A DNA stretch of 64,000 nucleotides from NCBI GenBank assembly GCA_020723305.1, contig DYJC01000002.1, positions 248,001-312,000 on the forward strand, written 5' to 3'. The position numbers and the translations under genes were made by a program. Of the stretch, positions 1 to 64,000 are shown one piece after another. Below the pieces are notes generated by a model that made no database searches, was not told where the DNA came from, and worked only from the letters and a program-made list of their open reading frames with translations. Source of the DNA: Desulfosudis oleivorans. Its GTDB lineage: Bacteria; Desulfobacterota; Desulfobacteria; Desulfobacterales; SURF-7. Each line of letters starts with the position of its first letter. Position 1 is the stretch's first letter.

Positions 1-87
1 GAGAAGCAGCTCAATTATAATAAAATGAAATAATTACTTTTTTTGGGAACGAGTATAGGGAAAGAACAATTCTGTGTCAATCCATTT

Positions 88-273
88 TCAGGCCGGCTCA
101 ACAGTTGGAACATTTTTGGATAATTCGCGGAATGCTGCCAGTTGATCGTTTTTCCCCAGAACGCCCACCATATCCTGCTGTTCAATCGTGAAATCTGGGG
201 CCGGGTTTGAAAAAAGCATTCCGTTTCGCAGAACACCGGTGGGGAATCCGCCCCATGATCCGATCCCTTCACT
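88..273 (-). pseudogene. Remnant of an RCK_C (TrkA-C) domain, C-terminal end of a transporter or channel
   Basis: Directly after the methyltransferase stop, in another frame, the minus strand reads about 60 codons ending at a TGA at 88-90. The peptide contains GVLRNGMLFSNPAPDFTI and then EQQDMVGVLGKNDQLAAF, which has the layout of an RCK_C/TrkA-C domain (a pspdt-like segment followed by a D-x-V-x-V-x-G turn and QLAAF), as found at the C terminus of KefB-type antiporters. There is no start codon and the frame is closed upstream at 274-276, so this is a tail without its gene. The family assignment rests on motif recognition only. Confidence 0.45.
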
Positions 274-1276
274 CTAAAACCCGGCCGCACAATATACCCG
301 ATGTCATTGCGCTTTTTACATCAAGACGTCTGATATCCACCACACCATTTTTGGTAAGCATCTTTGTAAGTTCCTGCTCTGAATAAGCACGTCCTTTTTC
401 CGTTCCCAGAAGCATATTGATGGAGAAGAGGGCAGGGAAGAGCGGGCCTGTTTTGTCGTCATTCAGAATAAATTCATGGATAAAGATCTCTCCCCCTGGT
501 TTGACAGCTGAAACAGCATGTCCCAGAACTTTTTCAGCTTCATCCGGCCCTTCCCCATGGAGGTTGTGGGAAATCCAGGCCACATCATATTCTTTTTTTA
601 GATCCACCTTTTCATCCAGGTAGCTTCCGTCCACAAAATCGATGCGGTCTTTCATCCCGAAACGCGCAATCGTTTTTTCCGCAAAAACCCGCGTGGTGGG
701 AAGATCGAATATGGTTGCCGTCATCCCTGGATTTTCCATGCAGAAATGGATGGCGTAAGTTCCCGGCCCTCCGCCGAAATCCAGAAATCTTTTTTTTCCG
801 GAAAGATCGATTTCTTTGGCAAACGAAGGAGCCAGACCCATGGCAATGTTGAACATCCCCATGAGAAAGCTTTCCCTTTCCATCTCCGTTGATGAGGAGG
901 CTCTTTGCCGGCAGGGTTTTCCGCTCAGAACCGATTCGGACATCCTGTTCCATGAATCCATTAAATGGTGATGGTGCATGATGATAAATCCGGTGTATTC
1001 CTGTGATTCCTTTGACAGGAATTTCAGGGAAAATGGTGTGTTCCGGTAAAGATCGTTTTCTTTCACCAGAAGATCCATGGCACAAAGGGCATGTAAAAGT
1101 GTACTCACACCATAGACATTACCGTTGATTTTTTTTCCGATTTCTTCGGCACCGAGAGCCCTGTTTCCGATCACCGAGAACAGATCCAGTTTGACTCCGG
1201 TATGCAGGGCGCAGGTTTTCCAGTAGCTGCCGGATGTTTCGAGAAGTGCGGGCTTGGTCCATTCTGTCTGCGTCAT
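269..1276 (-). CDS. SAM-dependent class I O-methyltransferase (acetylserotonin/hydroxyindole type)
   Basis: A 335-residue protein. The N-terminal ~110 residues look like the winged-helix dimerisation domain of small-molecule O-methyltransferases (LFSVIGNRALGAEEIGKKI, then VSTLLHALCAMDLL). The Rossmann core begins near residue 165 with FLDFGGGPGTYAIHF (motif I, SAM binding), then TIFDLPTT, and ISHNLHGEGPDEA at the position where the family has its catalytic His. The length matches the family. The start is supported by AGGAGC about 7 bases before ATG. The substrate cannot be told from sequence. Downstream lies only a transporter-domain remnant, so the gene stands alone at the edge of a disrupted region. 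Confidence 0.8.
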   Translation of the reverse strand: MTQTEWTKPALLETSGSYWKTCALHTGVKLDLFSVIGNRALGAEEIGKKINGNVYGVSTLLHALCAMDLLVKENDLYRNTPFSLKFLSKESQEYTGFIIMHHHHLMDSWNRMSESVLSGKPCRQRASSSTEMERESFLMGMFNIAMGLAPSFAKEIDLSGKKRFLDFGGGPGTYAIHFCMENPGMTATIFDLPTTRVFAEKTIARFGMKDRIDFVDGSYLDEKVDLKKEYDVAWISHNLHGEGPDEAEKVLGHAVSAVKPGGEIFIHEFILNDDKTGPLFPALFSINMLLGTEKGRAYSEQELTKMLTKNGVVDIRRLDVKSAMTSGILCGRVLE

Positions 1277-1360
1277 ACGAATCGCTCCTTATGAAATTTT
1301 TTCCGATGGCTTTTTGTTTTCTTACGATTGACAACGGATTGAACACTTGGGATAGTTATT

Positions 1361-1396
1361 GGGAGCAGGGGACGGGGTCCAACAGACCGCGTCCCC
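1361..1396. repeat. REP-like hairpin with GGAGCAGGGGACG head
   Basis: GGAGCAGGGGACG is followed by a strong imperfect palindrome: GGGGACGGGGTC at 1368-1379 pairs with GACCGCGTCCCC at 1385-1396 around a short loop. The head sequence recurs at 1695-1707 and, inverted, at 1794-1803, so this is a local repeat family rather than a one-off terminator. There is no T-run after the stem. Confidence 0.55.
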
Positions 1397-1441
1397 AGAA
1401 GACCCGGTGTTTTTAAACCGGACAATAATAATAAGGTACAC

Positions 1442-1651
1442 TCACCTGCCGGAATGCAACACATCGGAGTCCTTGTCAGATGGAATCACTTTTTCTGCTT
1501 TCTTGCAGGATTTATGTCGTATAAGTTTTGAACCTATCGAGAGCTGCCTTTTTCTCAAGTCTTCAAAAATAGCGTGCACATCAAAATTGAAGCGTGCCGA
1601 AAGTTCCTTTCTTATTTCTCTGACCTCTTTAACGATTGGATCTTCCCACAT
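1442..1651 (-). CDS. Small hypothetical protein (69 aa)
   Basis: A 69-residue, strongly charged protein beginning MWEDPIVKEVREIRKELSAR. The pattern W-x-D-P-I-V-x-E-V-R-x-I-R followed by ARFNFDVHAIFEDLRKRQ is one I recognise as a recurrent small bacterial family of unknown role. The C-terminal third is basic and probably unstructured. GGGAG lies about 7 bases upstream of ATG, which supports translation. It lies between two REP-like repeats and on the same strand as the next small gene. I cannot assign a function; such short genes are often carried in accessory or toxin-antitoxin-rich regions. Confidence 0.5.
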   Translation of the reverse strand: MWEDPIVKEVREIRKELSARFNFDVHAIFEDLRKRQLSIGSKLIRHKSCKKAEKVIPSDKDSDVLHSGR

Positions 1652-1696
1652 AACTATTCTCCCATTAATTCTTCAGGTGTACAAATGACCGAGTGG

Positions 1697-1803
1697 AGCA
1701 GGGGACGCCTTTTTCGTTTTTATACTTTTTGTTCCGGACAGCAGTAGAATATAGGAATCATTTATTCCAAATGTAAAAATAAGAGCTTTCCCTGTCCCCT
1801 GCT
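1697..1803. repeat. 107-bp element bounded by inverted AGCAGGGGAC / GTCCCCTGCT ends
   Basis: AGCAGGGGAC at 1697-1706 is exactly inverted as GTCCCCTGCT at 1794-1803. The interior is AT-rich with no open frame of note. The right arm overlaps the stop codon of the small gene that ends at 1802. The left end shares 13 bases with the repeat at 1361. This looks like a REP/MITE-type non-coding element. Confidence 0.55.
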
Positions 1804-2002
1804 AAAAAGGAATTGAATCTTCTTCATCATCATACGGCACTACTTCACTCATTAAGCCAAAAAAAACTCCAAGTGAATCACAAAGATTTTTTACAATCTC
1901 GCTGTATGTAAGCCTTTCCTCTGGAGTCTTTGCTTTTGCCATATCTTTTAGTGCAGTTTGGAGTTCTTTCGATATTCCATTTATTATTTTTTCTGGGTCC
2001 AT
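1802..2002 (-). CDS. Small hypothetical helical protein (66 aa)
   Basis: A 66-residue protein, MDPEKIINGISKELQTAL onwards, predicted helical by eye and acidic at the C terminus (DDEEDS). An AGGAG at good spacing precedes the ATG, so translation is likely. No family is recognised. The stop codon lies inside the right arm of the AGCAGGGGAC inverted repeat, so the present C terminus (SIPF) may have been set by arrival of that element. It lies on the same strand as the 69-aa gene and HigA. Confidence 0.5.
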   Translation of the reverse strand: MDPEKIINGISKELQTALKDMAKAKTPEERLTYSEIVKNLCDSLGVFFGLMSEVVPYDDEEDSIPF

Positions 2003-2599
2003 TATTTCTCCTATTTCAACTATTTTTGATGAGTTTTTTTTTCATTGATTGCCAGGTCAATTTGCCCTGGGCTTTTCAGGCACTTTTACCCTGATAATTA
2101 TACATGATATTTTCACAATAAATCGTCAGAAAAATGGATACTTTTTCTCATGAGAGAATACCCGATTACCAGAACCCGATCCCCGCCAATGTATTGTTTC
2201 ACAACAGAACCATTTTATTTTGATGATGTCAACACAAAACAAACGGAAGTTATTGGATGAAGTTATTGAAATCATGCATCTTCATCATTATTCAATTCAT
2301 GAAGGTGATTTGTACCGGGTAATAACCTTTCCGGAAAAATATTTTTGTTTCTTTTATGGGTAATAGTCGTGATTCAAAATCCGAATTGCTGTCTGAAAAG
2401 GGGAGATCATGGGGAGTGATTTTGATTTCTTGTCGGACCAAGCTGAGTGCCCAACTGAAAAGTATTTAGGGTTAAAAAGGAGGCGATATTTGATCTTAAA
2501 GCGATGTTTTTGACGTCAAAAAGAGCATTCTAAGCAAAGAATGCAGACCGGAGACAAAAACAGCACTCGGAGTCATATCTTTAATTATGACACAGAATT
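2003..2599. other. 597-bp stretch without an intact gene
   Basis: No intact gene is visible. The plus strand holds a short open frame (2223-2363) that resembles the start of an integron-type tyrosine recombinase, and a second short open frame from about 2409 that begins MGSDFDFLSDQAECPTEKYL and stops after 34 codons; the latter is not recognised. The rest is AT-rich. The stretch is best read as decayed accessory DNA. Confidence 0.5.
2223..2363 (+). pseudogene. N-terminal remnant of an integron-type tyrosine recombinase
   Basis: Forty-six codons from ATG. Residues 7-26 (KRKLLDEVIEIMHLHHYSIH) match the pattern at the start of integron integrases and related XerC/D-like recombinases, where K-x-L-D-x-V/L-x-x-x-I-R-x-x-HYS-x-R-T-E precedes the SAM-like DNA-binding helices. 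Homology seems to end after HYSIH and a stop follows 20 codons later, so the gene is truncated and the catalytic R-H-R-Y domain is missing. The match is short; motif recognition only. Confidence 0.4.
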
Positions 2600-2908
2600 T
2601 TAATGCCGTTGAGCTACGGATTCAGACCAAGGTTTGATTTTAGTAAGCAATGGGCCAAGAGTGCGTTCAGCTACTTCCGTATCATAGGCAGCTTGAGCAC
2701 GTAACCAATAACCGTTCGACAGACCAAAGAAGCGGCACAATCGCAAATCGGTATCAGCTGAGATTGAACGTTTATTTGAAACAATCTCACTGATACGTTG
2801 GGCGGGGACATCAATTTCTTTAGCCAAACGATACTGGCTAAGCCCCATTGGTTTAAGAAATTCTTCCAACAAAAGCTCGCCTGGCGTTATGGGATCGAGT
2901 TTTTTCAT
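2600..2908 (-). CDS. higA: HigA-type antitoxin, XRE-family regulator (no HigB partner)
   Basis: A 102-residue protein of the HigA/VapI family: a short lead (ITPGELLLEEFLKPMGLSQY), then a helix-turn-helix, RLAKEIDVPAQRISEIVSNK, and the typical tail with ADTDLRLCRFFGLSNGYWL. In type II systems HigA binds and neutralises the HigB mRNA interferase and represses the operon. higB normally lies just upstream, but here the 147 bases upstream hold only a promoter and then a tRNA terminator, and no HigB frame is visible downstream either. SD sequence AAGGAG precedes ATG. It is therefore an orphan antitoxin or regulator. Confidence 0.85.
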   Translation of the reverse strand: MKKLDPITPGELLLEEFLKPMGLSQYRLAKEIDVPAQRISEIVSNKRSISADTDLRLCRFFGLSNGYWLRAQAAYDTEVAERTLGPLLTKIKPWSESVAQRH

Positions 2909-2940
2909 AATTGGGACTCCTTATGAATGATCTAATCATG

Positions 2941-2975
2941 TATCACATGATAACGCGTAGCGTGATGAACGTCAA
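2941..2975 (-). promoter_or_regulatory. higA promoter with overlapping palindromic operator
   Basis: On the minus strand TTGACG (2970-2975) and TATCAT (2947-2952) are spaced by exactly 17 bases, a near-consensus sigma-70 promoter. The -10 hexamer is part of the perfect palindrome TATCA-TG-TGATA (2941-2952), the size and place expected for an autorepressor site of HigA. Confidence 0.6.
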
Positions 2976-3018
2976 GAATTTATTGACAGAATTTATTGAG
3001 AGAAAGCCATAAAAACAA

Positions 3019-3053
3019 AAAAGGTTTACGTTTTGAAACGTAAACCCTTTTTT
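3019..3053 (-). terminator. Rho-independent terminator after tRNA-Phe
   Basis: GGTTTACGTT at 3023-3032 pairs with AACGTAAACC at 3037-3046 (10 bp stem, 4-base loop). Read on the minus strand the stem is followed by TTTTTTGTTTTT. It ends the tRNA-Phe transcript and isolates it from higA. Confidence 0.8.
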
Positions 3054-3055
3054 GC

Positions 3056-3131
<76 letters not shown>

Positions 3132-3150
3132 TTACAAACAAGTGCTGTTA

Positions 3151-3924
3151 TTAATGGATACCTGGGGCTTTGTCAAGAAATTTGTTTCCCATGTCACCAA
3201 AAAGAAACTGGATAATCGTGCAGGCGGCGATGGGTGCTGTTTCTGTTTTTAAAATGCGTGGCCCTAAAGAGGCGATTGAAAAATCGGATTGCCGGACTTT
3301 TTCAATCTCACGATCCGAAAATCCGCCTTCCGGCCCTAATATAAGTATGATTCTGTTTTCCGTTGTATCGGGTTTATTGCTTGAAATGTGGATCGGCGTC
3401 TTGCTGTTTTCCCAGAATAGAATCCGAGTATTGCAGGTTTTACCAAAAGACAGTAACTCTTCAAAGGACATTGCCGGGCCGATTTCAGGGATGATGCTCC
3501 GTCTGCATTGCTTTACGGATTCTTTTGCAATTTTCTCCCAACGTTCCATCCGTTTCGCCAGACGACCGGTATCCGGGCGGGCAATGGAACGTTCCGCAAT
3601 ATAGGGTATGAATTGTGTCATGCCCAGTTCTGTCAACTGTCGGACAAGATGATCTATCTTATTGTCTTTCAACAGTGCCTGGGCAATGATCAGCTGGATC
3701 GGTGACTCGGTCCGGGGTTCGATTTTTTCAAGAATGGTCACCTCTATTTTATTTGAAGACAGGCTGTCGATTTTTGCCTTGTATTCCGTTCCTGTTCCGT
3801 CAAACAACTGGATCTCATGTCCAGCAGGCAGGCGAAGGACATTCTGAATATGGTTGGCTTCATCTCCGAAAATTACGGCGGACGAGCCATTGATATCTTT
3901 GGGTTGTACTGAAAATCTTCTCAT
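3151..3924 (-). CDS. rsmE: 16S rRNA (uracil-1498-N3)-methyltransferase RsmE
   Basis: A 257-residue SPOUT methyltransferase that methylates N3 of U1498 in 16S rRNA. Seen here: the PUA-like N-terminal domain (residues ~15-70, with EANHIQNVLRLPAG), the ALLKDNKIDHLVRQLTELGM helix pair, and the C-terminal trefoil-knot SAM site ILGPEGGFSDREIE followed by LGPRILKTETAPIAA. All RsmE signature motifs and the usual length are present. The gene is divergent from the IIEL-repeat gene and is followed by tRNA-Phe on the same strand. Confidence 0.95.
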   Translation of the reverse strand: MRRFSVQPKDINGSSAVIFGDEANHIQNVLRLPAGHEIQLFDGTGTEYKAKIDSLSSNKIEVTILEKIEPRTESPIQLIIAQALLKDNKIDHLVRQLTELGMTQFIPYIAERSIARPDTGRLAKRMERWEKIAKESVKQCRRSIIPEIGPAMSFEELLSFGKTCNTRILFWENSKTPIHISSNKPDTTENRIILILGPEGGFSDREIEKVRQSDFSIASLGPRILKTETAPIAACTIIQFLFGDMGNKFLDKAPGIH

Positions 3925-4061
3925 GATACAGTCGGGCTCAATTTTTGATTCTCAAAATTTTTAATATGTTCATATCGTTCATAATTTATTTCTTTGCATT
4001 TTGGGCAAAAATTTGAATTTTGTAAAGCCCTTTTTTTGTTATTCGTATACAAGTAAATGCC

Positions 4062-4090
4062 TTGACACCGGATATGGGGTATGTTAATTT
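4062..4090 (+). promoter_or_regulatory. Promoter for the IIEL-repeat gene (and possibly valS)
   Basis: TTGACA (4062-4067), 17-base spacer, TAATTT (4085-4090) preceded by TG at the extended -10 position. It lies 75 bases before the start codon at 4166. Confidence 0.6.
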
Positions 4091-4165
4091 TCCAAAAATT
4101 ATAGGGGCTTGATCGATTTGGACTGTATTTTTGTGCGGTTATTTAATTGAAGCGGGGTTGAAATA

Positions 4166-5512
4166 ATGGAAAAGAGTGAACCCGGTAAAAATACAAAAGA
4201 TTCAACGATGGACGAAGACGAAATTATTGAACTGTCAGACCTGGCTGATGATGACGGGATCATTGAACTGGCAGATGTAATTGAGCCTTCTGAATCGAAT
4301 GATGAAATTATCGAGCTGATCGAAACAGTCGATGAAGAAGATATCATTGAGCTGACCGATTCCCTCGACCTTTCCGAGGATGATGACGAGATTATTGAAC
4401 TCGCAGACGCTTTGGAGCCGGATGAATCAGACGAGGATATCATTGAACTAACCGATGCTGCCGAAGCCCTTTCCAAAGAAGATTCTTTTGAAACTACTGA
4501 AGATGATGATCTGATCGAATTGAAAGATATCGCAGAGGAAGAAGAGATCATCGAGTTGTCGGAAACAGTTGAAGAACTCGAACAGGAATATGAAGATACC
4601 ATTGATCTGACGGAGACAATAGAATCAGAGAGAATCCTGATAGATGAGGAAGAAGAGATTCCGGATGATCTTGCGGATGCGGATGAAACCGAAAAAACGC
4701 TTGATCTTTTAGACACCCTTGAATCAGACGGTATCCAGGCCATATCCACGACAGAACATCCGACTGCTGAAGAACAGATGCCTTCCATACAACCATCTGA
4801 AGGCGCTGGAAATGTAATAGATATCTCCGGTTATGAGGAGATTGAAAGCAAGGAAGTTGTTTTTTCCGATCATGATCTGGAGAAAGATCTTGCGGAATTG
4901 AATGAAATTGCTGAAGTGATGAAGCAAGGGGATGGAGAAGAACAATCCAAAACGACGCGGAAAGAGGAAGAAGATGGTGTTGTTCCTGGTAAACGTGAAA
5001 TAATCATCCTCGACGATCAGGATATAATGGATCTGGAAAAAGATCTGCTTGAACCGGATGAAGAGATCGATATTCCGGGTGAAGATCAAACCCAGTTCGA
5101 CTATGAGCTGGAAAATGAGTTTTCAGAGTCTCTGGGGTCGGATCTTGGTTCTGTCCTGACTGTTTCAAAACATGGTGCTTTGGATGAACGGGAAGGCGGG
5201 AAAAAACTGGATCGGCCTGGAATCGTAACCGTTCAGGTAACAGACAAGAGGACAAAGGGAGCACCGATTGATTTTAAATTTGAATCAAAGCTGCATCCTG
5301 GAGATAAAATTATTCGAGAGAGCGACGAGTTCCTCAAAGAAGATGTCATCACAAAGGAACAGGTAGAGAAAACAATTGAAAAAGTTGTCAGGGAAATGCT
5401 TTCAGAAAAGATTGATAAGCTTTTGACGGAGATGATCGAAAAGGCAGTTTCATCTGAAATTCAAAAAATCAAGAAAGCGCTTCTGGAGGATATTGAGGTT
5501 CAGGAAGAGTAA
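4166..5512 (+). CDS. Acidic IIEL-repeat protein with helical C terminus
   Basis: A 448-residue, highly acidic protein. Residues ~18-155 hold about nine imperfect repeats built on D/E-x-I-I-E-L-(S/T/A)-(D/E) separated by 8-15 acidic residues. Residues ~155-370 are low-complexity and acidic with short hydrophobic islands such as REIIILDDQDIMDLEKDLLE. The last ~55 residues (from KEQVEKTIEKVVREMLSEKI) are amphipathic helix with alternating charge. There is no signal peptide, membrane segment or enzyme motif. The plan (disordered acidic linker plus C-terminal helical oligomerisation segment) recalls polar scaffold proteins such as PopZ and related tails in deltaproteobacterial proteins, but that is inference. 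It precedes valS, separated by a strong terminator. Confidence 0.75.
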   Translation: MEKSEPGKNTKDSTMDEDEIIELSDLADDDGIIELADVIEPSESNDEIIELIETVDEEDIIELTDSLDLSEDDDEIIELADALEPDESDEDIIELTDAAEALSKEDSFETTEDDDLIELKDIAEEEEIIELSETVEELEQEYEDTIDLTETIESERILIDEEEEIPDDLADADETEKTLDLLDTLESDGIQAISTTEHPTAEEQMPSIQPSEGAGNVIDISGYEEIESKEVVFSDHDLEKDLAELNEIAEVMKQGDGEEQSKTTRKEEEDGVVPGKREIIILDDQDIMDLEKDLLEPDEEIDIPGEDQTQFDYELENEFSESLGSDLGSVLTVSKHGALDEREGGKKLDRPGIVTVQVTDKRTKGAPIDFKFESKLHPGDKIIRESDEFLKEDVITKEQVEKTIEKVVREMLSEKIDKLLTEMIEKAVSSEIQKIKKALLEDIEVQEE

Positions 5513-5625
5513 GCTGGATTGTGAGCCATGTTTTTCCAGAAGATGACCGACTTCAGAAGGTTCCATATTCCAGGGAGTGTCCGGGACTTTAAAAAAAATA
5601 TTCGTTGTATGACTGAAATAAGACC

Positions 5626-5661
5626 GGGGATTATAGCGGATAATCCCCTTTTTAATTTTTA
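5626..5661 (+). terminator. Terminator or attenuator in the valS leader
   Basis: A perfect 9-bp stem, GGGGATTAT (5626-5634) with ATAATCCCC (5640-5648), loop of five bases, then TTTTTTAATTTTT. It ends 47 bases before the valS start. It either terminates the upstream gene or attenuates valS. No T-box consensus (AGGGTGGNACCGCG) was found upstream of it. Confidence 0.75.
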
Positions 5662-5663
5662 AG

Positions 5664-5695
5664 GAGCCGATTTCAAAACGATTGAAAAGTATCAC
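5664..5695 (+). mobile_element. Solo end of the GAGCCAATTTCAAAA element before valS
   Basis: Thirty-two bases starting GAGCCGATTTCAAAACGATT match the left end of the three complete elements at 52396, 53887 and 59597 (read in its element orientation) at all but a few positions, then homology stops. It directly precedes the valS ribosome-binding site (AGAGGG). It is probably a decayed or one-ended copy. Confidence 0.65.
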
Positions 5696-5707
5696 AGAGG
5701 GTTGGAT

Positions 5708-8368
5708 ATGAGTTCGGATTTGATTGATAAAAGTTATGAGCCGCACCAGGTTGAAAAAAAGTGGTATGCATATTGGGAAGATCGGAAACTGTTTTTCGCG
5801 GAGGAAACCGGTAAAAATAATCCTTTTTCCATCGTCATACCGCCGCCCAATGTTACCGGAGTGCTGCATATGGGGCATGCACTCAACAATACCATGCAGG
5901 ATATTCTTTGCCGGTATCGGAGATTGAAAGGGGATAATGTATTATGGATGCCGGGTACGGATCATGCCGGAATTGCGACCCAGAATGTGGTTGAACGAAA
6001 GCTGGCATCTCAGGGAATGGACCGCCAGCAGCTTGGCAGGGAAAAATTCATCGAAGCAGTCTGGGAGTGGCGGGCAGAATCCGGGAGTGCGATCATCAAC
6101 CAGTTGAAACGGCTGGGTGCTTCCTGTGACTGGGATCGGGAAAGATTCACCATGGACGAGGGGTTGTCGCTGGCAGTACGGAAAGTGTTTGTCCAGCTCT
6201 ACAAAGAAGGGCTGATTTACCGTGGTGATTATATCATCAACTGGTGTCCCAGATGCCGGACAGCATTATCAGACCTTGAGGTGGATCATGAAGCGCAGGA
6301 AGGGCAGCTCTATCATATCCAGTATCCTTTTCAGGGGAGTACAAAGGGTCTGATCGTTGCAACCACCCGTCCGGAAACCATGCTGGGGGATACGGCTGTA
6401 GCAATCCATCCGGATGATGAGAGATATTTCAATTTGCCCGGAAAAGAGGTTTTGCTTCCGCTGACCCAGCGGACAATCCCGGTCATTCAGGACCAATATG
6501 TTGAGATGTCCTTTGGAACCGGTGCGCTTAAGGTGACTCCGGCCCATGACCCCAATGATTTTGAGATTGGTGTGCGCCATCAGCTGGAATCCAGAAAAGT
6601 GATTGATGATAACGGGAAAATGACGGCTGAGGCCGGCAGTCAATTTGAGGGGCTTGACCGGTTTGCCTGCCGGGAAGCGGTTGTCGAAATGCTCAAGGAG
6701 CAGGGCCTGCTGGTTCGAATTGAAAAACATGATCATAGTGTGGGTCAATGCTACCGGTGCAAAACCGTTGTGGAACCGAACCTATCCAAACAATGGTTTG
6801 TAAAGACAAAACCCCTTGCCCGAAAAGCGATTGAAGCGGTTGAGGATGGCCGGACAAGGATTATTCCGGAATCGTGGGCCAAGACCTATTTTGACTGGAT
6901 GAATAATATAAAGGATTGGTGCATATCTCGGCAAATCTGGTGGGGCCACCAGATACCCGCCTGGACCTGCCGGCAATGCAATCAGTTGATGGTGGAGATG
7001 GATGATCCTGTTGTCTGTGATTCCTGCGGCAGCAAAGAACTGATTCGGGAAACAGATGTCCTGGATACCTGGTTCAGTTCAGCCCTGTGGCCGTTTTCCA
7101 CCATGGGCTGGCCGGAACAAACCCCATTGCTGAAAACATTCTATCCAACATCGGTTCTGATTACCGGTTTTGATATTCTGTTTTTCTGGGTTGCAAGGAT
7201 GATGATGATGGGAATCCATTTTATGGATGAGGTTCCTTTTAAAGATGTTTACGTTCACGCCCTGGTCCGGGATGAGCATGGCAAGAAGATGAGCAAGTCC
7301 AAGGGGAACGTCATTGATCCGCTGGAAGTGATTGATAAATACGGAACCGATGCATTCCGGTTCACCCTGGCGGCTTTTGCAGCCATGGGAAGGGATATCA
7401 AACTTTCCGAAAACAGGGTCGAGGGATACAGGCACTTTATCAACAAGCTTTGGAACGCTGTCCGGTTTTCACTTATGCATATCACGGAAAAGCCGGGTGC
7501 TTTTGATGAAAAGAGGATTTCTCTTGCAGACAGATGGATTCTTTCAAAAGCAGGTCAATTGACCATTTCCGTAAGCGAAGCTCTGGATAACTATCGATTC
7601 AATGATGCGGCAGCCTCGCTTTACAAGTTTGTCTGGCATGAGTTCTGTGACTGGTATCTGGAAGCCATTAAACCGGTGCTGTATGGTAAAAAAGGGGAAG
7701 AGGAAAAAGCAGCTACGATTGCCGTGCTCTGGAAGGTTCTGAAGGATACGATTGTCCTGCTGCATCCGTTCATTCCGTTTGTTACCGAAGAGATCTGGGA
7801 TAAAATGCCGGGAACCCTGGGTTCCATCATGAAGGCGGATTTTCCGGGGGGAGACAAACCTTTGTTTGAAGATCCGGAAGCCGTATCCACCATGGAGATG
7901 ATTATCGGGATCATCACCGGAATACGGAATATTCGGGGGGAGATGAACATCTCTCCTTCCAAGATGCTTACAGCATCGGTTCAAACCGATGATGAAAAAA
8001 AACAGGAGCAGATCCGTACCCATCAGGAGATGATCTGTAATCTTGCAAAACTTGAGGTGCTGAATTTATCAAGAACAGGTGATCGGCCCAAGTCAGCCGC
8101 AACCTCCCTTGTCGAGGAGATGGTCGTTTTTGTATCCCTGGAAGGCGTGATCGATTTTTCAAAAGAGGCAGAGCGTCTTGTCAAGGAGGCCGGGAAGATC
8201 GAACAGGAACTTGCAACTGTCCAAAAAAAATTAGGCAATAAAGGGTTTATGGACAAAGCTCCGGAGGATGTTGTTCAAAAGGTTCAGGAACAGAACGATC
8301 AGTTGCAGGAAAAATTACAGAAAATTAAAATCAATCTGGAAAAGATTCAGGAGCTTCAAAAAAGCTAA
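5708..8368 (+). CDS. valS: Valine--tRNA ligase
   Basis: An 886-residue class I aminoacyl-tRNA synthetase that charges tRNA-Val in the cytoplasm. Seen: HMGHA (HIGH motif, residue ~55), [15 protein letters not shown], the editing (CP1) domain with [44 protein letters not shown] (residue ~527) with FRFTLA after it, the anticodon-binding domain, and a C-terminal coiled-coil arm (from ~815). The ATG at 5708 has AGAGGG six bases upstream; a TTG at 5702 in frame directly abuts that SD and is less likely. nadC follows after 18 bases. A terminator hairpin and a solo transposable-element end lie in the leader. Confidence 0.97.
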
Positions 8369-8386
8369 CAAGAGTGAGACCATACC

Positions 8387-9211
8387 ATGCATGCAATCAA
8401 AGACATCATTGATTTTGCTCTCCGGGAAGATATCGGACCCTTAGATATCACAACCGATAATCTGATTCTGGATGAAAAGCAGGGCAGGGGAATCATTCTG
8501 GCCAAGGAACGGTTGATCCTTGCAGGAATCGAAGTTGCCAAAGAGGTTTTTTCCCATCTGGATTCGAAAATCGAATTTCATACCCAATATCAGGATCAGG
8601 ATAAGATTGAAAAAGGAACGACGATTCTGGAAGTCAGCGGTTCTTTACGAACCCTGTTAAAAGGGGAGAGAACAGCTTTAAATTTCTTGCAGCGGCTGTC
8701 AGGGATTGCGACCCATGTGAGGTCCTATGTTGACATCATCGGGGATCTGCCGGTTCGTCTGGTGGATACCCGGAAAACAACACCCGGCTTGAGAAGCCTT
8801 GAAAAATATGCTGTCCGCATGGGCGGGGCTTACAACCACCGAATGGGTCTGTATGATGGGGTATTGATAAAAGATAACCATATTGCTGCCTGTGGCGGGA
8901 TAAAAAGAGCCGTTGAAACAATCCGCAGCAGGATTTCCCACCTTATCAAAATAGAAGTGGAAGTGTCTGATATGGCGCAAGTCCGGGAAGCACTGGATGC
9001 AAAGGCGGATGTCATCATGCTGGACAATATGGCCATCTCCCAGATAAAGGAAGCGGTTGCCGTGATCGATGGTAAAGCCCTGGTTGAAGTTTCCGGAATG
9101 GTGACCAAAAAGGGTTTGAAGGAGCTGGCCGGAACAGGGGTGGATATCATCTCTGCCGGGGCATTGACCCATTCGGCACCTTCGGTAGATATCAGCATGA
9201 GGATTGTTTAG
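8387..9211 (+). CDS. nadC: Nicotinate-nucleotide diphosphorylase (carboxylating)
   Basis: A 274-residue quinolinate phosphoribosyltransferase: quinolinate + PRPP to nicotinate mononucleotide, the step feeding de novo NAD synthesis. Motifs seen: ALREDIGPLDITTD at the N terminus, GERTALNFLQRLSGIAT, VDTRKTTPGLRSLEKYAV and HRMGLYDGVLIKDNH (substrate-binding Arg, Lys and His), and the barrel end IEVEVSDMAQVREAL, VIMLDNM, LVEVSGMVT, DIISAGALTHSAPSVDISM. Length is typical. It follows valS closely, so the two are probably co-transcribed. Confidence 0.97.
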   Translation: MHAIKDIIDFALREDIGPLDITTDNLILDEKQGRGIILAKERLILAGIEVAKEVFSHLDSKIEFHTQYQDQDKIEKGTTILEVSGSLRTLLKGERTALNFLQRLSGIATHVRSYVDIIGDLPVRLVDTRKTTPGLRSLEKYAVRMGGAYNHRMGLYDGVLIKDNHIAACGGIKRAVETIRSRISHLIKIEVEVSDMAQVREALDAKADVIMLDNMAISQIKEAVAVIDGKALVEVSGMVTKKGLKELAGTGVDIISAGALTHSAPSVDISMRIV

Positions 9212-9307
9212 CCTGTGTCCATCCATCAATGGCATAGCCGGCTGATTTCCGCGACAGGATTAAATACTATGTTTATGGCCAGACACTTGTTCAGGAATTC
9301 CCGGTAA

Positions 9308-10294
9308 ATGTTTCCCATTCGAGATACAATCCCTTCCAGAAACCATCCGGTAGTGAATAATACACTCATCGGAATCAATGTGGTTGTTTTTCTGATCCAA
9401 CTCACCCAGGGAGAAGATCTTACCCGATTCAATTACATTTACGGTCTGGTTCCCGCCCGGTATACGGTATCCCAGTATTCTTCCTATTTTTCCTTCGGGC
9501 AGCAAATATTTGCCCTCCTCTCCTTTATGTTTCTTCATGGGGGATTTTTTCATCTGCTAGGCAATATGTGGTCTTTGTATATTTTTGGAGATAATGTTGA
9601 AGACAGACTAGGGCATTTACGGTATCTGATTTTTTATCTTCTCTGCGGACTGGCTTCCGGGTTGTCCCATCTGGTGTTAAATCTGAGCTCAAACATCCCC
9701 ACGATCGGAGCCAGCGGTGCCATTGCCGGGGTAATGGGAGCTTATTTCATGCTGTATCCGCGATCCCGGATTCTGACGCTCATCCCCATTATCATTATTC
9801 CCTGGTTTGTGGAGATTCCTGCATTTATTTTTCTGGGGATATGGTTTTTCATGCAGATGGTGAATGCAACGGGAAGTCAGGCCGGTGCCGCAGGGATTGC
9901 ATGGTGGGCGCATATCGGTGGTTTTTTGTTCGGTATTGTTTTGCTCAAGGTTTTTAAGACCTACCCCAATGTGGGAACTGTGGAGAGGATGACTCAGGCT
10001 ACAACAAGGAAGAAAACCGACAAACTTCAAGTTATCCATCCGGTCAGCCAGGATGATTCTCCACATATGTATGGGCTTATTACGATCAGTATTTATGAGT
10101 CCATGACCGGAACGAATAAAATGGTCAATATTCCATGGGGATTTCATAACCGTATGTTCCGGGTATCGGTTCCAGCCGGAACCCGTCAGGGCAGTCTGCT
10201 GAAGCTTCAGGGGCTTGGCAAAATCATGCTGGATGGTCAGCGGGGGGATCTGTATCTCAAAGTCCTGATTCAGGATCAGGGTTCATTCCGATGA
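9308..10294 (+). CDS. Rhomboid intramembrane protease fused to a DnaJ C-terminal-like domain
   Basis: A 328-residue membrane protein. Residues ~15-215 form a six-helix rhomboid core with FFHLLGNMWSLYIFG (oxyanion-side N86), GASGAIAGVMGAY (nucleophile S136) and WWAHIGGFLFG (catalytic H202), so the serine dyad is intact. After a linker, residues ~255-325 read TISIYESMTGTNKMVNIPWG, FRVSVPAGTRQGSLLKLQG, GLGKIMLDGQRGDLYLKVLI, which matches C-terminal substrate-binding domain II of DnaJ/CbpA (VPAGVRDGQ-x-LRLRGKG, GDLYL). The J domain and zinc finger are missing. The soluble domain should lie on the cytoplasmic side if the core has six helices. It ends six bases before a convergent gene. Confidence 0.88.
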   Translation: MFPIRDTIPSRNHPVVNNTLIGINVVVFLIQLTQGEDLTRFNYIYGLVPARYTVSQYSSYFSFGQQIFALLSFMFLHGGFFHLLGNMWSLYIFGDNVEDRLGHLRYLIFYLLCGLASGLSHLVLNLSSNIPTIGASGAIAGVMGAYFMLYPRSRILTLIPIIIIPWFVEIPAFIFLGIWFFMQMVNATGSQAGAAGIAWWAHIGGFLFGIVLLKVFKTYPNVGTVERMTQATTRKKTDKLQVIHPVSQDDSPHMYGLITISIYESMTGTNKMVNIPWGFHNRMFRVSVPAGTRQGSLLKLQGLGKIMLDGQRGDLYLKVLIQDQGSFR

Positions 10295-10299
10295 CCTTT

Positions 10300-11214
10300 T
10301 TATTTTAACACCAGTTTAAATGCTTTTTCACGCATCACCGGATAGTAGGACTTTTTCGCCTTGGCAAGGCCGGGCAAGCCCATGTCACTCTCTTTGTTGA
10401 TATAGGTATACTTTTGAAAAAGCCGCCTGGCGCATTCCCGGTCAAAATATTGATACAGGCCCTTTAATGAGGAAAATGCTTTTTCAAAATGAAGGACGCC
10501 AATGGAGTCTGTCAGGTGGGAGGCGATTCCAAAAGCACTGACAATGTTGTCAACCCTCACGAGGATTCCGTTCATTTCAAGTTGATCGATATTGCCGATT
10601 GCATTTGATGCAGCCAATTTTTCACAGGCAAGATCCTCCCGTCTTTCGATATCATCACAGCCTCTTTCTTCACACCATTTTTCAAGGAAGTCAATGCATT
10701 CTTCGGCTTTATCACGGGTGATCGTCTCGATCACAACCCGATCATGTTTAAGATACTCTCTTTCGAACTGGTTGATAAGGTTTCGTTTTTTGGAATACGG
10801 GTTCCCTTTCAGTTCAGCAAGGTCTTCGGTGCGGTAAATATAATCCTCAAACTCGGATTCTTCATATATATAGAAAAACAGCTTAATCTGTTCCGGGCCG
10901 TGTGATTGGATATATTCTTCCGTCACAAAACGAATCTGGCTGCACTGATGATCAACTGCAATCCGGTGCAGTTCTTTTGGATTGTGATTTTTTTCCGGTG
11001 AGATGGGCAGAATGATATGATTTTTCTCCTCGGTGGTTCCCGACTGAACGAAGATAATCAGGGAATCATTCCATAAGGAGGCATACGGGTGATAAATGTC
11101 GTTGCTCCATACAATCAAAGAAGGCAGAGAATAGACACATAACCTGAACTTCTGATTCCTGAAAAAAGGTTTATACAGGTTGTAATCTTCCGGTAGCAGA
11201 GGTTTATAGGTCAT
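10300..11214 (-). CDS. DUF2156 (phosphatidylglycerol lysyltransferase C-terminal-like) acyltransferase
   Basis: A 304-residue protein with the double GNAT fold of the DUF2156 family, related to the catalytic part of MprF/aminoacyl-PG synthases. Recognisable pieces are LPEDYNLYKPFF, SLPSLIVWSNDIYHPYASLW, LKGNPYSKKRNLINQFEREY (the core K-R-N-x-N-x-F motif), ECIDFLEKWCEERGC, and near the end HFEKAFSSLKGLYQYFDREC and YINKESDMGLPGLAKAKKSY. No membrane segments are present, so it lacks the flippase part of MprF. Its start overlaps the GNAT gene stop by four bases (ATGA), showing translational coupling. Substrate unknown. Confidence 0.82.
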   Translation of the reverse strand: MTYKPLLPEDYNLYKPFFRNQKFRLCVYSLPSLIVWSNDIYHPYASLWNDSLIIFVQSGTTEEKNHIILPISPEKNHNPKELHRIAVDHQCSQIRFVTEEYIQSHGPEQIKLFFYIYEESEFEDYIYRTEDLAELKGNPYSKKRNLINQFEREYLKHDRVVIETITRDKAEECIDFLEKWCEERGCDDIERREDLACEKLAASNAIGNIDQLEMNGILVRVDNIVSAFGIASHLTDSIGVLHFEKAFSSLKGLYQYFDRECARRLFQKYTYINKESDMGLPGLAKAKKSYYPVMREKAFKLVLK

Positions 11215-11627
11215 GATAATAGGTTCAGCATGGGAGTGGCGTTTTTCATTTGTTTAAAACCAAGATTTTCATAAAACCGTTGAGAGTCATTTTCCGCAAT
11301 CAGCCCGATCCATTTCAGGCCGTCGGTTTGAAGCTGTTCCACTAGTTTCCGGATAATACTGGAACCGATCTTCCGGCCCTGAAATGATTTGTCTACCATG
11401 ACATCCTGTATGTAAGCGTCGCTTGCTCCATCGCTGATCGCCCTTCCCATTCCAATGATCCCTTCTTCTATGGATACAACCATGAAGCAATGGCTTCCAT
11501 GGATGATACGGGTGACAAGTTCAGGGTTATCAGAGGAATTTTTCCACCATCCAGCCTGCCTGTAAAGGGCGATGATTCTTTCAATCTGATCCGGCGAAGG
11601 GTTTTTCAATAGGGAAAATGAAATCAT
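11211..11627 (-). CDS. GNAT-family N-acetyltransferase
   Basis: A 138-residue GNAT protein counted from MISFSLLKNPSPDQI. Motif A is visible as VMVDKSFQGRKIGSSIIRKLV (the Q/R-x-x-G-x-G/A acetyl-CoA loop), and the C-terminal RFYENLGFKQMKNATPM is the family's motif B. A longer reading would begin inside the upstream response-regulator gene and adds no domain, so the internal ATG 25 bases after that gene's stop is preferred. It is flanked by the diguanylate cyclase (upstream) and DUF2156 gene (4-base overlap), likely one transcript. Substrate unknown. Confidence 0.8.
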   Translation of the reverse strand: MISFSLLKNPSPDQIERIIALYRQAGWWKNSSDNPELVTRIIHGSHCFMVVSIEEGIIGMGRAISDGASDAYIQDVMVDKSFQGRKIGSSIIRKLVEQLQTDGLKWIGLIAENDSQRFYENLGFKQMKNATPMLNLLS

Positions 11628-11652
11628 ATTTTTATCTGGGCAGCAGTTATTT

Positions 11653-12552
11653 TCACGGGAGGCAGGAGATACGGTTTCGTCCGTTATCTTTTGACAGATA
11701 GAGGGCCTGGTCTGCTCTTTGGACAAAGGCTGAAATCCTTTCATCGGTTTGGTATTCGGTTACTCCAATACTTACCGTAATGGTTATTTCTTTTTCAGGA
11801 GTAGGTGAAAAAACTTCCGATTCGATTGCAATTCGAATCCGGTTTGCAACAAACGCGGCTTCTTCACATGCTGTTTCCGGCAGAATCACGGTGAATTCTT
11901 CCCCGCCATACCGGTGGGCTGTATCCATCCTGCGTAGACAGGAACTGATAATCTGCCCCATCCGGATAAGCACTTTATCACCCTCCAGATGGCCGTAAGT
12001 ATCGTTGTATTGTTTAAAATGATCAATGTCGATCAGCAGAAGTGACAGCGTATGATTGTAACGGTTCAGTCGATCAATTTCCAGATCCAGTTGTTTATAA
12101 AAGTATCTTGAATTGTACAGTTTGGTCAAACCATCTGTAATGGCAAGTTTCTTCAGTTTTTCAAGGATCTGATCCCGTTCCTTTGAGAGCTGGCGTTCTT
12201 TCAATACCCGTTTCATTCTCAGAAGAAGCTCTTCAAACCGGATCGGTTTGAAAATAAAATCACTGGCTCCCTTGCTGATGGCTTCTTCATACGAGTGCTC
12301 ACCGCTGAACCCCGTCATGACGATAACATCCGTATCAAATTCTTTTTTAATGATATCCGTTAGCTCAAGTCCATTCATTCCGAGCATCATGATATCCGTG
12401 ACAACTATATCCGTGCGGTTTGTTTTTAAAAAGTCGATGGCATCTTCGCCGCTTGGTAAAGTGGCGGTTTTGAAACCCTCCATCTCAAGGTATTCACACA
12501 TGGAATCCCTTATTGCAGGATCATCATCAACAATTAAGACATGAGGACTCAT
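11653..12552 (-). CDS. Response regulator with GGDEF diguanylate cyclase output
   Basis: A 299-residue protein. A receiver domain (residues 1-120) has the acidic pocket in VLIVDDDPA, phospho-acceptor Asp in VVTDIMMLG, Thr in VIVMTGF and Lys in FIFKPIRF. A coiled-coil linker leads to a GGDEF domain (about 138-299) with the active site RYGGEEF and an intact I-site RRMD five residues before it, which predicts product inhibition by c-di-GMP. It is PleD/WspR-like in plan. It heads a three-gene unit (cyclase, GNAT, DUF2156). No kinase gene is adjacent. PilZ and MshEN-type proteins elsewhere in the window are possible c-di-GMP readers. Confidence 0.93.
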   Translation of the reverse strand: MSPHVLIVDDDPAIRDSMCEYLEMEGFKTATLPSGEDAIDFLKTNRTDIVVTDIMMLGMNGLELTDIIKKEFDTDVIVMTGFSGEHSYEEAISKGASDFIFKPIRFEELLLRMKRVLKERQLSKERDQILEKLKKLAITDGLTKLYNSRYFYKQLDLEIDRLNRYNHTLSLLLIDIDHFKQYNDTYGHLEGDKVLIRMGQIISSCLRRMDTAHRYGGEEFTVILPETACEEAAFVANRIRIAIESEVFSPTPEKEITITVSIGVTEYQTDERISAFVQRADQALYLSKDNGRNRISCLP

Positions 12553-12649
12553 ATTGGTCGTAACCGGTAGCTCCTACAGGAAATTATTTTTTTTGGAAAA
12601 CCATTCAAACTCAAGGTTGACACAATTCTAGACAGTTTGATAAGTAAGC

Positions 12650-12678
12650 GCTTTCATTTTTAATTATTATGCTATAAT
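12650..12678 (+). promoter_or_regulatory. lepA promoter (extended -10)
   Basis: TGCTATAAT at 12670-12678 is a consensus -10 with TGn extension; the -35 is poor. A second weak candidate, TTGACA (12617-12622) with GATAAG 16 bases on, lies just upstream. Confidence 0.5.
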
Positions 12679-12796
12679 AATCGTTATACAGATGGGTGTC
12701 AACCGCCTTTTAAACCATAATATTTGTATGTGAAAGTGGATCAATGAGATTGCAAGACGATTGTATGAATTCATCCCTTTTAAAGGGAAAGATAAA

Positions 12797-14590
12797 ATGA
12801 AAAATATCCGTAATTTTAGTATTATTGCCCATATTGACCATGGGAAATCCACCTTGTCGGATCGATTGATTCAGATGACGAATGTGGTATCTGAACGTGA
12901 TTTTCAGGATCAGATCCTGGATAGCATGGACATAGAGAGGGAGCGGGGGATTACCATCAAAAGCCAGACCGTCTGCTTACCCTATACGGCAAAAGATGGC
13001 AAAACATATTCATTAAATCTGATCGATACTCCCGGACATGTTGATTTTACATATGAAGTTTCAAGGGCACTTAAATCCTGTGAGGGGGCTTTTCTTCTGG
13101 TTGACGCCAGTCAGGGGGTTGAAGCGCAGACCCTGGCCAATTTATACCTTGCGATGGAACATAATCTTGAAATTATACCTGTTATCAATAAGATCGATCT
13201 GCCTTCCGCCAATATTGAATGGGTGAAAAAACAGATCGAAGAGGATCTTGGGTTGGATTCGGAATCCGCAATTCTGACATCCGCCAAAGAGGGGACCGGT
13301 ATTGAGGATATTCTTGAAAGTGCGGTCAACCGGCTGCCTGCTCCGGAAGGTGATCCGGATGCTCCATTAAAAGCACTGATTTTTGATTCACATTATGATG
13401 CATACCGGGGAACGATTGTTCATATCCGGGTCTTTCAAGGCAAGGTTGTACCGGGGGATACGATTCTTTTTATGTCCAACAATGCGAAATACAAGGTGGA
13501 AGAAGTCGGGGTATTTCGAATTGTCCGCGAACCAAGGAAGATTCTTTCCGCCGGAGAGGTGGGATATATCATTGCCGGAATCAAAACTGTAAGCGATACC
13601 CGTTGTGGGGATACGGTTACCCTGAAAAACAATCCGTGCGATAAACCCGCATCCGGTTTCAAGGAATCCAAACCCGTTGTTTTTTCATCCTTATATCCTG
13701 TAGCAGCCGATGGATATCCGGAACTGGCCATCGCCCTTGAGAAGTTGAAATTAAATGATGCCTCTCTGATTTATGAAAAAGATTCTTCCGCTGCATTGGG
13801 CTTTGGTTTCCGGTGTGGATTTCTGGGTCTTCTTCATCTGGAGGTTGTTCAGGAGCGTCTGGAGAGGGAATATGACCTTTCGCTGATTATTACGGCTCCA
13901 TCGGTTCGGTATGAGGTTGGGTTAACGGATGGGACACTATTAATGATCGACAACCCTGCCATGTATCCGGACCCGGGAAATATATCGTATACGAACGAGC
14001 CGTTTATCAAAGCGGCAATCATCATTCCGGATCGATATATGGGTGCGGTCATGACCCTTTGCATGGACCGGCGGGGAATAAATAAAAATTATCAGTATCT
14101 TACTAATAACCGGCTGGAGATGATTTTTGAGCTTCCTTTAGCTGAGGTGGTTTACGACTTTTATGATAAACTGAAATCCATCACCCAGGGGTATGGTTCG
14201 TTTGATTATGAGCTGATTGATTACCGGGAAACCGACCTGGTAAAAGTGGATATCCTGATCAATGGAGACAGGGTAGATGCTCTTTCCCAGCTTGTTCATC
14301 GGGACAGGTCCGTGGAACGGGCGCGGGTTGCCTGCGATAAACTTCAGGAAGAAATCCCGCGTCAGATGTTTAAAATTGCCATCCAGGGCGCAATCGGGGC
14401 AAAGATCATTTCCCGGAAAACCATTTCCGCTTTTCGGAAAGATGTAACGGCAAAATGTTACGGAGGGGATATATCCAGAAAAAGGAAACTCCTGGAGAAA
14501 CAGAAGAAGGGTAAAAAACGAATGAAAATGGTGGGACAGGTGATGATTCCTCAATCCGCATTCCTTTCGGTTTTAAAATCCGATGATTGA
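12797..14590 (+). CDS. lepA: Elongation factor 4 (LepA), ribosome back-translocating GTPase
   Basis: A 597-residue translational GTPase counted from [20 protein letters not shown]1 (AHIDHGKS), G2 (RGITI), G3 (DTPGHVDF) and G4 (NKIDLP) are all present, followed by EF-G-like domains II, III and V, and the LepA-specific C-terminal domain with [20 protein letters not shown] and [20 protein letters not shown]. An in-frame ATG 36 bases upstream gives an extra 12 residues without family support. Family length is about 600. LepA acts in translation fidelity and ribosome maturation. It stands as its own unit before the AmmeMemoRadiSam operon. Confidence 0.97.
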
Positions 14591-14596
14591 TTTTTC

Positions 14597-14626
14597 TTGA
14601 CACGATTTGAAAGCATATTGTATTTA
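14597..14626 (+). promoter_or_regulatory. Candidate promoter of the AmmeMemoRadiSam operon
   Basis: A perfect TTGACA at 14597-14602, followed after 18 bases by TATTTA. It begins seven bases after the lepA stop and 69 bases before the MEMO start codon. Confidence 0.45.
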
Positions 14627-14665
14627 TTAACCGTTTTTCACGTCGAACCAAAATCGGGGTATCTC

Positions 14666-15562
14666 ATGCAATGCTCAATCCGCTTGATTACCATCTCTGC
14701 CTTGATTATTTTTTTACAGTTTTTTTGTTCGGTTTCTGTTGTAAATGCCGTTGAGATTCGAAAGCCGGTATGGGCTGGAAAATTTTATCCGGAGTCCCCG
14801 GCAGAACTCATGGAAACCATAAACAGGCTTTCCCTTGAGGCAGAAAAAACGGTTATTGCGCAACCGACGGGCAGAAAGCTCAAGGCCGTTGTCATGCCTC
14901 ATGCCGGCTATGTTTATTCCGGCTGGACAGCTGCCCATGCCTGTGTCATATTAAAAGGCAAACAGTTTAAACGGGTGATTCTCATGGGGCCGGATCACCG
15001 GATCGGTTTTTCAAATGCGGCGATCAGTGCGGTGGATGAATATCAAACTCCCTTGGGGATTGTATCCCTGCACGAAGATGCTGCAAAATTGAGGGCCGGA
15101 TCAGCTCTCTTTCAAGCAGTGCCTGCTTCCGATCAACTGGAACACTGCCTGGAGGTGGTGCTTCCGTTTTTACAATATTCATTGAAAAAATTTTCATTTG
15201 TACCCGTGGTCATGGGAGGCAGGGGGGATTTTCAAAAGATCGGAAGTCATATTGAGGATTTGCTGGATAATGAAACCCTTATTGTGGTGAGTTCTGATTT
15301 ATCGCATTATCTTCCTTACAATCAGGCCAAAATAAGAGATAAAGAAACCATCAACATGATTCTCAATCTGGAAGATGAAAAGCTGCTGGTTCGTGAGAAT
15401 GCAGCTTGTGGTGTGATCCCTATATGCAGCGTGATCCGTTTTGCAAATCGATTCAACTGGAAGCCGGAACTGATCCATTATTCAAACAGCGGAGATACGT
15501 CCGGGGAAAAGGAAAGGGTTGTTGGTTACGCTGCAATTGCTTTTTATGGAGATAATTTATGA
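14666..15562 (+). CDS. amrB: AmmeMemoRadiSam system protein B (MEMO1 family), with signal peptide
   Basis: A 298-residue MEMO1-family protein. Family core: VVMPHAGYVYSGWTAAHA, VILMGPDHRIGF, SSDLSHYLPYNQA and ENAACGVIPICSVI, which carry the conserved His, His and Cys that form the metal/active site in MEMO1 relatives of class III extradiol dioxygenases. The N terminus is MQCSIRLITISALIIFLQFF then SVSVVNA before VEIRKP: a good Sec signal peptide with an A-x-A-like site, so the protein is probably exported. The upstream TTG frame is the promoter region and is not used. Its stop overlaps the next start by four bases. Biochemical role of the bacterial protein is unknown. Confidence 0.92.
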   Translation: MQCSIRLITISALIIFLQFFCSVSVVNAVEIRKPVWAGKFYPESPAELMETINRLSLEAEKTVIAQPTGRKLKAVVMPHAGYVYSGWTAAHACVILKGKQFKRVILMGPDHRIGFSNAAISAVDEYQTPLGIVSLHEDAAKLRAGSALFQAVPASDQLEHCLEVVLPFLQYSLKKFSFVPVVMGGRGDFQKIGSHIEDLLDNETLIVVSSDLSHYLPYNQAKIRDKETINMILNLEDEKLLVRENAACGVIPICSVIRFANRFNWKPELIHYSNSGDTSGEKERVVGYAAIAFYGDNL

Positions 15563-16155
15563 AGAAAACGAAAAGTTCAAAACATCTGACTCAAAAGCAG
15601 GGGCATGCCCTTGTTTCTTTTGCAAGACACTCGATTCAGGAGAGAGTGAGACGAAGCACGGAACTCGATGAAGCTGTTTTAGAGATATTAAAAGATCAAC
15701 GGTTACAGGAAAAACACTGCACATTCGTTACGTTGCATCTGGATGGTCAGCTAAGGGGGTGTATCGGGACACTTTCCGCAACAGAATCGATTGTCGAGGG
15801 TGTAAAGAGGAATGCACTCAATGCTGCTTTGCATGATCACCGGTTTTCTCCTGTGAAACCGGAAGAGCTGGATTCGATTGCCATTGAAGTCAGCGTATTG
15901 ACAGATCCAACTCCGGTTGAATATGCGGATGGCGCTGATCTGCTCACAAAATTGAATCCCGGGGTGGATGGTGTGATTATCCGTCAAGGAGCGGCCCGAG
16001 CAACGTTTCTGCCTCAGGTCTGGGATCAGTTGTCCGGACCGGAAGAGTTTTTAACCCATCTGTGTTTAAAAGCCGGTCTTGCAGGAGATGCCTGGCAAAC
16101 TTCAAAGGTTGAGGTATTGATCTATCAGGTTCAATATTTTGAAGAAAAAAAATGA
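15559..16155 (+). CDS. amrA: AmmeMemoRadiSam system protein A (AMMECR1 family)
   Basis: A 198-residue AMMECR1-domain protein. The hallmark LRGCIGTL motif lies at residues ~60-67 (in LDGQLRGCIGTLSATESIVE), followed by NALNAALHDHRFSPVKPEELDSIAIEVSVL and GVDGVIIRQGAARATFLPQVW. The start overlaps the MEMO stop (ATGA) and its own end overlaps the next gene by 17 bases, so the genes are translationally coupled. No signal peptide is seen, so this partner should be cytoplasmic, unlike MEMO. The molecular function of AMMECR1 proteins is not established. Confidence 0.93.
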   Translation: MKKTKSSKHLTQKQGHALVSFARHSIQERVRRSTELDEAVLEILKDQRLQEKHCTFVTLHLDGQLRGCIGTLSATESIVEGVKRNALNAALHDHRFSPVKPEELDSIAIEVSVLTDPTPVEYADGADLLTKLNPGVDGVIIRQGAARATFLPQVWDQLSGPEEFLTHLCLKAGLAGDAWQTSKVEVLIYQVQYFEEKK

Positions 16156-18241
16156 AAAACAGGTTATCAGGGTAGTCATTGCTACCGGTGTTTCTTCCGT
16201 AGTCACGCAGCTTTATATTATTCGGGAATTTCTGGTTCAGTATACGGGCAATGAGTTTGTCATTGCCCTTATTCTTTTCAACTGGCTGGTGATCGGTGGC
16301 TTTGGGACACTTCTGGCCCGGTTCATCACGCCACGTTTTGGTAAGGCAACAGCCCTCCGGCTCGGCGTCCTGTCTCTGTGTCTGTCCGGCTTGTCTCCCA
16401 TAACCATACTCGGTATCCGGTTTCTCAGGGATTTTTTTTTCATCCATGGCGCATCAGTCGGATTCTATCCCACCTTCTGGTATATCTTTTTGCTCATCAC
16501 CCCATATGGTCTTCTGCTGGGATTTGTTTTGCCCTATAGTCTTTATGTGCTGCGTTGTGATCAGGAGGATTATCCACCGTCACGAATTTATATTGCCGAT
16601 AATCTGGGGGATGTTGCCGGAGGGGCATTATTTTCATTTCTGCTGGTTTATCTGCTCACTCCGGTGCAGGCCATCTGTATCGCCGGACTGCCGATTATTT
16701 TGACTGTGGCTCCATTTTTCAGAGAAAATTTCAGAAAGGGGAGCCTTTATGGTTTGATTGCCAGCGGGGTGCTGGCGATTCTTATCGGAAGCGTTTTTCT
16801 GGAATCCGGCTCCCTGAAACCCCGTATCGGAGACCTGGTACACTATAGCGAATCCAGATATGGACGTATCGAGGTTCATCAGGACGAGGGTCTGATTACG
16901 CTTTTTTCAGATGGTGTCCCGGTGTTTAATAATCAGAATGAAACAACAGCCGAAGAGGTGATTCATTATCCCCTGTCTCAAGCTGAAAATCCTCAACATG
17001 TTCTGATGATCTCGGCTACCGGCGGCATGATCAGGGAACTGAAAAAGTACAATCCAGCCTCAATCGATTATGTGGAGCTGGATCCGGAGGTTTCTGCTGT
17101 TTTATTCCGGTATAAACTGCTTGAACCGACACGCGGCCTTTCCGTCATTAACGAAGATGGAAGAGCGTATCTGATGAAAACCCGAAAGAAATATGATGCA
17201 ATTATTGTGAATCTTCCGGAACCGGATACCTTTCAGATCAACCGGTTTTACACAAACCGTTTTTTCGAACTGGCAAAAGCCAGGTTGGCTCCTCATGGTG
17301 TTTTCAGTTTTTCCATGGACGGATATGACAATTACCTGGCTGAACCGCAACGGCAGAAGCTGTCTTCATTGTTCAACACGGTTTCAGACCATTTCAAGGA
17401 GGTGCTGCTGCTGCCCGGACAGAAGATCATTTTTATCTGCATGGATTCGAAGATTCACCGGGACATCCCATCTCTTCTGGAGTTAAAAGGAATATCAACC
17501 GATTATATCAGCCGGTATTTTTATGGCAATGTCACCTCTTTTCGAACAGATCAGTTGAACCGGTTGATGGATCCGAAAACGGAAATCAATTACGACCATT
17601 CGCCAAGGCTGATGCGTCTCATGTTTACCCAATGGTTTGCAAAATTTTCCACATCTCCGTTGTGGTTTCTGGGTAGTATCGTCCTGGTTCTTGTCATCTA
17701 CCTGTCCCGGCTGCATGTTGAAGAGTATGTTCTGTTTTCAACCGGTTGTATGACAATGGGGTGTGAGCTGATGATTGTTTTCGCCTTTCAGATCTATTTT
17801 GGGTATATTTATTATCAGATCGGTCTGATCATCACGATTTTTCTGGCAGGATTATTACCCGGGGCATGGATAGGGGAGAAATTGCGCCGGAACGCCGGAA
17901 ACGTTCTGGTCTGGACAGACATCCTGCTCATCGGTCTGATGCTTGTTTTTATTACGTTCTGTTTCCAATGGGGTGACAAACTGCCGGTTCTGTTTTATCT
18001 TTGTACAGGATTTCTGTTTTCGGTTCTTTGTGGCTGTCAGTTCCCGGCGGCTCTGGAACCGCGTAACAATGTCAAAAAATCCGTAGCCGGGGCGTTTTCA
18101 GCCGATCTGATCGGGGCTGCTCTGGGTGCACTGATAACCAGTGTGTTTCTGATCCCTTATTATGGAATCATTGGCGCAGCCATGGGATTGATCCTGCTGA
18201 AAATGATCAGCCTGATCATGGTGGGAAGAAAACATGGATAA
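16139..18241 (+). CDS. Polytopic membrane protein with spermidine-synthase-like domain
   Basis: A 700-residue protein in three parts: about seven hydrophobic helices (residues ~8-225), a soluble Rossmann domain (~230-500), and about six C-terminal helices (~505-695). The soluble part is spermidine-synthase-like: ESRYGRIEVHQDEGLITLFSDG, HVLMISATGGMIRELKKY in place of the usual G-G-G-D-G loop, DYVELDPEVSAVLFRY, NEDGRAYL and YDAIIVNLPEPDTFQINRFY. Canonical G-D/G-E loop residues are altered, so polyamine synthesis is uncertain. The start is TTG, as no ATG or GTG fits. It overlaps both neighbours (17 and 8 bases). This membrane family recurs beside AmmeMemoRadiSam genes; its role is unknown. Confidence 0.82.
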   Translation: MKKKNEKQVIRVVIATGVSSVVTQLYIIREFLVQYTGNEFVIALILFNWLVIGGFGTLLARFITPRFGKATALRLGVLSLCLSGLSPITILGIRFLRDFFFIHGASVGFYPTFWYIFLLITPYGLLLGFVLPYSLYVLRCDQEDYPPSRIYIADNLGDVAGGALFSFLLVYLLTPVQAICIAGLPIILTVAPFFRENFRKGSLYGLIASGVLAILIGSVFLESGSLKPRIGDLVHYSESRYGRIEVHQDEGLITLFSDGVPVFNNQNETTAEEVIHYPLSQAENPQHVLMISATGGMIRELKKYNPASIDYVELDPEVSAVLFRYKLLEPTRGLSVINEDGRAYLMKTRKKYDAIIVNLPEPDTFQINRFYTNRFFELAKARLAPHGVFSFSMDGYDNYLAEPQRQKLSSLFNTVSDHFKEVLLLPGQKIIFICMDSKIHRDIPSLLELKGISTDYISRYFYGNVTSFRTDQLNRLMDPKTEINYDHSPRLMRLMFTQWFAKFSTSPLWFLGSIVLVLVIYLSRLHVEEYVLFSTGCMTMGCELMIVFAFQIYFGYIYYQIGLIITIFLAGLLPGAWIGEKLRRNAGNVLVWTDILLIGLMLVFITFCFQWGDKLPVLFYLCTGFLFSVLCGCQFPAALEPRNNVKKSVAGAFSADLIGAALGALITSVFLIPYYGIIGAAMGLILLKMISLIMVGRKHG

Positions 18242-19412
18242 TATGAATCGACGAAAATTTTTATATTCCGGGGCTTTATTTTGTTGCAGCACCATACCGG
18301 ATTGGGGTTCTTTCCCATTTTTAGATGGAGATGCGATAGCTTCTGTTTCCGATATCCGTGGAGAGGTGTTCAAGGGAGATGCTCCGGAAACCATATGGAA
18401 ATGGTCATGCGAAGGCCGGTATTATGCAAAAATACTGGATAACAAGACCGTTTGCCAGTTATGTCCTAACAAGTGTGTATTATCACCGGGGGATCGAAGC
18501 ATCTGCAGGGTGCGGGTCAATTCCAAGGGAAAGCTGTACAGCCTGGTTTATGGAAATCCCTGTGCGGTGAATGTCGATCCCATTGAAAAAAAGCCGTTGT
18601 ATCATTATAAACCCGGAACCCCTGCATTTTCCATTGCAACAACCGGGTGTAATTTCCGATGTCTGAACTGCCAGAACTGGGAGATCTCTCAGGCCAAACC
18701 CCATGAAGTCAGGTATGTCGAGTTATTTCCGAAACAGGTGGTACAGGAAGCTCTATCTTCCAGATCCTTATCCATTGCATACACCTATTCGGAAGCTACC
18801 GTATTTTATGAGTATATGATGGATACAGCCCGGCTGGCAAAGGAAAGCGGGCTGTCCAATCTCTGGATTTCCAATGGGTATATGAACCCTGAACCGCTCC
18901 GGGAGCTTTGTGAGGTATTGGGGGCAGCCAATGTGAATCTGAAGGCATTCAGCGATGAGATTTACAAAAAGCTGAATGGCGGCCTGCTGGAACCGGTGTT
19001 GAACACATTCAAGACCCTTCATGATCATAATGTCCATTTTGAAATGACCCATCTGGTTGTACCGGGATATGTGGATGATGATGATATGGTCAAAAGAATG
19101 TGCGGCTGGATTCTTGAGAATCTGGGGCCGGATTATCCTCTCCATTTTTCTCGATTCACCCCCAAATACAAGCTGGACCGGCTTCCCCCCACTCCGGTGT
19201 CTACGATAACGCGGTTTCGAAATCTGGCCATGAAAGAAGGCATCCATTATGTTTATGTAGGGAATATTTCGAACCATGAGGGAAATCATACGTTCTGCCA
19301 TGGGTGCGGCAAGATGCTGATCGAGCGCAAAGGCTTTTTTATCAACAAGGATGGACTGGATGGAGAACATTGCCGGTATTGCAAAATCAGGATTCCGGGT
19401 GTCTGGATCTAG
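18234..19412 (+). CDS. amrS: AmmeMemoRadiSam system radical SAM enzyme, Tat-like N terminus
   Basis: A 392-residue radical SAM protein of the PflA-like COG1180 type. The cluster motif is GCNFRCLNCQNWE (C-x3-C-x2-C, residues ~139-146). Before it lies CQLCPNKCVLSPGDRSICRV and, at the C terminus, CHGCGK and CRYCKIR, which look like extra metal sites. The N terminus, MNRRKFLYSGALFCCSTI, has the twin-arginine pattern R-R-x-F-L followed by a short hydrophobic stretch, so Tat export or membrane tethering is possible, though unusual for a radical SAM enzyme. The start overlaps the previous stop by 8 bases; ATG at 18243 is an alternative. It is the last gene of the operon. Confidence 0.9.
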   Translation: MDNMNRRKFLYSGALFCCSTIPDWGSFPFLDGDAIASVSDIRGEVFKGDAPETIWKWSCEGRYYAKILDNKTVCQLCPNKCVLSPGDRSICRVRVNSKGKLYSLVYGNPCAVNVDPIEKKPLYHYKPGTPAFSIATTGCNFRCLNCQNWEISQAKPHEVRYVELFPKQVVQEALSSRSLSIAYTYSEATVFYEYMMDTARLAKESGLSNLWISNGYMNPEPLRELCEVLGAANVNLKAFSDEIYKKLNGGLLEPVLNTFKTLHDHNVHFEMTHLVVPGYVDDDDMVKRMCGWILENLGPDYPLHFSRFTPKYKLDRLPPTPVSTITRFRNLAMKEGIHYVYVGNISNHEGNHTFCHGCGKMLIERKGFFINKDGLDGEHCRYCKIRIPGVWI

Positions 19413-19421
19413 CGGTTATTT

Positions 19422-20171
19422 TTATTTCCGGTTGATGGTTGAAGCCATATAGCCGGCGCCAAATCCATTATCAATGTTGACTACCGCCACATTGGAACTG
19501 CAACTGTTCAGCATGCCGAGGAGTGCAGTCACACCGCCAAAGCTCGCCCCATAACCAATACTGGTCGGAACCGCAATTACCGGTCTCTCCACCAGACCGG
19601 CAACCACGCTGGGAAGAGCGCCTTCCATCCCGGCGACCACAATCAAGACAGCGGCGTTATTTATTTTTTCATGATAATGAAACAGCCGGTGAATGCCGGC
19701 CACACCAACATCAAATATGGATTCAACCGCATTTCCCATATATCTTGCTGTGAGCAAAGCTTCTTTTGCAACCGGGATATCGGATGTGCCGGCGGACAGC
19801 ACCAGGATGGTTCCTCTCCCGGTTATAACAGGATCGGTTTTTGCGTGGATAATCATCCGGGCATCATCATGGTAGGTGCAATCCGGAAGGTGCGGAAGAA
19901 TTTTTTCCGCTTTTTCCGCTTCCACTCTAGTCACCAGAATGATTTTTTCATGGGCGATCATCTTTTCCAGGATTCCGATAATCTGACCGGCTGTTTTTCC
20001 CTGGCCAAAGATCACCTCCGGAAATCCCTTGCGCATGGATCGATGATGGTCTATATGTGCAAAATTGATATCCTGAAATGCAATGTGTCTGAGATTATCC
20101 AGTGCCTGATCAACAGGACTTTTGCCGTTGGCAACCTGTTCCAGAAGCTGTTTTAAGGAGTCAATGTTCAT
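19422..20171 (-). CDS. larB: LarB, pyridinium-3,5-biscarboxylic acid mononucleotide synthase
   Basis: A 249-residue protein of the LarB/PurE-related family, which carboxylates and hydrolyses nicotinate adenine dinucleotide to start synthesis of the nickel-pincer nucleotide cofactor. Seen: DHHRSMRKGFPEVIFGQGKT, VLSAGTSDIPVAKEAL, DVGVAGIHRLF, VVAGMEGALPSVVAGLV, VIAVPTSIGYGASFGGVTAL and VNIDNGFGAGYMA. These are the diagnostic motifs and the length is usual. larC and larE are not in the window. It is convergent with the radical SAM gene (9-base gap) and divergent from kdsB. Confidence 0.93.
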   Translation of the reverse strand: MNIDSLKQLLEQVANGKSPVDQALDNLRHIAFQDINFAHIDHHRSMRKGFPEVIFGQGKTAGQIIGILEKMIAHEKIILVTRVEAEKAEKILPHLPDCTYHDDARMIIHAKTDPVITGRGTILVLSAGTSDIPVAKEALLTARYMGNAVESIFDVGVAGIHRLFHYHEKINNAAVLIVVAGMEGALPSVVAGLVERPVIAVPTSIGYGASFGGVTALLGMLNSCSSNVAVVNIDNGFGAGYMASTINRK

Positions 20172-20281
20172 TAATATTGTATCCCTGTTTTTTGAATAAC
20201 GGTAATATCTTCCAATAACCTAAAACCGGTTTGGGGTCAAACATATTACGGTAAACACGGATAAACGGAGATAGTGATCTG

Positions 20282-21019
20282 ATGAAAATTGGTGTTGTAA
20301 TTCCTGCCCGGTATGCTTCCACCCGGTTTGAGGGAAAGCCTCTGGCCTTGATCTGCGGCAAACCAATGATCCAAAAGGTGTATGAAGGAGCGATGAGGGC
20401 CGGAAGAGTGACGGAAGTGGTTGTGGCAACCGATGATCAGAGGATCATGGACGCGGTTGCCGGGTTTGGCGGCAAAGCGGTTATGACATCGGAGAGCAAT
20501 CGTTCCGGAACCGACCGGGTCGCAGAAGCAGCTGAAAAAATCGGATTGGGATTCAATGATATTATCGTGAATATCCAGGGCGATCAGCCCCTGATTGATC
20601 CGCGCTGTATTGATGAGGTAGTAGAGCCCTTTTTTACAGAGCCGGATCTGGGAATGAGTACCCTGGCCTTTGCCATTGTGGAGGAGGAGGAGATCACCAA
20701 TCCCAAGGATGTGAAGGTAACCTTTGATAACAATGGTTATGCGCTTTATTTTTCCCGATCAACGATTCCCTTTGATCGTGATGGAGACAGTTCTTTTGAT
20801 GTGTACAAACACCTTGGAGTATATGCATACACAAGACGATTCCTTGAGATGTTTAGGACGCTGCCCCAGGGAAGACTGGAAAGGATCGAGAAGCTGGAGC
20901 AGTTGCGGGCGCTGGAATACGGGCACCGTATCAAGGTAGTGGTCACCGACTATGACTCTCCGGAAGTGGATCTGCCGGAGGATATCAAAAGGATTGAAAA
21001 AAGGATGGGTTTGTCCTGA
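20282..21019 (+). CDS. kdsB: 3-deoxy-manno-octulosonate cytidylyltransferase
   Basis: A 245-residue nucleotidyltransferase that makes CMP-Kdo for LPS inner core, confirming a Gram-negative envelope. Motifs: VVIPARYASTRFEGKPLALI at the N terminus, VVVATDDQRI, MTSESNRSGTDRVAEAA, NIQGDQPLIDP, ALYFSRSTIPFDRD, and YKHLGVYAYTRRFL. GGAG lies ten bases upstream of ATG. The gene stands alone; a truncated brnA copy abuts its stop. Confidence 0.97.
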   Translation: MKIGVVIPARYASTRFEGKPLALICGKPMIQKVYEGAMRAGRVTEVVVATDDQRIMDAVAGFGGKAVMTSESNRSGTDRVAEAAEKIGLGFNDIIVNIQGDQPLIDPRCIDEVVEPFFTEPDLGMSTLAFAIVEEEEITNPKDVKVTFDNNGYALYFSRSTIPFDRDGDSSFDVYKHLGVYAYTRRFLEMFRTLPQGRLERIEKLEQLRALEYGHRIKVVVTDYDSPEVDLPEDIKRIEKRMGLS

Positions 21020-21025
21020 GTTGAA

Positions 21026-21169
21026 TCAGTAAAATCGATTTCTATTCGACTTCCAGAGGATATGCCGGCAGAGCTGAAGACCCTGGCGAATAAAAAAGAT
21101 GTACCTTATCAGAGTTTGGCAAAAATTTACCTTGCAAGACAAATTTCTTTAGAGCGCGGAAAACAATGA
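21026..21169 (+). pseudogene. Truncated duplicate of brnA
   Basis: Bases 21026-21176 repeat 21983-22133 without gaps and with only about ten substitutions. Translated, they give the last 47 residues of BrnA (SVKSISIRLPEDMPAELKTL onwards) with an intact stop, but no start or upstream part. The repeat starts six bases after the kdsB stop. It marks an earlier duplication or recombination event at the toxin-antitoxin locus. Confidence 0.85.
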
Positions 21170-21231
21170 TGATCTCACAACCACCCCAAAACCATGCGCA
21201 CCAACCGCCGCTCCATGAATAATTTTAAGAC

Positions 21232-21405
21232 TGCGTCGTTCAAACTCATGAATAAGGGCTCGTAAGCAAAAAACAGGAGTGTAGAATGTAAGGAACGCTC
21301 TCAAATCTGCCAAAGATATCAGAATCAAATCGCATCCAGTAATTGAAGCTGTTTTTTGCCAACGAGCCCTAATTCATTCAGACAGTGAACGACTTCGCTA
21401 TAAAA
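21232..21405. repeat. Inverted-repeat element, MITE-like
   Basis: AGGGCTCGTAAGCAAAAAAC (21255-21274) pairs with GTTTTTTGCCAACGAGCCCT (21351-21370) at 18 of 20 positions. Flanking bases extend the symmetry outward to TCGTTCAAACTCATGAAT on the left and ATTCATTCAGACAGTGAACGA on the right with small bulges. The interior has no open frame. Such structure fits a small non-autonomous element; outer limits are approximate. Confidence 0.5.
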
Positions 21406-21527
21406 TCATTCATTGCGCTCCTGCCGTAGTAAAAATTGGATTTTGGTTCTTATCCGAAACACTTTGTACAATTTGTCAACCATGACCCTAAATTTTTTTG
21501 TTCACTTCCAAGATGTCTGGAAAAAAC

Positions 21528-21556
21528 TTGACATGTATATTTATGCCATATACAAT
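21528..21556 (+). promoter_or_regulatory. brnTA promoter with operator palindrome
   Basis: TTGACA (21528-21533), 17-base spacer, TACAAT (21551-21556). Within the spacer and -10 lies the inverted repeat GTATAT (21535-21540) / ATATAC (21548-21553), a likely BrnA (ribbon-helix-helix) operator. The start codon follows at 21565. Confidence 0.65.
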
Positions 21557-21564
21557 TAAATATC

Positions 21565-21864
21565 ATGGAAAAGATATTTGATCAATTTTCAGGTTTCCAG
21601 TGGGATAGAGGGAATATAGACAAAAACCTCATCAACCATAACATCGAAAACTGGGAATGCGAGCAGATTTTTTTTAACAGGCCTCTAATTGTCCTTGATG
21701 ATCCAAAGCATTCTGTAGCTGAAAAACGGTGGGCTGCTTTTGGCAAAACAGATACAGAGCGTTTTCTTATCGTAATATATACCAAAAGGCATAACTTGAT
21801 CAGAGTAATCACTGCCAGAGATATGAATAGAAGAGAAAGGATGTTTTACAATGAAAAAGAATAA
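21565..21864 (+). CDS. brnT: BrnT family toxin (RelE-like ribonuclease)
   Basis: A 99-residue BrnT toxin, an RNase-fold mRNA interferase neutralised by BrnA. The family pattern is clear: FQWDRGNIDKNLINHNI at the N terminus, EQIFFNRPLIVLDDPKH, EKRWAAFGKTDTERFLIVIYT and the basic end IRVITARDMNRRERMFYNE, which carries the conserved R and Y/E residues. It is first in a two-gene operon, overlapping brnA by 14 bases, behind a strong promoter with an operator palindrome. Confidence 0.93.
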   Translation: MEKIFDQFSGFQWDRGNIDKNLINHNIENWECEQIFFNRPLIVLDDPKHSVAEKRWAAFGKTDTERFLIVIYTKRHNLIRVITARDMNRRERMFYNEKE

Positions 21865-22126
21865 AACGATTCCGGACTTTAAGAATGAAGATGAGGAGAG
21901 GGAGTTTTGGGCGACTCATTCCCCTTTAGATTATTTTGATAATAAAGATTTGAAAAGAGCTGCTTTTCCTAAACTAAAGCCATCGGTAAAATCGATTTCT
22001 ATTCGACTTCCGGAGGATATGCTGGCAGAGTTGAAGACCCTGGCGAACAAAAAGGATGTACCTTACCAGAGTTTGGCTAAAATTTACCTTGCAAGACAAA
22101 TTTCTTTAGAGCGCGGAAAACAATGA
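21851..22126 (+). CDS. brnA: BrnA antitoxin
   Basis: A 91-residue antitoxin. The N-terminal half (DFKNEDEEREFWATHSPLDY, then FPKLKPSVKS) is the BrnT-binding part, and the C-terminal half (ISIRLPEDMLAELKTLANKK, YQSLAKIYLARQI) is the ribbon-helix-helix DNA-binding domain. In the known system BrnA tetramerises on BrnT and represses the operon. AGGATG precedes ATG inside the end of brnT. A second copy of its last 47 codons lies at 21026-21169. Confidence 0.93.
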   Translation: MKKNKTIPDFKNEDEEREFWATHSPLDYFDNKDLKRAAFPKLKPSVKSISIRLPEDMLAELKTLANKKDVPYQSLAKIYLARQISLERGKQ

Positions 22127-22254
22127 TGATCTCCCAGGGGTGAAATATCCTTTGTTCTCATTCCGAAAGGTTTTGAAAATAAAAAACAGAGGATAATTAA
22201 AAATAAGGATGGATATCTACGGAATTCAAAAATGAATGAGGAAAGGTTGTTTGA

Positions 22255-24555
22255 ATGGAATCCAAAAAAGAGCCGGATACCGCCATTAACGAACGAGCCC
22301 GTCAGATACTGGATCTGGCTTTGATGCTCAATCAGGCTTTGGATATCGATGAGATCCTGCTGGATCTTGGAAAACGAGTGGTCGAGTTTTGCCGCGCTGA
22401 AGGGGTTACGATATATGCCTATGATCATACTTCCGGTGATCTTTACTCAAAGATGGAAATCAGGGAGGGTGTGGAAGAGATCCGACTGCCGGTTTCCAAT
22501 GATTCCATTGCCGGATATGCCGCCAAAATGGGACTGACTATCAATCTGGCGGATCCATATAATCCGGAATCATTGATCGATTATCCCCGGATGAAATTTG
22601 ACGATACTTGGGATAGAAGGTCTGGATTTATAACCCGGTCGGTATTGGCTGTTCCGATGAATTACCGCAACACCGGGCTGCAGGGTGTCATTGAACTGGT
22701 TAACACCCATAAAGGGGTTAAATTCAGCAAAACAGATGTGGAACTAATTTCCCTGGTGGCAAATGCAGTGGCCGTAGCATTGTACAACCAGAACCGCATC
22801 AGTCCCAAATCGGGAAAATTTGATCTGTTGCTCAAAAAGCAGATTATCAGTCAGGATGATATCAACCGTGCCATTGAATATGCCCGAGCGCATCATGAGC
22901 ATCCGCTGGAAGGCGACCTGACGACAGTGCTGATAGAACGGTTCAACGTAAACAGAGAGATCATGGGAAAATCGCTATCCAGTTATTATCATACACAGTT
23001 CATTCCCTATTCTTCTACAATGATGATTCCGACAGAACTGCTGGAAGGATTGAATGAAAATTATCTGCGGAAAAATTTTTGGGTCCCGCTGGATCGTTCG
23101 AAGGATACATTAACCATTCTCATCGATGACCCTGATGACACTTATAGAATCGGTGAGATCAAACGATCGATGGATGCGACCGAAATTAGTTTCTGTGTTG
23201 GATTGCGGAATGATATCTTGCGGTTTATCGATCTGGCTAAGGGAAAATCAAGAATCGATGAAGACATAACCGCTCTCATCGGGGATATGACCACCGATGG
23301 GGAGGAAATCCGGTTTGATGAAGCCATGGAAGATTTGTGGAATGAAGATGCGCCAGCCATTGTGAGGGCAGTGAACAAGATCATCCGGGACGCATTTGAG
23401 CAGAAGGTTTCAGATATTCACATCGAACCGTATTCGGATCGAAAAAACTCCATTGTTCGTTTCCGTCAGGACGGGGTGTGTTATAAATATACGGAAATAC
23501 CCCTAAGCCATACCAGAACCCTGGTCAATCGAATCAAGATCCTGTGCCGCCTGAAAGTGGATGAGCATAAAATTCCGCAATCCGGGAAGATGAAACTCCA
23601 GTATGGTAAAAAAGATGTGGAAATCCGGGTGGAGATCACCCCCACCTATAATGCCAATGAAGATGTGGTTATGCGGATTTTACCTTCCGGAGCTCCGATT
23701 TTACTGAAAAATCTCAATTTTTCACCGTCCAATCTCAGCAACCTGCAAAAGATCATTTCCAAACCGTATGGAATTATTCTGGTGGTGGGGCCGACCGGTT
23801 CCGGCAAAACTGCAACCCTCCATTCCATACTTGGTCATTTGAATACGGAAGAAAAAAAGATTTGGACCGCCGAGGACCCGGTTGAAATTACGCAATTTGG
23901 ATTACGACAGGTTCAGGTTAACCCGAACATCCGGCCAGAACCATATACATTTGCAAAAGCCATGCGTTCCTTTCTGAGAGCGGATCCGGATATCATCATG
24001 GTGGGGGAGATGCGCGACCGCGAAACCGCGGCCATTGCCGTGGAAGCTTCCCTGACCGGACATCTGGTGCTGTCTACTCTTCACACCAATTCTGCTCCGG
24101 AAACCATTACAAGACTGGTGGATATGAATATCAATGCCATCAATTTGTCGGATGCGCTCCTTGGCGTCTTGGCCCAGCGGCTTGTCCGGCTCCTCTGCCC
24201 GTCATGCAAACAAAAGACGAATCCTGATGCCGCGGAGTTCGATTCCATACGTCAGCTTTATGGACCGGAATATTTTCCGGAACTGGGTGTGGAATATAAT
24301 GAGGATTTTTTTCTCTACAGAAGCAGGGGGTGCGAACAGTGCAACAATACCGGGTATCGCGGGCGAACCGCCATACATGAACTACTGGTCTGTACGGAGC
24401 CGGTCAAGACCGTTATCCGGCAGGGTGGCCTGGCCAGTCAGATCAAGATGCTGGCAATAAGTGAGGGAATGCGGACTCTGTCCATGGACGGTTTACAGAA
24501 AGTGCTGCGGGGTGAAACCGACCTTTCCCAGGTGTTGAATGTCACCATGGCATGA
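22255..24555 (+). CDS. GAF-domain type II/IV secretion ATPase (PilB/GspE-like)
   Basis: A 766-residue protein. Residues ~25-180 form a GAF domain (ALDIDEILLDLGKRVVEFCR, RSVLAVPMNY, GVIELVN). Residues ~185-345 resemble a degenerate MshEN/T2SSE N-domain. The ATPase core (about 365-760) has SDIHIEPYSDRKNSIVRFRQDG, Walker A GPTGSGKTATL, Asp box AEDPVE, Walker B ADPDIIMVGEMRDRETA, His box TLHTNSAPETITRL and the tetracysteine CPSCKQK/CEQCNNTGYRGR. GAF in place of a simple N-domain is unusual and suggests ligand-gated motor activity. No pilus genes are adjacent; the secretion locus at 31.8 kb has its own GspE. Confidence 0.92.
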   Translation: MESKKEPDTAINERARQILDLALMLNQALDIDEILLDLGKRVVEFCRAEGVTIYAYDHTSGDLYSKMEIREGVEEIRLPVSNDSIAGYAAKMGLTINLADPYNPESLIDYPRMKFDDTWDRRSGFITRSVLAVPMNYRNTGLQGVIELVNTHKGVKFSKTDVELISLVANAVAVALYNQNRISPKSGKFDLLLKKQIISQDDINRAIEYARAHHEHPLEGDLTTVLIERFNVNREIMGKSLSSYYHTQFIPYSSTMMIPTELLEGLNENYLRKNFWVPLDRSKDTLTILIDDPDDTYRIGEIKRSMDATEISFCVGLRNDILRFIDLAKGKSRIDEDITALIGDMTTDGEEIRFDEAMEDLWNEDAPAIVRAVNKIIRDAFEQKVSDIHIEPYSDRKNSIVRFRQDGVCYKYTEIPLSHTRTLVNRIKILCRLKVDEHKIPQSGKMKLQYGKKDVEIRVEITPTYNANEDVVMRILPSGAPILLKNLNFSPSNLSNLQKIISKPYGIILVVGPTGSGKTATLHSILGHLNTEEKKIWTAEDPVEITQFGLRQVQVNPNIRPEPYTFAKAMRSFLRADPDIIMVGEMRDRETAAIAVEASLTGHLVLSTLHTNSAPETITRLVDMNINAINLSDALLGVLAQRLVRLLCPSCKQKTNPDAAEFDSIRQLYGPEYFPELGVEYNEDFFLYRSRGCEQCNNTGYRGRTAIHELLVCTEPVKTVIRQGGLASQIKMLAISEGMRTLSMDGLQKVLRGETDLSQVLNVTMA

Positions 24556-24838
24556 TCAGGGGTAGATATGAGATATGGGACATTAAAATATGAATTGACA
24601 CTTTCAACTCAAGCCTCATATGATGATATGTACTCCAAGATTCCACAATTATGATTATTGGATTCAATAAAAAACCATCCATTGTGTCATACCTGATGCC
24701 ATCATGATTTCTCTTCATATTAGAAATATACAGATCATGTCTCCGATCTGTAAAATCAGATTCAAACGATTTCATTGACTATCAGAAATTATCGAACCCG
24801 GCTCTTCAACTCACCGGATTCAATTCGAACGGATAGAG

Positions 24839-25678
24839 CTAATCCAACAAATCCTTTTCAGAGATCCCGTCTGCCTTTTTATCGCCGTTTGCACCTGTAG
24901 CAGGGGAATAGGATGGAAGTTTGGTTGTTACGGGTTTACTCGGCGCTTTTTTGAACTTCTGGACAGGCTCATCTTGTTTTTGAACCTCTGCCAGTTTCTT
25001 TTCCAATGCAGCGATTGCCTGTTTCAGTTCTGTCTTATAGCGTTTTGCCTGGAGATCCAGCTCAAATTCCAGTTCATCCTTGCCTATTCCTTTTTGAGAA
25101 TTCTGACTGATCTCCTCTGAAAGATTTTCCAGTTTTTTGGAAAGGGAACCCAGTTGATTGTTTACTTCTGAATCAACTGCTTTCAGATCAGATGAAATTT
25201 GTTGAAGGCGATTATTCATGTTTTCAATCTTGTTACTCAAATCCGTTGCTGTTTTTTGAAGATCGCTCTTGTCTGCTTTTTCGGAGACCGTTTTATCCAG
25301 AGAATTTTTATTCTTTCCCAGGCTGCCGGAAACGGATTGGATCCGGCTGTCGAGTTGTTCCATCTCTTTTTCTATTCTTTCCTTGATCTGGTCTGTCTGG
25401 CTGGTCAGATCTTTCAGCTTTAGTTCAAAGGTTTCGGTCAGACTTTCAACCTTTGTTGCTCCGGTGTTCTGGAGCCCGATGATTTTCGAGTCAAAGTGCA
25501 GATAAAAAACAGCCAGAATCGCGAGAAAAACCATCGGGGTGATGATGGTAACGGCTGTTAATGGTTGGTGGGTTTTTTTTTCAGGTATAAAATTTCTTCT
25601 GTCTTCTATAACAGGAGACTGCACGGGTTCATCATCATTAAAACTGATTTTAAATCCTTTTGAGTCATTCTCTTCCAT
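24839..25678 (-). CDS. Single-pass membrane coiled-coil protein, unknown function
   Basis: A 279-residue protein: a cytoplasmic N-terminal part (~1-40), one membrane helix (about 42-62, AVTIITPMVFLAILAVFYLH), then a long heptad-rich coiled coil (~70-240) with many Q, K, S, E and N residues, and a short proline/lysine-rich tail. No enzyme motif or known family is seen. It lies six bases downstream of guaA on the same strand and may be co-transcribed. The preceding 283 bases (24556-24838) hold no gene. Confidence 0.7.
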   Translation of the reverse strand: MEENDSKGFKISFNDDEPVQSPVIEDRRNFIPEKKTHQPLTAVTIITPMVFLAILAVFYLHFDSKIIGLQNTGATKVESLTETFELKLKDLTSQTDQIKERIEKEMEQLDSRIQSVSGSLGKNKNSLDKTVSEKADKSDLQKTATDLSNKIENMNNRLQQISSDLKAVDSEVNNQLGSLSKKLENLSEEISQNSQKGIGKDELEFELDLQAKRYKTELKQAIAALEKKLAEVQKQDEPVQKFKKAPSKPVTTKLPSYSPATGANGDKKADGISEKDLLD

Positions 25679-25684
25679 GGTATA

Positions 25685-27214
25685 TTATTCCCATTCTATT
25701 GTGCTTGGTGGTTTTGAACTGATATCGTATACTACCCGGTTGACTCCCTGAACTTCATTAATAATCCGGTTCGATATCTTACCTAATAGTTTATGGGGCA
25801 GCTTTGCCCAGTCAGCGGTCATGGCATCTTTGGATGTGACGGCCCGGATCGCAACAATATTTTCATAGGTTCTCTGGTCACCCATGATTCCGACACTCTT
25901 CAAGGGCAGAAGAACGGCAAAGGACTGCCATAATTTTCGATAATATCCTGCTGCCCTGATCTCTTCAAGCAGTGCAGCATCAACCTCTTTTAATATGGAC
26001 AGACGTTTGGGTGTGATCTCACCGATAATCCGGATGGCCAGCCCAGGGCCGGGAAATGGTTGCCGCCATATCATTTCATCTTCCAGACGTAGTGCTTTTC
26101 CAAGAAGACGCACTTCATCCTTGAACAGGAATTTAAGGGGTTCGACCAGTTTTAATTTCATTTTTTCCGGCAGACCGCCGACATTGTGGTGTGATTTGAT
26201 GACAGAGGTCGGCCCGCCAAAAGCGGATTGTGACTCTATGATATCCGGATAGAGTGTTCCCTGGGCAAGGAATTCCGCATCCTGAATTTTTTTGGCCTCT
26301 GCTTCAAACACATCCATGAAGACTTTACCGATGATTTTCCGTTTTTTTTCCGGATCTGCGACTTTGGCCAGGGCTTTCAGGAATTTCCCACCTGCATTGA
26401 CAAACCGGATGTTCATTTTCAGGTGCTGACCAAATGTCTTTTTCAGTTTTTCCGCCTCATTTTTTCTCAGAAGGCCATTGTCCACAAAGATGCAGGTCAG
26501 GTTTTTTCCGATGGCCTGATGAAGGAGCAGAGCCGTGACAGAGGAATCCACCCCGCCGCTCAGGCCCAGGATCACCTTTTTGTCTCCCACGGTTTCCTGA
26601 ATCTCCGAAATCGCATTCCGGGCAAAATTTTTCATTGTCCAGGTCTGCTTGCATTTGCAGATGTCCACCAGAAAATTTTGCAATATTTTTTTCCCTTTGG
26701 GGGTATGGTGTACTTCAGGATGAAACTGGAGACCGAAAAAACGTTTTTTCCTGTTTTCAACAGCAGCAATGGGGGTGTTTTCAGTTGATGCGGTAATGGA
26801 AAATCCTTTGGGAATGCTTTTGATGGAATCTCCATGACTCATCCAGCAGGATGTTTTGGAATCAACCGATGTAAAAAGCCCTTCCTGTTTTTTGATCCGT
26901 AATTCAGCAAAACCGTATTCTCTTTTTTCCGCTCGTTTTACATCCCCTCCCATGGTGTGAATCATGAATTGCATTCCGTAACAGATTCCAAGAATCGGGA
27001 TGTTTAAATCAAATATTTTTTCATCCACCTTTGGGCTGTTTTTTTCATAGATACTGGATGGCCCTCCGGAAAGAATAATACCCTCGGGATTCAGCTTTTG
27101 AATATCCTGTATGGTAATGGCAGGGGGGGCGATCTGGCAATATATGCGGCTTTCTCTGACTCTGCGGGCGATTAGTTGATTGAACTGAGAACCAAAATCA
27201 ACGATCAGTATCAT
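25685..27214 (-). CDS. guaA: GMP synthase (glutamine-hydrolysing)
   Basis: About 509 residues counted from [20 protein letters not shown]. Class I glutamine amidotransferase domain with GGPSSIYE, the catalytic Cys in ILGICYGMQ and [11 protein letters not shown] (His-Glu), then the ATP pyrophosphatase domain with P-loop [17 protein letters not shown], and the dimerisation domain with [23 protein letters not shown] and ending PPSTIEWE. It converts XMP to GMP with glutamine and ATP. AAAGGA sits five bases before this ATG, which favours it over two upstream candidates (27220 and 27274). guaB lies elsewhere at 59977, so gua genes are not in one operon. Confidence 0.96.
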
Positions 27215-27380
27215 ATTCATCCTTTCAAATTGAAATTTGAAAAGCGAAATACCTTTAATACGGTAAAAAATCAAGTTGTTTTGTATCCGGAGCGGATTTA
27301 ACCTGTTAAGTAAAAAATTGCTAATTGATATTGAATATGATAGATCCGGCTGGAAATGTCAATTCATCTTGGGAAAGAAA

Positions 27381-28136
27381 ATGATTATACAGATTTACGA
27401 GATTCAGGAGCCGGATGAAGCGGAAAAGATGATTGAGGTGGGGGTGGATCATATCGGCAGTGTGATTCTATCCGAAGAAGAATGGAAAAAGCCGTCGATT
27501 TATGATACAATACGGATAATCGGTGATTCCCCTTCAAAAAGCAGCTTGATTCCGTTATTCAATAAAAGGGATTCTGTTTTCAGGGCACTTGACTATTATC
27601 AACCGGATATTGTTCATTTCTGTGAAAATCTTTGCGGTATAGATCATGCTTCGGATGCGCTTCAGTACCTGATCGATCTTCAGCAGCAGGTAAGGGAAAG
27701 ATTCTTCTCCATCAAGATCATGAGATCGATTCCAATTCCCGAGCCCGGGAGAGGGAATGCTTTTTCAATGTGGGAGATGGCAAGCCTGTTTGAACCGGTA
27801 AGCGATTATTTTTTAACCGATACCCTTCTTGTTGGTGCTCACCATGAAGGGAAACCGCAGCCTGTGGAGGGATTTGTCGGTATCACCGGACGAACCTGTG
27901 ATTGGGGGATTGCAAGGGATCTTGTGAAAAGAAGCAGGATACCCGTAATTTTAGCCGGTGGGCTCTTTCCTGAAAATGTTATTCAGGGGATTACTCAGGT
28001 TGCACCTGCAGGGGTTGACAGTTGTACAGGCACCAATATGATGGACAGAAGCGGCAAACCCATTCGTTTCAGAAAAGATGTTGATCGTGTCCGGGAATTC
28101 GTCGGTGCAATACGCAGTCTGGAAAAGAAAAAATAA
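27381..28136 (+). CDS. TrpF-like beta/alpha-barrel protein, catalytic Cys absent
   Basis: A 251-residue barrel protein from MIIQIYEIQEPDEAEKMIEV. The second half matches phosphoribosylanthranilate isomerase: FVGITGRTCDWGIARDL, VILAGGLFPENVIQGI, GVDSCTGTN, and an Asp in YFLTDTLLVG where TrpF has its catalytic acid. In the first strand, however, TrpF has K-I-C-G-I whereas this protein has Q-I-Y-E-I, so the catalytic Cys is replaced by Tyr. No other trp genes are nearby. It may act on another phosphorylated substrate or have lost isomerase activity. It is divergent from guaA and 38 bases before efp. Confidence 0.8.
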   Translation: MIIQIYEIQEPDEAEKMIEVGVDHIGSVILSEEEWKKPSIYDTIRIIGDSPSKSSLIPLFNKRDSVFRALDYYQPDIVHFCENLCGIDHASDALQYLIDLQQQVRERFFSIKIMRSIPIPEPGRGNAFSMWEMASLFEPVSDYFLTDTLLVGAHHEGKPQPVEGFVGITGRTCDWGIARDLVKRSRIPVILAGGLFPENVIQGITQVAPAGVDSCTGTNMMDRSGKPIRFRKDVDRVREFVGAIRSLEKKK

Positions 28137-28174
28137 GAATCAAAGGTGAAAAAGAAAAGGAGGATAATATCCAA

Positions 28175-28738
28175 ATGTATGAAAGTGCTGACCTTAAAAA
28201 GGGATTAAAGATTGAGATTGATGGCGCCCCGTATGTGATCACTCAGTTTCAATTTGTGAAACCGGGAAAAGGGCAGGCATTATACAAGTGCCGCCTGAAA
28301 AATATGGTGAATGGTTCACAGTTTGACAGAACGTTCCGATCCGGAGAGAAGTTTAATGAGGCCAACCTTGAACAGTTTGAGATGGAATATCTGTATTTTG
28401 ATGGGGATTCATATTGTTTCATGAACACATCTACTTACAATCAGGAGTTTTTAACTGCGGATCAGGTGGGAGAGGCCAAGGATCTGCTGAAGGAAAATAT
28501 CCTTTGTCAGGTTCTTTTTTTCGATGGAAAGGCCATTGGAATTACTCTGCCGAATTTTATTGATCTTCGGATTGTAAAGTCAGATCCCTGGGCAAAGGGT
28601 GATACAGCTTCAGGAAGCACAAAGCCGGCAACCCTGGAGACGGGTTATGTCCTGCAGGTTCCTCCATTTGTAGAAGAAGGGGAGCTCATTCGTATCGATA
28701 CCCGAACCGGTGAATACAGTGAGCGGGTTAAAGGGTAA
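28175..28738 (+). CDS. efp: Elongation factor P
   Basis: A 187-residue EF-P, which binds the ribosome E site and relieves stalling at polyproline. Three domains: KOW-like N domain (~1-65), and two OB domains (about 66-128 and 129-187). The modified residue is expected at Lys32 in FVKPGKGQALYKCR. The C-terminal signature is DPWAKGDTASGSTKPATLETGYVL then VPPFVEEGELIRIDTRTGEY. Strong SD (AAGGAGG) upstream. No epmA/epmB gene is in the window. Confidence 0.97.
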   Translation: MYESADLKKGLKIEIDGAPYVITQFQFVKPGKGQALYKCRLKNMVNGSQFDRTFRSGEKFNEANLEQFEMEYLYFDGDSYCFMNTSTYNQEFLTADQVGEAKDLLKENILCQVLFFDGKAIGITLPNFIDLRIVKSDPWAKGDTASGSTKPATLETGYVLQVPPFVEEGELIRIDTRTGEYSERVKG

Positions 28739-28741
28739 AAC

Positions 28742-30871
28742 TTGAATGGCCTATCTATGACGGAAGTGATCATAAAATCGATTCTGGTGGTGGATGATGA
28801 AGAGCTGTTTCTGGAAAACCTGAAGTACTATTTACAGAAAAAAGGGTTTCAATGCCATACTGCCGAAACTCCATCCGATGCACTGAAACAGATTGAAACC
28901 AAAGAGATTCATCTGGTTGTTTCCGATATTTTTATGCCTGAAATGAATGGAATCGCACTTATGAAAAAGGCCCGCGCTGTTTTACCGGAACTTGAATTCA
29001 TACTCATGACCGGTTTTACTTCCGAGCTTTCTTATCATGAAATTATCCGGGAAGGGGCATCGGACTATATGACCAAGCCCTTTGAACTGGCGGAACTCTC
29101 TGCAAGGATTGAGCGGATTGAACGCGAAAAAAGAGTTTTACAGGAACTGAAGAATGTCAACCAGCAGTTGAAGTCAACCATCATCCATGCGAATGAAATG
29201 GCGGAAAAGGCCGAACTGGCTTCGGCTGCAAAAAGCAGTTTTCTTGCAAGTATGAGCCATGAAATCCGGACACCCTTGAATGGAATCATCGGTTTTACGG
29301 ATATCCTTCTTGAAACCGATCTGGATGATGAACAACACAACTATATGCGGACAATCAAGGTAAGCAGCGAGGCTCTTCTTGCCCTGATCAACGACATTCT
29401 GGATGCATCAAAAATCGAAGCCGGTAAGATGACACTGGAGAATATTGATTTTGATCCGGAGATGTTATGCCATGATGTCTGCGAACTGGTCAGACCCAGA
29501 ATTCAGGATAAACCCGTTCAAATCTTCTGCAAAGTCGGGTCACGGGTACCCTCCAAGTTAAAGGGCGATCCTTTCCGGTTGCGCCAGGTGCTCCTGAATC
29601 TAATGGGGAATGCGACCAAGTTTACCAAAATCGGAACGATTGAACTCTCTTTTGATGTTGAAGAGAAACAGGACGATCAGATCAAAATTCTTGCTTCGAT
29701 CCGGGATACGGGTATCGGGATTCCGGAAAACGAGGTGGAGAGAATTTTTGATCCTTTTCAGCAGGCAAGAGGCTCCGTAGCTCGAAAATATGGGGGGACC
29801 GGTCTTGGTCTTTCCATATGCAGAAAGATTGCCGAGTTGATGGGAGGAGAGATTCGCGTTGAAAGCACACCCGGAAAAGGGAGTTGTTTCTATTTTACAG
29901 CCGTTATGCAGCCGGCATCAGAGGGTGAAACCAAAAAGGCAACGCCTGTGGAGCTGGCAGGTAAAAAACTATTACTGGTTGGAACCGGCTTTGAAGATCA
30001 TGGAATTTTGAGTCAGGCACTGACATTACAGAAAATGGCGGTGGAAGCGGTTGACCGGATTGAAGATGCAATCCCCGCTATTTTAAAGGCATATCAGGAA
30101 AAGGTTCCATTTGATATCTGTATCATCGATATTGAAAAAGCTGCTTCCGACGGTTTCAAGCTGGCAAAAAGAATCCGGCAGGAGACAGGTTCCGTATCCC
30201 AAATGCCGTTGCTTGCTTTATCGATTTCTCTGCCGGGATTTGCCAAGAAATGTGAAGAAGCCGGATTTAACGGTTTTCTTGCAAAACCGATCCGGAGAGA
30301 ACGGTTGTTCCAGATGACAAAACAGCTTCTCGGCATTGATAAAAGATCGATTTCATCGGAAAGCAGTTCCGAACGGCCCATACTGACCCAATATTCAGTA
30401 CGCGAGGATATGAAACGGTCGGTGAACATTCTGGTTGCGGAAGATAATCCTGTGAATCAGCAGCTGGTTAAGGTTATGCTGAAAAAAGCAGGATATTCCA
30501 GTCAGGTTGCTGCAAATGGAAGGGAAACCTTTCAACTGTATACGGCTTCGCCGGATTCCTTTGATATTATTCTCATGGATATTCAAATGCCGGAGATGGA
30601 TGGTATTGAGGCGGCCGAAGCGATTCGGGAATGGGAGAAAAAAAACAGGGTTCTTCATGAACCGGCAGAAGGAATGGAACAAGACAACAGGGTAAAAAAA
30701 ATATTGCCGGTTCCGATTGTTGCCGTCACTGCAAATGCAATGAAAAAGGACAGGGATCGATGTCTGGCAGCCGGGATGAATGATTATCTGTCGAAGCCGA
30801 TCAAAAGGGAACTGGTTTTTGAAATGATCGAAAAATGGGTGCTGAGAAGAGGTGAGGCCGATGGTACATAG
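28742..30871 (+). CDS. Hybrid sensor histidine kinase with N- and C-terminal receivers
   Basis: A 709-residue cytoplasmic hybrid kinase. Order: receiver 1 (about 12-130; [23 protein letters not shown]), coiled coil, HisKA (170-235; [16 protein letters not shown]), HATPase (N box NATKF, G1 DTGIGIP, G2 [12 protein letters not shown]), a degenerate middle receiver (~405-530) that has an Asp in IIDIEKA but lacks the N-terminal acidic pair, and a complete C-terminal receiver (560-700; [33 protein letters not shown]). No membrane segment: input is probably phosphorylation of receiver 1. AAAGGG stands six bases before a TTG start; ATG at 28757 is the alternative but lacks an SD. Confidence 0.92.
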
Positions 30872-31721
30872 CTTTCTGGAGTTCTGGCAGCATCTCCCGG
30901 GAAACATCAACCCTGTTATATTTGAGATCGGCAGATTCAAGCTTCAATATTACGGTTTGATGTATATCGTTGGATTTGCCATTACTTATGGAATGGTCCT
31001 GTATCGAATCAAAAATGAAGACCGTTTTGATGTTTCCGGTGAACAGGTTGAAAATCTGATGATGAACATGATCTTCGGACTCCTGATCGGAGCCCGATTG
31101 GGGTATGTTCTGTTCTACAATCTTCCATACTACATGAAACATCCGCTTGAAATTATTCTGCCGTTTGACACTACGGATCATTTTCGATTTACCGGAATTA
31201 CCGGTATGTCTTACCATGGCGGACTGATCGGGATCATTATTGCTGCCTTGCTGTATACCAGACGAAACCAACTGAGTTTTTTTGAAATGGCGGATCTGTT
31301 TGTTCCGGTAATACCGTTGGGATATACATTCGGGAGATTGGGAAATTTTATCAATGGCGAGTTATACGGACGCATCACAACCTCTCCCATCGGCATGTAT
31401 TTTCCGAGTGCTGGTTCTCTGGAGCGGCGTCATCCATCCCAGCTGTATGAAGCTTTTTTTGAAGGGATTTTTCTGTTTGTGTGCCTTTGGCTGGTCCGCA
31501 GACGGGTTCAAATCAGAGGGGCCATGATTGGATTATACCTGATTGGATATGGCCTGATCCGTTTTTTAATCGAATTTTTCAGACAACCGGATGCTCATAT
31601 CGGATTTGTTTTTTTAAATTTATCTGCTGGTCAGATTTTGTGCAGTGTGATGATTCTTTCCGGTATCCTGGTTTTACTCTATCTGGTAGCTATAGATCGG
31701 CACAAGATACACAAGGTTTAA
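30861..31721 (+). CDS. lgt: Prolipoprotein diacylglyceryl transferase
   Basis: A 286-residue polytopic inner-membrane enzyme that transfers diacylglycerol from phosphatidylglycerol to the lipobox Cys. Seen: [43 protein letters not shown] (conserved His), the Lgt signature [30 protein letters not shown] and [16 protein letters not shown]. Seven hydrophobic helices are evident. AGAGG lies eight bases before ATG at 30861, inside the end of the kinase gene; a GTG at 30852 is less likely. It overlaps the kinase gene by 11 bases. Confidence 0.96.
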
Positions 31722-31725
31722 TAAC

Positions 31726-31754
31726 TTGACTATCTTATCAATTTCCATCATAAT
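31726..31754 (+). promoter_or_regulatory. Promoter of the secretion/pilus-like operon
   Basis: TTGACT (31726-31731), 17-base spacer, CATAAT (31749-31754). It starts five bases after the lgt stop and is the only good promoter before the ten-gene run from GspF. Confidence 0.6.
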
Positions 31755-31870
31755 ATCTCCATACAGCATACAGAAACAATACGATTCGTGTGAACCCTGA
31801 TTTTTTTCTGTCAATCAAAAGGGAATCCTCAACGGAACAGCAGGTCATTCAGGTCTGGAATCTTAGGAAT

Positions 31871-33082
31871 ATGCCGACTTTTCGATACAGGATAGCAGTT
31901 CCTGGCGGACGCGTTGTCGAAAAGACAACAATGGCAGAGTCCAGGGATTTGCTGCAAACCCAGTTACAAAGTGAAGGAAATTTTATCCTCGAGATCAAAA
32001 AGGTTTCCGGAAAAAGCTTTCTTTTGTTTAATCCCAATAAAAACAGACGTTTTAAACAGAAAGATTTTTTCGCCTTCAACCAGGAGTTTGCTGTCCTGTT
32101 ACGTTCAGGGCTATCGATTGTCGCGGCACTGGATGCAATTATAGAGAAACGCGACCCGGATGAACTCATGAAACTGCTGAGGGAAATCCGGGAGGATATT
32201 TTTTCAGGTGAATCGCTTTCCGGGGCATTCAATAAATATTCTCACACATTCACAAACCTTTATATCGCAACCCTTCAGGCAGGAGAAAAGAGCGGGAATA
32301 TCCCATTATCGATTTCACGATACATAGAGTACATGAAGAAAACATCGGAAGTCCGGCAGAAACTGATAACCGCTTCCGTATACCCATTTATTTTAACGAT
32401 CGTTTCCATATTTGTTTTGTTTTTTCTATTGATTTATGTGGTACCGGCGATTTCAGAAACTTTTTTTCAGGCAGGGACGGAATTGCCGTTCATCACCGCA
32501 GTACTCATCGATTTCAGCACAGGGATACGCTCAAATATTTTATATTTGTCTGCATGCTTATTCATCTTAATCGGTACGGCCATATATATCAAAAAAACAG
32601 ATGCCGGGGAGCTGTACCTTGACCGGATTACGCTCTCATTTCCCTTTTTTGGTGAGATGTACCTGTATTACTTAACCGCCAGATTGGCCAGAACCCTGTC
32701 TACCGTGCTGAGTGGCGGGGTCACTCTTTTGGAGGCAGTCCGGGTTTCTTCCGTTGTTTTAACGAACCGGTTTTTGAGATCAAAATATGATATTGTTCTG
32801 AAGTCTCTCAAAGAGGGAGGCAGTTTTTCAGAATCCCTGTCCACAACACAGGCGCTTCCAAAACTGGCGATTCGTATGATTGGAGCCGGAGAAAGCAGCG
32901 GCGCACTCGAACAGGTTTTGAAGGATATCGCTGAATTTTATGAAGCAGAGGTCGATACCCGGCTTTCCGTGGTTACCTCTGCGATTGAACCGGGTTTGAT
33001 GGTGCTGATGGGTCTGCTCATCGGGTTTATTGTATTGGCTTTATATCTTCCAATTTTTCAGCTTGCAGGGGCAATCGGTTAG
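31871..33082 (+). CDS. gspF: GspF/PilC family inner-membrane platform protein
   Basis: About 403 residues. The polytopic platform protein of type II secretion/type IV pilus machines. N-terminal region MPTFRYRIAVPGGRVVEKT, first GspF domain (~65-190; FFAFNQEFAVLLRSGLSIVAAL, ATLQAGEKSGNI), TM segments at about 165-190 and 215-240, second GspF domain (TARLARTLSTVLSGGVTLLEA, MIGAGESSGALEQVLKDIAE), final TM near the C terminus. AGGA lies five bases before the ATG at 31871, preferred over an upstream GTG at 31790. First gene of the operon behind a TTGACT promoter. Confidence 0.94.
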   Translation: MPTFRYRIAVPGGRVVEKTTMAESRDLLQTQLQSEGNFILEIKKVSGKSFLLFNPNKNRRFKQKDFFAFNQEFAVLLRSGLSIVAALDAIIEKRDPDELMKLLREIREDIFSGESLSGAFNKYSHTFTNLYIATLQAGEKSGNIPLSISRYIEYMKKTSEVRQKLITASVYPFILTIVSIFVLFFLLIYVVPAISETFFQAGTELPFITAVLIDFSTGIRSNILYLSACLFILIGTAIYIKKTDAGELYLDRITLSFPFFGEMYLYYLTARLARTLSTVLSGGVTLLEAVRVSSVVLTNRFLRSKYDIVLKSLKEGGSFSESLSTTQALPKLAIRMIGAGESSGALEQVLKDIAEFYEAEVDTRLSVVTSAIEPGLMVLMGLLIGFIVLALYLPIFQLAGAIG

Positions 33083-33109
33083 GCTGATCATGTCAGGATA
33101 TAAATAAAA

Positions 33110-34843
33110 ATGACGGTTGTTAATGTTTTCCAGAAAATGAGATTTGGAGATTGGGCGATCCGGTTGGGTTTCATGACCTCCGAGCAGTTGGATTTTGTAT
33201 TGTCGAAAAAAACAATCAGCAAGCAGATGGTAGGTCAGTTGTGCATCGAAGAAGGATTTATTGACCATGAGCAACTGGCCAAGATCATGGCTGCACAGTA
33301 TTCATTTAAATACGTTGAATTGAAAAATATCGATGATCCCGAATTGTTAAGTCTGATTCATTTTGAATTGATGGCCAAGTATAATTTTGTTCCTTATGAA
33401 AAAAAAGAGAACGAACTGGTGATTGCGGTTGCAGAACCGATGCATGCTTTTCGGGCCATTGATGAACTTGAAATGCTGACGGATCTGAAAATATCCGTGG
33501 TGGTTGCCAGTGAAACAAAAGTTACCGAATTATTGAAGAAAATGGAATCTTCACGGAATGTTCTCGACAGTATTTCCGATAATATGAGGCTTTCGATTGT
33601 CAGGGAATCGGATAAAGGGGAAGATATACTCAGTATCGAGAGCGTGTCTGCTGAAGAAAGCCCCATTGTGAAACTGGTAGATTCCACGATCCTGGATGCT
33701 ATCCATAAAAAAGCAAGCGATATTCATATTGAATCATCCGACAGGGGGGTGATTATCCGGTACAGAATCAACGGGATGCTTCATCAGGCTACCGATCCGC
33801 TGGACATTCAATATCAGAGCTCCATTATCTCCAGGATCAAGGTCATGTCTGAACTGGATATATCGGAGAAAAGAATCCCTCAGGATGGCCGGTTTAAACT
33901 GAAAGTCAGAGATCGAAACATTGATTTCAGGGTTTCGATTTTGCCCACGATTTTTGGTGAGGATTCTGTGATCCGAATTCTGGACAGAGAGACGATGGCA
34001 TCCAAAAAAGGGGAGTTCAGATTGGATTCAATGGATCTTCCCAAAGGAGAGCTTTTCAGAATAAGGAGGATGATTAACGCTCCCTATGGGATGTTTCTGA
34101 TGACCGGCCCTACCGGAAGCGGAAAGACAACAACACTGTATCGGGCGTTGTCGGAGGTGAACAGCAGGGATGTAAAAATCATTACGATTGAAGATCCGGT
34201 TGAGTATCAACTGAAAGGAATTACGCAGATACCGGTAAATGAAAAAACCGGTCTGACCTTTGCGCGCGGATTACGTTCCATCCTGCGTCATGATCCGGAT
34301 AAAATTCTGGTAGGTGAGATCCGGGATTCGGAGACCGCACAGATCGCTCTTCAGTCGGCTCTCACCGGCCATCTTGTTTTTACAACCGTTCATGCCAACA
34401 GTTCATTCGAAGTGATCAATCGTTTTATCCATATGGGTATCGAACCCTATAACCTGATGTCGGCTCTGAATTGCATTGTCGCACAGCGTTTGATTCGAAC
34501 CCTTTGCCACTGTAAGGTTGAGACCCGGTTATCCAATGAAGTGATGGCTGACTCAGGGCTTAACCCGGAAAAATGTCAGGGGCATGTATTTTATGATGCA
34601 AAAGGATGTGGAAGCTGTAAGGGCACTGGTTTTCAAGGAAGAAAAGCAATCATTGAAATGGTTGAACTGGACGATGAGATTAGGGAGTTGTTTATCGCGC
34701 GTTCTTCCATTGCAGAGTTGAAAAAAAAGGCATTGGCTTCCGGCACTACTTTCCTGAGAAAAGCAGCGATACAGGAGGTATTTAACGGCAATACGACTCT
34801 GGCGGAAGCCAACAGAGTGACATTCATCGAAACCGTTTCCTGA
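33110..34843 (+). CDS. gspE: GspE/PilB-type secretion ATPase
   Basis: A 577-residue hexameric motor ATPase. Residues ~10-145 form a MshEN/T2SSE N-domain (FGDWAIRLGFMTSEQL, VGQLCIEEGFIDHEQLAKIM), a fold that binds c-di-GMP in some relatives. ATPase core: KASDIHIESSDRGVIIRYRI, Walker A TGPTGSGKTTTL, Asp box IEDPVEY, Walker B HDPDKILVGEIRDSETAQ, His box TVHANSSFEVI. The zinc site is partly altered: CHC at the first position and CGSCKGTGFQGRKA at the second. It is the motor partner of the adjacent GspF. Two bases separate it from pilM. Confidence 0.95.
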   Translation: MTVVNVFQKMRFGDWAIRLGFMTSEQLDFVLSKKTISKQMVGQLCIEEGFIDHEQLAKIMAAQYSFKYVELKNIDDPELLSLIHFELMAKYNFVPYEKKENELVIAVAEPMHAFRAIDELEMLTDLKISVVVASETKVTELLKKMESSRNVLDSISDNMRLSIVRESDKGEDILSIESVSAEESPIVKLVDSTILDAIHKKASDIHIESSDRGVIIRYRINGMLHQATDPLDIQYQSSIISRIKVMSELDISEKRIPQDGRFKLKVRDRNIDFRVSILPTIFGEDSVIRILDRETMASKKGEFRLDSMDLPKGELFRIRRMINAPYGMFLMTGPTGSGKTTTLYRALSEVNSRDVKIITIEDPVEYQLKGITQIPVNEKTGLTFARGLRSILRHDPDKILVGEIRDSETAQIALQSALTGHLVFTTVHANSSFEVINRFIHMGIEPYNLMSALNCIVAQRLIRTLCHCKVETRLSNEVMADSGLNPEKCQGHVFYDAKGCGSCKGTGFQGRKAIIEMVELDDEIRELFIARSSIAELKKKALASGTTFLRKAAIQEVFNGNTTLAEANRVTFIETVS

Positions 34844-34844
34844 T

Positions 34845-35792
34845 ATGGATGGAGAGATGTTTTTTCGAAAATTTGATAGAATATTGACGGGAATCGAGAT
34901 CAGTGAGGCCGGAATAACGGTAGCTCAGGTTGAAAAGGAAAAAAGCGGATGGCGGCTGCTGCATGGCACTACTGTTTCTTTTCCCGAAGAGGTGATCAAC
35001 CTGTCGTATAAGGAAAAGAATATTGTTTCCGAAGAGTTGTTTCGTGAAACCATCCGGAAGGCGCTGGCGGAGACCCAGGAACGGGTTTCCATTCTTGGGG
35101 TTTCGATTCCAAATGAGATAGTTAAAATTTCAATTCAGAAATTTGAAGAACTTCCCAAATCAAAATCGGAAGTTGAAAAGATGATCGCCTGGGAGATGGA
35201 AAAAACCCTTCATTTCCCAATGGAGAGTACGAAGATTTCCTATCATATGATTGATAAACAGGGTGAAAAGGATAGACATCTTCTGGTTACGGCCGGGATT
35301 CTCGATGTGATCAATGACTATGAAAAAAATTTAATCAACGTAAAACTATTGCCTATAGTAATAAGGCCGGCCGGAATCAATCAATATAATTTTTTTCAGA
35401 CCATGCTTCCGGAAAAAGGAGTTATCGCTTTTCTGGGGCTTTATGAAAAATTTTTTACTTTTTTTGTTTTTGAGAATGGCCGGCTGGCATTTTATCACGG
35501 GGTCAAGAAAGGATTCTCGGATCTTCATTTTTTTCAGGACGTGGATATGACCATGCAGCATTATTTTAACATCAATCCGGACAGGGAGATTGAGAAATTA
35601 TATGTCGGCAGTCAGGTGGCATTTCACCGCGAACTGAAAGATGTTTTCAAAAGCCTGAGCAATATGGATGTGACCATTATTGAAGAGGCACATTTAATAA
35701 AAACAGATATGGATCCGGATGATCCGGGATCGCGCACCAGACTTTCATCACTTTCTTCTGCAATTGGTGCAGCGCAAAGTCTTTCAACATAA
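34845..35792 (+). CDS. pilM: PilM-like actin-fold assembly protein
   Basis: A 315-residue protein with the PilM/GspL-cytoplasmic layout: GIEISEAGITVAQVEKEKSG (first actin-like motif), LGVSIPNEIVKISIQKFEEL, KMIAWEMEKTLHFPMESTKI, and later VIAFLGLYEKFFTFFVFENG and IGAAQSLST. PilM rings bind the N-terminal tail of PilN and link motor and inner-membrane complex. Order pilM-pilN-pilO-pilP directly downstream supports the call. The gene follows gspE after one base. Sequence is divergent from classic PilM. Confidence 0.82.
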   Translation: MDGEMFFRKFDRILTGIEISEAGITVAQVEKEKSGWRLLHGTTVSFPEEVINLSYKEKNIVSEELFRETIRKALAETQERVSILGVSIPNEIVKISIQKFEELPKSKSEVEKMIAWEMEKTLHFPMESTKISYHMIDKQGEKDRHLLVTAGILDVINDYEKNLINVKLLPIVIRPAGINQYNFFQTMLPEKGVIAFLGLYEKFFTFFVFENGRLAFYHGVKKGFSDLHFFQDVDMTMQHYFNINPDREIEKLYVGSQVAFHRELKDVFKSLSNMDVTIIEEAHLIKTDMDPDDPGSRTRLSSLSSAIGAAQSLST

Positions 35793-35807
35793 GCAACGGA
35801 GTTTGTT

Positions 35808-36452
35808 TTGAGACAGATAAACATCAACCTTGCAACGCATGAATATCTGGACAGGCGTTTGCTAACGACCCTGATGATTGCGGCAGTCGTTCTTACAGTG
35901 AGCATGTCCGGCAGAACATTGTATCAATATTTCAGTTGCCGGACACAGATCAGGGAATATGATCTGAAGATTACCGGAATGCAGAAAATGATATCCCGGA
36001 AAACCAAACAACAACTGGAAAAACGGGGAAAGCCTGCCCAGGAAGATATCCGTCGTTTAACAAAACAGATAGCGGCAATGAATGTGATCATTGCAAGAGA
36101 TGCTTTCCCCTGGAACCGTATTTTGGATCAGTTGGAAAGAAAAATTCCGGAAGGACTTTATATTGAGTCTTTTTCTCTTACAGATAATTATGACAGGTTG
36201 ATCATGAAAGGACGGGCCGACGCAGCTCACAAGATCACTTTTTTTTTCAGACGGCTTGAAGAATGGGACCTGATCAAAACAACGATTATTCAGGATCTGG
36301 GTCTGAAACCTATACTTGCTGTTGAATCGGCAGATCCCATGAAAGATGGTATCGGATTTACATTTGAGAGTACAATTTCCATAGAGAAACTATTCACCGA
36401 CAGCGAACCGGCAATGCTGGGACAGATACTGAAGAGACTTTCAAAACATTGA
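35808..36452 (+). CDS. pilN: PilN-like inner-membrane assembly protein
   Basis: A 214-residue bitopic protein. It begins MRQININLATHEYLDRR, which is the PilN signature (I-N-L-L/A-x-x-x-Y) that binds PilM, followed by one membrane helix (TTLMIAAVVLTVSMSG) and a periplasmic coiled-coil plus ferredoxin-like fold (WNRILDQLERKIPEGLYIES). Start is TTG, with GGAG eight bases upstream; no ATG fits. The position between pilM and pilO agrees. Confidence 0.82.
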   Translation: MRQININLATHEYLDRRLLTTLMIAAVVLTVSMSGRTLYQYFSCRTQIREYDLKITGMQKMISRKTKQQLEKRGKPAQEDIRRLTKQIAAMNVIIARDAFPWNRILDQLERKIPEGLYIESFSLTDNYDRLIMKGRADAAHKITFFFRRLEEWDLIKTTIIQDLGLKPILAVESADPMKDGIGFTFESTISIEKLFTDSEPAMLGQILKRLSKH

Positions 36453-36465
36453 TGAAAAAAATGCC

Positions 36466-37005
36466 ATGAATTTTTACCGGTTATCCAAAATTTTTAAGGC
36501 CTATAAAATTTATTGGTCTCTTGTACTTCTGGTTTTTCTTGTGAATTTAATCATGCAGTTTACAGTACTTCAGAATCAACAGGAAAAAATCAGAGAACTA
36601 AATACAAATTACACGGCGCTTCGGGAAGATTGGAACCGGAAGCCGGATGTTCCGGATCTTATTACAGGGTATGAAAATCGAAAAACGGCATTGGAGGCAT
36701 TTCTGGGGTCACTTCCGGAGATGGCGGATCTTTCTGATAAGGCAACTGAAATCAACTCATTTTTCAATAAAAACGGGATGACTTCGGGAAAGATTCAGTT
36801 TTCTCCGGATCGGAAAGAGGAGCTTTCTTTATGGAAGTATTCAACCGCATTATCCGTTTCCGGCGCATATGAAGGCGTGAAGGGTTTGCTGGCGGACATT
36901 CACGGGTCTCCCAGTTTATTTTGTATCGAACATTTTTCACTTCAAAAAGGATCGGAAAAGGATCGGGTGGATATGAGATTGAAAATCGCCACCTACTGCC
37001 GATAG
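36466..37005 (+). CDS. pilO: PilO-like inner-membrane assembly protein
   Basis: A 179-residue bitopic protein: short cytoplasmic N terminus, membrane helix (IYWSLVLLVFLVNLIMQF), coiled coil (~35-75), then a ferredoxin-like domain (LSDKATEINSFFNKNGM, ALSVSGAYEGVKGLLADIHG, CIEHFSLQKG). This is the PilO/GspM plan, and it follows pilN by 13 bases. The sequence is divergent, so the name rests on architecture and position. Confidence 0.75.
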   Translation: MNFYRLSKIFKAYKIYWSLVLLVFLVNLIMQFTVLQNQQEKIRELNTNYTALREDWNRKPDVPDLITGYENRKTALEAFLGSLPEMADLSDKATEINSFFNKNGMTSGKIQFSPDRKEELSLWKYSTALSVSGAYEGVKGLLADIHGSPSLFCIEHFSLQKGSEKDRVDMRLKIATYCR

Positions 37006-37029
37006 AAATCCGCTGAAACCCGAAAGGGT

Positions 37030-37647
37030 ATGGAATCATTTTTCATTCAGGATCAGATTGTTCCGTATATGGATAAAAAGCAAAAAATATTGATAGTACT
37101 TTCAGTGCTGTTTATCGTTTCATTGATTTATCGGATCATGAATCCTTATAAACAGGAAACCGTTGGCCGTTTAACCTATACATCGGGAAAGCCATCTGTC
37201 ATCAGCAAAAAGATACATAGGGAACCGGGAAAATCATCGGATTCCGATCTTCTGCTTGACCCGTTACTGAACCTCAGACATCAGCAGGCCAGTGTGTTCA
37301 GAAACATTTTTGAAAAAAATGCAGCCAGGGATGCCATTTCCTCGATTCCAGCCAAAGCAGTCCCTCCTCAGCAAACTCAGGAGGAGAAGAATGCAACGGC
37401 CCAGCAGGAGCAGGGAAAAAACGATATGAATCAGGGGCTGGAACAGTTCAGTGTGTTTGGTTCCTTTAAAGAGAATGGCCGGAAATATATATTCCTTGAG
37501 CGGAACAAAGATATTTTCATTGTCCGGAATGGAGATGTCATTGATGGGCAGTACCGGGTTGAGAATATTTCAGATACTGCCTTGATTATCAGATCTGAGA
37601 AACAAGGGCAGTCTGTCACCATTGATATCAGCGATTTTTTACCATAG
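37030..37647 (+). CDS. PilP/GspC-like periplasmic linker protein
   Basis: A 205-residue protein: short N terminus, a membrane helix (ILIVLSVLFIVSLIYRI, about residues 19-35), an unstructured Q/K/E-rich linker, and a C-terminal beta domain (~135-205; FSVFGSFKENGRKYIFLERN, IVRNGDVIDGQYRVENI, LIIRSEKQGQSVTIDIS) like the HR/PilP domain that docks on the secretin. The anchor is a TM helix rather than a PilP lipobox, which is closer to GspC. Position between pilO and the secretin supports the role. The start codon is poorly supported by an SD; ATG at 37069 is an alternative. Confidence 0.7.
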   Translation: MESFFIQDQIVPYMDKKQKILIVLSVLFIVSLIYRIMNPYKQETVGRLTYTSGKPSVISKKIHREPGKSSDSDLLLDPLLNLRHQQASVFRNIFEKNAARDAISSIPAKAVPPQQTQEEKNATAQQEQGKNDMNQGLEQFSVFGSFKENGRKYIFLERNKDIFIVRNGDVIDGQYRVENISDTALIIRSEKQGQSVTIDISDFLP

Positions 37648-37663
37648 AATTTTAGGTGGGATT

Positions 37664-39982
37664 ATGAACTGCAGCATAGTGAAAATAAGAGCTCACAAAT
37701 ACTTGTGTTTACTGATTGTCATGGGCGCCTGTCTATTCGGATGCAACAGCAGGGCATTCAATCCGGATGAGGGCGCTGGGGTTGCCAATCCAGGTGACTG
37801 GGACCAAACTGTTCAGTATTATCAGAGCCGGCTTGAAGAGGACCCCGACAATGTTGATTTGAGGATGAAGCTTACCAGAGCCAGGATTGAAGCTTCGAAT
37901 ATGCATATGGCCAGGGGGGAATCATTCCTGAAGCAAAACCGGTTTGATGAAGCGATTGCTGAATTGCAGCTCAGTATCGCTTTCAACCCGTCCGGCAACA
38001 ACGCAGGCAATATCATAGACAAGGCAAGAAAACAGAAGGAGGCTGAGCATCTGGTCACCCGTGGAGAGAATTTTATGAAATCACAGAAGTATTTTCAGGC
38101 ACGGGAAGCTTTTATTAAAGCACTGGCGCTGAATCCTTCCAGCAAAAGAGCCCTGGAAGCCATGGATTTATTTAAAAAGGAGAGCCCTGATCTCCAGGAT
38201 GGGAAAAAACAGAAAGAGAAATTTCCTATCTTGCATCAATCCGGGAAACCGGTTTCATTCAAATTCAAGAAAACATCCATCATCAATGTATTTGAAGTAT
38301 TATCAAGATTGTCCGGAATCAATTTTATTTTTGATAAAGATGTGAATGATACCAAGGTAACCCTGTTTATGACGGATGTATCCTATTCGGATTTTATTGA
38401 GGCCTTGCTGGATTCCAATCAATTGTCAGGGAAAATGGTAGATGAGAATACCATACTGGTTTACCCCAATACTCCACCAAAAATAAAAGAATATGAAGAG
38501 CTTAAAATCAGGACTTTTTATCTCTCCCATCTGGAGGCCAAAAAAGCGGTCGGACTCCTCGGAAAGATTCTCAAGGGCAGGGATGTGATAGCAAATGAGA
38601 AATTGAATGCAGTGGTTGTGCGCGGGCCTGAAGAACTGTTGGAAATCGCTTCAAGAGTAATCGAGGCCAATGACAGGCCCAGCTCAGAGGTTCTGTTAAA
38701 TGTTGAGATCCTGGAAGCCACCCAATCCAAAGAAAAACAGCTCGGGCTTGAAGTCAATCCAGCGTCCATCACCTTCGGGGTCGGAAAAGCCGCTGAAACC
38801 ATCCAATCGGATTCAACATTTGCGGGGGTTGCTTCAGGCTTTGCCCTGGGGGAGATTTCAAAAAAAGAGATGATGCTATCCATACCAACGGCGATCCTGC
38901 ATCTGTTAAAAAAGGATGGGGATACCCGGACCCTTGCAAATCCACAGGTCAGGGTAAGGAATAACGAAAAATCAAGCATCCATATTGGCGAAAGAGTGCC
39001 TCTCCGTTCGAACAGAAGGGTCGACACAACCGGAAATGTCACCTATGATTTTCAATACCAGGATGTTGGTGTGAAGCTGGAAGCCAATCCAACAATTAAT
39101 TTTCATGGGGAGATTGTTCTGGATCTGACGCTTGAGATCAGTGTCCTGGGGCAGAATGTCGGCACACCCGAAGATCCGGAGTATTCCATCAACACCCGGA
39201 AAGCAAAAAGCGTTTTAACGGTTCGGGATGGGGAACCCATCATCATCGGAGGGCTTATCCGGGACGAAGAGAGAGAGGCAGTTCAAAAGGTTCCTTATCT
39301 TGGAGAGATTCCTATTGTCGGCCGGTTGTTTACAAGCACAGACAGGAATAGTGAAAAAACAGATATCCTGATGTCCATAACCCCGTATGTGATCAATCAG
39401 CAGGAGATCCCCGGAGAAAATGTGACTCAGATATGGTCCGGCAAGGAAGATCATTTTTCAACATCTGAACCGTATGAGAGCCATCAGAAAAGCTCGGATG
39501 AGTTTCTAACAGAACCCGGTGTTGTAATCCCATCCCAGCCGGTGATGGGTGAAAAAGATGATGAGATGCCTGAAGTTGTTCAACCGAATAAAGGTGGATC
39601 ACAAACCGTCCTTGTGGAACAACCGATCTTGACGGAAGAGCCGGTATTGAAAAGTGTTGAAAGTGAAATGCTTGAAAAAAAAGCAGATAAAAACACAGGA
39701 GAAAAATATTTCTGGCCGGATTCCGTTCTTTTCAGTATTCATGTCAACTCCTATGCCCGAAAAGATCAGGCGGAAAGCCGGGTTCTAAAACTGGAAAGCA
39801 TGAATTATGAATGCTTTGTCGTGCATGCAAAAATTCCGAACAAAGGGGCGTTTTATCGCGTTTTTGTCGGAAAATTTTTCGATTTGAAATCTGCAAGAGC
39901 AGCGAATGATGAATATAAAAAAAGAGAGGAGTTTGATTCAGATATCCATGTTGTAGACCGCAACTGGGCTTTCAAAGGATAA
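37664..39982 (+). CDS. Secretin lipoprotein with N-terminal TPR-like and C-terminal SPOR domains
   Basis: A 772-residue outer-membrane secretin. It begins with a lipoprotein signal ending LFG-C27. Residues ~40-180 contain TPR-like helical repeats (MARGESFLKQNRFDEAIAEL, GENFMKSQKYFQAREAFIKA). Secretin N-domains follow (~200-365; GINFIFDKDVNDTKVTLFM, LNAVVVRGPEELLEIASRVI), then the gate domain (~375-570; LANPQVRVRNNEKSSIHIGE, VRDGEPIIIGGLIRDEEREA, VPYLGEIPIVGRLFTS). After an acidic linker, residues ~690-770 form a SPOR peptidoglycan-binding domain (FSIHVNSYARKDQAESRVLK, FYRVFVGKFFDLKSARAAND). The MshL/PilQ-like secretin is thus fused to its own pilotin-like anchor and wall-binding module. AGGTGGG precedes ATG 37664. 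Confidence 0.9.
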   Translation: MNCSIVKIRAHKYLCLLIVMGACLFGCNSRAFNPDEGAGVANPGDWDQTVQYYQSRLEEDPDNVDLRMKLTRARIEASNMHMARGESFLKQNRFDEAIAELQLSIAFNPSGNNAGNIIDKARKQKEAEHLVTRGENFMKSQKYFQAREAFIKALALNPSSKRALEAMDLFKKESPDLQDGKKQKEKFPILHQSGKPVSFKFKKTSIINVFEVLSRLSGINFIFDKDVNDTKVTLFMTDVSYSDFIEALLDSNQLSGKMVDENTILVYPNTPPKIKEYEELKIRTFYLSHLEAKKAVGLLGKILKGRDVIANEKLNAVVVRGPEELLEIASRVIEANDRPSSEVLLNVEILEATQSKEKQLGLEVNPASITFGVGKAAETIQSDSTFAGVASGFALGEISKKEMMLSIPTAILHLLKKDGDTRTLANPQVRVRNNEKSSIHIGERVPLRSNRRVDTTGNVTYDFQYQDVGVKLEANPTINFHGEIVLDLTLEISVLGQNVGTPEDPEYSINTRKAKSVLTVRDGEPIIIGGLIRDEEREAVQKVPYLGEIPIVGRLFTSTDRNSEKTDILMSITPYVINQQEIPGENVTQIWSGKEDHFSTSEPYESHQKSSDEFLTEPGVVIPSQPVMGEKDDEMPEVVQPNKGGSQTVLVEQPILTEEPVLKSVESEMLEKKADKNTGEKYFWPDSVLFSIHVNSYARKDQAESRVLKLESMNYECFVVHAKIPNKGAFYRVFVGKFFDLKSARAANDEYKKREEFDSDIHVVDRNWAFKG

Positions 39983-39985
39983 ATC

Positions 39986-40456
39986 ATGGGAAGTAGGCGT
40001 GAACATAATGCCGGTCTTACCCTGATTGAGCTTCTTGTCGTAATAACGATTCTGTCCATACTTGCAACAGGCATTTTACCTCTTTCGCAGATGAGCTATA
40101 AACGCACCAGGGAGATTGAGCTGAGACAGAACCTGAGGGTGATTCGGAAAGCGATTGATCGATACAAGCAGCTTGTTGATGAACAAAAGATAAAAGTTCA
40201 GGCACTATCCAGCGGATACCCGGAAACGCTGGAGATTCTGGTGAAAGGGGTAGAGGTTGGTTCCGGCCCGGTTCCTGTGAAAATGAAATTTTTACGGCAT
40301 ATTCCCAGAGATCCGATGACAGAGGATGGGGAGTGGGGGCTACGTTCCTATTCCGATGATTACCAGAGTGATATCTGGGGTGGCCAGGATGTATATGATG
40401 TGTATTCGAAAAGTGATAAACAGGCACTGGATGGGAGCAACTACAGAGATTGGTAA
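39986..40456 (+). CDS. Type II secretion/type IV pilin-like pseudopilin (GspG-like)
   Basis: A 156-residue pseudopilin. A short basic leader (MGSRREHNAG) is followed by the prepilin cleavage site G-LTLIELLVVITILSIL with Glu at +5; the residue after the cut is Leu instead of the usual Phe. The globular domain has the GspG pattern: RQNLRVIRKAIDRYKQLVDE, PETLEILVKGVE, FLRHIPRDPMTEDGEWGLRS. It starts three bases after the secretin stop. It needs a prepilin peptidase, which is not encoded in this window. Confidence 0.88.
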   Translation: MGSRREHNAGLTLIELLVVITILSILATGILPLSQMSYKRTREIELRQNLRVIRKAIDRYKQLVDEQKIKVQALSSGYPETLEILVKGVEVGSGPVPVKMKFLRHIPRDPMTEDGEWGLRSYSDDYQSDIWGGQDVYDVYSKSDKQALDGSNYRDW

Positions 40457-40493
40457 TGATAATCGCAGGACAGACCTGCAGGAGAACTTCTGC

Positions 40494-40904
40494 ATGATGA
40501 AAAACCATATTGCAGATTCATTAAAAATTTTTTCCGGAAGGGCCGGATATACGCTGATCGAAATGATGATCGTTATCGCGATCATCGGAATCCTGACCAA
40601 TATCGCCCTGCCGAATATGCAGCGGGCCATTGTGCGGGCCAGAGAAACTTCTTTGCAGAATACACTTTTTGTTATACGGGATGTCATTGATCAATATTAT
40701 GCAGATCACGGAAAATTTCCAGATACCCTGGAAGAACTCAAAGAAAAAAAATATATCCGTGACTTGCCGAAAGATCCATTCACCAATTCTACATCAACCT
40801 GGATTATTATTCCTCCGGAAGAGGGGGAAGAGGGGGCTGTTTTTGATATCCACAGCGGGAGTTATTTTGTCGGGTTGAACGGAATTCCGCATAATGAATG
40901 GTAG
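40494..40904 (+). CDS. Type II secretion pseudopilin (GspG-like, second)
   Basis: A 136-residue pseudopilin. Leader MMKNHIADSLKIFSGRAG precedes the processing site G-YTLIEMMIVIAIIGIL with Glu at +5 and Tyr at +1. The globular part has LQNTLFVIRDVIDQYYADHG, FPDTLEELKEKKYIRDLPKD, the GspG-like hydrophobic helix and short-turn pattern. GGAG stands nine bases before ATG at 40494. A longer frame would run back through the preceding pseudopilin and is not used. Confidence 0.88.
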   Translation: MMKNHIADSLKIFSGRAGYTLIEMMIVIAIIGILTNIALPNMQRAIVRARETSLQNTLFVIRDVIDQYYADHGKFPDTLEELKEKKYIRDLPKDPFTNSTSTWIIIPPEEGEEGAVFDIHSGSYFVGLNGIPHNEW

Positions 40905-40949
40905 CAGCAATATGAATCCGGAACAGGTCTAAAATTCAGGAAATATGAA

Positions 40950-41447
40950 ATGAGCTTTACTGTAGGCCAACGGTCTGCTAATTATTTACACCATGAGGGG
41001 TTCACCTACATGACTGTACTGGTTCTGGTGGTTGTCACCGGGATCGCATTGATTGGTGTCAGTCGATACTGGCGTACAGTGATTCAAAGAGATCTGGAGG
41101 AAGAACTTCTTTTCCGGGGAAACCAGATCCGGAAAGGGATAGAATCCTACTATAATGCGGGAACAAATGACTACAACAGATACCCATCCGGAATGGCGGA
41201 TCTGCTGAAAGATCCAAGGTTTCCTGGTAGTAAGAGGCATCTTCGGAAATTGTACGCGGACCCCTTTTCCAAGGATGGGAAGTGGGGGATGATCTTTGGT
41301 AGAAACGGAAGACTTATCGGGGTTTACAGCACAAGTAAAGGCAGACCCATAAAAATCGGCAATTTTTCTTTGGAAAATGAATCATTTCAGAACAAGGAGA
41401 AATATTCAGACTGGAAGTTTATTTACCGTCCGCCTTCTACGATATAA
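40950..41447 (+). CDS. Minor pseudopilin lacking Glu5 (GspK-like position)
   Basis: A 165-residue pilin-like protein. After a 16-residue leader the cleavage site reads EG-FTYMTVLVLVVVTGIAL: Phe at +1 is right but +5 is Thr rather than Glu. The globular part again matches the GspG-like pattern (RGNQIRKGIESYYNAG, RYPSGMADLLKDPRFPG, LYADPFSKDGKWGMIFG). Loss of Glu5 is known in GspK-type minor pseudopilins at the tip of the pseudopilus, so a tip role is possible. AGGA precedes the ATG. Confidence 0.82.
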   Translation: MSFTVGQRSANYLHHEGFTYMTVLVLVVVTGIALIGVSRYWRTVIQRDLEEELLFRGNQIRKGIESYYNAGTNDYNRYPSGMADLLKDPRFPGSKRHLRKLYADPFSKDGKWGMIFGRNGRLIGVYSTSKGRPIKIGNFSLENESFQNKEKYSDWKFIYRPPSTI

Positions 41448-41464
41448 AAAAATGAGGTGTAGAT

Positions 41465-41815
41465 ATGCATCAGAAACAGAGGATTTTTTGGGTAATTGTT
41501 TTATCGATTGTTCTGGGTTGTCCATCGGCTATTCTAAGTGAATCTATGGATGAGATGGCTGAGCAATATGAAAAGGAATATCAAGCTCTGGTACCGCCGC
41601 CCAACTCTTCCATGAATTCGGATTATAAACTGGGCCAGGTTGCGTTGGGAACCATGTATACCGGAAAATCGATCAAGAGGCTGTATGATCAATATCAAAA
41701 ACAGATTGATCAGAACCAGATCATGATGCTGAAATATGATGAGATCATCAGACAAAATAACGAGATTATAAATCTTCTTAAAATCATATCCAAAAAAGGA
41801 ATGCCTGCCCCTTGA
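41465..41815 (+). CDS. Small secreted coiled-coil protein, unknown function
   Basis: A 116-residue protein with an N-terminal signal peptide (MHQKQRIFWVIVLSIVLG, cleavage near AILS-ES). The mature part is mostly helical, rich in Y, Q and I, ending in a coiled coil (YDQYQKQIDQNQIMMLKYDE). It lies inside the secretion locus between the minor pseudopilin and the ExeA-like ATPase, so it is probably a periplasmic accessory. No family is recognised. Confidence 0.65.
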   Translation: MHQKQRIFWVIVLSIVLGCPSAILSESMDEMAEQYEKEYQALVPPPNSSMNSDYKLGQVALGTMYTGKSIKRLYDQYQKQIDQNQIMMLKYDEIIRQNNEIINLLKIISKKGMPAP

Positions 41816-41892
41816 AACCATTCTGAAAGAACCTTCGGAAAGACTGAAAAAGATTTGTATTATCAGGATTGATAAGCCGGCAGCGGGGAATA

Positions 41893-43503
41893 ATGTACCT
41901 TTCATACTATCATCTAACGTGTAAGCCTTTTCAGATCAGTTCTGATCCAAGGTTTCTGTGGCTTGGAGAAAAACATAAAGAGGCTTTTGCAGTTTTAAAA
42001 TACGGCATTCTGGACAACAAAGGGTTTTTGTTGCTTACCGGGGATGTGGGTACCGGAAAGACAACACTGATCAATGCACTGGTCAACAGCATGGAATCGG
42101 ATGTGATTGTTGCAACCGTTCCTGACCCTGATCTGACCATACTTGATTTTTTCAATTACATTGCATCTGCTTTTGGCGCGGATACATGGTTCCAAAGCAA
42201 AGGTGAGTTTTTGTTTTATTTAAAGGGGTTTTTAAATAAGGCTTATCAGAACGGGAAAAAGGTGCTGTTGATTATTGATGAAGCACAGCGGCTCAAACAT
42301 GATCTTCTTGAAGAGATCAGAGTCCTTTCGAACATTGAAAAACAGAGTACCAAGTTAATCAATATTTTTTTTGTCGGGCAGGAAGAATTCAATGGCCTTT
42401 TATGGGAAGATCGAAATCGTGCATTGCGCCAGCGGATTACTTTAAACTATCAGGTGGGCACATTGAATCAGGAAGAGATCCATTCCTATATCGCCCATCG
42501 GCTGAAGGTGGCCGGCACTGAAGAGATGATTTTTTCCAGAGATGCGATTCAGGAGATCATGAAATATTCCGGCGGATTTCCGAGAATGGTGAATATCCTG
42601 TGTGACCATGCGCTATTGACCGGTTTTGTGAAGGAAAAAAGAAAAATTGATCAAAAAATTATTCAGGAATGTGCCGGGGATCTTCATATACCTAAATATA
42701 TCCCCCGGATAGAGAAAATATCCGGGGAGATCCCGGATTCCAAAATACAATCTGAAGTTATTTTTAAGGGGAATGAAGTGGATGAGCCTTTTGTCCATGA
42801 GAACTGCAACATACGTTCGGATCGATCGGTTTCAAAGACAAGCGTCATTTTATTATCTTTATTGATTATTGTCGTTGGATATTTCCTTTATCATTCTTCA
42901 ACCCTGCCGGATCAGATCCATCAAAAATGGAATCAGCTTATGAATCCCCACAAACAATATCCATCCATGGATACTGGAATGGAACAACCCAAGGAATCGG
43001 ATATTGAGACTTTGATACACAGGCCCCAAAAGATAGAAAAAGAAGCTTTGCTTGCGGATGATGAAGTGTTTTCCAGCACCAGCTCCTCTGAAACAGAGCA
43101 GGCTGCAAAAATGAATTCAGTTGCACAGGAAGGATACTCCGCAACGGATCTTCCTGTATTGAGGGATAAAATTATCATTCCCTTTCCACATAATTCAAAT
43201 TCATTTTCACAACAGGATCGAAAAGAGCTGGAAAAAGTGACTCAAATTCTTTTACAGAATCCTTCCTTGTCCATAAAAATTGTTGGTTATTCGGATTCCT
43301 CAGGACTGGACGATTACAATAGGACATTGTCTCTACGCAGGGCTCAAATGGTAACTGATTTTCTGATGAAAAATGGAGTGGACTCCAGGCAAATGACAAC
43401 CTATGGATTGGGAGCCGACAGTCCTTTGGAATCCAATGAATCTCCTGAGGGGAGACGATTGAATCGCCGGGTTGAAATGGAGTTTACCGAAAAGAGGAAA
43501 TGA
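41893..43503 (+). CDS. ExeA/GspA-type AAA ATPase fused to an OmpA-like peptidoglycan-binding domain
   Basis: A 536-residue inner-membrane protein counted from MYLSYYHLTCKPFQISSDPR, the typical ExeA start. AAA part: Walker A GDVGTGKT (50-57), Walker B VLLIIDEAQRL, sensor RALRQRITLNYQVG. One membrane helix at ~314-333 (TSVILLSLLIIVVGYFLYHS), a variable linker, then an OmpA/MotB-like domain (about 425-533; LSIKIVGYSDSSGLDDYNRT, SLRRAQMVTDFLMKNGVDSR, RRLNRRVEMEF). In ExeAB and MSHA systems such ATPases help place the secretin through the cell wall. Here ATPase and wall-binding domains are in one chain. GGGGAA precedes the ATG. Confidence 0.9.
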   Translation: MYLSYYHLTCKPFQISSDPRFLWLGEKHKEAFAVLKYGILDNKGFLLLTGDVGTGKTTLINALVNSMESDVIVATVPDPDLTILDFFNYIASAFGADTWFQSKGEFLFYLKGFLNKAYQNGKKVLLIIDEAQRLKHDLLEEIRVLSNIEKQSTKLINIFFVGQEEFNGLLWEDRNRALRQRITLNYQVGTLNQEEIHSYIAHRLKVAGTEEMIFSRDAIQEIMKYSGGFPRMVNILCDHALLTGFVKEKRKIDQKIIQECAGDLHIPKYIPRIEKISGEIPDSKIQSEVIFKGNEVDEPFVHENCNIRSDRSVSKTSVILLSLLIIVVGYFLYHSSTLPDQIHQKWNQLMNPHKQYPSMDTGMEQPKESDIETLIHRPQKIEKEALLADDEVFSSTSSSETEQAAKMNSVAQEGYSATDLPVLRDKIIIPFPHNSNSFSQQDRKELEKVTQILLQNPSLSIKIVGYSDSSGLDDYNRTLSLRRAQMVTDFLMKNGVDSRQMTTYGLGADSPLESNESPEGRRLNRRVEMEFTEKRK

Positions 43504-43723
43504 GCAAGAGGCTGTAATTATTTTGAAGATGACATCTTATTCAGGATAAAAAAGATATTTATTGTTGCTAAAAGACGATAAATGATTTAACTAAACAGCG
43601 GTGCAGTATATTTATAATAACTTGAAGTGATAAGGAATATGAAGGCTTGGATCGGATGTGACAGGGTATATACAAAACCGGGAAATCATGAAGTGGACCC
43701 AAAAATAAAAAAGGACGGTTGAT

Positions 43724-44137
43724 ATGTCGACCTCTGGAAGCGAAGCAAGTGTTTATGAACAGCTAGTCGGAATCATCAAGAATATCTCAGAAGAGAAGCA
43801 GCTTAAACTATTGGAACTGTTGAAACAATGGAATGAGCAGGGGAACAGGGATTATAACCGGAAATCTTGCCTGATTGCTGTGGACTATTCATCTCAGGAT
43901 CGTTTTTTCAGAGATTTTATTCAAAATATCAGTGCCGGGGGCGTATTTATTGAAACCAGAGAAGTCTTCAGCCCCGGACAGGAAATCGGGTTGACGTTTT
44001 CCATCCCAAATTCTCAGATTCCGTTTCGGATATCGGGCAGGATAACGAGAACCTCTTCCAAAGGAGTTGCTGTAAAATTCCTGAAGGTTACCGGTTATCA
44101 GGAGGAAATATTGAACTCCCTTGTAGACAAAATGTAG
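43724..44137 (+). CDS. PilZ-domain protein
   Basis: A 137-residue protein. After a helical start (residues ~5-45) a PilZ domain follows with the c-di-GMP motifs R-x3-R (RDYNR) and N-x-S-x2-G (NISAGGVF), then FSPGQEIGLTFSIP and ISGRITRTSSKGVAVKF. It should read c-di-GMP, perhaps to regulate the secretion/pilus-like locus upstream. A 220-base gap separates it from the ATPase gene. Its 3' end is part of a 45-bp direct repeat that recurs 2.47 kb downstream. Confidence 0.88.
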   Translation: MSTSGSEASVYEQLVGIIKNISEEKQLKLLELLKQWNEQGNRDYNRKSCLIAVDYSSQDRFFRDFIQNISAGGVFIETREVFSPGQEIGLTFSIPNSQIPFRISGRITRTSSKGVAVKFLKVTGYQEEILNSLVDKM

Positions 44138-44157
44138 CGTGTCTGGTTCTTTTATTT
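44113..44157 (+). repeat. Left copy of 45-bp direct repeat flanking the islet
   Basis: The last 25 bases of the PilZ gene plus 20 bases beyond (core TTGTAGACAAAATGTAGCGT) recur at 46586-46630 with about eight mismatches. Both copies are in the same orientation and preserve the reading ...LVxKM-stop. The segment between them contains genes unrelated to either side. Confidence 0.7.
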
Positions 44158-44159
44158 AA

Positions 44160-44327
44160 TCACAGCCATTCTGATAAAAATACATGAGCCGGACAAATCC
44201 GAATATCTTCCTTGGTCATTACATCCGGTCCGTCCTCAAGGGAAATCTGGGTTGCTTTAACTCCGGGAAAACGAGCTTTTAAATATTTCAGGGGCAGTGC
44301 CGACTGTCTGGCTGCTGATTTTCTGCA
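44160..44327 (-). pseudogene. Unidentified gene remnant (C-terminal end)
   Basis: The minus strand is open for 56 codons with a protein-like reading (ALPLKYLKARFPGVKATQIS, then DVMTKEDIRICPAHVFLSEW) ending in TGA at 44160. There is no start codon, and a stop closes the frame upstream. I do not recognise the family. It may be the tail of a gene lost when the islet formed. Confidence 0.3.
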
Positions 44328-44345
44328 CTATGAGGAGAGAACAAT

Positions 44346-44942
44346 ATGAAGCTGAATTTTGTGGAAAAAGCGCTGATGAACAATCCTGTCAGAGCCGCGC
44401 TGCAGCGAAGATTTGAAGCAAAACGCCTTTTGGCAATGGGTGGGCAAATGTCCGGCGGCATAGCTTTGGAAGTGGGTTGCGGCCGCGGGATCGGTGCGGA
44501 GATCATTTTGACCTATTTCAATGCGGATAAAGTTGATGCATTTGATCTTGATCCCCGAATGGTGAAACTTGCTCGCAAAAAACTACAATCCCATGGCGAA
44601 AAGATAAATATTTGGGAAGGTGACGTAACGAAAATAACGGCCGCAGATAATCAATACGATGCTGTTTTCGATTTTGGAATTATCCATCATGTCCCGGATT
44701 GGCGTAGCGCCATCGCTGAAATCCATCGTGTTTTAAAACCAAACGGAACTTTTTATTGTGAGGAGGTATTTGAAAAATTTATCGTCCATCCCGTCTGGCG
44801 ATACTTGTTGAAGCATCCACAACAGGATCGCTTTGATTTTACTAAGTTTATGAAACACCTGAAGGACACTGGTTTTTCTATGGTGGATGCAAATCAACTT
44901 TTTGGGCAGTTCGGCTGGTTTGTTTCGCAAAAAACCAAATGA
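44346..44942 (+). CDS. Class I SAM-dependent methyltransferase
   Basis: A 198-residue methyltransferase. Motif I is ALEVGCGRGIGAEIIL (residues ~40-55), followed by DAFDLDPRMVKLARKK, the acidic motif II WEGDVTKI, and YDAVFDFGIIHHVPDWRSAIA and RVLKPNGTFYCEEVF (motif III and beyond). It is of the UbiE/Methyltransf_11 type. GAGGAGAG precedes the ATG. The substrate is unknown. It is the first intact gene of a 2.4-kb islet bounded by direct repeats. Confidence 0.88.
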   Translation: MKLNFVEKALMNNPVRAALQRRFEAKRLLAMGGQMSGGIALEVGCGRGIGAEIILTYFNADKVDAFDLDPRMVKLARKKLQSHGEKINIWEGDVTKITAADNQYDAVFDFGIIHHVPDWRSAIAEIHRVLKPNGTFYCEEVFEKFIVHPVWRYLLKHPQQDRFDFTKFMKHLKDTGFSMVDANQLFGQFGWFVSQKTK

Positions 44943-44953
44943 AAGGAGCGTTT

Positions 44954-45225
44954 GCTATGACATTTTCTTTTCCACTATCAATCGAACGTGGGTCGCCTAT
45001 TGTTTCGCCATCCTTATTGCAGAAAACCTCCTCAAAATTGTTGGAAAAGGGACGCATCAGTTCAATAAATTCGTTAAGCCGTCGGAACTGGAAAATTGGG
45101 CTGCTCAAGAAGGCCTGATGAAACAGGATTTGACTGGTATGGGATATTTGCCTTTTATCCGCAAAGGGTGGCTGAGTAGGAATACGAAAGTGAACTACTT
45201 CATGTATTTTCGCTGCATGCTATGA
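44954..45225 (+). pseudogene. C-terminal remnant of a UbiG-type methyltransferase
   Basis: About 90 codons in one open frame match the C-terminal part of 3-demethylubiquinone/UbiG methyltransferases: FFSTINRTWVAYCFAILIAE, KGTHQFNKFVKPSELENWAA, DLTGMGYLPFIRKGWLS and NTKVNYFMYFR. The SAM-binding half is missing; the preceding gene belongs to another methyltransferase family and does not supply it. No start codon with an SD lies in this frame before the homology. Confidence 0.65.
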
Positions 45226-45375
45226 GTAAAAGGATAGTTGAAAAACCGTTAAATGAAAACGATAGAAATTTCTCTGATTTATTCTTTCGCAATGATGAAA
45301 AACCATTCTAAAATACTGATTTGAAAGAAGGTATCTGGTATGACGCCTGATAAATGAAAGGTGCTAAATGAAAGG

Positions 45376-45403
45376 TTGACAGTGGATACCTGTTTTTGAT
45401 AAT
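45376..45403 (+). promoter_or_regulatory. Promoter of the islet ATPase gene
   Basis: TTGACA (45376-45381), 16-base spacer, GATAAT (45398-45403), 32 bases before the ATG at 45436. GGATA and TATCC flank the -10 region as a loose inverted repeat. Confidence 0.5.
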
Positions 45404-45435
45404 ATCCATGTAAATAACAAAATGAAGTTATCGAT

Positions 45436-46581
45436 ATGCATGGTTATATTCAAAGATTTATTGAAAGAAAATTACATGGGGCACTGGCCCGTTCGCCTGC
45501 AGTAGCCATTCTTGGTCCCCGGCAATGCGGTAAGTCAACAACAGCCAAAATGCTGCTTGGGGGCATTCCTTCTGTTTATCTTGATCTGCAGGATCGGGTG
45601 GATCGAAATAAACTCATAGAACCTGAACTTTTTTTTGATCGTTACCGCGACAAGCTGATCTGTCTTGATGAAATTCAACTCCTGCCGGAATTTTTTTCCG
45701 TGCTTCGCTCGGAAATCGACAAAGATCGAAGACCCGGCAGGTTTTTGATTTTAGGATCTGCCTCTCGCGATCTTATCCGGCAATCCACCGAGTCTCTTGC
45801 CGGCCGTATTTCTTATATGGATCTTACACCCTTTCTGCTCAAAGAGATTGCAGGTGTATCATCATGGTCTGATCTTTGGTTTCGGGGAGGATTCCCTGGA
45901 AGTGTTCTTGCCGATAATGATTCAGACAGTTTTGACTGGCGACTCAATTTTATCCGGACATTCATGGAACGCGACATTCCCGGCCTGGGGATTACGATTC
46001 CAATCCCGGTAATTGAACGGTTATGGATGCTGCTGGCACATTATCATGGGCAAACGATTAATTATCATAAATTGGCAGCAGCAATTGATATCTCCATCCC
46101 CACACTGAAAAAATACCTTACCATTCTGGAACAGACCTATATGGTTCGCCTGCTGCCGCCATTTGAAACAAACGTAAAAAAGAGATTGATTAAATCTCCA
46201 AAAGTTTATTTGCGGGACAGCGGAATTCTTCACACACTGCTTCGAATTGAAACGTATGATTTTCTCTTGGCAAATCCTGTAGCAGGATCATCTTGGGAAG
46301 GTTTTGTCATTGAAAATATCATTTCACAGTATGATCGTTGGAGGCCGTCTTTTCTGCGCACTTCCAACGGGGCTGAAATAGATCTGGTACTGGAACGGGC
46401 CGGGCAGTGCCGGGTTTTTGAGTGCAAGCTTTCAAAAGCACCAAAACCTTCCAGGGGATTCCATGAACTGATAAGTTCCATTAAGCCTGAATCAGCCTGG
46501 ATTATCGCACCGGTGGATGAGCCTTATGAGATAGAAAAAAATATTTTTGTCTGTTCCCCATGGCATTTGAATCTGGAATAA
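45436..46581 (+). CDS. AAA_14/DUF4143 ATPase
   Basis: A 381-residue protein of the AAA_14-DUF4143 family, common in accessory DNA. Walker A is LGPRQCGKST (residues 26-35), Walker B LICLDEIQLL, sensor ILGSASRDLIRQSTESLAGR. The C-terminal DUF4143 part has a winged-helix region (NYHKLAAAIDISIPTLKKYL, LLPPFETNVKKRLIKSPKVY) and ends with WEGFVIENI and a PD-(D/E)XK-like core (GAEIDLVLERAGQCRVFECK). The role of the family is unclear; links to toxin-antitoxin-like or defence functions have been proposed. It has its own promoter and is the last gene of the islet. Confidence 0.9.
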   Translation: MHGYIQRFIERKLHGALARSPAVAILGPRQCGKSTTAKMLLGGIPSVYLDLQDRVDRNKLIEPELFFDRYRDKLICLDEIQLLPEFFSVLRSEIDKDRRPGRFLILGSASRDLIRQSTESLAGRISYMDLTPFLLKEIAGVSSWSDLWFRGGFPGSVLADNDSDSFDWRLNFIRTFMERDIPGLGITIPIPVIERLWMLLAHYHGQTINYHKLAAAIDISIPTLKKYLTILEQTYMVRLLPPFETNVKKRLIKSPKVYLRDSGILHTLLRIETYDFLLANPVAGSSWEGFVIENIISQYDRWRPSFLRTSNGAEIDLVLERAGQCRVFECKLSKAPKPSRGFHELISSIKPESAWIIAPVDEPYEIEKNIFVCSPWHLNLE

Positions 46582-46585
46582 AACT

Positions 46586-46630
46586 GAAGGCCCTTGTAGG
46601 CAAAATGTAGCGTGTCTGGCTTTTTATTTT
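46586..46630 (+). repeat. Right copy of 45-bp direct repeat flanking the islet
   Basis: Matches 44113-44157 (core TTGTAGGCAAAATGTAGCGT), five bases after the ATPase stop, running into the last bases of the opposing dapB. It resembles the 3' end of the PilZ gene, as if the original junction pilZ-dapB had been opened here. Confidence 0.7.
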
Positions 46631-47456
46631 ACCCTTTCAGCACATCGATCATGGTGAACACCCGTCCGCTTTCACCATTTTTTATCTGCTTTGCAAGAAA
46701 TACAACGGCATCCAATGTGCCTTCTGAGTAGATCTCCCTTCCGTTTACGTTGTGTTTGAAAACGAAATTCACGGTGTTATCTGCGGATGTCAAGTTGTAT
46801 GTATGCCATGCATGGCCGGTCAAATATTCCTCCGGTATTCCCCAACTGTTTTTTTGAACTTCAGGGTCTCGCTCCTGAATGATTTCCTCATTGGAAAAAG
46901 GGATGCCCAGTGCATTGAAATACCGGACCATTGCCTTGGCCGTCCCGCTGGTATCTGCTTTTCCTTTCTGATGACTTTCATGAAGTTCCAGTGAATACCC
47001 TTTGAACAGGTTGGGAAATGTTTTGGCCGCATATTCCATCATTGCCTGAAACCCGACGATCTGCTTGATCATGTTGGGAGCGATGACCGCGGGAATCTTT
47101 GATTTTTCTACGGTAGCGTGAAGCTGTTCCCGGTTCCCTCCGGTCGTCCCCATGACAAAAGGCAGATCCCTGGAACAATAAAAGTCCACATTCTCATGGA
47201 TTGAGGATGGATGGGTGTAATCGATGGAGATAAACCGCCCGTGCTCCTTTTTGATGGAATCGATCACCTGGTTCCGCTTGTCCGGTTTCAGTAGATTAAT
47301 TTTCATGCCATGAATCGGATATACAGTCTCGGCAATCTCCGGTCCGGTCAGGGACCAGGGAAGAATTTCAAACCGGTTGTCTTTCCGGGCATTCAAAAGG
47401 ATGCTGGAAGCAACTTTACCAGGAACACCATTGATCATGATTTTTATGCGATTCAT
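46629..47456 (-). CDS. dapB: 4-hydroxy-tetrahydrodipicolinate reductase, plant-type
   Basis: A 275-residue DapB for lysine and diaminopimelate synthesis. The NAD(P)H site reads IMINGVPGKVASSILL. The substrate/catalytic segment is ELHESHQKGKADTSGTAKAM, replacing the usual E-x-HH-x3-K-D-A-P-S-G-T-A and typical of the plant-type branch of the family. FVMGTTGGNREQL and APNMIKQIVGFQAMMEYAA are also present. Its start overlaps the murU-amgK stop by four bases, so plsB, murU-amgK and dapB form one transcript. Confidence 0.9.
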   Translation of the reverse strand: MNRIKIMINGVPGKVASSILLNARKDNRFEILPWSLTGPEIAETVYPIHGMKINLLKPDKRNQVIDSIKKEHGRFISIDYTHPSSIHENVDFYCSRDLPFVMGTTGGNREQLHATVEKSKIPAVIAPNMIKQIVGFQAMMEYAAKTFPNLFKGYSLELHESHQKGKADTSGTAKAMVRYFNALGIPFSNEEIIQERDPEVQKNSWGIPEEYLTGHAWHTYNLTSADNTVNFVFKHNVNGREIYSEGTLDAVVFLAKQIKNGESGRVFTMIDVLKG

Positions 47457-49156
47457 CTGGAACCTCTTTTATTGTTAATGGTTTCTGCAACTGCTTTTAA
47501 CGCAGGAAGTTCATTTTTTTCTGTTTTTTGTAAATAATATGAGAGAGAACGTAATGCACACGGTATATGTTGTTCAAACCATTTTTTCCCTTTCACCAGG
47601 CTCAAATATCCAAATGCACCGAGAATTTGGAGGTTCCGGGTGAGTGCACAATAAAAAACGCTTTTTCGGAAAGTGTCAATGGGAATACTTACACCGTTTC
47701 CCAGTGCTTTTGCACAAAAATCGATCAACTCCATCTGCTCTCCAAAGTCAAGCGCAACATAGGGGTCGATCAGGAGAGAGGCCAGGTCATACTGCAACGG
47801 GCCGATGCGGCCTCCCTGAAAGTCAATTAGGTAGTAGGAATGATCCTTTACCATGATGTTCCGGGATTGAAAATCACGATGCATGAAACCGTTGATTCCA
47901 TTTTTGAGTGCAGAATCCGCCAGATCGGAAAAATCATTTTCAAGAGGCAGCTCAGGGCAATCCATTTTCATATAGTTTTTTAAAAATGCATCTCTGAAAT
48001 AGCGGCACTCTTTTTCAATGATAAGTTCTTTGGAGTATTCCCGGGTCTGGTAGGTCATGGATGGCAGGAAACCGGTTTTTCCATTCTGCGACATATGGAT
48101 CAGCAACCGGATGACTTCCTGATAAACCGCCAAGCGATCCTTTTGATGTCTCAACTGTTTCACAACATCCACAAGATGGGTATCTCCCAGATCTTCCAGA
48201 AAGACCAGGCCGGAAAAAGCATTATAGCCATAAATTGCCGGTACCGGTATTTTTTTTTCTTGCAGGTGCTGTCCGATCCGGATAAATGAATCCGCTTCAC
48301 ATGTATCGATCTGTTCCCGGATACCATGACTTACGAGAATCAGGGATCGATTCTCTGTGGTCAGACGATACCATTGACGGTCTGAACCATCTCCTTTGAG
48401 TTTATTTTTGGAAATCATTCCTGTTGAAGAGAGGGAAAAAGCCTTTTCAAACACCTGGGGTGCTGAAAAGCGGTATACGGTATCCAGGTATGATTCCGGT
48501 GTTCCGATATCTGTCCAGAAATGATCTTTTACGATCAATGCCTTGGGCAGCTGGTTGTTGGAAATCATGTGCTGATATAAATCAATGCTGCTGAAATAGT
48601 TTTGTTGCCGGATAAGAGGAATGAGATCCGCATCCAGAACCTGTATTCCGGTAAATGCCAGTTTTTTAAATTTCCCATCCTGGCAGGGAGCTACCTGTTC
48701 ATGAAATCCGATAATGGAACCGTTGCTTGTCACGGATACATGGTTGTAGGCTTGATGATCATGCAGAACAAGGGTTGCAGATTGATCATGACCCAGGTGG
48801 AATTCATAGACATCTCTCAGGTTGATATCGGTCAGGATATCACTGTTGATCACCATGAAAGGAGAAGCATCAAAAAAATCAGCCGTGTTTTTAATCGCTC
48901 CGCCGGTACCTAAAATGGTTGGTTCATATCGGGTGATTACCGGGATTTCATAATCTTGACTTTCAATAAAAGCCTCGATTTTTTCATGCAGGTAATGGGT
49001 ATTGATAATAATCCCTGTGCAACCGGATTGTTTCAGATTCTCAATGATGTGGTTCAGCAATGGTTTTCCGGAAACCGGAAACAAAGGCTTGGGTGTATGA
49101 TGGGTATACGGCAGAAGCCTGGTGCCAAAACCTGCTGCCAGGATGAGTGCTTTCAT
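47453..49156 (-). CDS. MurU-AmgK-like fusion: sugar-1-phosphate nucleotidyltransferase plus sugar kinase
   Basis: A 567-residue two-domain protein. Residues 1-~235 form a nucleotidyltransferase of the MurU type (ALILAAGFGTRLLPYTHHTP, FMVINSDILTDINL, HFWTDIGTPESYLDTVYRFS). Residues ~255-560 form an aminoglycoside-phosphotransferase-fold kinase of the AmgK type (GDGSDRQWYRLTTENRSLIL, LVFLEDLGDTHLVDVV, GFMHRDFQSRNIMV catalytic loop, YLIDFQGGRIGPLQYDLASL). AmgK phosphorylates MurNAc at C1 and MurU makes UDP-MurNAc, bypassing de novo synthesis in peptidoglycan recycling. Here both are in one chain. The ATG directly abuts the plsB stop. Substrate specificity is inferred; other sugars are possible. 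Confidence 0.82.
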   Translation of the reverse strand: MKALILAAGFGTRLLPYTHHTPKPLFPVSGKPLLNHIIENLKQSGCTGIIINTHYLHEKIEAFIESQDYEIPVITRYEPTILGTGGAIKNTADFFDASPFMVINSDILTDINLRDVYEFHLGHDQSATLVLHDHQAYNHVSVTSNGSIIGFHEQVAPCQDGKFKKLAFTGIQVLDADLIPLIRQQNYFSSIDLYQHMISNNQLPKALIVKDHFWTDIGTPESYLDTVYRFSAPQVFEKAFSLSSTGMISKNKLKGDGSDRQWYRLTTENRSLILVSHGIREQIDTCEADSFIRIGQHLQEKKIPVPAIYGYNAFSGLVFLEDLGDTHLVDVVKQLRHQKDRLAVYQEVIRLLIHMSQNGKTGFLPSMTYQTREYSKELIIEKECRYFRDAFLKNYMKMDCPELPLENDFSDLADSALKNGINGFMHRDFQSRNIMVKDHSYYLIDFQGGRIGPLQYDLASLLIDPYVALDFGEQMELIDFCAKALGNGVSIPIDTFRKSVFYCALTRNLQILGAFGYLSLVKGKKWFEQHIPCALRSLSYYLQKTEKNELPALKAVAETINNKRGSR

Positions 49157-51790
49157 TTAATCTTCAAGTAGATTGAGATGGTTAGTAATTCGTTTTATAT
49201 AAAAATCTATTTTTTCATTATGTTCCGGGCCGGTAAGCGTTATTGAATTAAAAAAAGTAATCGCATTGCCGTAACTGATTTTTGAAAGCGATTCGATTCT
49301 TTCGATCTCTTTTTGTTTATACATCCGGTTTCCCATGGACTGTATCTTTTTCAGTTGATCTTTTGCATCCACGGAATCCTTTGGATACCGGGCAAAAAAG
49401 GTCAGAACAATCAGGTATGACTCAAAAAAGGTTTTTAAGAACCGGGCAAAAAATTTTACTTTTCGAAGCCCGGATGAGGTCAGACGATAGGTATCCGGAA
49501 GGGTTGGATGGGGAATCAACATGCTGTCATCGATGAATGCTTTTAGTGTTTTTCGTATCATCTGTTCGGCGGGTTTGTTTTCATCAAATGCAAACTCACT
49601 GGAAAACAGCACTTGCAAAAATTTATACTCAGAAAGAAGGTCGGAAGCGGTAAACTGAAAGGAATCCCTGCTCAGAATCGAAGCAGCCGTGAGCGCAGCC
49701 GGAATAAAGAAGATGATACAGTTGTTTTTATAGTAATCCAGGCTAGGTCTTTTATTTTCATGGATTTTCAGCAGCTCACCGGTTTCTGAAGATTCATCCG
49801 CCTCGACTCTGGAGGCTCTTTCAATGAATTTTCGAGTCACAAAGGTATCCAGTACCTGGTTGAAAGCATTGACGGTGTCTTTCTTCAGGGTATCTGCGAG
49901 TATGGCATTGGTCGCCTTAAGATGGGTCATATACGTATCCAGACAGGATACGAGGAGATTTTTTGCAAAGCGTTTTTTGGAGATATTGAGAAGCGCACTT
50001 GCCATTACTCCATGTGGTGTAACCACGGAAATATTGTTAATCGCATGTAAGAAGTGCAACCCAATCTTATTGCAAAAAATGGTCTGCTCCTGTTTCATCA
50101 ATGTTTCAAGATGAATTCGGTTTTTTGCCAGATAATCCTTTAAGGATATGGGATCGCTGAAGTTTACATAGACCTTGCCATATCTTGCCTTAAGGGATTT
50201 TCGTGCTTTAATCACCTGTTTCAGGCTTTCAGGTTCTTTTTGACCGCCTTCAATTTCATGGATATATGCTTTTTCTTCCAGAACACGGTCATAACCAATA
50301 AAGACAGGGACAAAGATTAAATCCTCACAAGCTCCCTTTTTAAAAGCATCTATGATAATGGATAATAGACCCAATTTGGGCATCAGGAGTTTTCCGGTAC
50401 GGCTCCTTCCGCCTTCAATAAAAAACTCAAGGTTAAATCCTTCTTCTAAAATTTTGTATATATATTCTGAAAATACTTTTGCATATAATGGTTCCCCTTT
50501 GAATGTCCTTCGGAGGAAAAAAGCGCCTCCGCCTCTGAAGATGGTTCCAAGCGGCCAGAAAGACAGATTTTTTCCAGCGGCAATATGCGGACAGGGCAAT
50601 TGATGGTAAAGGAAGAGCCAGGAGATAATCAGATAATCCAGGTGACTTTTATGACAGGGGACAAGAACGAGCGGGCCATTATGAGACATCTTTTTTACTT
50701 TTTCAAGTCCCTCTGTATCCAGAATCATGCCGTCAAACAGGATTCTGAACATGACCCGGAGGGTCAAATCGTACATTCTAATCCAGTTCTGGCTGTAGTC
50801 TGCAGCAATCTCTTCAAGGTACTCACTCGCTTTTTTCTGGACCTGCCGAAGAGGTGTCTCTGTTTCTTCTGCGTGCTTCAGAATGAATTGCTGAAGCCTG
50901 TCATGGGTAAGTATGTTTTCTTTAAGCTCCATCCTTGATTTAATGACAGGCCCGATTATGCTCTGGCGATGTCGATTGATTCTCTGCAACAGAAGCCGTC
51001 TCAATGTAAATGCCTGATGCTGAATATCCAGTGGTTTTATATCTTCCTGGTCTAAAAACTTTTTAATATTGATGGGATCGCAGATTTCGACAAACACTTT
51101 TTTTGGATTTTTTACTAAAGTAAAAAGCCGTTTTATTTTTCCCGGCTTTTCTTCAGAGCCAAAAATGATATCCGTCAGTGTTGGTTCGGCTCGCCTTGGG
51201 TTATTGCTATATAAAATGAGTTGAGGGACAATATAGATCGGCTTTTCCAGATCGTTTTGCATTTCTATCAGATATTTGATCGGGTCTGTCTTTGCCTTGA
51301 CAAATCTGCGGTAAAATCCTTTTTTGTCGATCAATGCCACAAAGCCGGTTTTCCCATTGAGCAGAATATCCCGGTAATACCCGTTTTCAAACGGATTCGG
51401 CAGGTTGAAGTTTTTAAAAAAATATTGAATGTTTGCAAGAAGAACCTTCAGCAATCGGGAGATGGGCTGCCAGGTCAGGATTCGATAATAAAATCCAATT
51501 TCCGGGAAAGGCAGATTAAGCTGTTTATAGCGTGTATAAAAAAACAGGAAGTCGAAATTGCTTTTATATTTATTTGCATAAACAACAATGCCTTTTTGAC
51601 CCAACTGCTTCAGGACGGAAATCTGGGGTTGGTTTATTTTCGTACGGGTCAGAAAGAAACTCAGGATGGCGGAGGATAATAAGCCTATTTTTCTTGGAAA
51701 ATGACTTAAATATATATTGGGCTTATCAGCCGGCACCATATTATCATTAGAATGTGGGTTTTCTGTTTTATCGTGTAATCGATCAAGCAT
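49157..51790 (-). CDS. plsB: Glycerol-3-phosphate 1-O-acyltransferase PlsB
   Basis: An 877-residue membrane-associated acyltransferase that makes 1-acyl-glycerol-3-phosphate, the first step of phospholipid synthesis. The catalytic H-x4-D is in LVPCHKSHLDYLIISWLF, followed by the FFLRRTFKGEPLYAKVFSEY block, the glycerol-3-phosphate site FFIEGGRSRTGKLLMPKLGL and VPVFIGYDRVLEEKAY. The N-terminal ~300 residues contain a second acyltransferase-like region (KYKSNFDFLFFYTRYKQ). A little longer than E. coli PlsB. First gene of the plsB, murU-amgK, dapB unit. Confidence 0.95.
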   Translation of the reverse strand: MLDRLHDKTENPHSNDNMVPADKPNIYLSHFPRKIGLLSSAILSFFLTRTKINQPQISVLKQLGQKGIVVYANKYKSNFDFLFFYTRYKQLNLPFPEIGFYYRILTWQPISRLLKVLLANIQYFFKNFNLPNPFENGYYRDILLNGKTGFVALIDKKGFYRRFVKAKTDPIKYLIEMQNDLEKPIYIVPQLILYSNNPRRAEPTLTDIIFGSEEKPGKIKRLFTLVKNPKKVFVEICDPINIKKFLDQEDIKPLDIQHQAFTLRRLLLQRINRHRQSIIGPVIKSRMELKENILTHDRLQQFILKHAEETETPLRQVQKKASEYLEEIAADYSQNWIRMYDLTLRVMFRILFDGMILDTEGLEKVKKMSHNGPLVLVPCHKSHLDYLIISWLFLYHQLPCPHIAAGKNLSFWPLGTIFRGGGAFFLRRTFKGEPLYAKVFSEYIYKILEEGFNLEFFIEGGRSRTGKLLMPKLGLLSIIIDAFKKGACEDLIFVPVFIGYDRVLEEKAYIHEIEGGQKEPESLKQVIKARKSLKARYGKVYVNFSDPISLKDYLAKNRIHLETLMKQEQTIFCNKIGLHFLHAINNISVVTPHGVMASALLNISKKRFAKNLLVSCLDTYMTHLKATNAILADTLKKDTVNAFNQVLDTFVTRKFIERASRVEADESSETGELLKIHENKRPSLDYYKNNCIIFFIPAALTAASILSRDSFQFTASDLLSEYKFLQVLFSSEFAFDENKPAEQMIRKTLKAFIDDSMLIPHPTLPDTYRLTSSGLRKVKFFARFLKTFFESYLIVLTFFARYPKDSVDAKDQLKKIQSMGNRMYKQKEIERIESLSKISYGNAITFFNSITLTGPEHNEKIDFYIKRITNHLNLLED

Positions 51791-52147
51791 GATGTTCTTC
51801 CATCAATATCGGTTTTGTCCAGAGAAAGAGAGATAAATATTATGACTCAAATCCAGCGCATGGTTGTGAATTTTAATAGGGTCAAAAATTAACAGAAAAG
51901 AAATTGGTTTGCAAATGATTTGATATGTGACCATTCATGATTTAACAATAAATTGAAATACCATAAAGAGGAAGTTTTATGCTTGCTATATAGAAGAGGT
52001 TGTGGTAACCCCTTTTGCATTATGTTTGGGATTATTTCCGGACTGCGAAAGAAAATATCGACACAATTCTGCGGCAATTACATTTGGCTAATCAGCCTTT
52101 AGAAACATTTTGAGAAAAATATATACTATAAAGGAGGGTGGGTATTT
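51791..52147. other. 357-bp intergenic stretch, divergent spacer
   Basis: Separates plsB (minus) from the small membrane protein gene (plus). AT-rich; I see no gene, no strong terminator and no repeat of the local families. A strong SD (AAAGGAGGGTGGG) marks its right end. Confidence 0.5.
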
Positions 52148-52363
52148 ATGAAGACATTAGTTGGTGGTGCGATTGGAGCTGTCCTTGGAATTATTGGTCT
52201 TGCGATATGGTTTGGACCATTTTTGCAGCTTTTGGCTGGTGTTATTCCATCTATGCTTTTGCTGGGTGGTTGTCTGGCGCTTTATCTTGGATTTGACGAG
52301 TTGAAGGATACCTGGAAAAATGAAGGAAGCAATGATGTATCCGGTCCGGGAGAAGAGAGTTGA
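52148..52363 (+). CDS. Small membrane protein (71 aa)
   Basis: A 71-residue protein with two hydrophobic helices: TLVGGAIGAVLGIIGLAIWF (3-22) and LLAGVIPSMLLLGGCLALYL (~29-48), then a short acidic cytoplasmic tail (DELKDTWKNEGSNDVSGPGE). A very strong SD (GGAGG) lies upstream at good spacing, so it is translated. No family is recognised. It stands alone, followed by a transposable-element-like repeat. Confidence 0.7.
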   Translation: MKTLVGGAIGAVLGIIGLAIWFGPFLQLLAGVIPSMLLLGGCLALYLGFDELKDTWKNEGSNDVSGPGEES

Positions 52364-52395
52364 TCCTGCTGCTTTTTCATAATTGATACTTTCAT

Positions 52396-52519
52396 GAGCC
52401 AATTTCAAAACCATTAAAATGCGCCACACCGGCGAAAGTCCGTGCCCAGAAAAGAGTCGAAAATACTGGATTTTAGTTTTCGCCGGAACGACAACAACAG
52501 ACTTTTGAAATTGGCTTTC
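52396..52519 (+). mobile_element. MITE-like element, copy A
   Basis: About 124 bp starting GAGCCAATTTCAAAA and ending TTTTGAAATTGGCTT, a 15-bp terminal inverted repeat with one end mismatch. Next inward comes GCGCCACACCGGCGAAAG on the left, mirrored by TTTTCGCCGGAACGAC on the right. There is no transposase. Its reverse frame gives the recurrent spurious peptide SQFQKSVVVVPAKT. Confidence 0.8.
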
Positions 52520-52588
52520 ACGCATTACAAAACCGGTTTTCCTGTTGGTTTAAAAAGCCCTGTAGTTTGAATCTGCAGGGCTTCAATT

Positions 52589-53764
52589 TTATAAATACTG
52601 ATGATATTTTTTGCTTATGGATATGAACTCTTGTATTTCATTCTTCCATGAGTTTTCAGCCTGTTCCAGGCTCTCATTATTTTCAATCGCCTTCCGTAAT
52701 TGCTGGTTTCCCAGAATCAAATCAATGGGCATTTTTTCGAATTCATATTCATATGGAGGGGATTTCCATTCAAAATTTTTTCCATGATGATGGATGATTG
52801 CTTTGAGCAGTTCTAAAGAAAGTCTGTATGGCCGGAATTTTTCAGGATCTACAATATGGATCTGAAAACCGATACATCTTTTATTAGACCATTTATTGGA
52901 GGTAGGTTCAAAAACAACCGGCCTCAGAACCACTCCGGATAAGACATCCTCCGGCAACTCGCTTCTGATTTTATCAAGATTCAGAAAGGGAGCACCAAAT
53001 ATTTCAAATGGCTGCGTTGTCCCACGGCCTTCCGAAATATTGGTTCCCTCCCAGATCACCTGACCTGGATAAACCATAGCCGATATCGGTGTCGGAAGGT
53101 TTGGGGAAGGAGGTACCCAGGGAAGGCCTGTTTCCGGAAAGTACATATTCCGTTTCCAATTTTTCATCCGGATGATTTCAAGATCACAATGGATAGTAAA
53201 AAATTCATTAAAAAATAAACCGGTTTCACCGATTGTCAATCCATGCCGCATAGGGATCGGAAACCTTCCGACAAAGGATTTGCAGTCCGGATGCAGGATA
53301 TTCCCTTCAACCAGTATTCCCCCGATCGGATTCGGTCTGTCCAGAATAATAACCTTTTTTTGAAATGTTTTGGCTGCTTCCAGGCAGTAGGACATGGTAT
53401 AAATAAAGGTATACACCCGGGTTCCGGCATCCTGAAGATCAATCAGCAGAACGTCAATAGGATCAAACATCTCTTTGGTGGGTATTCGTGTTTTTCCATA
53501 TAAACTAAAGACAGGGATACCTGATTTGCGATCCACCATGTTGTCTGATTCAATCATGTTGTCCTGTTTTTCAGCAAAAAAACCATGTTGGGGTGAATAC
53601 ATGGCAGCCAGTTGCCCAGGGTATGCTTTCTGTAAAAGATCGCCGGCATGGATGATGTTACTGGAAATGGAAGCAGGATTGCATAACAGCCCCAGTCGCC
53701 TGTTTCGTAACTCCGGCAAGGGGTTTTCAATCAGTATTTCCAAGCCTGTTTTAACAATTGCCAT
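52589..53764 (-). CDS. namZ: DUF1343 protein, NamZ-type exo-beta-N-acetylmuramidase
   Basis: A 391-residue protein of the DUF1343 family, whose characterised members (NamZ) release MurNAc from non-reducing ends of peptidoglycan fragments. Family blocks: RRLGLLCNPASI, YSPQHGFFAEKQDNM, PVFSLYGKTRIPTKEMFDPI, LLIDLQDAGTRVYTFIYTMS, ILDRPNPIGGILVEGNIL, PIPMRHGLTIGETGLFFNEF, GLPWVPPSPNLPTPISAMVY and WEGTNISEGRGTTQPFEIFG. No signal peptide at the chosen start; an upstream extension would run into mobile-element copy B and is discarded. It is on the same strand as the MurU-AmgK fusion 3.4 kb downstream, suggesting a MurNAc salvage set. Confidence 0.88.
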   Translation of the reverse strand: MAIVKTGLEILIENPLPELRNRRLGLLCNPASISSNIIHAGDLLQKAYPGQLAAMYSPQHGFFAEKQDNMIESDNMVDRKSGIPVFSLYGKTRIPTKEMFDPIDVLLIDLQDAGTRVYTFIYTMSYCLEAAKTFQKKVIILDRPNPIGGILVEGNILHPDCKSFVGRFPIPMRHGLTIGETGLFFNEFFTIHCDLEIIRMKNWKRNMYFPETGLPWVPPSPNLPTPISAMVYPGQVIWEGTNISEGRGTTQPFEIFGAPFLNLDKIRSELPEDVLSGVVLRPVVFEPTSNKWSNKRCIGFQIHIVDPEKFRPYRLSLELLKAIIHHHGKNFEWKSPPYEYEFEKMPIDLILGNQQLRKAIENNESLEQAENSWKNEIQEFISISKKYHQYL

Positions 53765-53886
53765 ATTTTTGTGCCTAATAAAAAGGTTGGATGGATAAGT
53801 CACCATAGCAAATATATATTTGCAGGAAAACAAAAGATTTGAAAAATGAGGATAAACATAATATAAGCCCGAAGATTCGATAACCA

Positions 53887-54029
53887 GAGCCAATTTCAAA
53901 ACAGTTTAAAAGCGTCACGCCGGCGAAAGCCGATGTCCGGAAAAGAACTGAAAATACTTGATAGCGCTACGCTTTACTGCGTGTCCGGCTTTCGCCGGAA
54001 CTACAATAACAAACTTTTGAAATTGGCTC
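53887..54029 (+). mobile_element. MITE-like element, copy B
   Basis: About 143 bp with perfect ends GAGCCAATTTCAAAA / TTTTGAAATTGGCTC. Inner inverted repeat GCCGGCGAAAGCCG / CGGCTTTCGCCGG. It sits between namZ and hisC, ending 28 bases before the hisC start codon, so it makes up most of both genes' upstream DNA. Confidence 0.85.
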
Positions 54030-54056
54030 ACCAGATTGTATCAAGGGAAAAGTCAT

Positions 54057-55139
54057 ATGAAAATACAGGCTCCGATTCATATCTCCGGAATTACGCCTTA
54101 TTTGCCGGGAAAGCCCATGGAAGAGCTTGAGAGAGAGCTGGGAATCAAGGATTCGATCAAACTCGCATCCAATGAAAATCCGCTCGGACCTTCTCCAAAG
54201 GCAATGGCGGCGGTTCAAAGGGAACTTGAAAAAGCAAATCGATACCCGGAAGGAGGCGGCTATTATCTTACACAGAAGCTTTCCCGGAAATTACATATAT
54301 CCCCGGAAAGTATTGTATTGGGGAATGGATCGGATGATGTGATTGGAATGCTGACCAAAGCATTCCTGGTTCCCGGGGATGAAGCGATCATGCCATCACC
54401 GTCTTTTTTAATGTATGAGATTATGGTTCAGGTTGCAGGCGCAATTTCTATTAGAGTTCCGCTATCTTCTTTTTCTATCGATTTAACGGCTATGGCAGCT
54501 AAGGTGACACCGAAAACACGGATGATTTTTTTGACCCATCCCAACAACCCAACCGGAAGCATCATTACAGAAGAAGACTTTTGTTCTTTTGTCCGAAAGA
54601 TACCTGAAGGGATTATTATCGTGCTGGACGAGGCATATATTGAGTTTGTAAGGGATGCTTCCTCTCTTGACAGCCTGCCCTATCTGAAAAAAGATCAACG
54701 TATTGTTGTCCTGCGCACATTTTCCAAAGCATATGGTCTTGCCGGGTTGAGGGTTGGTTACGGTGTTATGGATCCGGATATCAGCAGTTTGCTCCACAGG
54801 GTCAGGCAGCCTTTTAATGTGAATTCCTTGGCTCAATCTGCGGCAACAGCCGCGCTTGATGATATCGAATTTCTGGAAAAAACACTGGCATTGGTGCATG
54901 ATGGACTGGACACCATATATGCTGCTCTCGAAAAAATGGGAATCCCTTACCTGCCTTCTCAGGCTAACTTTTTGATGATCCGGGTTGGAGATGCAGATCG
55001 GGTTTATAAGAATTTACTTCAGGAAGGCGTTATCGTCAGATCCATGACATCCTATGGATTTCCGGACTATATCCGCCTTACCATTGGGCTGGAAACTGAA
55101 AATAAACGGTTCATCAAAGCACTGGAGAAGGTTTTGTGA
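54057..55139 (+). CDS. hisC: Histidinol-phosphate aminotransferase
   Basis: A 360-residue PLP-dependent class II aminotransferase for histidine synthesis. Seen: IKLASNENPLGPSPKAM, NRYPEGGGYYL, LGNGSDDVIGMLTKAF, FLTHPNNPTGSIIT (Asn for PLP), VLDEAYIEFV (Asp for PLP N1) and RTFSKAYGLAGLRVGYG with the Schiff-base Lys. AAGGGA lies upstream of ATG 54057, next to a mobile-element copy. cmk follows with a 4-base overlap, a neighbour pair seen with cmk-rpsA in many Proteobacteria. Confidence 0.96.
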   Translation: MKIQAPIHISGITPYLPGKPMEELERELGIKDSIKLASNENPLGPSPKAMAAVQRELEKANRYPEGGGYYLTQKLSRKLHISPESIVLGNGSDDVIGMLTKAFLVPGDEAIMPSPSFLMYEIMVQVAGAISIRVPLSSFSIDLTAMAAKVTPKTRMIFLTHPNNPTGSIITEEDFCSFVRKIPEGIIIVLDEAYIEFVRDASSLDSLPYLKKDQRIVVLRTFSKAYGLAGLRVGYGVMDPDISSLLHRVRQPFNVNSLAQSAATAALDDIEFLEKTLALVHDGLDTIYAALEKMGIPYLPSQANFLMIRVGDADRVYKNLLQEGVIVRSMTSYGFPDYIRLTIGLETENKRFIKALEKVL

Positions 55140-55810
55140 AAAGCAAGAAAGCTTTTTTAATTACCATCGATGGCCCGGCAGGTGCTGGAAAAACAACACT
55201 CAGTAAAATGTTGGCGGAACGACTGGGGTATAGTTATATTGATACAGGAGCGCTTTATCGCGGTGTTGCTTTTGAGGCAATCCATCATGGAATCGCTTCG
55301 GATGATGACAAGGCTCTGGAAGAGATGTGCAGTCAGCTATCCTTACGATTTATAATCGTGGGCAAAGAGCTGAGACTATTTTCCAATGAAAAAGATATCA
55401 CAGACAGGATACGCACTCCGGAAATGGCAATGATGGCGTCGGCGGTTTCTGCCAGACCGGTTGTTCGATCCTTTCTTCTGGATCTGCAACGGGAGATTGG
55501 CCTTAAGAAGAGGGTGGTGTTTGAGGGCAGAGATATGGGAACCGTGGTTTTCCCGGAGGCAGAGGTAAAATTTTTTCTGGATGCCTCCCCTCATATTCGG
55601 GCAATCAGGCGGTTCAATGAAATGAAAGGGTTATCATCGCAAACCCTGGAAGAGGTTGAAAAAGATATTATCCGGAGAGACAGGAATGACAGCACACGTG
55701 CAGTTGCTCCACTGAAAGCAGCGGATGATGCAGTTCATATTGATACCACAGCGTTAACCCTGGATGAGGCGATTGAAAAAATGCTGAAGGTCGTTAACAA
55801 AAGAGGGTAA
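55136..55810 (+). CDS. cmk: Cytidylate kinase
   Basis: A 224-residue NMP kinase that phosphorylates CMP and dCMP. P-loop IDGPAGAGKTTLSKML (residues ~10-25), YIDTGALYRGVAFEA, FEGRDMGTVVFPEAEVKFFL and RDRNDSTRAVAPLKAADDAV. Start is GTG, overlapping the hisC stop (GTGA), so translation is coupled. rpsA follows behind its own promoter. Confidence 0.96.
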   Translation: MKSKKAFLITIDGPAGAGKTTLSKMLAERLGYSYIDTGALYRGVAFEAIHHGIASDDDKALEEMCSQLSLRFIIVGKELRLFSNEKDITDRIRTPEMAMMASAVSARPVVRSFLLDLQREIGLKKRVVFEGRDMGTVVFPEAEVKFFLDASPHIRAIRRFNEMKGLSSQTLEEVEKDIIRRDRNDSTRAVAPLKAADDAVHIDTTALTLDEAIEKMLKVVNKRG

Positions 55811-55855
55811 GGTTTGACCCAAAAAAGGCTTTTTTCAACTTTTCATCAATATTCA

Positions 55856-55884
55856 TTGTTTTTTAAAATGTACTCTGGTATAAG
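55856..55884 (+). promoter_or_regulatory. rpsA promoter
   Basis: TTGTTT (55856-55861), 17-base spacer, TATAAG (55879-55884) with TG extension. Transcription would start near 55891, just before a 9-bp hairpin in the leader. Confidence 0.6.
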
Positions 55885-55891
55885 ATTCGAC

Positions 55892-55918
55892 TTGTTTCAA
55901 CCTCCGGGTTTGAAACAA
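55892..55918 (+). promoter_or_regulatory. rpsA leader hairpin
   Basis: TTGTTTCAA (55892-55900) pairs perfectly with TTGAAACAA (55910-55918) around a 9-base loop, at the very 5' end of the predicted rpsA mRNA. It is followed by an A-run, so it is not a terminator for this strand. A role in mRNA stability or S1 autoregulation is possible. Confidence 0.45.
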
Positions 55919-55950
55919 AAAAAAATACGGTTAAGGGGGAATTTTTATTA

Positions 55951-57825
55951 ATGGAAGAGATTGCAAACAACGAAAATGGTAACGAAAAAAAATTAACAGA
56001 ATCAAAGGTAATTCCGACAATGGATTCATCTGTTGATGCAGATCAGTCAAATGCCATGCAGGAAGAGAGCATGGAAAAGCTGATGAGTTTGTATGAAGAG
56101 AGTTTCAAGCGATTCGCAGAGGGCGAGGTTGTTAAAGGCAGGATTATTGCCGTGGATAAAGATTATGTTCTGGTTGACATTGGTTATAAGTCTGAAGGAC
56201 AGATCAGAATTCATGAATTTAAAGATGAAAACGGTGAGATAATAGCCAACATCAATGACGAAGTTGATGTGATGGTTGAATTCTGGGATGAGGAAGAGGA
56301 ACGTGTTGTCCTGTCCAAAGAAAAGGCCGCTAAAGTTAAGGTTTGGGAAGCGATTCGTGAAACCTATGATAATGATGGAACGGTTGAAGGGGTTATTGTC
56401 AGTCGCGTAAAAGGCGGCTTTTCTGTTGATGTCGGGCTGCAGGCATTTCTTCCTGGATCACAGGCTGACTTAAGACCGATACGGAATCTGGATGAAATGG
56501 TCGGTCAGACCTTATCATTCAAGATACTAAAATATAATCGTAAACGCAGCAACATTGTTCTCTCAAGAAGGGCAATACTGGAATCAGAACGGGAATCCAA
56601 GAGAAGCACGACGCTTTCCTCCATTACCGAGGGGCAGGTCATGAAAGGCACGGTGAAGAATATCACCGAATATGGAGTCTTCGTGGATTTGGGTGGTGTT
56701 GATGGTCTTCTTCATATCACCGATATTTCTTGGGGCCGTGTAAAGCATCCTTCCGAACTTTTTACGGTTGGTGATGAAATCGATGTAAAAGTTCTCTCTT
56801 TCGATCTTCAGAAAGAACGGGTCTCCCTGGGCATGAAACAACTTGCTCCGGATCCCTGGACAATTGCATCTCAAAAATACTCCGTCGGATCACGGGTCAC
56901 CGGGACAGTTGTAAGCTTAACAGACTATGGTGCATTTGTAGAATTGGAAGAGGGCGTTGAAGGTTTGATCCATGTTTCGGAAATGTCCTGGACCCGGAAA
57001 ATCAGACATCCATCCAAGGTTGTGAATGCGGGCGATACAATTGAAGCAATGGTATTGGACATCCGGCCTGAAAACAGAAGGATTTCTCTGGGCATGAAGC
57101 AGATTGCTCCAAACCCATGGGAAGTCATCAGTGAAAAATATCCCATTGGAACAACCATTGAAGGAAAGATAAAAAACATCACGGATTTCGGATTGTTTAT
57201 CGGAATTGATGATGATATTGACGGATTGGTTCATATCTCTGATATCTCATGGACCAAACGGATCAAACATCCATCTGAGGTGTATAAAAAAGGGGATGTG
57301 GTTCAAGCGATTGTTCTGGATATCGATAAAGGAAGCGAACGGTTTTCGCTGGGTATCAAGCAGTTACAGCCGGATCCATGGAAAACGGTGAAAGAGCGGT
57401 ATGAAGTCGGAAAGGAAATCAGTGGTATTGTCACCAATGTCACCGATTTCGGGATTTTTGTCGAGCTGGAGGAAGGAATTGAAGGCCTGGTTCATGTTTC
57501 TGAAATCAGTAAAGAAAAAATCAAAACCCCGGTTGGGCAGTATAATGTCGGTGAATCATTGACAGCCAAGGTGATGAATGTAAATACGGATGAACGAAGA
57601 ATTGGTCTTTCCATTAAACGGCTTGAGTTTGATGATGAAGAAAGTTTGCTTAAGGACTATGTATCCAATATGAAACCGGCGACCTCTTCTTTTGGTGAGA
57701 TTCTGAGTGAAAGCCTCCATGAAAAGCTGGGTGATAGCGCAGAGAAAGAAACAGCTCGAAAATCATCCGGCAAGACATCCGGCCAGGTATCTGAGACCTC
57801 TGAAAAGGAAAATACAAAAGAGTAA
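55951..57825 (+). CDS. rpsA: 30S ribosomal protein S1
   Basis: A 624-residue S1 protein with six S1/OB repeats (about residues 57-127, 142-212, 227-298, 312-385, 399-472 and 486-558), preceded by an acidic 55-residue start and followed by a low-complexity tail rich in S, E, T and K. Repeats 3-6 carry the RNA-binding pattern EYGVFVDLGGVDGLLHITDI and close variants. It holds mRNA on the small ribosomal subunit. It is longer than E. coli S1 (557) through its N- and C-terminal extensions. Own promoter and leader hairpin; terminator downstream. Confidence 0.97.
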   Translation: MEEIANNENGNEKKLTESKVIPTMDSSVDADQSNAMQEESMEKLMSLYEESFKRFAEGEVVKGRIIAVDKDYVLVDIGYKSEGQIRIHEFKDENGEIIANINDEVDVMVEFWDEEEERVVLSKEKAAKVKVWEAIRETYDNDGTVEGVIVSRVKGGFSVDVGLQAFLPGSQADLRPIRNLDEMVGQTLSFKILKYNRKRSNIVLSRRAILESERESKRSTTLSSITEGQVMKGTVKNITEYGVFVDLGGVDGLLHITDISWGRVKHPSELFTVGDEIDVKVLSFDLQKERVSLGMKQLAPDPWTIASQKYSVGSRVTGTVVSLTDYGAFVELEEGVEGLIHVSEMSWTRKIRHPSKVVNAGDTIEAMVLDIRPENRRISLGMKQIAPNPWEVISEKYPIGTTIEGKIKNITDFGLFIGIDDDIDGLVHISDISWTKRIKHPSEVYKKGDVVQAIVLDIDKGSERFSLGIKQLQPDPWKTVKERYEVGKEISGIVTNVTDFGIFVELEEGIEGLVHVSEISKEKIKTPVGQYNVGESLTAKVMNVNTDERRIGLSIKRLEFDDEESLLKDYVSNMKPATSSFGEILSESLHEKLGDSAEKETARKSSGKTSGQVSETSEKENTKE

Positions 57826-57860
57826 TTTTCTGAATAAGCGGTATCTTTGTTGAACTCGTT

Positions 57861-57896
57861 AGGCGCCGGGAGTTTTCATCCCGGCGCCTTTTTTAT
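57861..57896 (+). terminator. rpsA terminator
   Basis: GGCGCCGGGA at 57862-57871 pairs with TCCCGGCGCC at 57879-57888, followed by TTTTTTAT. A textbook rho-independent terminator 36 bases after the rpsA stop. Confidence 0.9.
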
Positions 57897-57990
57897 CTTG
57901 GAACGAATAAGCAACCTCTCGCTTTTATTATGGAGGAATCACGCGTGTCAGCCATTATTTTTAAAAGCTGACAGGAGGGATTGAATCATT

Positions 57991-58890
57991 ATGTTTTCTC
58001 GCAGACATCCTTACCTTTTTTTTCTGATGGTCATGTCTATTGCCGTTTTCAGTTTTATTATCTTGATTTCATGGGTTGTCAAATCCGGAGGCAGAGGGAG
58101 TGGATTTGTTTCAGGTGATAAGGTAGGCATTATCGAAATCAACGGTGTTATTATCGATTCAAAAACCGTCATTGAAAATATTAAAAATTATCGTGAAGAT
58201 GAATCGATTAAGGCCATTGTTCTTCGTATTGATTCCCCTGGAGGAGGTGTAGGCCCTTCTCAGGAAATATTCCATGAAATTCAAAAAACCGTAAAACAGA
58301 AAAAAGTGATCGCTTCCATGGGGGCAGTAGCTGCATCCGGAGGTTACTATATCGCGGCTGGAACGAACGGGATTATGGCAAATCCCGGTACAATTACCGG
58401 GAGTATTGGTGTCATTATGGGGTATACCAATTTTCAGGAAATTTTCCAGAAAATCGGACTTGTCCCGATTGTGATCAAAAGCGGTGAGTTTAAGGACATG
58501 GGATCCCCGGTAAGAGAGATGACCGAACCGGAAAAAAAGATATTGCAGGATTTTGTGAATCAGATCCATCAGCAGTTTATCAAGGATGCATCCAAGGGAA
58601 GATCCATGGACTATCAAAAAATGAAATCTATGGCAGATGGCCGGATATTCACGGGTGAGGAAGCCAAAGAACTGGGTTTGATTGACCGTATCGGGAATCT
58701 TGAGGATGCAATTGAATGGGCAGGGCGACTTGGAGGGATCAAAGGTAAAATATCCAGGATATACCCGGAAGAAGAGGGGATGGACATTCTGAAACAATTC
58801 ATGAAATCATCGGTTAATCAATTGTTTGAAAATACATTCAGATCCCACATGACAGCCGGATATTTATTTCAGCCCCCTGCCGGAAGGTAA
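57991..58890 (+). CDS. sppA: Signal peptide peptidase SppA (short, 36K type)
   Basis: A 299-residue membrane-anchored serine protease that clears cleaved signal peptides. One N-terminal membrane helix (FFLMVMSIAVFSFIILISWV), then the S49 protease domain: AIVLRIDSPGGGVGPSQEIF, MGAVAASGGYYIAAG (catalytic Ser) and IKSGEFKDMGSP (catalytic Lys), plus GRIFTGEEAKELGLIDRIG. Short form with a single S49 domain. A 7-bp hairpin (TGTCAGC 57946-57952 / GCTGACA 57967-57973) immediately precedes the SD GGAGGGA and may affect translation. Confidence 0.95.
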   Translation: MFSRRHPYLFFLMVMSIAVFSFIILISWVVKSGGRGSGFVSGDKVGIIEINGVIIDSKTVIENIKNYREDESIKAIVLRIDSPGGGVGPSQEIFHEIQKTVKQKKVIASMGAVAASGGYYIAAGTNGIMANPGTITGSIGVIMGYTNFQEIFQKIGLVPIVIKSGEFKDMGSPVREMTEPEKKILQDFVNQIHQQFIKDASKGRSMDYQKMKSMADGRIFTGEEAKELGLIDRIGNLEDAIEWAGRLGGIKGKISRIYPEEEGMDILKQFMKSSVNQLFENTFRSHMTAGYLFQPPAGR

Positions 58891-58904
58891 TGGAACTCAT
58901 TGTA

Positions 58905-59513
58905 TTATTCAAAAATACTGACATCGCCCTGACCTCTGCGGATGATTTCAGGCGTATCATCAATGAGCCGGATCACACTGGATGGTTTGCCTTCCACCGG
59001 ACCACCATCAATAACCATATCAAGCCGTTTCCCGAAAAAGTCATGGATCAATGAAGGATCATCAAATATGGTTCCATCCGGTTTGGTCGCACTTGTAGAA
59101 ATAATTGAATTTCCAAGGGTCTCTACCAGAGCAATACAGATCCGGTTGTCAGGGACCCGGATACCGGCTGTTTTCCGTTTGGTCAGCATGATTTTGGGCA
59201 CCATCCGGGAACCTTCAAGAACAAATGTGTAAGGCCCGGGTAATAGGCGCTTCATGGTTTTATAGGTATAATTTGTTACCTTGGCATATTGACTGATATT
59301 TTTTAGACTGGAACAGATAAAACTGAAAGGTTTGTCACGATCCCGTTGTTTGAGGGAATAAATCTTTTCAATTGCTTTTTTATTCAGGATATCACACCCG
59401 ATACCATAATAGGTGTCGGTCGGATATGCAATAATTCCGCCTCGCTTTAAGCATTCTATCACCTGAAGGATTAACCGTTCCTGTGGGTTGATTGGATTTA
59501 TTTTTATCAGCAT
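58905..59513 (-). CDS. Sua5/YciO/YrdC-family protein (threonylcarbamoyl-AMP synthase-like, YciO type)
   Basis: A 202-residue YrdC-fold protein. Family residues seen: IIAYPTDTYYGIGCDI, KQRDRDKPFSFICSSL, LLPGPYTFVLEGSRMVPK, KRKTAGIRVPDN, ISTSATKPDG and IDGGPVEGKPSSVIRLIDD and the end IIRRGQGDV. The pattern is closer to YciO than to TsaC (YrdC), so whether it makes threonylcarbamoyl-AMP for tRNA t6A is not certain. It is convergent with sppA (14-base gap). Confidence 0.9.
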   Translation of the reverse strand: MLIKINPINPQERLILQVIECLKRGGIIAYPTDTYYGIGCDILNKKAIEKIYSLKQRDRDKPFSFICSSLKNISQYAKVTNYTYKTMKRLLPGPYTFVLEGSRMVPKIMLTKRKTAGIRVPDNRICIALVETLGNSIISTSATKPDGTIFDDPSLIHDFFGKRLDMVIDGGPVEGKPSSVIRLIDDTPEIIRRGQGDVSIFE

Positions 59514-59596
59514 GGTTAAAATATTACTACAGGTTACCGGAAAATAAAAGCGGTATTCCGATTGTCAAATCTTGAATTTTATTTTCCTTCAAGAAT

Positions 59597-59762
59597 GAGC
59601 CAATTTCAAAAGTCTGTTGTTGTAGTTCCGGCGAAAAATAGACACGCAGTGCAGTTTTCCAAGCCGATAGGCGCAACCGTAGCGCTATCCCGTATTTTCG
59701 GCTTTTTTCTGAGCACTGACATTCGCCGGTGTGACGCTTTTTAATCGTTTTGAAATTGGCTC
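59597..59762 (-). mobile_element. MITE-like element, copy C (opposite orientation)
   Basis: About 166 bp with perfect 15-bp ends GAGCCAATTTCAAAA / TTTTGAAATTGGCTC. Its interior (GTTCCGGCGAAAAATAG on the left, CATTCGCCGGTGTGACGC on the right) aligns with the reverse complement of copies A and B, so it is inserted in the other orientation. It is the longest copy, with extra bases in the middle. Confidence 0.85.
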
Positions 59763-59942
59763 GAATACCAAATAATTTATTGCTAAAGAAGTCTCCATTT
59801 GGTATTCACCACGTTTAATAGAGATCGAATCAATCTGGACAATTTCCACTTCCACATGGACACGCAGAGCCTTTATCTCTTTATTTTGTTGAAAAAAGAT
59901 GCATATTGATGTGAAAGAAGACCTCACAGAATTTGCAGCCAA
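59763..59942 (-). pseudogene. Possible small gene cut by mobile-element copy C
   Basis: On the minus strand about 60 codons from an ATG at 59942 give a protein-like sequence (SICIFFQQNKEIKALRVHVE, EVEIVQIDSISIKRGEYQME) which runs straight into the end of element copy C, where the reading turns into element-derived sequence. The family is not recognised. It may be a truncated gene or a chance open frame. Confidence 0.25.
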
Positions 59943-59949
59943 AACATAG

Positions 59950-61440
<1,491 letters not shown>

Positions 61441-61453
61441 CACTGGTTTCACA

Positions 61454-64000
61454 ATGTCCCAGACAGATCAAAAATTTGTTCATCTGCATGTTCACACCCA
61501 ATACAGCCTTCTGGATGGCGCGATCCGGCTGGACCCTCTTTTTAATAGAGCGATTGAGTATGGGATGGATGCCATTGCTGTAACAGATCATGGCACCATG
61601 TTTGGTACGATTGAGTTTTATGAGAAAGCAAAGAAGGCTGGAATAAAACCCATTATCGGATGTGAGTGTTATATTGCTCCCCGAACGCTTGCGGACAAAA
61701 CAACAACCGATAACAAGGGGCTTTCCCACCTGGTATTGCTGGCCAAAAATCAGGAAGGGTATCGTAATCTCTGTAAACTCACAACCATAGCCCAGCTTGA
61801 AGGTTTTTACTATAAACCTAGAATTGATAAAACAGTTTTAAGACAATACAGCAGTGGTTTGATTGCTCTCTCAGCATGTCTGCATGGGGAAATTCCGAGT
61901 TTGATCAAGGCGGGAAAAATCGAGCAGGCAGATGAGGCAGCCCGTTTTTATCTGGATGTTTTTGGGGAGGGTAATTTCTATTTGGAGGTTCAACACAATG
62001 GAATCGAGATTCAGGAGCGGGTCAATCAAGGGCTCCTGGACATGAGCTGCAGATTATCGATTCCCATGGTTGCGACCAATGACTGCCATTACCTGGATCA
62101 GGGGGATGTGAGTGCGCATGATGTGCTGCTGTGTATTCAGACCGGAAAAACGCTGAATGATACAGATCGATTCCGGTTCAGTACGGATCAGTTATACTTC
62201 AAGTCAAAGGAAGAGATGATCAAAACGCTGGGACATTATCCCGGAGCCATAGAGAATACAGTTAAAATCGCTGAACAGTGTGAAATCGAATTTGATTTTA
62301 CTACCTATCATTTTCCTCAATTCAGTTCAGATTCCGGATTAACAACAGGGGAGTTGTTTGAAAAGGAGGTCCGGAAGGGATATGAAAAAAGACTGAAACA
62401 GATCAGGGCCAAGAATCCGGATTTTAATCAGGAAGTCTATGATGAGCGCCTGAATTATGAGATCAAAATCATCAATGATATGGGATTCTCTAGCTATTTC
62501 CTGATTGTAGCGGATTTTATCCGTTTTGGAAAAGAAAACAACGTACCTGTCGGACCCGGCAGGGGCTCAGCAGCAGGCAGTATGGTGGCCTATTCGCTAT
62601 CGATTACGGATCTTGATCCCATAGAGCATGGGTTGATTTTTGAACGATTTCTGAACCCTTCCCGGATCAGTATGCCGGATATCGATGTGGACTTTTGTAT
62701 CAATGGGAGGGAGAAAGTTTTTAAATATGTTGTTGACCGTTATGGTGGTGGAGATTTTGTTGCCCAGATCATTACCTTTGGAAAACTGAAGACCCGTGCT
62801 GTGATCCGGGATGTCGGGCGTGCTCTTGATATCCCCTTGAGTGAGGTGGATGCCATTGCCAAAATGGTACCGGATGTGTTGAATATCAGTCTGGATAACG
62901 CTCTGGAGCAAGAACCAAAACTTATGGATCTGGCAGAAAAAGATCCGAAGGTCGCGAAACTGATAAACATCTGCAGGGTATTGGAGGGCCTCCCCAGACA
63001 TGCTTCAACCCATGCGGCAGGTGTCGTCATCGGTGATAAGAAACTGGTTGAGTATCTGCCATTGTATAAAGGGAAAAAAGGTGAGGTTGTCACCCAGTTT
63101 GATATGAAACGGGTGGAACAGATCGGGCTGGTAAAATTTGATTTTCTGGGGCTTCGCAACCTGACAGTGATTGAAAATACGCTGCAATTGATTCGCGGAC
63201 AGGGAAAAACACCTCCGGATCTTCTTGAGATTGATTTCAAAGACGCCGATACATATAAACTGCTTTCTTCAGGAGATACCACCGGTGTTTTTCAGTTGGA
63301 AAGTTCCGGAATGAAGGATCTTCTGGTTCGTTTAAAACCGGAATGTTTTGATGACGTTACTGCGCTTGTGGCGCTGTATCGTCCCGGCCCCTTGGATTCC
63401 GGAATGGTGGATGATTATGTAGAACGAAAGCACGGCCGTGAACCCGTGGAGTATCTGCTCCCTGAACTTGGGCCCATCTTGAAAGAAACATACGGAGTTA
63501 TTTTATATCAAGAGCAGGTTATGAAAATTGCCGGAGCGCTGGCCAGTTACAGCATGGCGGAAGCGGATGAACTGCGGAAGGCAATGGGAAAGAAAAATGT
63601 CGATTTAATGGCAAAGCACCGGGCGCTTTTTATTGAGGGTGCGAAAAACAACAATTTGCCACTGGATAAGGCGGAGAAGATTTTTGATCTTATGGAAAAG
63701 TTTGGCGGATATGGCTTTAATAAGTCCCATAGTGCTGCATATGCATTGATCGCATATCAGACTGCGTATCTGAAAGCTCATTACCCGGTTGAATTTATGG
63801 CCGCCCTTCTCACCAGCGAAATGAATTCCATAGATGGGGTAGTAAAATATATAGCAGAATGCCGAAGTCATTCTATTGAAGTGCTGCCTCCGGATATTAA
63901 TGAGAGCGTTGTAGAATTCACGGTTTTGGATTCCAAAATCCGTTTTGGATTGGTGGCCGTGAAAAATGTCGGAGAAGGCGCCATTGAAGCGATCATTGAG
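61454..64000 (+). CDS. dnaE: DNA polymerase III subunit alpha (partial, runs off the right edge)
   Basis: 849 codons open to the window end. The PHP domain begins FVHLHVHTQYSLLDGAIRLD (residues ~8-27), with AVTDHGTMFGTIEFYEKAKK. The palm has VGPGRGSAAGSMVAYSLSIT and the catalytic acids in SMPDIDVDFCINGREK; further on PRHASTHAAGVVI, FDFLGLRNLTVI, VALYRPGPLDSGMVDDYVER and FGGYGFNKSHSAAYALIAYQ. This is the replicative polymerase. The start is the ATG 13 bases after the guaB stop; there is no clear SD, which suggests coupling to guaB. The C terminus (beta-clamp binding and tau binding) is outside the window. Confidence 0.96.
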   Translation, partial: MSQTDQKFVHLHVHTQYSLLDGAIRLDPLFNRAIEYGMDAIAVTDHGTMFGTIEFYEKAKKAGIKPIIGCECYIAPRTLADKTTTDNKGLSHLVLLAKNQEGYRNLCKLTTIAQLEGFYYKPRIDKTVLRQYSSGLIALSACLHGEIPSLIKAGKIEQADEAARFYLDVFGEGNFYLEVQHNGIEIQERVNQGLLDMSCRLSIPMVATNDCHYLDQGDVSAHDVLLCIQTGKTLNDTDRFRFSTDQLYFKSKEEMIKTLGHYPGAIENTVKIAEQCEIEFDFTTYHFPQFSSDSGLTTGELFEKEVRKGYEKRLKQIRAKNPDFNQEVYDERLNYEIKIINDMGFSSYFLIVADFIRFGKENNVPVGPGRGSAAGSMVAYSLSITDLDPIEHGLIFERFLNPSRISMPDIDVDFCINGREKVFKYVVDRYGGGDFVAQIITFGKLKTRAVIRDVGRALDIPLSEVDAIAKMVPDVLNISLDNALEQEPKLMDLAEKDPKVAKLINICRVLEGLPRHASTHAAGVVIGDKKLVEYLPLYKGKKGEVVTQFDMKRVEQIGLVKFDFLGLRNLTVIENTLQLIRGQGKTPPDLLEIDFKDADTYKLLSSGDTTGVFQLESSGMKDLLVRLKPECFDDVTALVALYRPGPLDSGMVDDYVERKHGREPVEYLLPELGPILKETYGVILYQEQVMKIAGALASYSMAEADELRKAMGKKNVDLMAKHRALFIEGAKNNNLPLDKAEKIFDLMEKFGGYGFNKSHSAAYALIAYQTAYLKAHYPVEFMAALLTSEMNSIDGVVKYIAECRSHSIEVLPPDINESVVEFTVLDSKIRFGLVAVKNVGEGAIEAIIE

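Follow-up and report, generated by a model that had tools for sequence, protein, structure and literature searches.

A candidate envelope form of the AmmeMemoRadiSam system, with predicted export signals and a transporter-like membrane partner, in Desulfosudis oleivorans

MEMO and AMMECR1, two components of the AmmeMemoRadiSam system, are present in humans as well, and to our knowledge neither has a settled biochemical function. SAM enzymes are generally assumed to be cytoplasmic, where SAM is made, and the pyruvate formate-lyase activating enzyme is cytoplasmic. Intracellular bacteria and mitochondria take up SAM through membrane carriers, which are of other families than the membrane protein described below (M); we know of none among them with a spermidine-synthase (SpeE)-like domain or an exported radical SAM partner. 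Memo-Ammecr1 systems, in which MEMO and AMMECR1 share a context with a radical SAM enzyme, were reportedly treated by Burroughs et al. in 2019 (J Biol Chem). In the literature searched, which covered subscription journals thinly, we found no description of an exported form. Judged by titles and the start of abstracts, none of the AmmeMemoRadiSam papers found (PMC12724379 among them) dealt with function; a search combining radical SAM, twin-arginine and periplasm returned PMC10924467, of which the part seen was not relevant; and searches for fused MFS and spermidine synthase proteins, or for phrases such as "periplasmic radical SAM", found nothing.

The window analysed here, 64,000 nucleotides of a D. 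oleivorans contig, contains four successive ORFs, encoding MEMO, AMMECR1, M and a radical SAM enzyme (rSAM), which overlap by 4, 17 and 8 bases (Table 1), as the initial annotation had stated. The perfect TTGACA that it placed ahead of the operon is present, but no promoter listed in a scan of the window contains it. MEMO, AMMECR1 and rSAM all exceeded the NCBIfam curated cut-offs and their genes share one neighbourhood, as in AmmeMemoRadiSam systems. Moreover, the gene set was found repeatedly in relatives' loci across the order and outside it, so the operon is not due to chance. Chance ORF starts or an annotation artefact were also rejected, because the signals are conserved among relatives. 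M was a regular partner in other AmmeMemoRadiSam loci; when further conserved neighbours were sought, besides MEMO, AMMECR1, M and the rSAMs, the largest cluster occurred in at most 9 of 78 loci.

Table 1. Coordinates of the operon and of the features discussed in the text
Feature	Position in window	Strand	Basis or remark
TTGACA hexamer	14597..14602	+	5' of MEMO, from sequence
MEMO-AMMECR1-M-rSAM operon	14666-19412	+	four ORFs read from sequence
MEMO, AmmeMemoRadiSam system protein B	14666..15562	+	TIGR04336 241 bits (cut-off 26); PF01875 167 bits
Predicted Sec signal peptide of MEMO, 28 aa (...SVVNA)	14666..14749	+	sequence
GGAG, Shine-Dalgarno-like site before AMMECR1	15548..15551	+	inside MEMO codons GGA GAT
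AMMECR1, AmmeMemoRadiSam system protein A, unsignalled	15559..16155	+	TIGR04335 201 bits (cut-off 99)
M, membrane protein of predicted MFS type into which a spermidine-synthase-like domain is inserted; starts with TTG	16139..18241	+	PF01564 60 bits; NF037959 43 bits; AF2
M helices 1-7 (residues 2-226)	16142..16816	+	AF2 model; positive-inside count
M spermidine-synthase-like domain (~residues 228-490), predicted periplasmic	16820..17608	+	fold match; charge; model
M C-terminal membrane helices (residues 507-699)	17657..18235	+	six by DSSP
rSAM, AmmeMemoRadiSam system radical SAM enzyme	18234..19412	+	TIGR04337 351.5 bits (cut-off 220)
Predicted twin-arginine signal of rSAM (MDNMNRRKFLYSGALF...)	18234..18344	+	conserved in M-linked relatives
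CxxxCxxC cluster motif of rSAM, residues 139-146	18648..18671	+	conserved in relatives

Signals were called by regular expression, hydropathy and conservation, a home-made rule. The MEMO of the window begins with MQCSIRLITISALIIFLQFFCSVSVVNA, in which a Sec signal peptide had been proposed; in agreement with this, 63 of 68 M-linked MEMO ORFs exhibited a signal-like N-terminus by script. Among the remaining five, two were cut at a contig end (L089 and L328), one contained a run of N (L132), and two had a hydrophobic N-terminus with no ATG (L064 and L103). MEMO proteins devoid of a signal were also observed, namely a second MEMO in the same genome as the window (L002) and those of L143 and L144. 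MEMO resembles the human MEMO1 structures 7kq8 and 3bcz, and the two histidines of the metal site align with those of human MEMO1, which bears out this part of the site first proposed; the cysteine position falls outside the aligned stretch.

The rSAM contains the CxxxCxxC motif (residues 139, 143 and 146), which was conserved in all 122 aligned rows (61/61 exported and 61/61 other). By this motif it is a radical SAM enzyme, with predicted SAM cleavage. Cysteine pairs at its N- and C-termini, initially taken as extra, were found in 98-100% of both sets (61 exported and 61 cytosolic rows) and do not distinguish this rSAM. Other cysteines were associated with exported rows: C226 (92%), C290 (87%) and C110 (79%), each present in at most 2% of the others. 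At the N-terminus (MDNMNRRKFLYSGALF), the home-made rule identified a twin-arginine motif, NRRKFL, ahead of a hydrophobic stretch, although the h-region of the window protein is weak (GALFCCSTIPDWGSFPFL). RRxF is preserved among M-linked relatives, in line with the near-twin-arginine start first noted. Among the 74 radical SAM matches in the genome, 30 were read, and rSAM held the sole convincing twin-arginine signal; 28 of the 30 loci had no match and one further match was spurious. TatC of the Tat translocase is present in the genome (257 bits, G000:C28).

To relate the twin-arginine (Tat) motif to M, we tabulated rSAMs scoring above 400 bits. Of the 82 full-length family members lying close to M, the script scored 79 as Tat-like, or 78 after discounting L319, a false positive by reading. 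With no M nearby, 60 of 64 had no twin-arginine motif and four had one; in three of these four cases the genome encodes a full-length M elsewhere, and the motif of L181 is spurious, its likely start lying behind it. The non-Tat copies L314, L317 and L319 lie 1.2-1.8 kb from M on the opposite strand, in genomes with Tat-tagged rSAMs elsewhere. In one family (f70), M adjoins a non-Tat family copy in six genomes. A second, distantly related rSAM family, R2, was also observed beside M; against TIGR04337, with its cut-off of 220, two of its members scored 24 and 26 bits. An alignment recovered [TS]RR in 10 of 10 R2 rows, including L125, L126, L299 and L318, which the regular expression had missed; two weaker homologues in the same loci have no [TS]RR.

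The link also held at genome level. Where M does not adjoin a Tat-tagged rSAM, 19 of 22 genomes have one elsewhere, two of these with KR for RR; in the draft genomes G203, G460 and G429, M is present and a Tat-tagged rSAM of neither family was found. Of 20 listed M-negative genomes, 18 had no Tat-tagged family rSAM; in G010 the rSAM start is lost at a contig end, and G012 has a Tat-tagged rSAM followed by an M fragment. G005, scored as M-negative, gave a weak profile match (1.9e-24). Among the 77 in-class loci, 11 had M but no rSAM in the stretch examined, as did 13 of a further 40 loci; some of these lie at contig ends. The tree of 142 rSAM rows (from 146, leaving out L124, which has a garbled ORF start, L181, L319 and L320, the last of which does have a Tat motif) requires only two changes of label between Tat and non-Tat, so the many loci represent few independent events and a Fisher p value is inflated. 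The gene set, the signal-like N-termini, their conservation and the genome-level link between M and Tat-tagged rSAMs are all read from the sequences.

Orthologues in the same loci do not start downstream of the proposed signals; they keep Sec-like and Tat-like N-termini, and family members with no M nearby mostly begin immediately before the conserved domain. Export of rSAM and MEMO is therefore well supported in silico. It is very improbable that these N-termini serve as regulatory tails or as anchors that are not cleaved, with all soluble parts in the cytoplasm; export is predicted from sequence and the h-region in the window is weak, as such a reading would have it, but RRxF[LI] or RKxF[LI] is conserved over many genera and in two rSAM families, nearly all the other radical SAM loci read in the genome have no such match, and MEMO carries Sec-type N-termini in the same loci.

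According to DSSP on its AF2 model (pLDDT 90), M is composed of seven membrane helices, a soluble domain and six more helices. The 13 helices first counted are thus recovered; however, the last one is 54 residues long, enough for two crossings, and among 13 or 14 crossings we favour 14. The model matched four MFS carriers with Z 26-28 over 341-350 residues (NorA 8ttf, 27.6; NarK 4u4w, 26.9), and the soluble domain matched the SpeE fold (Z 27). The prediction for M is thus a carrier of the MFS type that is interrupted behind helix 7 by a spermidine-synthase fold, and the positive-inside charge pattern places this domain in the periplasm. The MFS fold is generic; the carrier role of M and its substrate are putative.

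The inserted domain retained the acids of the nucleoside pocket (E313 in 61/62 rows, D340 in 62/62) and has an N368-R369 pair that is invariant and in most cases precedes F-[YF]-T. Its Gly loop is altered, as already noted in the initial annotation. Residue 358, whose column we take to be that of the catalytic Asp of the DxxDP motif, was Asp in only 6 of 62 rows and Asn, Gly or Cys in 47; the M of the window has NLPEP there, a replacement of the Asp expected of a spermidine synthase. M scored 43.2 bits to NF037959 (cut-off 40), over profile positions 297-409 of 480 only, and its relative L111 fell short (37.5 bits). It remained under the cut-offs of TIGR00417 spermidine synthase (57.5 bits, cut-off 249.55) and NF002956 (124 bits, cut-off 472). 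SpeE activity as its sole function was rejected on these scores and on the frequent loss of the catalytic Asp. M might instead be an enzyme whose periplasmic domain uses a SAM-like nucleoside as group donor to modify an envelope substrate, the MFS part moving substrate or product. The conserved pocket acids, N368-R369, the Z score of the domain and the member L118, which scores better with the aminopropyltransferase profile (193 bits, cut-off 472), are in its favour. We consider this unlikely, because all four M proteins tested fell far below the aminopropyltransferase cut-offs, the catalytic column and the Gly loop are changed, and a periplasmic nucleoside supply would be required here too.

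The AMMECR1 of the window has no signal, as first described, and the sequence as read permits only this free form. This does not extend to most M-linked relatives, in which AMMECR1 lies behind a signal; a single signalled MEMO-AMMECR1 ORF was found in 53 M-linked loci. A simply cytosolic AMMECR1 is therefore not supported beyond the window and some relatives. In these counts, L081 and L095, scored by script as alone with a signal, look wrong, and L083, L085, L311 and L320 are ambiguous; the tally of junction Met (n = 37) includes two misplaced (L088 and L099). A free, unsignalled form was retained in most arrangements seen. In relatives that keep the AMMECR1 start, GGA is strongly over-used at the Gly of the Shine-Dalgarno-like site, which suggests that fused relatives often keep a selected internal start. 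Signalled fusions with an internal start imply that AMMECR1 may be produced on both sides of the membrane. A programmed frameshift fusing MEMO and AMMECR1 was rejected, since visual inspection of 15550-15562 showed no slippery heptamer and relatives do not share the same junction.

An inner-membrane-spanning system, as initially suggested, is supported by the conserved signals and the regular presence of M. The difficulty then raised, a SAM-dependent enzyme outside the cytoplasm, may find its answer in M, with its predicted periplasm-facing SAM-type domain. We give even credence to an envelope form of AmmeMemoRadiSam, with M either providing a periplasmic rSAM with SAM or clearing its products. 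The rSAM would be folded and loaded with Fe-S before export via Tat, and MEMO, a metal-site protein, would be exported via Sec. M, in the inner membrane, would most likely carry SAM out and/or return 5'-deoxyadenosine, methionine or another SAM-derived nucleoside to the cytoplasm. Its periplasmic domain, having ceased to act as an aminopropyltransferase, would keep the nucleoside available to rSAM at the outer face. The rSAM and MEMO would modify an envelope substrate, with AMMECR1, apparently exported too in most M-linked relatives, as a partner. A periplasmic rSAM would need an electron donor; this supply, like SAM transport and the envelope substrate, is what we infer. Alternatively, rSAM could work in the cytoplasm and be exported later, product-bound, spent or as a structural subunit, with M exporting or importing the substrate. 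Tat is known to carry folded, cofactor-loaded proteins, and neither SAM nor a reductant would be required in the periplasm; we nevertheless find this quite improbable, as it explains neither the pairing of M with two Tat-tagged rSAM families nor its outward SAM-type domain. A more specific form of the envelope reading, in which M is a dedicated carrier (SAM out, or products back) serving two or more families of periplasmic rSAM, and AMMECR1 is placed on both sides of the membrane through paired starts, signalled and free, is tentative and somewhat doubtful.

If rSAM and MEMO are exported as predicted, radical SAM chemistry would take place outside the cytoplasm in relatives of sulphate reducers. 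The widespread association of a Tat-tagged rSAM with a transporter-like M makes such chemistry directly testable, and the cassette, as a small and well-delimited set of genes, is a setting where the roles of MEMO and AMMECR1 can be sought.

Like the cytosolic AmmeMemoRadiSam system (TIGR04335/04336/04337), this form has all three components above the cut-offs and the same rSAM Cys motifs; unlike it, it carries predicted export signals on MEMO and rSAM, a fourth component, M, and often a MEMO-AMMECR1 fusion with an internal start. The nearest solved relative of rSAM by sequence is the pyruvate formate-lyase activating enzyme 3c8f (E 2e-13), from which it differs by its additional N- and C-terminal Cys motifs. 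M shares MFS-like helices and a SpeE domain with the fused MFS/spermidine synthases of NF037959 and the membrane aminopropyltransferases of NF002956, but its catalytic Asp is replaced and its company is an exported rSAM. Finally, its inserted domain has the fold of SpeE (1uir, 3anx), whereas it is placed between membrane helices, is predicted to be periplasmic and has both the Gly loop and the catalytic Asp changed.

Of the four operon products (see table), MEMO, AMMECR1 and the radical SAM enzyme (rSAM) passed the NCBIfam cut-offs for AmmeMemoRadiSam system protein B, system protein A and radical SAM enzyme, respectively. The window (G000:C45:248001-312000) belongs to a draft genome of 5.4 Mb. 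Among the named matches listed, the closest relatives of the membrane protein M were Desulfobacterales; homologues were 90% identical in a MAG titled Desulfocicer vacuolatum DSM 3385 (L210) and 91% identical over residues 177-700 in Desulfobacterium sp. (L204). The convergent neighbouring gene encodes LarB (301 bits), involved in nickel pincer cofactor synthesis. A second MEMO gene of this genome, with no signal in its sequence, was flanked by NifU-like and FabF-like genes (3.8 kb stretch; neighbours named by eye).

Coordinates of the operon genes, neighbouring features and sites discussed in the text
Feature	Location	Strand	Remarks
MEMO	14666-15562	+	operon gene 1; 4-base overlap with AMMECR1
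AMMECR1	15559-16155	+	operon gene 2; 17-base overlap with M
M	16139-18241	+	PF01564 match; 8-base overlap with rSAM
rSAM	18234-19412	+	operon gene 4
LarB	19422-20171	-	convergent with operon
MEMO-AMMECR1 junction	15548-15561		apparent paired-start region in relatives L065-L108, L293-L298
rSAM C226, C290	18909-18911, 19101-19103		cysteines nearly limited to exported rSAMs
Second MEMO	L002 1477-2331		same genome
R2 beside M	L119-L123, L125, L126, L299, L318, L324		ten loci; second radical SAM family

Tat-like starts were scored with a rule devised for this analysis (RR or RK, any residue, a hydrophobic residue, then an uncharged hydrophobic stretch) on family rSAMs (TIGR04337) above 400 bits, with the presence or absence of M judged within the retrieved locus. 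By this rule, 79 of 82 rSAMs with M in the locus were Tat-like and 3 were not (78 without L319, a false positive on manual reading), versus 4 Tat-like and 60 not when M was absent. L124, an M-linked exception, had a garbled start, and L314, L317 and L319 held cytosolic-type copies, 1.2-1.8 kb from M, with a Tat rSAM elsewhere in all three genomes. Among the Tat-like enzymes without M nearby, L155, L187 and L202 came from genomes that each encode a full-length M elsewhere, and L181 was a spurious match.

At the genome level, 22 genomes whose M does not adjoin a Tat rSAM were checked, and one was found elsewhere in 19: through the TIGR04337 family in 13 of 16 genomes (KR replacing RR in G436 and G369), through R2 in G483, and in 5 of the 6 genomes of one family (f70), in all six of which M adjoins a non-Tat copy. 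In this search no Tat rSAM was found in G203, G460 and G429, though M is present. No Tat family rSAM was found in 18 of the 20 M-negative genomes listed (115 in total); in the M-negative G010 the rSAM start was lost at a contig end, and G012, scored as M-negative, encodes a Tat family rSAM followed by an M fragment. The window's genome encodes TatC and has 74 radical SAM matches; in the 30 loci examined, a convincing Tat signal was observed only in the operon rSAM, a second regex match (L429) not being signal-like.

A tree of 142 rSAMs accounted for the distribution of Tat labels with only 2 changes (shuffled mean, 46). Because the label changes so rarely, the Fisher value for the link between M and Tat rSAMs (4e-32) counts the same relatives many times, and the Tat-tagged family enzymes may have had a single origin.

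The class sample comprised 291 genomes, every one from the window's order. TIGR04337 matches were found in 284 (above cut-off in 269) and M matches, at E up to 1e-10 and counting partial and distant ones, in 176. From this class, 77 M-centred and 63 rSAM-centred loci were retrieved, the latter being 60 taken as about every second listed TIGR04337 row plus 3 others of that list. The M-centred loci contained a full or partial family rSAM in 59 cases, R2 in 7 and neither in 11; MEMO and AMMECR1 formed a single ORF in most of them. No cluster other than MEMO, AMMECR1, M and the rSAMs was present in more than 9 of 78 loci. In the retrieved stretches of the 63 rSAM-centred loci, a MEMO homologue was observed only in L143, L144 and L155, and most score-sampled enzymes (L140-L202) stand alone. 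In the phylum sample, the M profile matched 160 of 247 genomes at E up to 1e-20, partial matches included. Forty full-length M loci from genomes beyond the class sample held a Tat-like family rSAM in 21 (six with RK replacing RR), a Tat-like R2 in 3, only a non-Tat copy in 3, and none in 13.

R2 is distinct from TIGR04337, two members scoring 24 and 26 bits against a cut-off of 220. The motif [TS]RR was aligned in 10 of 10 R2 rows adjoining M, and neither MEMO nor AMMECR1 was found in the retrieved stretches of these ten loci. Two weaker homologues at such loci (L294, L299) lacked this motif. In 13 other genomes (7 + 6), a Tat-tagged R2 was found only in G483 and G300, both of which encode M. 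Since Tat-tagged R2 stands beside M, the exported radical SAM partners of M span more than one family. In G300:C75 (L432 / L449), a Tat family rSAM and a Tat R2 lie side by side and convergent, with M absent from the retrieved stretch.

As scored by script, 63 of 68 M-linked MEMO ORFs had a signal-like start; the remaining five were truncated, gapped or had no ATG. Of the three MEMOs without M nearby, L143 and L144 had no signal and L155 had one. A separate, unsignalled AMMECR1 is encoded by the window and by at least five relatives (L063, L064, L081, L084, L097); in 53 M-linked loci the protein was fused to MEMO in one ORF, behind the MEMO signal. For six M-linked loci (L293-L298), the retrieved stretch lacked MEMO and encoded an AMMECR1 with its own hydrophobic N-terminus; in all six, the rSAM twin arginine was replaced by TRK or GRK.

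In the 54 fused ORFs, a Shine-Dalgarno-like site preceded 28 of 37 junction Met codons versus 33 of 348 other internal ones. The Gly codon after the conserved MEMO end (FYG or similar) was GGA in 27 of 30 ORFs that keep a junction Met, 26 of them showing GGAG; in the MEMO domain, GGA makes up 23% of Gly codons. In the fused ORFs lacking this Met, the codon was GGC in 5 of 5. All six of L293-L298 had an in-frame ATG directly upstream of the AMMECR1 domain, after a purine-rich site (duplex -6.5 to -16.0 kcal/mol). Many relatives thus appear to have paired AMMECR1 starts, giving a signalled long form and a free form from the internal ATG; from these features, free AMMECR1 seems to be under selection alongside the exported one. 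The window itself has a stop codon between MEMO and AMMECR1, and only the free form is readable there. One possibility is that AMMECR1 reaches its exported partners by leaving the cytoplasm along with the Tat-exported rSAM.

The CxxxCxxC motif and flanking cysteines of rSAM (74, 77, 81, 91; 355, 358, 380, 383) were conserved at 98-100% in exported and other rows alike, whereas C226 (92% versus 2%) and C290 (87% versus 0%) were characteristic of exported rows, which is compatible with a C226-C290 pair possibly forming a disulphide.

M was modelled with AlphaFold2 from 62 sequences (mean pLDDT 90.1, pTM 0.88). In the model, a mixed domain at about residues 228-490 separates an N-terminal set of seven membrane helices from a further six, the last of 54 residues with hydropathy peaks at 666 and 678. 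Counting this helix as two crossings, in our judgement, would bring the total to 14, an MFS-like parity. VIA-align gave Z scores of 28.1, 27.6, 26.9 and 26.4 for the MFS carriers SV2A, NorA, NarK and FLVCR1, respectively (rmsd 3.3-3.8 over 341-350 residues spanning 1-700), and 27.3 for SpeE 1uir (rmsd 2.7, 264 residues); SpeE was the top Foldseek match. Because K+R was commoner in the putative inside loops (family averages 3.35, 3.43, 2.52, 2.10, 0.97, 3.09, 1.89 and 1.57) than in the outside ones (1.08, 2.14, 0.26 and 0.73; two others too short for scoring), both termini are predicted to lie inside and the SpeE domain outside. Five residues in or at helices (R29, E30, E39, R94 and D656) were invariant in the 62 rows. 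In the SpeE-like domain, E313 (61/62 rows) and D340 (62/62) are conserved and align, in human spermidine synthase, with the glutamate of EIDEDV and the aspartate of DGFEF; the catalytic TDSSDP of that enzyme is replaced by NLPEP in M. Since a carrier with an outward SAM-type domain adjoins enzymes that would require SAM outside, we favour transport of SAM or a SAM product by M.

In the open-access literature, the term AmmeMemoRadiSam occurred once in each of 5 papers; in PMC12724379 it stands in a passage on a prophage insertion site. A passage of PMC7159879 cites Burroughs et al. 2019 for Memo-Ammecr1 systems. Searches of the open-access literature on radical SAM enzymes that are exported or located in the periplasm gave no relevant result; judged against that literature, the exported AmmeMemoRadiSam form therefore seems to be a new variant of an established system.
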